Below, in pieces: positions 1 to 22,865 of a stretch of DNA of 22,865 nucleotides. This stretch comes from a virus. The DNA lies in the IMG/VR virus record IMGVR_UViG_3300009181_000370, positions 1 to 22,865 of that record. One strand, given 5' to 3'. Numbering within the stretch: the first letter of the stretch is position 1; each line of letters opens with the position of its first letter. Position numbers and translations under genes: made by a program. The notes under the pieces were generated by a model. The model was not told the origin of the DNA. It did not search any database and worked only from the letters and a program-made list of their open reading frames with translations.

Positions 1-1
1 C

Positions 2-181
2 GCCGGCAATACCCAGCCGATCGGCCCCAACTATGATCAGATTTTTTACACCAATGACCCTACACTGACGGCGAACTATACGCTTGTGGCAGGCAAAAAT
101 TACGGCACTTTTGGCCCGCTCACAATTCCAACAGGGGTCACACTGACCGTAAACGCTGGTGTTACTTATACCATCGTCTAA
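2..181 (+). CDS. Phage tail fibre/tail protein, C-terminal fragment (5' end outside window)
   Basis: The window opens inside a reading frame that ends at a TAA at 179-181; 59 residues are visible. The end of the protein has the pattern seen at the C-terminus of many phage tail fibre and structural proteins: a 'GKN..TFGPLTIPTGVTLTV' stretch followed by a short beta-strand ending in YTIV. In that family the segment is a small beta-rich tip, often the last domain of a trimeric fibre or a tail-associated protein. The start and all catalytic or receptor-binding parts lie outside the window, so its exact role cannot be told. The last 20 bases overlap the end of the leftward glycosyltransferase gene, a convergent arrangement. 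A hairpin with a short T run follows at once and may be its terminator. Confidence 0.7.
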   Translation, partial: AGNTQPIGPNYDQIFYTNDPTLTANYTLVAGKNYGTFGPLTIPTGVTLTVNAGVTYTIV

Positions 182-962
182 CGATACGGCTGAACAGGCT
201 ATCGTTGTTTTCGCACCATTCTGGCGTGATGTCCTTTACGATGTCGCGCCAGTAGGTCTCGAACCCGTGAATCGCATACGAGAACCGGGTGGTATCTTCG
301 GCCTCGCGGATGACTTCTGGGTCAGTTGAAAACAACCAGTTCTTGGATAGGTCTAGAGGGCAGAAATAGGCCGGTTCAATTATTTCCGCTTTCCCGGTTG
401 AGTACACGGAATTTGCCCAAATTTCTGCCGGCAAATTTACTCCACCTTTTGCCCAAGTCGAAGACTTCAACGCCTGTGGCATCAGCTCCAACCATGTGTT
501 GATAAACGGGTTGTTTGGCGGCGAGATGATCAGTGCGTTGCATGCCGATACGCCAAGGGGTTCTGACGGCTCCCACGACATCACGAGGTTATCGTTCTGA
601 AACTGTGTATTGTCCATAAACTCATGCAACGGCAAGAGCAGCAGCATATCGGTGTCCATATAAATCCCGCCATGGTCTCGCAGAACCTGCAAGCGGAACA
701 CATCCGATGCATACTGTGGCCACTCTATGTCAGTGCCACCGAACGAGCTGCTGAACTGGGTAAAGTGAATATCGACCAGCGGCTGGATAGCATCCCACCA
801 TGGGCTAGGTTTAGGATCTCCATCTATCCAGAAGATGATCTTGTCGGGTTTCTGCACCTCCCTTGCTCTCCTCACCGCCATGTAGTTCAGGAACGACAGC
901 GGGCGGGTGTTTGGCCAACAGGGATAGATGAAGTGGATGATATTAGGGATTGTTTGGGCCAT
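162..962 (-). CDS. GT32-like glycosyltransferase with DXD motif
   Basis: The 266-residue product resembles the DXD sugar-binding glycosyltransferases of the GT32 / capsular polysaccharide synthesis type. It starts with the typical IPNIIHFIY strand, has a 'WP.YASDVFRLQVL' helix near residues 81-94, and the hallmark GGIYMDTD segment at about 98-105, whose Asp103 and Asp105 would bind the metal and nucleotide sugar. A C-terminal 'AIHGFETYW' segment matches the end of the fold. Such enzymes move a sugar from a nucleotide donor to an acceptor; the acceptor is unknown and could be a virion protein, DNA base or host surface glycan. The ATG at 962 has GGAGAA upstream and overlaps the end of the gcrA-like gene by 20 bases. 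It is the last gene of the leftward block and converges on the tail gene. Confidence 0.8.
   Translation of the reverse strand: MAQTIPNIIHFIYPCWPNTRPLSFLNYMAVRRAREVQKPDKIIFWIDGDPKPSPWWDAIQPLVDIHFTQFSSSFGGTDIEWPQYASDVFRLQVLRDHGGIYMDTDMLLLLPLHEFMDNTQFQNDNLVMSWEPSEPLGVSACNALIISPPNNPFINTWLELMPQALKSSTWAKGGVNLPAEIWANSVYSTGKAEIIEPAYFCPLDLSKNWLFSTDPEVIREAEDTTRFSYAIHGFETYWRDIVKDITPEWCENNDSLFSRIVRRWYK
180..211 (+). terminator. Possible intrinsic terminator of the tail gene
   Basis: A 7-base stem (AACGATA at 180-186 with TATCGTT at 200-206) encloses a 13-base loop and is followed by GTTTT (207-211). It begins at the stop codon of the rightward tail gene and lies within the 3' end of the opposite glycosyltransferase gene. 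The stem is AT-rich and the T run is short, so it may be weak. Confidence 0.4.
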
Positions 963-1494
963 GTTTTCTCCGAAAATTGGTTGCTATGGACTGAATAACT
1001 TTTGATGTCGATCTGGGCACATAACAAAGGGCATGATGCTCTTTGCAGTATGGTTTCCCCTCTATCTTCTCGTCGCCGCAAAACAAAAATTCGGTTGGAA
1101 GGTTGCCTGCCACAGGGTACCGGCATGACCTTTTGGTAAGGGCATTAAACGGTATTTTGCGCCCATCTTTTTTCACATGCACAATTTTTTTGATTACCTC
1201 CGCCATAATCAATTCCGTGACACTGGGCGCAGTTGGCGATGGTAGCGGCTTAGGCGTAGCAGTCTGTGCGATTCGTATTGATGGTATGATCTCTTCAGGA
1301 GGAATCCCGCGTTTTTTGCGAGCCTTGACCTTATAGGCGACATGACCTTTAACCCTTAGTCGGTTAAGTTGGCCCATCACCGCGCTGCGAGTCATATTCA
1401 ATTCAAATGCAATATGAGAGCCGGGTTTATTCTGTTCCCACAGAGCAAGGATCTTCCTCTGGACCTCTGTGAGGGTCGCTTGGTATTTTGCCAT
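943..1494 (-). CDS. gcrA-like: GcrA-like transcriptional regulator
   Basis: This 183-residue protein has the two-part plan of GcrA, the alphaproteobacterial cell-cycle regulator that binds sigma70 RNA polymerase and GANTC-methylated promoters. Residues 8-50 form a helix-turn-helix, with 'IAFELNMTRSAVMGQLNRL' matching the 'IA..LG.SRNAVIGK.HRL' core of the family. A Lys/Pro-rich linker follows, and residues 121-160 hold the Cys/His C-terminal module (Cys124, Cys139, Cys150, His153; 'CRYP', 'FLFCG', 'PYCKEHH'). The length is close to the usual 170-odd residues. I chose the ATG at 1494, which has GGTGAT just upstream; an ATG at 1506 and a GTG at 1527 are in frame but lack a ribosome site, and the GTG falls inside a hairpin. 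A phage copy could redirect host transcription or time phage genes. Confidence 0.75.
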   Translation of the reverse strand: MAKYQATLTEVQRKILALWEQNKPGSHIAFELNMTRSAVMGQLNRLRVKGHVAYKVKARKKRGIPPEEIIPSIRIAQTATPKPLPSPTAPSVTELIMAEVIKKIVHVKKDGRKIPFNALTKRSCRYPVAGNLPTEFLFCGDEKIEGKPYCKEHHALCYVPRSTSKVIQSIATNFRRKHGPNNP

Positions 1495-1518
1495 ATTAAT
1501 CACCATATCAATTGAGGG

Positions 1519-1537
1519 AGGGGGCACACGGCCCCCT
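1519..1537. other. GC-rich intercistronic hairpin upstream of gcrA-like gene
   Basis: AGGGGGC (1519-1525) pairs perfectly with GCCCCCT (1531-1537) around a 5-base loop. It sits in the short gap between the DUF6378 gene and the GcrA-like gene. Neither strand shows a T run after it, so a simple intrinsic terminator is unlikely; an RNA-stability or attenuation role is possible. Confidence 0.4.
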
Positions 1538-1540
1538 GTG

Positions 1541-1903
1541 TTATTCTGCGGGTGGGTTGAAAGGTTCTACCCGTGGCATGACCGGTGCGAGCTTTGCCGC
1601 CATGCTGGTAATGTCATCAGTCAGAGAGGACATCACAGTTGCCTCGGAGCGGCTGTATTGGCCGACATAGGCAGCATTGTTGATCAGATTAACGTAATTC
1701 ACATTGTTGGTACGGGATTGTGGAATTCGTCCTAGATCAACACAAAGCAGAATTGTGGTTACATCATGGGCCGAGATAGATCTGCCGAGCATAATTGATG
1801 CAATCTGGGCTGCGTTATCAAAAGCCCGTTCTTCCGGGCCGAATTGGTCCTCGCGAGATTTGAGGTTGCCGGCTGCTGACGTTAGAATTTCTGTATGTTT
1901 CAT
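1541..1903 (-). CDS. DUF6378-type phage protein
   Basis: The 120-residue product matches the pattern of DUF6378 proteins, common small phage proteins: a short N-terminal helix, then 'GPEERAFDNAAQIASIML', a 'ISAHDVTTILLCVDLGRI' segment and an 'YVNLINNAAYVGQYS' helix, where the usual family has 'WVDIAGYAA'. No biochemical role is established for the family that I know of; resemblance of the layout to MazG-like all-alpha proteins is only suggestive. The ATG at 1903 is preferred because AGGA lies eight bases upstream; an ATG at 1909 and a TTG at 1921 are in frame but are too close to that site. Its first 86 bases overlap the end of the upstream gene in another frame, a long overlap for this compact block. 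Confidence 0.6.
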   Translation of the reverse strand: MKHTEILTSAAGNLKSREDQFGPEERAFDNAAQIASIMLGRSISAHDVTTILLCVDLGRIPQSRTNNVNYVNLINNAAYVGQYSRSEATVMSSLTDDITSMAAKLAPVMPRVEPFNPPAE

Positions 1904-2153
1904 CTTCATTTTCCTGTTCAAGGTATTCTTGGACTTTCCCTATATGGGAGGTATTTATCACCAGTTCGCCCCTGTCTTGCCAAAAAGCATCACCAGTCGG
2001 TTGTTTAAACTGGTACCATTGGCGAACGGTAATAAATTCGTTGTCATTGAGCGCATTGCAGAAATTTTCTAAATCCCCATTATGCTCAATGGTAATTTGG
2101 TGGATGAGGAACCCTTTTGCGCTAGGCATATTCATCGTAAGCAAGAATTTCAT
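1818..2153 (-). CDS. Hypothetical protein
   Basis: I do not recognise this 111-residue protein. Its ATG at 2153 has a strong GGAGAG ribosome site and overlaps the stop codon of the HNH gene as ATGA, so the start is well supported. The N-terminal half looks like a compact globular domain (residues 1-75, with 'DNEFITVRQWYQF' and 'FWQDRGELVINTSHIGKV'); the C-terminal 35 residues are acidic then Arg/Pro-rich and low in hydrophobics. The C-terminal part lies over the start of the DUF6378 gene for 86 bases, which raises the possibility that an original stop was lost by frameshift and the tail is an accidental extension. No membrane segment or signal peptide is visible. Confidence 0.6.
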   Translation of the reverse strand: MKFLLTMNMPSAKGFLIHQITIEHNGDLENFCNALNDNEFITVRQWYQFKQPTGDAFWQDRGELVINTSHIGKVQEYLEQENEDETYRNSNVSSRQPQISRGPIRPGRTGF

Positions 2154-2497
2154 GGTTCTCTCCTAACAATTGTCCCGTCCATTTTCTTTTTAAATTTAGA
2201 CCCCCTACCAAAAGGCAGAGGTGAACGGGTCTTAGACGCACCAATATGGTTTTGGTGGATGCGCTTAACCTTGGCAATCAGCGGGGCATCAACTTTCGCT
2301 GTATGAACCCGATGACATTTTCTGTGAGCAACCAACCAATTAGAATCGTCGTCTTTACCGCCGGCTTCTAGGGGGATCTCGTGCGAGACATCCCATTCTT
2401 GCCCGGCATCGACTTTAAGGTTGCATAGATGACAGACCCCCGCGTGTCGAGCGAAAATGTCTGCCCTTGTTTTTGCGGTGATTCGGACCCGTTTCAT
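2150..2497 (-). CDS. HNH endonuclease
   Basis: The 115-residue product has an HNH nuclease core: zinc ligands CxxC at Cys22-Cys25, the 'DVSHEIPLEAGG' strand with His39 as expected general base, 'DDSNWLVAHRKCHR' with Asn53, His58, Cys61 and His62. HNH enzymes cut DNA with one divalent metal ion. In phages a free-standing HNH may be a homing nuclease, a packaging-associated nicking partner of terminase, or part of recombination; here it lies in the recombination block, far from the terminase genes. I chose the ATG at 2497 because it overlaps the previous stop as ATGA; an in-frame ATG at 2521 would add eight residues and overlap the upstream gene further. The basic C-terminal tail (Lys/Arg-rich) would suit DNA binding. 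Confidence 0.8.
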   Translation of the reverse strand: MKRVRITAKTRADIFARHAGVCHLCNLKVDAGQEWDVSHEIPLEAGGKDDDSNWLVAHRKCHRVHTAKVDAPLIAKVKRIHQNHIGASKTRSPLPFGRGSKFKKKMDGTIVRREP

Positions 2498-2784
2498 TGG
2501 CGCGTCTGGTTCCACCCACATATGCCCTGATCATCGGCATTATCGATCGCATGCAACAGAAAAATGCCAAGGTTAGCGGCAGTTGTTTGGGCCTCTTTCA
2601 GATCGGTAGATGTCATGCAAACAGCCTGCACTATCGCGCTTGAAAGAGAGCTCATAACGACACTGACGTTATAGTCTTTCAGGACATCGTTGATGCGTTT
2701 GGTGGCGGTTTTGACATCCTCCAACATCTCGTTAAATCCTTCAGGCAGTTCATCATCGTATTCTTCAATTTCATCTTCGTTCAT
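2494..2784 (-). CDS. Hypothetical acidic protein
   Basis: This 96-residue protein is not recognised. Its start is fixed by an ATGA overlap with the previous gene at 2781-2784, and its stop overlaps the HNH start the same way. The first 20 residues are strongly acidic (Glu/Asp-rich), then a mostly helical body follows with 'EMLEDVKTATKRINDVLKDY' and a segment rich in Ser, Thr and Ala. It has no clear membrane segment. An in-frame open stretch continues upstream but has no ribosome site and lies on top of the preceding gene. Position between the exonuclease/annealing genes and the HNH gene suggests expression with the recombination functions, but nothing in the sequence gives a specific role. 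Confidence 0.65.
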   Translation of the reverse strand: MNEDEIEEYDDELPEGFNEMLEDVKTATKRINDVLKDYNVSVVMSSLSSAIVQAVCMTSTDLKEAQTTAANLGIFLLHAIDNADDQGICGWNQTRQ

Positions 2785-3098
2785 AATTTCATTTCTGCCC
2801 TGCGGTTTGCGGCGTGTGATTGCCACTCGTGAAATTTCATTCGGATGTATTCCATCTGCACCTTGAGAAGAGAGGCCTGTGACCGGGCCTCTACCATTTG
2901 TGTAATGTGCTCTCGCCAAGCCTCTGATGCTTTGACCTGCATCTCGGCCTTGCTGACAGGCATGTCTCCTAGATCCACCATCATCTTGGAAAGGACGGCA
3001 CTCTTTGTCTCTTCCAGCATATTGGCGGCACCGTCAGCATCAACCCATTTCTTGGCAACGATCCTGTACTGTTCTGAAAGCGGTTTATCAGCGTTCAT
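2781..3098 (-). CDS. Hypothetical recombination-block protein
   Basis: A 105-residue, almost wholly helical protein with alternating charges and a 'MVEARSQASLLKVQMEYIRMKFHEWQSHAANRRAEMKL'-type tail (residues 68-105, shown here only by its ends: 'MVEARSQASLL' and 'NRRAEMKL'). Similar small proteins occur beside YqaJ exonuclease and Erf genes in phages of Proteobacteria, from memory of the gene neighbourhood, but no function is known to me. The ATG at 3098 follows the preceding stop by nine bases; the ribosome site is weak (AGGCCC). It is followed by an ATGA overlap. The regular heptad-like spacing suggests a coiled coil or dimer. Confidence 0.65.
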   Translation of the reverse strand: MNADKPLSEQYRIVAKKWVDADGAANMLEETKSAVLSKMMVDLGDMPVSKAEMQVKASEAWREHITQMVEARSQASLLKVQMEYIRMKFHEWQSHAANRRAEMKL

Positions 3099-3107
3099 AA
3101 CAAGGGC

Positions 3108-3368
3108 CTAAAACGGGATCTGATCGTCATCAACATCGGGGGCACCCTCTGTTGAGACAAAGTGTTCTTTTTCTTCAACACGCGGTTTTTTTTCATTGAA
3201 CGAAAAGGATAACCATGTGTCGCCGTTCTTGTCCTTCTTTGGCCAGCAGTTGACCCAGAACTCTTTGCCTTCAACTAGCACATCGCCGGTATAGGCTGCA
3301 TCGTTGTCTGTGCGGCGGCGTTTATTTTTAAAAGCGGACCCGCTATTTGGGCGTTTCTCGTATGCCAT
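3108..3368 (-). CDS. Small protein with SSB-like acidic C-terminal tip
   Basis: The 86-residue product has a basic N-terminus (GSAFKNKRRR), a central beta-rich piece ('YTGDVLVEGKEFWVNCWPKK', 'GDTWLSFSF') and an acidic tail ending DVDDDQIPF. That last stretch closely resembles the tip of bacterial single-strand binding protein (DDDIPF), which recruits other DNA-processing proteins. The body is too short for a full canonical OB-fold SSB, although the beta-rich middle could be a reduced one. It lies directly downstream of the YqaJ exonuclease and near Erf, as expected for a recombination accessory. The ATG at 3368 is chosen because GGAG stands six bases upstream within the end of the exonuclease gene; the ATG at 3380 lacks such a site. 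Confidence 0.65.
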   Translation of the reverse strand: MAYEKRPNSGSAFKNKRRRTDNDAAYTGDVLVEGKEFWVNCWPKKDKNGDTWLSFSFNEKKPRVEEKEHFVSTEGAPDVDDDQIPF

Positions 3369-3369
3369 T

Positions 3370-3984
3370 CTATTCTCCATAATGTAATTTAAGAGCGGCG
3401 ACTTTGTCGGTCAGCTCGTGGATAAAAGTTAGAACCTCTGTTTCCATTGCAAGGATAGCAGATTGGTCACGGAAGACCCGTGCCAGAAACAGGCGCATGT
3501 TCTCAGGCATACGCGGATCATACGACACATAGTCGCACCATGTCCTTCCAGTACATGCCATCTGCCACTGCATCTGCGTGTTGTACCGATCGGGCACTTT
3601 GCCAGAGAGCAGGGTCTCAATATGGGTAGCGGTATATGGGCACTTGATTTCGATCAGTCCCACAGACCCCACCAAACCGTCAGGGGATGCCCCCGCGTCT
3701 GGAATGGATGGGTGGGGGACAAACCCAACCTCCTCAACAAGCACACCCCCCACAGCCTCGTAAGCTGCTCGTGCGTGAGGCTCTTGAGCCGTCCCCCACT
3801 CCATTGCGGCAGACTTGAAGGTGTCAGTGGGGACACCCGTCAGTCGCTCGCACACCAACTCTGCCATATAGTTCCCCCGGCTGGCAGAGTATCCCGATTT
3901 AGTTTTTGCCATAATGTCGGCAACGCGGGAGGCCGTAACCTTCCCGCACCGTGCCAGCAACCATTCTTGTGTGCCCTGTTCCAT
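3370..3984 (-). CDS. YqaJ-type 5'-3' recombination exonuclease
   Basis: This 204-residue protein is a YqaJ/lambda-exonuclease family member. Signs are the opening 'QGTQEWLLARCGKVTASR' segment, the 'EWGTAQEPHAR' helix with Glu68, the PD-(D/E)xK core 'SPDGLVG...LIEIKCPY' with Asp102, Glu112 and Lys114, and the 'QMQWQMACTGRTWCDYVSYDP' segment. The family degrades one strand of double-stranded DNA from the end, giving single strands for an annealing partner, here Erf encoded two genes upstream in the same transcript. Length is typical. The ATG at 3984 shares its A with the stop codon of the preceding gene (TAATG), a coupling seen often in this block. It acts in the cytoplasm on replicating phage DNA. 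Confidence 0.9.
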   Translation of the reverse strand: MEQGTQEWLLARCGKVTASRVADIMAKTKSGYSASRGNYMAELVCERLTGVPTDTFKSAAMEWGTAQEPHARAAYEAVGGVLVEEVGFVPHPSIPDAGASPDGLVGSVGLIEIKCPYTATHIETLLSGKVPDRYNTQMQWQMACTGRTWCDYVSYDPRMPENMRLFLARVFRDQSAILAMETEVLTFIHELTDKVAALKLHYGE

Positions 3985-4262
3985 TATTTGCCCCCCAGTG
4001 CTTCATTGATCAATCCAAGCAATGACATTGCTTCATTTGGTTCAGGTTGACCATCATCGCCGTCAACCACATCCGCATATTTATCAACAAAGTCGTAACA
4101 TTCCTGCAAAACACTTCTTAACCGTTCAATTTCATAAGCGGTTGGTGTCATAGCCTTGCGCCACGCCTGACGCTGACCTTCCGTGTACCATTTGCCGTCA
4201 TTAAACTCACCGCCGTTAATGGTTTCAGCGGCCTGTTGTGCCAGCCGTTCAACAATGTCCAT
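3984..4262 (-). CDS. Hypothetical protein (MDIVERL family)
   Basis: A 92-residue acidic helical protein without a known function. The N-terminal 'MDIVERLAQQAAETI' and the 'AYEIERLRSVLQECYDFVDKYADV' segment are typical of small phage proteins of uncertain role. It resembles the product of the gene at 13900-14112, which begins MDIVKRLRRW and has ADEIERLREAL, so the phage carries two related copies. The ATG at 4262 shares a base with the stop of erf (TGATG); an in-frame GTG one codon upstream is less likely. It lies between the annealing protein and the exonuclease, so it is co-expressed with them. Confidence 0.65.
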   Translation of the reverse strand: MDIVERLAQQAAETINGGEFNDGKWYTEGQRQAWRKAMTPTAYEIERLRSVLQECYDFVDKYADVVDGDDGQPEPNEAMSLLGLINEALGGK

Positions 4263-4873
4263 CACTCAGCCCCCTTATCAGCGGCTGCGGCGGCGGCCTT
4301 CAGTGCCTTTAGATCATCGGAGGACAGCAGACTGCGCTTGTCAGCCTTCAAGCCCGACCACCATGTCCTCATTGCCTCAGATCCAGTCTTGGCAACCTCG
4401 GCGGCCTCGGCCAACAATTTGGCGGCATCATCAGTTGCGATGGTGACAGTTTTTGTCACTGGAGCAGGAGGAGCACGTTTGACGCTGTCCACGGCGGCAT
4501 TGCCGTCATCGTCTTCTGTAGCGAGGCACAGGATCGACATGATGGAATAACGGCGGGCGTAGGTAATAGCCGAGCCGATACCATGTGCGTCAGCCTTTGC
4601 GGCAGGCATGAACAAGCTGGACTTGATGAACTGCCCTGACGAGTGCAATAACAGGGTTTCGACCGAAACACCGCCATCGACCGTCTTCGGGAGCTGAACC
4701 AGTGACAGGCCGTTCTTCGCCATCGGTTCGCGAATCACTGAACGGACTGATGCAAGGTCGGCATACTTTGATTTAAAGTAAGGGTTTTCTGCGCCTTTGG
4801 AAGCATCAAGGATTTCACCCTGCGCCTTGGAAAGGGCCTCGGCCAAGGCCGAAATGTCATCTGACATATCCAT
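4262..4873 (-). CDS. erf: Erf-family single-strand annealing protein
   Basis: The 203-residue product is an Erf-type recombinase: the N-terminal 'ALAEALSKAQGEI..ASKGAENPYFKSKYADLASV' region, the central 'HGIGSAITYARRYSIMSILCLATEDDDGNAA' block, here the best family marker, and an Ala/Lys-rich C-terminal helix region. Erf proteins form rings or filaments on single-stranded DNA and anneal complementary strands, and in phage P22 they circularise the genome and promote recombination. The partner exonuclease (YqaJ type) lies two genes downstream. The ATG at 4873 follows a strong AGGAGA site; the in-frame ATG at 4894 has none. It is the first gene of the leftward operon and is read from the promoter at 4906-4934. 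Confidence 0.88.
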   Translation of the reverse strand: MDMSDDISALAEALSKAQGEILDASKGAENPYFKSKYADLASVRSVIREPMAKNGLSLVQLPKTVDGGVSVETLLLHSSGQFIKSSLFMPAAKADAHGIGSAITYARRYSIMSILCLATEDDDGNAAVDSVKRAPPAPVTKTVTIATDDAAKLLAEAAEVAKTGSEAMRTWWSGLKADKRSLLSSDDLKALKAAAAAADKGAE

Positions 4874-4905
4874 TTTTATCTCCTGTAATAACAATTGGTC
4901 TGGAC

Positions 4906-4934
4906 ATTTAACGGCGCCTGTTGCACATTGTCAA
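4906..4934 (-). promoter_or_regulatory. Leftward early promoter for the erf operon
   Basis: On the minus strand a perfect TTGACA (4929-4934) is separated by 17 bases from TTAAAT (4906-4911), four of six matches to the -10 consensus. Transcription would start near 4899, leaving a short leader with AGGAGA before the erf ATG. Confidence 0.65.
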
Positions 4935-4935
4935 C
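4920..4935. promoter_or_regulatory. Candidate operator in the divergent control region
   Basis: The inverted repeat GTTG...CAAC (4920-4923 and 4932-4935, eight bases between) covers the -35 box of the leftward promoter and lies upstream of the Cro-like gene. It is a plausible but short dyad for that repressor. Confidence 0.3.
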
Positions 4936-4992
4936 CGATTTATAACTTTTTTGGGGACAAAAATGACGAGGTGCGTTGGGAGGGTTGGTCGG

Positions 4993-5175
4993 ATGGATAT
5001 CTTAGACCGCGTGTTCAAAAAGAACCGGGGGATGATCTCTGCCCTGTCAAAACATCTGGGGTGTTCTCGATCCTACGTCTCGAACTGGCGCAAGGTGCCG
5101 ATCAAACACCTAAAAGCTGTGTCCGAGTTCGTCAACGTCCCCCGCCAAGAACTGAGGCCTGACCTGTATGACTAA
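4993..5175 (+). CDS. Cro/YdaS-like repressor
   Basis: The 60-residue product has the plan of YdaS/Cro-type DNA-binding proteins: 'MDILDRVFKKNRGMISALSKHLGCSRSYVSNWRKVP' (helix-turn-helix at about residues 14-35, with the recognition helix 'SRSYVSNWRK') and the family's usual end 'NVPRQELRPDLYD'. Such proteins bind operators in divergent phage control regions and switch transcription. The ATG at 4993 is preferred for its GGGAGG site nine bases upstream and its family-typical MDIL start; the ATG at 4963, preceded by GGGGA, would add ten residues. It is the first gene of the rightward block, back to back with erf, and overlaps rusA by eight bases. No CI-type partner was found in the window. Confidence 0.75.
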   Translation: MDILDRVFKKNRGMISALSKHLGCSRSYVSNWRKVPIKHLKAVSEFVNVPRQELRPDLYD

Positions 5176-5548
5176 GCGTTTGAACATCACCCTGCCCCTG
5201 CCACCAAGCCTGAACCGCCTGTGGCGCACCACTAAAACCGGGCGGATGTATAAGTCGCCTGAGTACACAGCGTGGAAGACCGCCGCTCAGTGGGATGTCG
5301 TAGCGCAGATCAAGGGCCAGCAGATCACCGGCAAATTCAAATTAACCTTGATTGCAGATCGGCCCGACAAGCGGTCTCGTGATCTTGATAACCTGTTGAA
5401 GGCGGTACTAGACTGCCTCAATGGTATAGCGATCGATGACGATCACAACTGCGACATGCTGGAGGCATGGTGGTCATCTGAAGGAACATATTGTCAAATA
5501 ATAATAGAGGAATTGAAAGATGGGAAAACGGAGCGAGTACGATCGTAA
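5168..5548 (+). CDS. rusA: RusA-type Holliday junction resolvase
   Basis: This 126-residue protein matches RusA, the phage-derived homodimeric nuclease that cuts four-way DNA junctions. Family marks are the N-terminal 'LPLPPSLNRLWRT', the tyrosine/serine 'MYKSPEYTAWK' segment, 'RSRDLDNLLKAVLDCLNG' with acidic residues Asp72 and Asp74, and 'AIDDDHNCDM' supplying the third catalytic acid near Asp91. Length is normal (about 120). It would resolve recombination intermediates generated by the Erf/YqaJ pair or clear branches before packaging. The start lies eight bases before the stop of the Cro-like gene, so translation is probably coupled. Confidence 0.9.
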   Translation: MTKRLNITLPLPPSLNRLWRTTKTGRMYKSPEYTAWKTAAQWDVVAQIKGQQITGKFKLTLIADRPDKRSRDLDNLLKAVLDCLNGIAIDDDHNCDMLEAWWSSEGTYCQIIIEELKDGKTERVRS

Positions 5549-6056
5549 GCGGTTAGATTTTTACCCGACACCATACAAGGCAACACGGCCTCTGCTCCAG
5601 TTTTTGCCACAGGGGATCAAATACTGTGAACCCTGCGCAGGTTCAGGTGATCTGATCGAACACCTGCAAACTCGGGCAGAGTGTGTGGCATCATACGATG
5701 TTGATCCGCAGGCTGTGTGGATAGAGCGGCATGACGCAACATTCTTGACTCAAGAGGATCTGCGAGGGGCTGCTATGATCATCACCAACCCACCATGGGA
5801 GCGGACGGTTCTGCATCAGATCATAGAGAGGTGCGCCGGGCTGGCACCGACATGGTTGCTCTTCGATGCAGACTGGGCCCATACCCGGCAGGCGGCCCCC
5901 TATCTGGGGATATGTCACGACATTGTATCGGTCGGGCGCGTGAAGTGGATTGAGGACAGCGAAGGGGCCGGCAAGGACAACTGCTGCTGGTACCATTTTG
6001 ATTCGCACCTTAAATATGAGGGCACACATTTTTGGAACACTCGCAATGAAACCTAG
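5520..6056 (+). CDS. Putative DNA adenine methyltransferase, short form
   Basis: The 178-residue protein is a SAM-dependent methyltransferase of the amino-methylating class. It has the 'DFYPTPYKATRPLL' lead-in seen in phage MTases, motif I 'EPCAGSGDL' (37-45) for SAM binding, an acidic 'YDVDP' strand (59-63) and the catalytic motif IV NPPW (90-93). The order I then IV fits a gamma-like class. It is short: no separate target-recognition domain is evident, as in many phage orphan enzymes, so its sequence specificity cannot be guessed. It overlaps rusA by 29 bases and has GAGG nine bases before the ATG. Methylation could protect phage DNA from restriction or mark it for replication or packaging. 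Confidence 0.75.
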   Translation: MGKRSEYDRKRLDFYPTPYKATRPLLQFLPQGIKYCEPCAGSGDLIEHLQTRAECVASYDVDPQAVWIERHDATFLTQEDLRGAAMIITNPPWERTVLHQIIERCAGLAPTWLLFDADWAHTRQAAPYLGICHDIVSVGRVKWIEDSEGAGKDNCCWYHFDSHLKYEGTHFWNTRNET

Positions 6057-6291
6057 TCTTGCCGATCAAGTGACGGCGGTGGAGCTGATGTGCGCCCATA
6101 CGCGGGGCAATATGGATATTCAGAGGAACCTGATTCGGCAGAAGAAACGGGATGATACCACTTTAAAAATGCAGGAAGGGTACTACCCGAGCCTTTTGGC
6201 GGCTGCTGAGACCATGAAATGGGTGTTAAAAAACGAAGATTTAATAAAAAAACTTTTGCATGACCATAGGGCAGGTATCCTAAACGATTGA
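6046..6291 (+). CDS. Hypothetical small helical protein
   Basis: An 81-residue helical protein beginning KPSLADQVTAVELM, with a basic middle (NLIRQKKRDD) and a 'YPSLLAAAETMKWVL' helix. Small proteins of this shape, with an N-terminal 'LA.QV..VE' helix and a later 'LAA..TM..V' helix, are frequent in phage early regions and have no assigned function. The ATG at 6046 overlaps the methyltransferase stop by 11 bases; its ribosome site is weak (GGAA), so translation is probably coupled. A longer in-frame reading upstream lies inside the methyltransferase gene and was not accepted. It is the last gene before the strong promoter at 6334-6362. Confidence 0.6.
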   Translation: MKPSLADQVTAVELMCAHTRGNMDIQRNLIRQKKRDDTTLKMQEGYYPSLLAAAETMKWVLKNEDLIKKLLHDHRAGILND

Positions 6292-6320
6292 AAAGCAACG
6301 ATAATATTTTTTAAAATAAT

Positions 6321-6344
6321 TTGACATGCCCAGTTGACATGCCC
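6321..6344 (+). repeat. Direct repeat TTGACATGCCC (two copies), candidate operator half-sites
   Basis: TTGACATGCCC occurs at 6321-6331 and again at 6334-6344, 13 bases apart. The second copy supplies the -35 box and runs into the promoter spacer. The same word is half of the perfect palindrome in the promoter at 11354-11381 on the other strand, which suggests one DNA-binding protein at both places. Confidence 0.6.
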
Positions 6345-6362
6345 ATAGGACAGGTCTATAAC
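6334..6362 (+). promoter_or_regulatory. Strong rightward promoter
   Basis: TTGACA (6334-6339), 17 bases, then TATAAC (6357-6362): six of six and five of six matches to the sigma70 consensus. An AT-rich tract at about 6299-6320 resembles an UP element. Transcription would begin near 6369, giving a 40-base leader to the ATG at 6410. Confidence 0.8.
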
Positions 6363-6409
6363 TTGTGCATGGTCGCTGGTGACCACAACATAACTTACTG
6401 GAGATTGAC

Positions 6410-6694
6410 ATGACCAACACCGCATCCATCGCCGATCGCTACCTCGCCATCAAAGCTGCTGCTGATGCCGCTGATGCTGCTCTCAAAGAAATCAAGGCTG
6501 AGATCAACGCTCTCGGCACCGACAAGATCGAAGGCATCACCTGCGATCTGGTTATCTCCCTCCGCGCTTCTAAGGCTCTCTCGGAAGTGCTGCTGCTGGA
6601 ACGCCTCGGTGTCACACTGGCACAGGTCAATGCCTGCAAGGTCGAGAGCACCATCAGCACCGTCATCAATGTCAAGGCAAAGACCCCCGCGTAA
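6410..6694 (+). CDS. Hypothetical helical phage protein
   Basis: A 94-residue protein with a long Ala/Asp/Lys helix at the N-terminus ('ADRYLAIKAAADAADAALKEIKAEI'-like, residues 8-32, given here by its first part ADRYLAIKAAADAAD) followed by a small strand region ('GITCDLVISL') and a helix ('SEVLLLERLGVTLAQVNACK'). The layout, a helical leader then a short domain acting on 'LVIS', recalls small phage proteins that follow early promoters, but I cannot name a family. It has a good GGAG ribosome site and is the first gene behind the strong promoter, so it is probably made early and in quantity. Its stop codon lies in the loop of a GC hairpin (6685-6700). Confidence 0.65.
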   Translation: MTNTASIADRYLAIKAAADAADAALKEIKAEINALGTDKIEGITCDLVISLRASKALSEVLLLERLGVTLAQVNACKVESTISTVINVKAKTPA

Positions 6695-6700
6695 GCGGGG
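6685..6700 (+). other. GC hairpin over the stop codon
   Basis: CCCCGC (6685-6690) pairs with GCGGGG (6695-6700) around the loop GTAA, which contains the stop codon of the preceding gene. Only two T follow, so it is at best a weak terminator; it may stabilise the 3' end of the first message or reduce expression downstream. Confidence 0.4.
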
Positions 6701-6731
6701 TTCACCCCCCCCATCCAATAGGAGAATTGTT

Positions 6732-6956
6732 ATGTATCAGAACCCAACAAAATTCGAGAACGATATCACCTTTATTGAGTTCGACCGTAAGGCTCATCAA
6801 GACGGCAACCACTACGTTACCTATGCTGAGTGGACAGACAAGTACGGTGAATCACACGTTCAAGCAGTTGTTCACGGCGAAGTAATCCCTGACCATATCC
6901 GCCTCCAGATCGCATTGCAGATCGCAGGCGACCTCATTCAGCCTATCCAGAAATAA
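6732..6956 (+). CDS. Hypothetical protein
   Basis: A 74-residue acidic protein of unknown function. It starts MYQNPTKFENDITFIEFDRK and seems to be a small alpha/beta domain: strands 'ITFIEF', 'YVTYAEWT', 'HVQAVVHGEV' and a C-terminal helix 'RLQIALQIAGDLIQ'. The ATG at 6732 has GGAGAA seven bases upstream. The frame is open further upstream but the earlier methionines lie within the preceding gene and lack ribosome sites. It is read with the early cluster 6410-7567. No membrane segment, metal site or nucleotide-binding motif is visible. Confidence 0.65.
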   Translation: MYQNPTKFENDITFIEFDRKAHQDGNHYVTYAEWTDKYGESHVQAVVHGEVIPDHIRLQIALQIAGDLIQPIQK

Positions 6957-6968
6957 GGAGAGACCACT

Positions 6969-7181
6969 ATGACATATTCTTCAAAAGAGTTAATCAACGC
7001 TCGCATCCAAGCTCACCACATCGCCGAAAAACTGGTGATTGCTTATTGGGTTAAAGATGACAGTCAATCCTATCATGTAAGTGAGGCAATCAAATCATTT
7101 GAAGCCCTTGCTGAAACCCTCGGCTACGACATCAAAAAACGGGAGGTCACCGATGAAGATCACGAAGCAGACGCCGCGTAA
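6969..7181 (+). CDS. Hypothetical small acidic protein
   Basis: A 70-residue acidic, mostly helical protein starting MTYSSKELINARIQAHHIAEKL and ending in an acidic tail (TDEDHEADAA). It has a clear ribosome site (AAGGAGAG) and lies 12 bases after the previous stop. The product shows no recognisable domain. Its 3' end overlaps the next gene by 29 bases, suggesting coupled translation. Small acidic proteins made early in infection often bind host proteins, but there is no direct sign of that here. Confidence 0.6.
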   Translation: MTYSSKELINARIQAHHIAEKLVIAYWVKDDSQSYHVSEAIKSFEALAETLGYDIKKREVTDEDHEADAA

Positions 7182-7374
7182 GTTGCAGCGATATTACGTC
7201 CGTCAGTTGACCATGGCCGAGTGGGAAGTCGGCCATGAGACTGACACCGGCAAGGTTGTTCTGGGGTATGTCCACAATGATGGGCATACCTACCGGGCGA
7301 CAACCCTGAACGGAATTCTTGGCCATGCCCATGCCAAGAAACAAGCGGTGGAGTTTATTTATGCAAACGCCTGA
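7153..7374 (+). CDS. Hypothetical small basic protein
   Basis: A 73-residue protein with a basic N-terminus (MKITKQTPRKLQRYYVRQ) and a small alpha/beta body ('GKVVLGYVHNDGHTYRATTLNGILG', shown by its core HNDGHTYRATTL). I do not recognise it. The ATG at 7153 has GGGAGG upstream, which decides the start; the earlier in-frame methionine lies within the preceding gene. The final bases overlap the next gene by 14. Charge and position beside an HTH gene would fit a nucleic-acid-binding role, but this is only a guess. Confidence 0.6.
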   Translation: MKITKQTPRKLQRYYVRQLTMAEWEVGHETDTGKVVLGYVHNDGHTYRATTLNGILGHAHAKKQAVEFIYANA

Positions 7375-7567
7375 AGAAATTGTGGATGGGAAAACACAGC
7401 TCGCCACCCTGCTCTGGAAGCTCCAGATCCTGAACCGAGAGGCCGCAGAGTTCTGTGGCGTACAGGAACGGACGATTTACAAATGGTTGGCCGGCGACCG
7501 CAAGGTGCCTAAGTCGGTTTTAAAACTGTTGGAGTTGATGCTGGAAAAGAAAACGAGTAGAATATGA
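7361..7567 (+). CDS. Small helix-turn-helix protein
   Basis: The 68-residue product contains a helix-turn-helix of the XRE/Cro-like type: 'QILNREAAEFCGVQERTIYKWLAGDRKVPKSVLKLLELM' (about residues 21-60), where 'REAAEFCGV' and 'ERTIYKWLAG' are the two helices of the motif. It starts at ATG 7361, with GGTGGAG upstream, overlapping the previous gene by 14 bases. Proteins like this act as phage transcription switches. It ends the early cluster and stands before a structured 122-base leader. It is a candidate for the protein that binds the repeated TTGACATGCCC sites, alongside the Cro-like protein at 4993. Confidence 0.7.
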   Translation: MQTPEEIVDGKTQLATLLWKLQILNREAAEFCGVQERTIYKWLAGDRKVPKSVLKLLELMLEKKTSRI

Positions 7568-7570
7568 AAA

Positions 7571-7602
7571 TGGCCAGAGAAGGTTCCCGCCTCCTCTGAC
7601 CA
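7571..7602 (+). other. Long RNA hairpin in the leader of the DUF1376 gene
   Basis: The arms 7571-7583 (TGGCCAGAGAAGG) and 7590-7602 (CCTCCTCTGACCA) pair at 11 of 13 positions, the two misfits being A-C, around a 6-base loop. No T run follows. It is the first of several structures in the gap between the HTH gene and the DUF1376 gene. Confidence 0.6.
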
Positions 7603-7605
7603 GTA

Positions 7606-7625
7606 CGGAACACTGCATTGTTCCG
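7606..7625 (+). other. Second tandem hairpin in the same leader
   Basis: CGGAACA (7606-7612) pairs perfectly with TGTTCCG (7619-7625) across the 6-base loop CTGCAT. It begins four bases after the preceding hairpin. There is no T run after it. It could be an operator dyad in DNA or part of a structured RNA leader. Confidence 0.5.
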
Positions 7626-7651
7626 GTAAGAACGGGCGTATTATATCCGCC

Positions 7652-7686
7652 TGAACCTATCGGATCAACCCAACATTTGAGGTTCA
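7652..7686 (+). promoter_or_regulatory. Possible ribosome-site-masking stem
   Basis: TGAACCT (7652-7658) can pair with AGGTTCA (7680-7686), which covers the GAGG ribosome site of the DUF1376 gene at 7679-7682. The same GAACCT can instead pair with AGGTTC at 7581-7586 in the first hairpin, so two mutually exclusive folds are possible. Confidence 0.4.
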
Positions 7687-7689
7687 CCG

Positions 7690-8157
7690 ATGGTTAATTC
7701 CCTCCCCTATTTGCAATTTTACCCGACCGATTATCTGTCGGACACGCAACACCTCACCACCGTCGAACACGGTGCATACTTCCTGCTGATCTTAAATTAT
7801 TGGCAAAGAGGTGGGCCTTTACCCGACGATGACAAGCGTTTAGCAGGGATTGTAAAACTGCCGATCGAACAGTGGTTGAACGCTCGTTCAACGGTCGTTG
7901 AATTTTTTGCAGTTGAAAATGGTACATGGACACACAGTCGCATAGAGAGTGACCTTAACAAGGTAAAAAGTACACGCAAACAGCAGTCAGAGGCGGGTAA
8001 ATTGTCTGCTGCTAAACGATTGAAAAAGAAACGAAATTTAACGGTCGTTGAAACACCGTTCAACGGTCCTTCAACGGTCGATGAACGCACCTTCATATAT
8101 AGAGATACAGATAAAGATAAAGATATTAAGACCCTTACCAGTAAGAATGGTTATTAA
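7690..8157 (+). CDS. DUF1376 (YdaU-like) replication-region protein
   Basis: The 155-residue product has the DUF1376 signature at its N-terminus: 'LPYLQFYPTDYLSDTQHLTTVEHGAYFLLILNYWQRGGPLPDDDKRLAGI' in family form (residues 5-54; key pieces are YPTDYL, EHGAYFLLLxxYW and LPDDDxxLA). These proteins are phage replication-region DNA-binding proteins, often in the place of a lambda O-like initiator, with a winged-helix-like domain first and a variable basic tail. The basic segment 'KLSAAKRLKKKRNL' and an acidic/Lys-rich end fit this. It is followed at 25 bases by a helicase and then a primase, so it probably acts in loading the replication machinery. The start follows GAGG, in the structured leader described separately. 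Confidence 0.8.
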   Translation: MVNSLPYLQFYPTDYLSDTQHLTTVEHGAYFLLILNYWQRGGPLPDDDKRLAGIVKLPIEQWLNARSTVVEFFAVENGTWTHSRIESDLNKVKSTRKQQSEAGKLSAAKRLKKKRNLTVVETPFNGPSTVDERTFIYRDTDKDKDIKTLTSKNGY

Positions 8158-8181
8158 TAGTAAGAGTAGGGATGGTGGGTT

Positions 8182-9708
8182 ATGACACAACTTAGAAACT
8201 ATCAGGAACAGGCAATTCTCAAACTGCGTCATTCCCTTGGAACGGGTAAACGGCGGCCAGTGGTGCAACTGCCTACAGGCGCAGGCAAGACCGTCATTGC
8301 GGCTTCGATAATCACCATGGCCCGATCGAAGGGCAAGCGGGTGATTTTCGCGGTGCCGTCTCTGACCCTGATCGACCAGACCGTTGAGCGGTTTCGACAG
8401 AACGGGATCACCGAGATTGGCGTGATGCAGGCCCAGCACGAGATGACAGACCCTAGGCAGCCTGTTCAGGTGTGCTCAATCCAGACCCTGATGCGCCGGG
8501 ATCTGCCAGACGCTGATCTGGTCATCGTCGATGAGGCGCATATGATGTTCAAGTTTTTGGGCGAGTGGGTTTCGTACCAACAGTGGGAGCGGATTCCGTT
8601 TGTTGGCCTGACCGCCACACCATGGGCCAGAGGCATGGGCAAGATCTGGGATGATCTGATTATTGGCACCACTATGCAGGAGCTGATCGACCAAAAGCAC
8701 CTGTGCGACTTCAAGGTCTACGCCCCGGCGCATCCTGATCTTGGATCGGTCAAGACTGTTGCCGGCGACTACGACCTCAAGGGGTTGGGCGAGGCTATGG
8801 ACCAAGGCGCACTGGTCGCGGACATTGTCACCACATGGTTGGAGAAGGGCCTGAACAAGCAGACCGTTTGCTTTGCGGTTAACCGTACCCATGCCAAACA
8901 CATTCAGAAGCAGTTCGAGGAGGCTGGGGTTCTGGTCGAGTACATGGACGCTTATACGCCGATGGTTGAGCGCACCGAGATCATCAAGCGGTTTGAGCGC
9001 AAGGACACGCAGGTGATCTGCAATGTCGGTGTGCTGACCACTGGTTTCGACGCCGATGTGCGGTGCATCATTTTGGCGCGGCCTACCAAGTCCGAGATGC
9101 TGTACGTCCAGATGATCGGTCGCGGTCTGCGCCCTGCCACTGGCAAGGAGTATTGTTTGATCCTCGACCACAGCGATACCACAATCCGTCTGGGATTCGT
9201 GACCGACATCAACCATACAACCCTCGATGACGGCAAGGCTCGTCAGAAGGCTAAGGCAGTGCAAAAGGAGCGTCTGCCCAAGGAGTGCCCCAAGTGTGCC
9301 TTCCTGCGGCCTGCAAAGACCAACAAGTGCCCTGCCTGCGGGTTTGTGGCCGAGGCGGTCAGTCAGACCGAGGTTGTCGATGGCGAGCTGATAGAGCTGA
9401 CGAAGGATAAAAAATACAAGAAGGGCGAATGGCCCCAGCACAAGAAGCAGGTCTTCTACAGCGATTTACGCTTGCATGCACACCTGCGTGGATACAAAGA
9501 TGGTTGGGCGGCACACGCCTATCGGACACGGCTGGGTGTCTGGCCGAGGGGCCTGTCGGATGAGAAGTCGCGCTTCATCAGCGCAGAGACCGAGAGCTGG
9601 ATCAAGCACTACAACATTTCAAAAGCAAAACAGCGGGAGAAACAAAATGCTAAAACAAACACCATCGCGGGATCTGGCACGGGGACGGTGGCGGGAGTTG
9701 CTGCCTAG
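8182..9708 (+). CDS. SF2 DEAD/DEAH-box helicase with zinc ribbon
   Basis: The 508-residue protein has all the usual SF2 helicase motifs: Q-like start 'LRNYQEQAI', Walker A PTGAGKT (31-37), Walker B DEAH (117-120), motif III 'LTATPW' (143-148), motifs IV-V region, 'LTTGFDAD' (284-291) and motif VI QMIGRGLRP (309-317). Downstream, CPKC (368-371) and CPAC (382-385) form a four-cysteine zinc ribbon followed by a basic C-terminus. Such phage helicases unwind DNA or branched structures, as in UvsW-like and RecG/RadD-like roles, and use ATP. The gene follows DUF1376 and overlaps the primase gene by 62 bases, which points to replication or replication-linked recombination. The start at 8182 has a purine-rich GGTGGG upstream. 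A DnaB-like replicative helicase is not present in the window. Confidence 0.9.
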   Translation: MTQLRNYQEQAILKLRHSLGTGKRRPVVQLPTGAGKTVIAASIITMARSKGKRVIFAVPSLTLIDQTVERFRQNGITEIGVMQAQHEMTDPRQPVQVCSIQTLMRRDLPDADLVIVDEAHMMFKFLGEWVSYQQWERIPFVGLTATPWARGMGKIWDDLIIGTTMQELIDQKHLCDFKVYAPAHPDLGSVKTVAGDYDLKGLGEAMDQGALVADIVTTWLEKGLNKQTVCFAVNRTHAKHIQKQFEEAGVLVEYMDAYTPMVERTEIIKRFERKDTQVICNVGVLTTGFDADVRCIILARPTKSEMLYVQMIGRGLRPATGKEYCLILDHSDTTIRLGFVTDINHTTLDDGKARQKAKAVQKERLPKECPKCAFLRPAKTNKCPACGFVAEAVSQTEVVDGELIELTKDKKYKKGEWPQHKKQVFYSDLRLHAHLRGYKDGWAAHAYRTRLGVWPRGLSDEKSRFISAETESWIKHYNISKAKQREKQNAKTNTIAGSGTGTVAGVAA

Positions 9709-10549
9709 TCTGGGGGTTGAGAGCAAATTTCTCACTGGAAAGCACTGCCCCTGCCCGATCTGCGGTGGCAAGGATCGGTTCAGGTTTGACGATAAAGAGG
9801 GGCTGGGAACCTATTTCTGCTCCCAGTGCGGTAGCGGGGACGGGTTCATGCTGGTTCAGAAAATTTCAGGCCGATCATTCAAAGAAATTGCCGAGCACGT
9901 TCAGGAGGTCTGGAAGACCGTAAAACAGATGCCGCAGGGTCAGCGGGATGAGATAGCCCAACAGAGGGCCATCAGGAACGCTTGGGAAGGCTCGTGGCAG
10001 CCTTCGACGGCTTCGCCCGCCGCATTGTACCTAAAGAGCCGACTTGGCCGCCCATGGGCCTCTAAAGCAATCCGTGAGTACTCTGGTGGGATGATCGCCC
10101 TGATATCGGATGTGGATGGTAAGCCTGTCAATGTCCACCTGACTGCCCTGACGCGGGACGGTAAGAAGAACGAAGCCGCTAGCCCGATAAAGCGGGTGAT
10201 GGCCGGCAAGTTACCAGAGGGGTGCGCGATTCGGATCTGGGATGCCGCCCCGGTGATGGGTATTGCAGAGGGGATTGAGTCGGCCATGGCGGCGGCCATC
10301 ATGTTCAGGATGCCGGTCTGGGCGGCCATCAATAGCGCTTTGTTGGCGAAGTGGGTGCCCCCTGAAGAGGCTCGCACCATCCACATATTCGGTGACAATG
10401 ACGTTAACTTTACCGGGCAGTCTAAGGCCTTTGCTCTGGCGAATAGGATCTCGGTGCAGTTTGAGCGTGAAGTGGTTGTGAGAATACCAGACGTAATTGG
10501 TCAAGATTGGAATGACGTTTTAAAGGGTAAGGCAGATGATAACGATTGA
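9647..10549 (+). CDS. Zinc-ribbon/TOPRIM DNA primase
   Basis: The 300-residue product is a phage primase of the zinc-ribbon plus TOPRIM type. The N-terminus has CPIC (36-39) and CSQC (58-61) around 'GGKDRFRFDDKEGLGTYF', the classic primase zinc ribbon that reads template signals. The TOPRIM part has 'MGIAEGIESAMAA' with Glu208 and 'IHIFGDND' with Asp250 and Asp252, the metal-binding acids used for RNA primer synthesis. The ending 'VRIPDVIGQDWNDVLKG' is common in this family (Toprim_3-like). No helicase domain follows, so unlike T7 gp4 it is a stand-alone primase working with a separate helicase. The ATG at 9647 (GGGAGA upstream) lies inside the helicase end; a longer upstream frame was rejected. 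Confidence 0.88.
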   Translation: MLKQTPSRDLARGRWRELLPSLGVESKFLTGKHCPCPICGGKDRFRFDDKEGLGTYFCSQCGSGDGFMLVQKISGRSFKEIAEHVQEVWKTVKQMPQGQRDEIAQQRAIRNAWEGSWQPSTASPAALYLKSRLGRPWASKAIREYSGGMIALISDVDGKPVNVHLTALTRDGKKNEAASPIKRVMAGKLPEGCAIRIWDAAPVMGIAEGIESAMAAAIMFRMPVWAAINSALLAKWVPPEEARTIHIFGDNDVNFTGQSKAFALANRISVQFEREVVVRIPDVIGQDWNDVLKGKADDND

Positions 10550-11072
10550 ATTGTCACGGGTAGAATTTGAATTTGCATCTTACATCGGACTGCAACGGAC
10601 TACGGCGAGAATGTATAGCGGCAGCGCACATGCATATGGCGCCACAGGGGCTAAAGGTCTGTTTGATTCCAATTTAGGCGGGGCGATCGCAGAATACGCT
10701 GTCTCAAAATATCTTGATTGCAATTGGTCTCAGCAGCCTGAGAACATGCGTATTCCTGATGTGGGCGGTATCGTCGAAGTTAGATCTACGCCGCATGCTG
10801 ATGGTTCTTTGCGGTTACATGAGGCGGATAAAGACGAGGCACCTTATGTGCTTGCACTGACCTATGATCTGCCCAAGGTCTATCTGGTGGGGTGGATGAC
10901 TGGCAAGGCCGGCAAGGACAAACGGTTCTGGGCTGACAAGTGGAACAATAACCGACCAGCGTATTGGGTGCCTGCAACTGAATTAAATAATATGGCGGAG
11001 CTGCGTATCAAGTTTGACTCGTGGCGATATAAAAAGGGGGCCGAAGCCCCCGTTGGATCAATCGCGCCCTAA
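10536..11072 (+). CDS. Phage protein with possible PD-(D/E)xK nuclease fold
   Basis: The 178-residue product is not recognised with certainty. It holds a central arrangement that resembles a restriction-endonuclease-like core: 'GGAIAEYAVSKYL' with a Glu, then 'IPDVGGIVEVRSTP' (Asp and Glu-x-Arg in place of the usual Glu-x-Lys), a strand 'YVLALTYDLPKVYLVGWM' and a 'YWVPATEL' end, as in nucleases that sort protein interfaces or trim DNA. A direct role is not shown; Glu/Asp spacing is right but the catalytic Lys is replaced by Arg. It overlaps the primase by 14 bases, with AAGG upstream, and its last 15 bases converge on the leftward gene 11058-11315. The terminator of that gene lies inside its 3' end. 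Confidence 0.6.
   Translation: MITIELSRVEFEFASYIGLQRTTARMYSGSAHAYGATGAKGLFDSNLGGAIAEYAVSKYLDCNWSQQPENMRIPDVGGIVEVRSTPHADGSLRLHEADKDEAPYVLALTYDLPKVYLVGWMTGKAGKDKRFWADKWNNNRPAYWVPATELNNMAELRIKFDSWRYKKGAEAPVGSIAP
11031..11051 (-). terminator. Intrinsic terminator for the leftward gene
   Basis: Read on the minus strand, GGGGGC, loop TTCG, GCCCCC is followed directly by TTTTT (11031-11035). A perfect 6-base GC stem, a stable tetraloop and a T run make this a textbook rho-independent terminator, seven bases after the stop of the gene 11058-11315. It lies within the 3' end of the opposite coding gene. Confidence 0.9.
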
Positions 11073-11315
11073 CAGCGCATCGTCTTCGAGATCGGCCAGA
11101 TAATTTTTGTAACCAGCGCGAATTGCCGAAAGTATTTCACGGATCGAAAAGTCGGGTTCAATGCGGAACTGAACATGCTGGTCGAGACGCTCATCGTCGC
11201 AGATAAAAACGTGAGCGGTTTCGCAATCAGCAAGGCGGCCAAAACAAAAACCATTAGCGTAAAGATCGAAATCAGAACCGTTGCGGCGGGTGGTGAAGTT
11301 TGTGAAGTTTGTCAT
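11058..11315 (-). CDS. Lone leftward early gene, small acidic protein
   Basis: This 85-residue protein is not recognised. It has a Thr/Asn-rich N-terminus (MTNFTNFTTRRNG), a small beta region 'DFDLYANGFCFGRLADCETAHVFICDD' (by its core FDLYANGFCFGRL), and a C-terminal helix 'REILSAIRAGYKNYLADLEDDALLGRD' (by its core AIRAGYKNYLADLEDD). It is acidic overall. The ATG at 11315 has GGAGAT upstream. It is the only leftward gene in a long rightward stretch and is a complete transcription unit, with promoter (11354-11381), palindromic operator and terminator (11031-11051). Such lone, strongly driven small genes in phages are often host-takeover or anti-defence genes or regulators, but no motif here proves any of these. 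No helix-turn-helix is evident. Confidence 0.7.
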   Translation of the reverse strand: MTNFTNFTTRRNGSDFDLYANGFCFGRLADCETAHVFICDDERLDQHVQFRIEPDFSIREILSAIRAGYKNYLADLEDDALLGRD

Positions 11316-11353
11316 CTGGTATCTCCGTTTAATTCGTTGTTTGCATTAACAAC

Positions 11354-11381
11354 ACCATAGCATGCCCAATGGGCATGTCAA
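11354..11381 (-). promoter_or_regulatory. Promoter of the lone leftward gene
   Basis: On the minus strand a perfect TTGACA (11376-11381) is 16 bases from TATGGT (11354-11359, four of six -10 matches). An A-rich tract upstream (about 11385-11402) resembles an UP element. The leader to the ATG at 11315 is about 32 bases. Confidence 0.65.
11361..11377. promoter_or_regulatory. Perfect 17-base palindromic operator
   Basis: CATGCCCAATGGGCATG is a perfect dyad (8 bases, 1 centre, 8 bases) lying between the -35 and -10 boxes of the leftward promoter, the place where a repressor would block RNA polymerase. Its half-site CATGCCCA is repeated twice at the 6334-6362 promoter, where the second half is degenerate. 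Confidence 0.7.
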
Positions 11382-11389
11382 CAACAAAT

Positions 11390-11418
11390 TTGATCTTTTT
11401 TTAAGTTTGTGCTAGGTT
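11390..11418 (+). promoter_or_regulatory. Weak candidate promoter for the terminase block
   Basis: TTGATC (11390-11395), 17 bases, then TAGGTT (11413-11418) preceded by TG as an extended -10. Match to consensus is modest. It would start transcription near 11425, ahead of the ATG at 11483. No better rightward promoter is visible in this 167-base gap, which otherwise holds the leftward promoter and operator. Confidence 0.25.
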
Positions 11419-11482
11419 TACAAATCAAATACGGAAATACAAAAACGATAGCAATATCAATGGTTATGGAGTAATATGCGTC

Positions 11483-12157
11483 ATGTCTGAAGTGATTTAC
11501 ACCAAACTGGAACTCAACCCAGCAAAAACTTTTATCACTGGGGTGTGGTGCGATGGCGTGTATTTCTCTGCTGAACCGCCATTGAAGGCCACACCTAAGA
11601 ATGAGCAGTGGGTACGAACTGAGACTGCCAAGATAGCCGAAACCCATGAGGACTGCATCTTATGGCGATTGGAGCGGCAGATAGAGCTGAAGCGGGAGGT
11701 GATGGCGGCGGCTCGATATGAGAAGTATCGGAAAGATAGGCAATCGGATCAGTGGAATTCTGCCGCATATTTCCATTTAAGGGGCGCACCTCGCGATGAA
11801 ATTAAGGAAGAAACAGCCCGGCTAAATGCTGCGTGGATTAAGGCCATCCAATACAAAGCGGCACCAAGTGTGCGTGACACCGATCGGGATCGTAAAATGT
11901 TATATGAGGTGTCGGTAAAGGGCAGGACACTTAAAGATGTGGCCGCAGAGTTCGGTATATCCAGCTCTAGGGTCAGTCAGGTCATAGCGCGACAGCAAGG
12001 CCGAGATCATCGGTTTTGGGTCTCTCGATATCAGGACCATGTGGCAGAATGCCAGTTGCAGGAACCCGAACCAGAGGCCGCAGATCAAGGCATTGGAACG
12101 GACTGGACACCAGAGACGCAACACAAAGAATTTGAATTGTTAAGGGAAACAGCATAA
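11483..12157 (+). CDS. Sigma-region-4-like HTH protein, possible late regulator
   Basis: The 224-residue product has an alpha-helical, highly charged N-terminal two-thirds ('EDCILWRLERQIELKREVMAA' and similar) and a helix-turn-helix at about residues 147-172, 'GRTLKDVAAEFGISSSRVSQVIAR', which looks like sigma70 region 4 or a similar DNA-binding HTH. A mixed acidic tail follows. Such proteins can be positive regulators of late genes or terminase-related DNA-binding proteins. Here the gene stands right before the terminase small subunit and shares a TAATG junction with it. The start at 11483 has GGAG at an 11-base spacing, so the ribosome site is only fair. It could equally be a second, extra DNA-binding packaging factor. 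Confidence 0.6.
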   Translation: MSEVIYTKLELNPAKTFITGVWCDGVYFSAEPPLKATPKNEQWVRTETAKIAETHEDCILWRLERQIELKREVMAAARYEKYRKDRQSDQWNSAAYFHLRGAPRDEIKEETARLNAAWIKAIQYKAAPSVRDTDRDRKMLYEVSVKGRTLKDVAAEFGISSSRVSQVIARQQGRDHRFWVSRYQDHVAECQLQEPEPEAADQGIGTDWTPETQHKEFELLRETA

Positions 12158-12717
12158 TGGCGAAGAAACCCAAGGGTGATATCATCCCCTTCGAAGAGAA
12201 GATAGGCATTACGCCTAAAGTCGTACGACCAAAGTATATATTCGGCAGACCAACCAAGTACCAACCTGATTGGATGCTCGACAAGGTTATAGATCTCGGC
12301 ATCACTGGTGCCAGTAGGGCTAAGATCGCCCTGACCCTTGGTATCACTCATGAGACCTTGATTCAGTGGGAGAGGCAATTCCCAGACTTTTCTGAAGCCC
12401 TTAAAATGGCGAAGCTCGGAGCGCAGGTCTGGTTTGAAGAGGTGTTACAGTCAGCAATCCTTGGTGAGGGGGATACCCCGGCAGCATTGCTGATCTTCGC
12501 CCTAAAGAGTAGGTTTGCCACAGAGTACCGAGAGGTCAAGCACACCGAGATCTCTGGGGTGAATGGAGATCCTCTGGAGGTCAAGGCAATATCGATCGAT
12601 GCCAGCACACTGGACCCAGAGCAGAGAGAATTGGTTAAGCAGGCATTGCTTGCGGCCAAGAACGCGGCACATAGGCAGCCGATCACAATTGATAATGAAC
12701 CTAATGAGGATGATTGA
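12157..12717 (+). CDS. terS: Terminase small subunit
   Basis: This 186-residue protein has the plan of a phage terminase small subunit. 'GRPTKYQPDWMLDKVIDLGITGASRAKIALTLGITHETLIQWERQFPDF' (about residues 30-78, by its core KIALTLGITHETLIQWE) is the N-terminal DNA-binding helix-turn-helix that recognises the packaging site. A helical oligomerisation section 'FSEALKMAKLGAQVWFEE' follows, then an acidic/Gln-rich C-terminus with many Asp and Glu, the usual part that meets the large subunit. It starts in a TAATG overlap with the previous gene. The large subunit lies about 4 kb further on, an unusual separation. The assignment is by motif pattern, since small subunits diverge a lot. Confidence 0.75.
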   Translation: MAKKPKGDIIPFEEKIGITPKVVRPKYIFGRPTKYQPDWMLDKVIDLGITGASRAKIALTLGITHETLIQWERQFPDFSEALKMAKLGAQVWFEEVLQSAILGEGDTPAALLIFALKSRFATEYREVKHTEISGVNGDPLEVKAISIDASTLDPEQRELVKQALLAAKNAAHRQPITIDNEPNEDD

Positions 12718-12718
12718 T

Positions 12719-12985
12719 ATGACAACGAGAGAGCACGTTATTGAATGCGCCAAGGATTGGATGGGTCTGGTGTCAGAGGCAACCAAGTGGGGCCAATACA
12801 ACCCTGACCTTTTTGAGGGGACTAGAGAGCGCATGGATGTTTTGAACGCATGTGTGGATTTAGCCTATGGCCGTGCCAGAGAAGCACTGGTGGCATACTC
12901 TGCGGTGAGAGAGGCCGAGGCTAGGGCGCATGAGCGCATGCTGACTGTGATTGAAGAGACATTACAGGAAGGGGCAGTCCAATGA
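12719..12985 (+). CDS. Hypothetical helical protein
   Basis: An 88-residue helical protein beginning MTTREHVIECAKDWMGLVSEA with a long helix near the C-terminus ('AYGRAREALVAYSAVREAEAR' type, residues about 50-70, then 'HERMLTVIEETLQEG'). It has no recognised domain. The ATG at 12719 follows AGGA at an 8-base spacing and comes right after the terS stop; upstream in-frame methionines lie within terS. The next gene starts in an ATGA overlap. The run of small genes from here to the large terminase gene is read as one unit. Confidence 0.6.
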   Translation: MTTREHVIECAKDWMGLVSEATKWGQYNPDLFEGTRERMDVLNACVDLAYGRAREALVAYSAVREAEARAHERMLTVIEETLQEGAVQ

Positions 12986-13323
12986 GTATCCAGCCCCCAT
13001 ATGTAAACACAGAGACCCGCGAGCAACTTCTGGACAGGGCAACGAAGCAAAGGGTGATGCTGGCCCACATGCGGGCAGACATGATCAAGTTGGAGATGTA
13101 TCGAGACAAGGTGGAGAGTGTCGAGGAGCAGAACAGGGTGATCAAGAAGGAGAACAACCGACTGGCATCAACTGTTGGCCGGCTCAACAAAAAGATAGAG
13201 AAGCTCACATGCAAGGTAGAGAAGAAGGCGGTAAAGGGTGCAGAACAGGATAGTGAAACGGTTGAGCCCGACGATCGAAGTGATGACACCGCTGGGTCTA
13301 GCGGATGCGGAGTTTCTGATTGA
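12982..13323 (+). CDS. Coiled-coil hypothetical protein
   Basis: A 113-residue protein whose middle (about residues 35-85) is a classical coiled coil with heptads ('DKVESVEEQNRVIKKENNRL' then 'VGRLNKKIEKLTCKVEKK'). The C-terminus is acidic and Ser/Gly-rich and low-complexity. It may dimerise. The start overlaps the previous stop (ATGA at 12982-12985). The last 86 bases overlap the next gene's chosen GTG start in another frame. No family known to me gives it a function. Confidence 0.6.
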   Translation: MSIQPPYVNTETREQLLDRATKQRVMLAHMRADMIKLEMYRDKVESVEEQNRVIKKENNRLASTVGRLNKKIEKLTCKVEKKAVKGAEQDSETVEPDDRSDDTAGSSGCGVSD

Positions 13324-13495
13324 GTGCGGAGACGAGGCGCATATACAATGGGTGTGCTGGATCAGGAAGACAGGGGAATGCTGGACCTTTGTTAACCCTG
13401 AGATCCGTAAATCCTTGAATATGACCATGCAACGCGATACAATTTCCTTGTTTAGTGAATCAATAATGAATCGATATAAGGGGTTTAAGAAATGA
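13238..13495 (+). CDS. Hypothetical small protein
   Basis: An 85-residue protein with a globular core 'SPTIEVMTPLGLADAEFLIECG' (by its central part IEVMTPLGLADAEFL) and 'WVCWIRKTGECWTFVNPEIR', which recalls small phage beta-barrel-like proteins (a 'TPLG.G.A.F' strand pair). I cannot assign a function. The start is uncertain: a GTG at 13238 keeps the first strand, whereas the ATG at 13283 cuts into it; neither has a strong ribosome site, so the GTG is preferred for the sake of the conserved strand. The gene overlaps the coiled-coil gene for 86 bases with this start, or 41 with the ATG. Confidence 0.5.
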   Translation: MQNRIVKRLSPTIEVMTPLGLADAEFLIECGDEAHIQWVCWIRKTGECWTFVNPEIRKSLNMTMQRDTISLFSESIMNRYKGFKK

Positions 13496-13683
13496 CAGAC
13501 ATGCCTGAGTTTATCGCCGGGGAAAGAGCGAAAGTTATCTTCCGCATATGCCAAGAGGACGGTGCAGTCATCACCATGGAGACCTGTCTCAAACTTGCTC
13601 GCCTATGGTCACAGTCAGACGAGTACAAGCGCGGCATCATGGTCGATATCTTGAGAGGTTATGATGACAAACCAACACCGTGA
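13492..13683 (+). CDS. Hypothetical small protein
   Basis: A 63-residue protein, MTDMPEFIAGERAKVIFRIC at the start and 'LKLARLWSQSDEYKRGIMVDIL' in the second half, mixed in charge and mostly helical. No domain or membrane segment is visible. It starts in an ATGA overlap with the previous gene, with AAGG upstream, and overlaps the next gene by about 20 bases. Its position in the run of small genes between the two terminase subunits is the only context available. Confidence 0.55.
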   Translation: MTDMPEFIAGERAKVIFRICQEDGAVITMETCLKLARLWSQSDEYKRGIMVDILRGYDDKPTP

Positions 13684-13900
13684 TTTGGAAATCGCTAACT
13701 TCATACGGTGCCTTGAAACGCATGTGACAGACAGTCACCTTGCCAAGGTAATGCGGGAATGCACACGCACACTGGAGCGGCAACACACCGAGCTGACACA
13801 CTTATACAGAGAGAATGATCAGTTGCGTGAGAGGCTTGCTAATGCGCAGCAGGGCCTGATTGACGCAAGAGATGCTATCCTGAGACTGAGGGGGGAATGA
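13664..13900 (+). CDS. Coiled-coil hypothetical protein
   Basis: A 78-residue helical protein. The C-terminal half ('ERQHTELTHLYRENDQLRERL' by its core LTHLYRENDQLRERL) is a coiled coil, with hydrophobics spaced in heptads. ATG 13664 is chosen over the adjacent ATG at 13661 because GAGG is five bases upstream rather than two. It overlaps the end of the preceding gene by 20 bases and the following gene shares one base. Function unknown. Confidence 0.55.
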   Translation: MTNQHRDLEIANFIRCLETHVTDSHLAKVMRECTRTLERQHTELTHLYRENDQLRERLANAQQGLIDARDAILRLRGE

Positions 13901-14112
13901 TGGACATTGTTAAACGGTTGCGGCGTTGGTCTGCCGAAGAAAGCACATACGAGTTGCTTTCTAATGCCGCTGACGAGATTGAACGGTTGCGGGAAGCTTT
14001 ATTCAAATTGGACCAAGGTGCTAAAGATAGTTACGGAAGCCCTGCCTATGGAAGTATGGCATCTTCGTTTGTCCAAAGTATTGTTACCAAAACACTGGGG
14101 GAGAAAAAGTGA
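13900..14112 (+). CDS. Hypothetical protein (second MDIV copy)
   Basis: A 70-residue protein that begins MDIVKRLRRWSAEESTYELL and carries 'AADEIERLREALFKL', the same pattern as the protein at 3984-4262. The two are likely paralogues that share a helical domain. The short tail 'SSFVQSIVTKTLGEKK' is different. Two ATGs stand in tandem (13897, 13900); I chose the second as it matches the other copy. The first would extend by one residue. The stop overlaps the next start as TGATG. The role is unknown. Confidence 0.6.
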   Translation: MDIVKRLRRWSAEESTYELLSNAADEIERLREALFKLDQGAKDSYGSPAYGSMASSFVQSIVTKTLGEKK

Positions 14113-14363
14113 TGACAAGGATTGAATTGACTGATCTGGAACGGAAGAAGCTGGCCGATGCCGGGCGTGGTTTTATGGCAAAGCACCGATCGGCACAGGA
14201 GATAGAGATAGCAGAATTGAAGAACGCACTGGCCATTGCCAAGCAAAAGAAGACCCTACGCGATGAGTTTGCCATGGCGGCAATGATTGCTCTGGGGAAG
14301 GAGTCATCCTCCGAGTTTGCCTATGCTATTGCAGATGCAATGATGAAGGAGCGTATGAAATGA
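14112..14363 (+). CDS. Hypothetical protein with 'ADAMM' C-terminal motif
   Basis: An 83-residue helical protein with a charged middle ('HRSAQEIEIAELKNALAIAK' by its core IEIAELKNALAIAK) and a C-terminal segment 'FAYAIADAMMKERM'. This segment resembles the end of the product of 14876-15175 ('AWALGDAMMRAK'), so the two share a C-terminal helix. Short phage proteins with the 'A..LADAM' ending are widespread, of unknown function. It starts in a TGATG overlap with the previous gene, and an in-frame GTG one codon earlier is less likely. The next gene starts in an ATGA overlap. Confidence 0.6.
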   Translation: MTRIELTDLERKKLADAGRGFMAKHRSAQEIEIAELKNALAIAKQKKTLRDEFAMAAMIALGKESSSEFAYAIADAMMKERMK

Positions 14364-14722
14364 CTAGGGGGCGGAAGAAGGGGTCATATTCTAAATGGTC
14401 TCCAGAGCGGGTCTCACAGATCGTCGAGATGGCAAGGACAGGTATGTCATACAGCGAGATCGGTGCCACTATGGGTGAACAAGGGTATGTTATCCGAAAT
14501 TTGCTCAAACGGTATGGCGTCTACGTCACCCGCAAGGATGTGGGGCAATCTCGGTGGCAACCGATCAAGACCGCTCCAAGGGATGGGACCACCATCATTG
14601 TCTATGAGCCGGGTTTTTACCAGACTGCTGCATGGACTGGCGGCGGATGGACTAACGCATGTGATAGTTGGTTGGGAGACGTAACGCACTGGATGCCGTT
14701 GCCAAAACCGCCTAAAGAATAA
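14360..14722 (+). CDS. HTH domain fused to DUF551 domain
   Basis: This 120-residue protein has two parts. Residues 1-55 ('SYSKWSPERVSQIVEMARTG' then 'SYSEIGATMGEQGYVIRNLL') look like a homeodomain-like helix-turn-helix, of the kind used by GcrA or resolvase proteins. Residues 66-118 are a DUF551 domain, recognised by 'WQPIKTAPRDGTTI', a 'GGWTNACD' strand and the closing 'THWMPLPKPP'. DUF551 is a common small phage domain of unknown function. A fusion with a DNA-binding N-terminus suggests that the DUF551 part may act on or near DNA. It overlaps the previous gene as ATGA and is followed by a 153-base gap without a convincing gene. Confidence 0.7.
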   Translation: MTRGRKKGSYSKWSPERVSQIVEMARTGMSYSEIGATMGEQGYVIRNLLKRYGVYVTRKDVGQSRWQPIKTAPRDGTTIIVYEPGFYQTAAWTGGGWTNACDSWLGDVTHWMPLPKPPKE

Positions 14723-14875
14723 AGAGTTTGCCGCTGCCGGGGTCTTATCCCAGATAAGCCCATCACTACCGGCATCGGCATTGGATCTGGATACGATTGG
14801 GGGTTTCCTGTTCGTCGCGATGCCAGACCTGTTACCGCAAGACGTGAGCGGTAGCACTAACACAAGGGGGATACC
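14723..14875. other. 153-base gap with nested inverted repeats
   Basis: This is the longest unexplained gap in the compact late-side block. TGCCGG (14735-14740) can pair with CCGGCA (14769-14774), enclosing a second perfect stem CTTATC (14744-14749) with GATAAG (14753-14758). A third stem joins TACCGC (14833-14838) to GCGGTA (14848-14853). One frame, 14685-14881, is open but has no good start. No tRNA cloverleaf was recognised. It could be a structured leader, a small RNA or a remnant gene. Confidence 0.35.
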
Positions 14876-15175
14876 ATGAAGAAGACTGAGATTGAGGCCG
14901 AGCGGGATCTGCTGGCAAAAAACCACAAGCGGCTGAACAAAGAGATCCAAGGTCTGCTCAATGAGAACAAGGATTTGCGGAAGCGGTTGGTCGAGGCAAA
15001 GGACCGAGCGGCGGACCTGCATATAGAGTTAGACAACAAACACGCTGACGATCGACGGCACTTTGCCACTACAGCCCTGCATTCGCTGATACAGGACGCA
15101 GAATCGTACAAGACCCCTGACCAGATAGCCGAGCAGGCATGGGCACTGGGCGATGCGATGATGAGGGCAAAGTGA
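14876..15175 (+). CDS. Coiled-coil protein with 'DAMM' C-terminal motif
   Basis: A 99-residue protein dominated by a long charged coiled coil ('LNKEIQGLLNENKDLRKRLVEAK' by its core LLNENKDLRKRLV) followed by a short domain 'FATTALHSLIQDAE' and the end 'QAWALGDAMMRAK'. That end matches the motif of the gene at 14112-14363. The ATG at 14876 has AGGGGG upstream and follows the structured gap. Its stop shares a base with the transporter start (TGATG), so it may be expressed together with the transporter and DpdA-like genes. Function unknown. Confidence 0.6.
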   Translation: MKKTEIEAERDLLAKNHKRLNKEIQGLLNENKDLRKRLVEAKDRAADLHIELDNKHADDRRHFATTALHSLIQDAESYKTPDQIAEQAWALGDAMMRAK

Positions 15176-15678
15176 TGCGGTATATTGTTCTCTTTGCATA
15201 TATTAGCACTGTCCCACTAGCAAATTGGATGATTGGCAACGTAGGCTTATGCGTGAAAGAGGGCGTATGCTTAGTGCCTGTTGCACCTGATGTGATGGCC
15301 CCAAGTGGGGTGCTGGCAATTGGTCTAGCATTTGTCCTACGCAATTTCATGCAGGATTTGTGGGGCATCAAGTTAACATTGGTGGCCATGGGTGCCGGTG
15401 CTTTGCTGTCGGGGTTTGTCAGCCCGCCTGCTTTTGTTATTGCGTCTGTGTCAGCGTTTATCCTTGCAGAAACCGCAGATATGTTGGTTTACACGCCTCT
15501 GCGGAAAAATGGTCTGACAAGGGCTTTGTTAGCATCCTGTTTCGTTGGGGCGGTTGTTGATAGCGCGGTGTTTTTGTGGGTCGCGTTTGGGTCTCTTGAT
15601 TACATCATTGGTGAAGTAATCGGTAAATCCTACGCTGCACTGTTTGCCGCCTTGATTACAAAGGCAATGCGGCGATGA
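15175..15678 (+). CDS. VUT/YhhQ-type queuosine-precursor transporter
   Basis: This 167-residue membrane protein has about six transmembrane helices (roughly residues 3-22, 42-57, 66-84, 86-106, 115-138 and 143-163). The 'VTIWRNVxxxCVxxGxCLxPV..DVMAPSGVLAIGLAFVLRN' pattern (by its core MAPSGVLAIGLAFVLR) and later 'SPPAFVIASVSAF', 'LASCFVGAVVDSAVFL' and 'AFGSLDYIIGEVIGK' are those of the VUT family, whose E. coli member YhhQ imports the queuosine precursors preQ0 and preQ1. It is shorter than YhhQ (about 220 residues), as in phage versions. The ATG at 15175 overlaps the previous stop as TGATG. The DpdA-like gene follows in an ATGA overlap. Together they suggest import of a 7-deazaguanine precursor for phage DNA. 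Confidence 0.82.
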   Translation: MRYIVLFAYISTVPLANWMIGNVGLCVKEGVCLVPVAPDVMAPSGVLAIGLAFVLRNFMQDLWGIKLTLVAMGAGALLSGFVSPPAFVIASVSAFILAETADMLVYTPLRKNGLTRALLASCFVGAVVDSAVFLWVAFGSLDYIIGEVIGKSYAALFAALITKAMRR

Positions 15679-16373
15679 CCGTTTACTATCATGGCACACC
15701 AATTACGCCGCGCACGGAGATGTTGAAACTAGCGGGAAAGAATTTTTGCGTTTCGTTTGCATGGCCCGGCGACATTGATGTTAGTCTATCAATCGGTCAA
15801 TCGGTGCTAATGGATAATGGGGCGTTCTCTGCATACACAAAGGGCAAGAGCGTAAACGAGAAGAAACTGTACGACTGGATTGAACCGAGGTTAAAGCACC
15901 CGCACAAGGCCATCGTTATGGATGTTATCAACGGTGACGTTGACCAACAGAGGAAGGCTAGAAAACGGTGGCCGTTCCCAAAAGAATTGTCTTGGGCGGT
16001 ATGGCACTTAGACAAGCCTCTCAATTATCTGCAAGAGATAGTAGAGGAAGACGGCGCGGTATGTTTTGGATCTGCCGGTGAGTATTGGCAAATTGGCACA
16101 GAGAAATGGATTCGGCGTATGGATGAGGCGTTTACCCTGCTATCTAAGAAAAGAACAATGCCTTGGGTGCATGGGTTGCGTATGTCAGCTCAGGCAGGGG
16201 ATTGGCCATTAGCAAGCGTAGATAGCACTAATGTCGCAAGAAACCATAGCGGTTCCAGCAGGTGCCCGTCAAAGGACATAGTGAAAATGGCGCAAAGGAT
16301 TGAAAGCGTTCACCAGCCTAAAGTATGGGAACCGAGAAACGTGCAATTAATGTTAACATTAGGAGGGGAGTGA
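15675..16373 (+). CDS. dpdA-like: DpdA-like (TGT-related) DNA base-exchange protein
   Basis: The 232-residue protein resembles the phage DpdA group, distant relatives of tRNA-guanine transglycosylase (TGT) that swap guanine in DNA for a 7-deazaguanine base. Motifs support a TGT-like barrel: 'LMDNGAFSAY' with Asp47 (TGT has DSGGFQ), 'IVMDVI' (Asp83), 'VWHLDKP', 'CFGSAGEYW' and 'SVDSTNVARNH' with Asp183, the position of the TGT nucleophile in 'D..TR.ARN'. It is shorter than canonical TGT (about 375) and has no zinc-binding Cys cluster, as expected for a DNA version. It follows the transporter gene in an ATGA overlap. The substrate base and target sequence are unknown; no preQ0-making genes lie here, so the precursor would come from the host. 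Confidence 0.65.
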   Translation: MTVYYHGTPITPRTEMLKLAGKNFCVSFAWPGDIDVSLSIGQSVLMDNGAFSAYTKGKSVNEKKLYDWIEPRLKHPHKAIVMDVINGDVDQQRKARKRWPFPKELSWAVWHLDKPLNYLQEIVEEDGAVCFGSAGEYWQIGTEKWIRRMDEAFTLLSKKRTMPWVHGLRMSAQAGDWPLASVDSTNVARNHSGSSRCPSKDIVKMAQRIESVHQPKVWEPRNVQLMLTLGGE

Positions 16374-16474
16374 TGAGGCAATTTGGTATTCACCCAGATG
16401 ATGTACGACCAATGGTGCATATCGTCATCATGTACACGGTTGTGGTTGCAGTGTGCTTTTTGGTGGCATGGTGA
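16373..16474 (+). CDS. 33-residue single-pass membrane peptide
   Basis: A very short gene, with ATG 16373 sharing one base with the previous stop (TGATG) and an excellent AGGAGG ribosome site six bases upstream. The product starts MRQFGIHPDDVRPMVHIVI and ends in a hydrophobic helix of about 18 residues ('IVIMYTVVVAVCFLVAW'), typical of a single membrane span with a short soluble N-terminus. It follows the transporter and the DpdA-like gene and may act with the transporter, but a lysis or stress function is also possible. The strong ribosome site and coupled start make it a real gene despite its size. Confidence 0.65.
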   Translation: MRQFGIHPDDVRPMVHIVIMYTVVVAVCFLVAW

Positions 16475-16701
16475 ACAGCGACCCCATTTATTTTCTGAAC
16501 AACTATGGTCAGTGCCGGCTGGACAAGTGCATGTGCATTGACCGTGACAACCCCCGCTTTGATGGCGCATGGGGCGGTCTGGCCTGCCCAGACTGGGTTG
16601 CAAGCGGTTCGCAAGACCTCCATTCTATGATAGAGAGGGCAAAATTAACGTATATGGCGAACAAAAATGATGAACGCACCCGTAATACTCAGAGGCCTTG
16701 A
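16468..16701 (+). CDS. Cys-rich hypothetical protein
   Basis: A 77-residue protein with a cluster of cysteines ('QCRLDKCMCIDRDN' and 'LACPDW'), suggesting a small metal-binding or disulfide-stabilised domain (CxxxxCxC...C). The C-terminus is basic (MANKNDERTRNTQRP). The start is uncertain: ATG 16468 has GGTGG upstream, GTG 16471 overlaps the preceding stop, and GTG 16453 lies further up. It overlaps the end of the membrane peptide and also the beginning of the large terminase gene by 35 bases. Function unknown. Confidence 0.55.
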   Translation: MVNSDPIYFLNNYGQCRLDKCMCIDRDNPRFDGAWGGLACPDWVASGSQDLHSMIERAKLTYMANKNDERTRNTQRP

Positions 16702-18331
16702 CGGTGTCAGGTACGATGCCGACAAAAGCCTGATCGACATCGACAGGCAGGACTGTGAGGATTCCCTGTACACGTTTCTGGCAGGGGCTTGGAAGACCAT
16801 TGATCCATCAGGGTTCACAGAGGGCTGGCCGATCGAGGCTATCGCAGAGCATCTGCAGGCGGTGGTCGATGGTGACCTGAAGCGGCTGATCATCAACATC
16901 CCGCCTCGCATGGGGAAGAGCTCGATTACCTCGGTGGCCTTTCCTGCGTGGACATGGGCGCAGTCTATCAGCACCCCAACCTCTGGCCCCGGCGTTCAGT
17001 TCCTGCATGCATCATACGCTCAGTCGCTGTCACTGCGCGATTCGGTTAAGTGCCGCCGCTTGATCACAAGCCCATGGTATCGGGAACGGTGGGGCGATCG
17101 GTACGCATTGACAGGGGACCAGAATGCTAAAACGAGGTTCGACAATAATAAGGGTGGATCTCGACTTTCTACATCGGTTGGGTCCGCGCTTACGGGCGAA
17201 GGTGGTTCGATCATTGTGGTCGATGACCCAAACGCCGCACAAGAGGCTTTCAGCGAGGCGACCATTGAAAGCACCATTGAGTGGTGGGACAATGCGCTAT
17301 CGACGCGACTCAACGACCCTAAGACTGGAGCGTTTGTTGTTATCCAGCAGAGACTTTCGGAGGAAGACCTCACGGGGCACATACTGTCCAAGGATGTAGG
17401 GGACTGGTGCCACCTGATGCTGCCAATGCGTTACGAGAAGGACCGCGCCTTCGTCAACACCTACGGTTGGGAAGACCCTCGGCAGGAGGAAGGCGAGCTG
17501 CTCTGGCCTGAGCGTATGGGAGAGAAGGAAGTTAAACTATTGGAACGGCAACTGGGCCCATGGGGAACAGCAGGGCAGCTCCAACAGAGGCCTGAACCAA
17601 AGGGCGGTGGTATCATTAAGCGTGACTGGTGGACGCTCTGGGACCAGCAGAATTTCCCGCCTGTGGAGTATCTGGTGGCCAGCCTTGATACAGCGTTCAC
17701 GACTAAGACCGAGAATGACTATAGCGCGATGACCGTCTGGGGGATCTTTACCGGCGGCAATCAGAAGGCGGTAGCAACCCGCGTGACGGGCCGCGATGGT
17801 CTAATTAACTTTGTGGAAGAGCGGCAGTACTCTGAAGAGCACCCACGGGTGATCCTAATGCATGCATGGCAAGAGCGGCTAGAACTGCATGATCTGGTCA
17901 CGAAGGTCGCAGAAACCATGAAGACCTATAAGGTGGACAAGCTGCTGGTTGAGAACAAAGCATCTGGGCCCAGCGTCATTCAGGAACTGCGGCGCATTTA
18001 TAACCACCTGCCGTTTGTGGTTGAGCCGATCGACCTCTACCGTACCCATGCCCATCTTGGGATTGATAAGATCTCGCGGGCACATGCTGTAGTGCCGTTG
18101 TTTACTGGTGGGTTGGTTTACGCTCCTGATCGATCATGGGCTGATATGGTGATCACCCAGTGCTCGACCTTTCCAAAGGCCAAGCATGACGATTTGGTCG
18201 ATACGGTGACCATGGCCCTGCAGTATCTGCGGCGCACCGGCATGATCATTCGGGGCGAAGAGTGGACGGCGGATGTGGAAAGCGATATGCTACATACAGG
18301 GTCACCGCCTGAAGCGTTGTATCCTTCATGA
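16667..18331 (+). CDS. terL: Terminase large subunit
   Basis: The 554-residue protein is a terminase large subunit, the motor and nuclease that packages phage DNA. The ATPase part has Walker A 'PPRMGKSS' (79-86), Walker B 'IIVVDDP' (182-188) and 'VVIQQRLSEEDLTG' (224-237) as coupling segment. The nuclease part has 'VASLDTAF' with Asp341, 'LLVENKASGP' with Glu429 and 'KHDDLVDTVTMAL' with Asp508/Asp509 and Asp512, three metal-binding acids of the RNase H-like fold. The ATG at 16667 is chosen; a second ATG at 16670 is adjacent. The length suits the Terminase_6-type family. The small subunit is about 4 kb upstream and the portal gene lies 215 bases downstream, after one small gene. Confidence 0.93.
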   Translation: MMNAPVILRGLDGVRYDADKSLIDIDRQDCEDSLYTFLAGAWKTIDPSGFTEGWPIEAIAEHLQAVVDGDLKRLIINIPPRMGKSSITSVAFPAWTWAQSISTPTSGPGVQFLHASYAQSLSLRDSVKCRRLITSPWYRERWGDRYALTGDQNAKTRFDNNKGGSRLSTSVGSALTGEGGSIIVVDDPNAAQEAFSEATIESTIEWWDNALSTRLNDPKTGAFVVIQQRLSEEDLTGHILSKDVGDWCHLMLPMRYEKDRAFVNTYGWEDPRQEEGELLWPERMGEKEVKLLERQLGPWGTAGQLQQRPEPKGGGIIKRDWWTLWDQQNFPPVEYLVASLDTAFTTKTENDYSAMTVWGIFTGGNQKAVATRVTGRDGLINFVEERQYSEEHPRVILMHAWQERLELHDLVTKVAETMKTYKVDKLLVENKASGPSVIQELRRIYNHLPFVVEPIDLYRTHAHLGIDKISRAHAVVPLFTGGLVYAPDRSWADMVITQCSTFPKAKHDDLVDTVTMALQYLRRTGMIIRGEEWTADVESDMLHTGSPPEALYPS

Positions 18332-18543
18332 GCGAGGGTAAAATGGTATTTGCAAGCGCGACCGTAGATATTATCAAACCGTCCACGCCAAAAGCGCAGG
18401 GCCTATTTGTTGTCCATGTGTGGGGCCAAGAGCCCTATAATGAGACGCGAGACTATGAAATTTCCGCACAATCTGATAATATTGCTGCACAAGAGGGCAT
18501 CCGGCGGTTTGTTGCCGAGATGGAAGCATCGACAGAGGTTTAA
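18328..18543 (+). CDS. Hypothetical small protein between terL and portal
   Basis: A 71-residue protein of mixed charge: MSEGKMVFASATVDIIKPS, then 'AQGLFVVHVWGQEPYNETRDYEI', a likely beta-rich domain (by its core LFVVHVWGQEPYNET), and a C-terminal helix 'AAQEGIRRFVAEMEAST'. The ATG at 18328 overlaps the terL stop as ATGA; an ATG at 18343 has a good GAGG at five bases and is an equal choice, giving 66 residues. It may be a head-completion or scaffold-related protein by position, but there is no motif to say so. Confidence 0.55.
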   Translation: MSEGKMVFASATVDIIKPSTPKAQGLFVVHVWGQEPYNETRDYEISAQSDNIAAQEGIRRFVAEMEASTEV

Positions 18544-18546
18544 CCC

Positions 18547-20928
18547 ATGGCCGTAGTACCGGGTCTATCGTCAATGATCCGTCTGGATCAGCCTGAACAC
18601 GAAGAGCATATTGATGCTGGTGACGTTGATGTGAGCATCGACGAGGGCAGTCCTACCCAGAAAATGGACGATAATGGCAAGATTCTAGAGATTGAGCACC
18701 CTGACGGTTCGATCACCATCTCTTTGGATGGGAAGGGTATCAGCGAGGACGGGCCATCTGAGGCAGAGAGTGCTAAGAAGTGGTTCCGCAACCTTGTCGA
18801 TGACATTGATGACGGAACCTTAACAATGGTCTCGGAAGAGCTCATGCGCGGAATCCGCGATGATCTGTCCAGCCGGCAAGAGTGGGTTGAAGAGCGGGCT
18901 CAGGGCATCAAGCTGCTGGGCCTGAAGATTGAGATACCCGGCCTTGCAGGCACGGCTGATGGCGCCCCCGTTGAGGGTATGAGCAAGGTACGGCATCCAT
19001 TGCTGTTAGAGGCCTGCCTGCGGTTTCAGGCAAACTCTCGCAGTGAGATGTTGCCGACCGATGGCCCTGTAAAGATCCGCAATGATTCCAATAAGGCGGT
19101 GCTGGATCAGGACGAGCTGGCCAATGCCTTGGAAAAGGATCTAAACCACTACCTGACTAGCACGGCATCAGAGTATTATCCTGATACTGATCGCATGTTG
19201 CTGATGTTGGGGTTTGGTGGGACTGCGTTCAAAAAGGTTTACTTCTGTCCGTTACGAAATCGTCCTGTGTCCGAGAGCGTTGATGCCGATGATTTGATTG
19301 TAAACAATGCCGCGACAGACCTGCGTAATGCCCGCCGCGTGACCCACCGCGTTAGAATGCGCCCATCGACGGTCAAACGCCTGCAAATCCTTGGTGTATA
19401 CCGCGATATTGAGCTGTCTACGCCCAAAGATGCTGACCTTGATGCCACTCAGCGCATGAAAAAAGAGGTTGAAGGCGTTACACTTTCGTCTATGAACCCT
19501 GACGATCGTGATCGGGAGATTTACGAGTGCTATTGTGAACTGGATATCCCCGGCTTTGAGCACAAATATAAGGGCAAAGAGTCAGGTTTAGAGATTCCAT
19601 ACCGTGTAACGCTTGATGTCACGACTAAAGAGATCCTGTCGATCGTCCGCAACTATGACGAGGACGATACAGACTTGCCAGAATCCCGTTCAAACTTTGT
19701 AAAATACACATTTGTGCCCGGTATGGGGTTCTACGACATCGGTTTGTTGCATATTTTGGGCAATACGACTAATGCGATCACTGCCGCATGGCGTGAAATG
19801 CTTGATGCAGGCATGTTTGCCAACTTCCCCGGCTTCTTGATGGCCGATACGGGCGCAAGGCAGAACACAAACATCTTCCGAGTGCCTCCGGGCGGCGGTG
19901 CGCTGGTTAAAACAGGCGGAATGCCCATCAACCAAGCAATTATGCCTTTGCCATACAAGGAGGCCGGTGCTGGTTTGATGACCTTGGTGCAGAACATGGC
20001 AGAAACTGGCATGCGTGTCGGTGGAACCAGTGAAATGCAAGTTGGCGAGGGCAACACAGACGCCCCAGTAGGCACTACGTTGGCCATGATTGAGCAGGCA
20101 ACCAAGATTATGAACGCGGTGCACAAGCGCATGCACGCGGCACAGTGCGAAGAGTTTGCTTTGCTGGTACGGACCTTCCGCGAGAACCCAGAAGCGTTCT
20201 GGCAGAAGAAGAACAAGCCGTCCTATCCATGGTCAGAGCAGACATTCATCAAAGCACTGAATGATTGCGAGCTGGTGCCGCAGGCAGATCCTAACACCGC
20301 CTCTCACACACAGCGTTTGATGAAGATCGTAGCCCTGAAGCAGTTGCAGGCGTCCAATCCGGGCATGTATGACCCGATTGCGATCGACACGGCGGCTTTG
20401 AAGGCCATGGGCTGGTCTAACCCAGAGCAGTTCCTGTTGCCACCTGATGCTCAAAAGGCTCCGCCACCAGAATTGTTGCAGGCGCAGGCTAAGATCAAGG
20501 CTGAAGATGCTAAGGCGCAGGCTGCATTGCAAACCGCAGAGGCTAATATGATGCGGGCTCAGAACGAGATGGTTAAAACCCAACTTGAGTCGCAAATGGG
20601 TACGCACAAAATGCAGATTGAAGTTGCCAATGCTCATACCAAGATGGCAGACGGCGAAGAGAAGTCTAAGGCCGACATGATGCGGGCGCATGCCGATGCC
20701 GCACGGGCCGCAAACGAGATTGAGTACTCTGAAAAAGAGTTTGCATCTAAGTCAGCCGATCGTGCAAGCCGAGAGCGCATCCAGTTGGTCGATCTTGCCC
20801 AAAACCTTGCCGTCCATCCGCTCTCTGCTGGGTTGGTTAGCCCGCTGATGCAACCCGCCTTGGAAGAGGTTGAGAAGCAGGAGCAGTTGGGCCGCGCTGG
20901 TATCATTCCACCCGAACATAGAGAATAA
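18547..20928 (+). CDS. Portal protein (podovirus-like)
   Basis: The 793-residue protein is the portal, the dodecameric ring at the head vertex through which DNA is packaged and ejected. Position after terL and typical segments support this: an acidic N-terminal region, 'LMLGFGGTAFKKVYF' at about residues 218-232, a 'DLIVNNAATDLRNARRVTHR' stretch (by its core NNAATDLRNARRVTHR), and a long stem-like region. The C-terminal part from about residue 642 to 741 is a long Ala/Gln/Glu/Met-rich coiled coil, like the barrel extension of P22-type portals, and a short tail follows. Length is well above siphovirus portals and near P22 gp1 (725 residues). ATG 18547 has GAGG seven bases upstream. Confidence 0.85.
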   Translation: MAVVPGLSSMIRLDQPEHEEHIDAGDVDVSIDEGSPTQKMDDNGKILEIEHPDGSITISLDGKGISEDGPSEAESAKKWFRNLVDDIDDGTLTMVSEELMRGIRDDLSSRQEWVEERAQGIKLLGLKIEIPGLAGTADGAPVEGMSKVRHPLLLEACLRFQANSRSEMLPTDGPVKIRNDSNKAVLDQDELANALEKDLNHYLTSTASEYYPDTDRMLLMLGFGGTAFKKVYFCPLRNRPVSESVDADDLIVNNAATDLRNARRVTHRVRMRPSTVKRLQILGVYRDIELSTPKDADLDATQRMKKEVEGVTLSSMNPDDRDREIYECYCELDIPGFEHKYKGKESGLEIPYRVTLDVTTKEILSIVRNYDEDDTDLPESRSNFVKYTFVPGMGFYDIGLLHILGNTTNAITAAWREMLDAGMFANFPGFLMADTGARQNTNIFRVPPGGGALVKTGGMPINQAIMPLPYKEAGAGLMTLVQNMAETGMRVGGTSEMQVGEGNTDAPVGTTLAMIEQATKIMNAVHKRMHAAQCEEFALLVRTFRENPEAFWQKKNKPSYPWSEQTFIKALNDCELVPQADPNTASHTQRLMKIVALKQLQASNPGMYDPIAIDTAALKAMGWSNPEQFLLPPDAQKAPPPELLQAQAKIKAEDAKAQAALQTAEANMMRAQNEMVKTQLESQMGTHKMQIEVANAHTKMADGEEKSKADMMRAHADAARAANEIEYSEKEFASKSADRASRERIQLVDLAQNLAVHPLSAGLVSPLMQPALEEVEKQEQLGRAGIIPPEHRE

Positions 20929-20930
20929 CC

Positions 20931-22865
20931 ATGCCTGAGTTCACAGTTCCTCAACTGCTGGCACTTGCCAAGGATGCCTTGACTGATCGCCCTAAGATGT
21001 ACAAGAAGGGCGGCACAGTGGCACACAAGGGCGTGAGCATTACACATGCCGAGCTGTCGCCGCAGGCCCTCCACGGCGGTGCTGTGTGGCACCCAGAGCA
21101 CTTTGCTCCCGGCGGTGAAGTAGATCCTGTCTTAGGCGCACAACCGCAGGGCAATATAGTTGGCCCACCAGAGATGCAAGGGCCTCCTGCTCCTCCTATT
21201 ATTGCTGCACCGCCAAAGCGGACGATCGGCAGCATGATTAAGCGCGGCGTTCCGATCCAACCTTCCACGCCAGATCCAACCCCGCAAGAACTTGCAGCAG
21301 CACGGGCTGACACTCGCGGTGGCGGTGATATCGTTGCAAGGCGGCTTGATACGATTGTGCCAGAGAGCAAACGTGTTGTTGGCGGAACCTATACGCCCGG
21401 CGCACCTAATGGCGGTCGATGGTCAGATCTCCCTCACTCTGTGCTTGAAGGCCCCGGCTTAGGGTTTAAGTTTTCTCAAGAGCAGAGAGACGCGGAGCAA
21501 CAGCATGCTCGGACGTTAAATGCCTTGCAGAAGTTGCCCAACAGTAAAGTGGCAAAAGAAGCGCACCAAGCATCAATTGATCGTTTGGAGAAATCTTACG
21601 CGCACGGCGATGCAATGTTGCAGGATCTTTGGAACCAATCTGTCGCGGAGAGCTCGCAAGCTGCCAAGAACTCTGTAAAGGCAAGCAATGCAAGGCCTAC
21701 ATTTGGTGCAAAGGACTGGGACAGCGCAATGCGCCTACCTATCAGGGATCACCTTTGGTATGAGCTGTCTGGCGAAAAATTTGCCGAAAACATGCCTGAT
21801 CTTACGCCTGAAGAACATTTGAAAATGGTCGATGTTGTCGGTGCGACATCAGCCCGTGCCGATCCAAAAGAAAACCTTGAGCGGACTCTTGCTGTGATGT
21901 CACAGCACATGAGAAATGCGCCGATCGATGTTGATTTGACCCAGCCGGGGACAGTGTCTGCTGCCCTTGGTCGGTCACACGAAGGCGGGACATCGGCCTT
22001 GTCTGGCAACAAAACAGGGCATTTTTCCGATACGCTGGCATTGACCGGTGGCGTACCAACACGGTTCCCAATCTCGGTAAACGATGTGTGGGTTGGCAGA
22101 ATGTTTGGTGTTCCTGATGATGTGATGTCATCTAATCAGTCGCTCCATGAGCCGATGGCAATCTATTTTAATAAGATCCGCGACCTGTATAACGATCTGC
22201 ATAAGGACAAGTTGCCGTTTAAGTATCAATCGTGGAATTTCCAAGCTCCATCATGGGTGCATCTGCGGCCCAATGAAACAGGCGATGCATACCATCAGGT
22301 TTGGGGCGGCATCATCAAGAAGGCTGAGAACGCTGGTATACCCGGCTTGGAAGGCGAAAAAATCCGCAGGGAAGCATTTATGCACCCCGGTTTTGCGGAC
22401 GCATTACGCGCCACCACTCCGGCTTATCGAAGTGCACCCAAAGCAACGGTTGAGCTGGGCACTAAGCTGACACCTACCGGCAACGCGGCATTTGATGCCT
22501 ACAAGAAGGCAAAGGATGAGGGCGACGAGCTGTCTCAGTACGAATATACCAAGGCACTGACATCGGCCATGCACTCTTCTGGCAGGGGTAAGTTGCACCC
22601 ATGGGACGCATTGAAGAAGGCGATCACTGGGGATCTTACAAGCGCATCTGACATCACCCGGATTGCACATGGAACGGCTGATCGGCCATTTGATGTGGGC
22701 GGGAGCTTTGAAGGCGATGTGTCACCCAACATCCGTGTACCACTGAAGGGCATGTCGGACGATGACCTTGCAATCTTTAATGCAATCCCCGGTCATCACC
22801 TGAATCAGGCTGCAATGGCAATCTCACAGATCCATGGTGCCTATCCAACACACCCACCTAAATCA
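20931..22865 (+). CDS. Large hypothetical phage protein, 3' end outside window
   Basis: The frame opens at ATG 20931, two bases after the portal stop, and stays open to the end of the window: at least 645 residues. It was translated by eye. The first 70 residues contain short 'GG-V' segments ('MYKKGGTVAHKG' and 'FAPGGEVDPV'), a Pro-rich linker follows (about 70-120), then helical stretches ('EEHLKMVDVVGATSARADPKENLERTLAVM', by its core HLKMVDVVGATSARADP) and later 'DLYNDLHKDKLPFKYQSWNF' and 'DAYHQVWGGIIKKAENAG' segments. Proteins with such repeats beside the portal are often large virion-associated or polyvalent proteins, ejected or head-bound. I cannot name a domain. It could be a scaffold, an ejected protein, or a modular enzyme whose catalytic part lies beyond the edge. 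Confidence 0.75.
   Translation, partial: MPEFTVPQLLALAKDALTDRPKMYKKGGTVAHKGVSITHAELSPQALHGGAVWHPEHFAPGGEVDPVLGAQPQGNIVGPPEMQGPPAPPIIAAPPKRTIGSMIKRGVPIQPSTPDPTPQELAAARADTRGGGDIVARRLDTIVPESKRVVGGTYTPGAPNGGRWSDLPHSVLEGPGLGFKFSQEQRDAEQQHARTLNALQKLPNSKVAKEAHQASIDRLEKSYAHGDAMLQDLWNQSVAESSQAAKNSVKASNARPTFGAKDWDSAMRLPIRDHLWYELSGEKFAENMPDLTPEEHLKMVDVVGATSARADPKENLERTLAVMSQHMRNAPIDVDLTQPGTVSAALGRSHEGGTSALSGNKTGHFSDTLALTGGVPTRFPISVNDVWVGRMFGVPDDVMSSNQSLHEPMAIYFNKIRDLYNDLHKDKLPFKYQSWNFQAPSWVHLRPNETGDAYHQVWGGIIKKAENAGIPGLEGEKIRREAFMHPGFADALRATTPAYRSAPKATVELGTKLTPTGNAAFDAYKKAKDEGDELSQYEYTKALTSAMHSSGRGKLHPWDALKKAITGDLTSASDITRIAHGTADRPFDVGGSFEGDVSPNIRVPLKGMSDDDLAIFNAIPGHHLNQAAMAISQIHGAYPTHPPKS

Follow-up and report, generated by a model that had tools for sequence, protein, structure and literature searches.

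The window analysed here, a 22,865-base phage record of the IMG/VR type, encodes a two-gene unit made up of a VUT/COG1738-type importer (167 aa; 15175..15678, plus strand) and a short, predicted base-exchange enzyme of the DpdA/TGT kind (232 aa; 15675..16373, plus strand). We consider it probable, at roughly two chances in three, that these genes form a cassette for 7-deazaguanine DNA modification of the salvage type, with an imported precursor being exchanged into the phage DNA. The recurrence of the pair in dozens of phages suggests, though without proving it, that this phage disguises its DNA with a ready-made, imported base.

Both ORFs were found exactly where the original prediction had placed two coupled genes (15175-16373), and a start/stop overlap of the form ATGA joins them, as read directly from the sequence (15675..15678, plus strand). 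The start of the VUT gene is overlapped (TGATG) by a 99-aa ORF (14876..15175, plus strand) that has a weak match to phrog_3671 (0.003). These two overlaps indicate that the three genes are coupled, and the 99-aa ORF is probably in the same transcript as the pair. A longer VUT gene starting at 15139 is less likely because its relatives begin at the methionine of 15175. The pair does lie between the genes for the terminase small subunit (12157-12717; phrog_309, 1e-19) and large subunit (16667-18331; phrog_38, 3e-88), yet its distance from the former is about 2.5 kb, with several small ORFs in between. The further idea that this place implies expression just before packaging was dropped, because relatives do not conserve the position and carry the pair in quite different settings, such as next to DNA polymerase or close to lysis genes. 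In promoter and terminator scans, the number of sites was about the same as in shuffled sequence. An Rfam search gave no match, and therefore no preQ1 riboswitch.

Two contigs of the viral collection were 100% identical to the window over the bases read, L002 (IMGVR 3300027754) over 11,528 bases and L003 (IMGVR 3300010885) over 7,927 bases. As these come from two further samples, the phage recurs across samples. The L003 contig (24,323 bases) starts at window base 14444, so that window and contig together cover the equivalent of about 38.8 kb of this phage. The whole window, used as a nucleotide query against the phage collection, gave no match. Elsewhere in the window, the helicase (8182-9708) and primase (9476-10549) ORFs overlap by 233 bases; the true primase start is probably downstream of 9476, because the zinc ribbon begins only at residue 88. 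After the portal gene, an open ORF of 645 aa (20931-22865) without a PHROG match runs off the window end.

The 232-aa protein matched PHROG 887, annotated as "queuine tRNA-ribosyltransferase" (4e-39). This family also takes in the DpdA proteins of phages CAjan (8e-96) and MED16 (3e-70), and the MED16 DpdA is 33% identical to the window protein (1e-32). When a profile of 82 relatives was aligned with CAjan DpdA by hhalign (probability 96.3, E 1.9e-9, residues 35-187), Asp47 and Asp183 fell on CAjan aspartates ("DSGAFS" and "CDSS"). Together with the barrel model described below, these matches bear out the predicted identity as a TGT/DpdA-like enzyme. No Pfam or NCBIfam model matched the protein. 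The bacterial DpdA equivalog model NF041059 marks another branch only, since even CAjan DpdA, a proven member, falls short of its cut-off (16.9 vs 200 bits).

The motifs named in the original prediction (DNGAFS and SVDSTN..ARN) are real and conserved. The DNGAF motif (15813..15827, plus strand) lies at the C-terminal end of barrel strand 43-47 and carries Asp47, the predicted acid/base (TGT Asp102-like), and the SVDSTNVARN motif (16215..16244, plus strand) lies at the end of strand 181-184 and carries Asp183, the predicted nucleophile (TGT Asp280-like). Loss of these aspartates in homologues, which had been named beforehand as counter-evidence, was looked for and did not occur. Both were found in all 14 sequences of a first alignment gathered by similarity search. 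In a larger alignment, biased because much of it was gathered through DNGAF or DST patterns, Asp47 accounted for 173/173 and Asp183 for 172/173 of the letters present. Asp47, Asp83, His111 and Asp183 are essentially invariant among about 174 homologues.

The AF2 model of the protein, a confident one (pLDDT 94.8, pTM 0.90), is a TIM barrel in the order of its strands and helices. The active site of such enzymes is at the C-terminal strand ends, and in the model the near-invariant residues Asp47, Asp83, His111, Gly132, His166 and Asp183 stand at or just past these ends. We compare these residues with TGT Asp102, Asp156, Gln203, Gly230 and Asp280, on the basis of what is known of TGT and not of a superposition. 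A fold search of the viral library (BFVD) returned phage queuine tRNA-ribosyltransferases (TM 0.67, E 5e-10). A fold unlike TGT, the other counter-evidence named beforehand, was therefore not seen; the predicted barrel fits the fold class without singling out TGT. The fold alone supports but does not prove TGT kinship, for which the profile match and the PHROG membership are the basis. A fold search of the PDB returned generic TIM barrels, with TGT 1wke at rank 44 (TM 0.49, E 0.068); being TIM barrels in general, these matches were not used as proof of kinship. Sequence searches of solved structures, with the single protein and with the 82-sequence profile, found no TGT.

The VUT protein matched Pfam Vut_1 (PF02592; 5e-8, 33.9 bits) above the curated cut-off of 27.2, and phrog_4899 (5e-32). 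Its AF2 model (pLDDT 95.8) is, with confidence, an all-helical membrane protein, and N17, G24, G50, R56, A90, S91, F95, D102, D129, S130, F133 and K151 are invariant in 48 relatives. The PF02592 match and the ATGA overlap support a VUT-family importer in one coupled unit with the enzyme. The protein is below the cut-offs of TIGR00697 (queuosine precursor transporter; 29.9 vs 50.95 bits) and NF008406 (YhhQ; 17.3 vs 252 bits), and we therefore file it as VUT/COG1738 and not as a YhhQ equivalog; the CAjan transporter is likewise below the TIGR00697 cut-off (22.2 bits). In E. coli, preQ0 uptake depends on YhhQ, a COG1738 member of the same PF02592 family (PMC5372724); its model has 221 positions against 167 aa in the window protein. 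From the identity of its partner, we infer that the substrate of the window importer is a 7-deazaguanine precursor. A fold search gave non-significant matches, among them the biotin and riboflavin S-components of ECF transporters.

The two families occur together far beyond chance, as found when the pair was sought in other phages. Using DpdA alone as the query and reading up to 6 kb on each side, we retrieved 84 viral-collection loci, or 81 once the window and its two copies are set aside. A VUT gene lay on the same strand within 700 bp of DpdA in 68 of the 84, in either order; in 54 it was adjacent or overlapping and in 14 within 700 bp, and none of the 84 loci had a VUT gene farther away in the sequence read. 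Among bacterial-genome loci, many of them prophage-like, 12 of 80 had VUT on the same strand as DpdA. The reverse search with VUT alone found the short DpdA of this family within 1 kb in 34 of 41 non-duplicate loci. Pairs of the same two families, adjacent or within about 500 bp, are present in Rhizobium phages RHph_N3_2 and RHph_X2_30, Pseudanabaena phage Pam5 and Drexlerviridae phage Sadiya; their gene order and surroundings differ from those of the window, and the genes are mostly deposited as hypothetical or DUF165. In a tree of 100 rows built by a quick method, the position of VUT before or after DpdA changes at least eight times. Such repeated rebuilding or rearrangement of the pair points to a functional link and not to a single accident of inheritance. 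As a point against a salvage cassette, about half of the homologues (prophage relatives for the most part) lack both VUT and QueD in their vicinity.

In other loci, the place of the importer can be taken by preQ0 synthesis genes. Ten loci have QueD (PTPS) no more than about 600 bp from DpdA; nine are independent, as L071 is the same stretch as L108. None of these ten had VUT and none of the 84 VUT-bearing loci had QueD (Fisher p 0.0016, ignoring relatedness). Representative proteins pass the Pfam cut-offs. Seven QueD rows in the tree need seven changes, at least six of them forced by well-supported branches, so that QueD beside DpdA has at least six separate origins. The starred tree group of the window itself includes one locus with QueD upstream (L025) and one with neither gene (L024). 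QueE accompanies QueD twice, in the orders QueD-DpdA-QueE (L097) and DpdA-QueE-QueD (L131), and QueC stands between importer and enzyme in L063 and L039 (VUT-QueC-DpdA). The short DpdA goes with an importer in some loci and with preQ0 synthesis genes in others, and the best explanation is that it needs a 7-deazaguanine base. On the bolder, less likely reading given below, the base inserted in the QueD and QueE forms without nearby QueC (L097 and L131) could even be 7-carboxy-7-deazaguanine, an earlier product of the pathway, rather than preQ0.

By its gene content, the phage of the window appears to depend on salvage alone. Searches of the window for FolE and QueF came up empty, and it also had no relative of CAjan FolE, QueD, QueE or QueC or of the QueD profile. 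QueC, QueD, FolE and QueF were not found in the overlapping contig (G002) that extends this phage to about 38.8 kb, nor in six VUT-bearing relatives of 33-38 kb. The same FolE, QueD, QueC and QueF searches gave matches in most control genomes. The records may be fragments, and the absence of synthesis genes is therefore not final. A DpdC-type DUF6884 was not found. The original prediction of salvage-based modification was thus upheld in the enzyme/importer unit and in the lack of GTP cyclohydrolase and preQ0 synthesis genes in the window and the overlapping contig, but not in its packaging-timed expression.

According to the salvage reading, VUT in the host inner membrane would raise the pool of a free 7-deazaguanine base, most likely preQ0, or else preQ1. 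The DpdA-like enzyme would then exchange bases in phage DNA in the manner of TGT: once Asp183 had attacked C1' of deoxyguanosine, guanine would leave, and Asp47 would serve as acid/base in the attachment of the deazaguanine. This would yield dPreQ0, which might drift or be converted to dADG, at part of the phage guanines, and such a change would impede restriction enzymes or other host factors that read guanine. We infer DNA rather than tRNA as the substrate, along with the base, its transport and the benefit. In Escherichia phage CAjan, deletion of dpdA abolishes both dPreQ0 and restriction protection (PMC6884629). The DpdA of CAjan and phage 9g and that of the window have PHROG 887 and the aligned catalytic aspartates in common, and CAjan also has a VUT gene. 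However, CAjan DpdA is longer (306 vs 232 aa, aligned only over residues 35-187), and CAjan makes its own preQ0 with FolE, QueD, QueE and QueC, of which the window phage shows none. Bacterial dpd islands also have DpdA with preQ0 genes or, in about 9% of islands, YhhQ nearby (PMC11888242); the dpd restriction operon was not seen in the window.

The nearest phage with a measured DNA composition is MED16. MED16 and SEN1 have DpdA of the same short family and lack preQ0 synthesis genes; unlike the window DpdA, theirs have no importer beside them, and in MED16 the 6 kb read to each side contains no annotated importer. The host of MED16 is Pantoea. MED16, a DpdA-only phage, carries dADG in its DNA at only about 0.13% of G, and none of the restriction enzymes tried was detectably affected (PMC8306585). 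For this reason, to say that such systems replace guanine, as the original prediction did, may overstate the extent of modification. MED16 therefore gives both a caution and a prediction, namely that importer-bearing phages should be more modified. Another DpdA-only phage, Mycobacterium phage Orion, showed no modification.

The best-surviving alternative, which we nevertheless regard as improbable, is that the precursor comes mainly from the queuosine pathway of the host, with VUT topping up the supply or moving another purine. The DpdA-only phages 7-11 and MED16 are modified with no importer or synthesis genes reported, and other purines are allowed as substrates of COG1738 importers (PMC5372724), both as this alternative would have it. 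Retention of the importer beside DpdA in most viral relatives argues against it. So does Mycobacterium phage GreaseLightnin, which has a similar pair of VUT and, after it, a phrog_15826 protein; its host M. smegmatis is reported to be without preQ0 genes, and an outside precursor would therefore make most sense. A bolder form of the salvage reading, which we regard as less likely than not, is a minimal autonomous cassette of one importer and one barrel-only base-exchange enzyme that modifies DNA with environmental 7-deazaguanine whatever the host pathway, its supply gene being repeatedly swapped (VUT for QueD or QueD plus QueE). The exchange of importer and preQ0 genes makes the choice between salvage and host supply directly testable in cultured phages, such as E. 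coli phages of the Sadiya/Opt-719 type. If salvage is true, the protection of phage DNA would depend on an environmental nutrient.

Somewhat less probable again is a tRNA-directed role, in which the short TGT-like enzyme would exchange guanine in tRNA, whether of the host or of the phage, while queuosine salvage fed by the importer would tune translation during infection. In its favour, the enzyme has the catalytic layout of TGT, and it is chiefly for queuosine salvage that COG1738 importers are known (PMC5372724). However, 232 aa leave no room for the zinc and tRNA-binding part of TGT: the protein has only three cysteines, scattered at 25, 130 and 197 with no cluster, and does not match the Pfam TGT model PF01702, which finds all 14 control genomes. 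Moreover, the proven members of the family act on DNA, and the window has no tRNA gene. A role as base remover or counter-defence enzyme is very improbable; the protein would then act on host DNA that carries 7-deazaguanine marks (dpd islands), or be a glycosylase and not insert a base. It does consist of the barrel core only and belongs to a branch without a measured product, but the importer and QueD, QueE and QueC, its recurrent neighbours, would be needless for a remover.

The salvage idea itself had been published. Hutinet 2019 reported DpdA-only phages, some with YhhQ, and proposed uptake of exogenous precursor, leaving open what DpdA-only phages do. The tight cassette and the alternation of importer and QueD are additions to that work. 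Hutinet 2019 also described YhhQ as without correlation with any group of phages, a statement refined by the reciprocal link of VUT to one short DpdA subfamily. The part worth following is the recurrent compact cassette with an exchangeable supply gene; otherwise the system is of a known kind.

Other TGT-like proteins also adjoin VUT. Four of the other seven loci from the reverse search encode a different protein of about 200 aa with DNGCF...CDSVDG motifs; the one scanned, that of L241, is phrog_15826 ("unknown function"). This looks like a second TGT-like family of about 200 aa (DNGC[FY]...APDVVGDA...GCDSVDG), with loci at L241:2306-2905, L021:3784-4410 and L022:3515-4126 and next to VUT in L228, L234 and L235. 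Such proteins adjoin VUT in Arthrobacter, Mycobacterium and metagenomic phages, and Aoka gp40 is already annotated as DpdA-like. Another TGT-like family, phrog_1279, directly precedes VUT in Sinorhizobium phage phiLM21 (L020:2123-3474), which brings the TGT-like families with a VUT partner to at least three.

Further genes were seen around the short DpdA. A PAPS-reductase-like protein (SFSGGRTS, PF01507) is near it in about 20 loci, sometimes overlapping (e.g. L043:2144-2935 and L008:4171-4998). Cytosine-methylase-like genes are near DpdA in about 22 loci (e.g. L154:6762-8525, L066:2921-4843 and L018:3243-5333), as if anti-restriction genes gather there, and the window has a DNA methyltransferase-like ORF at 5520-6056 (phrog_799).
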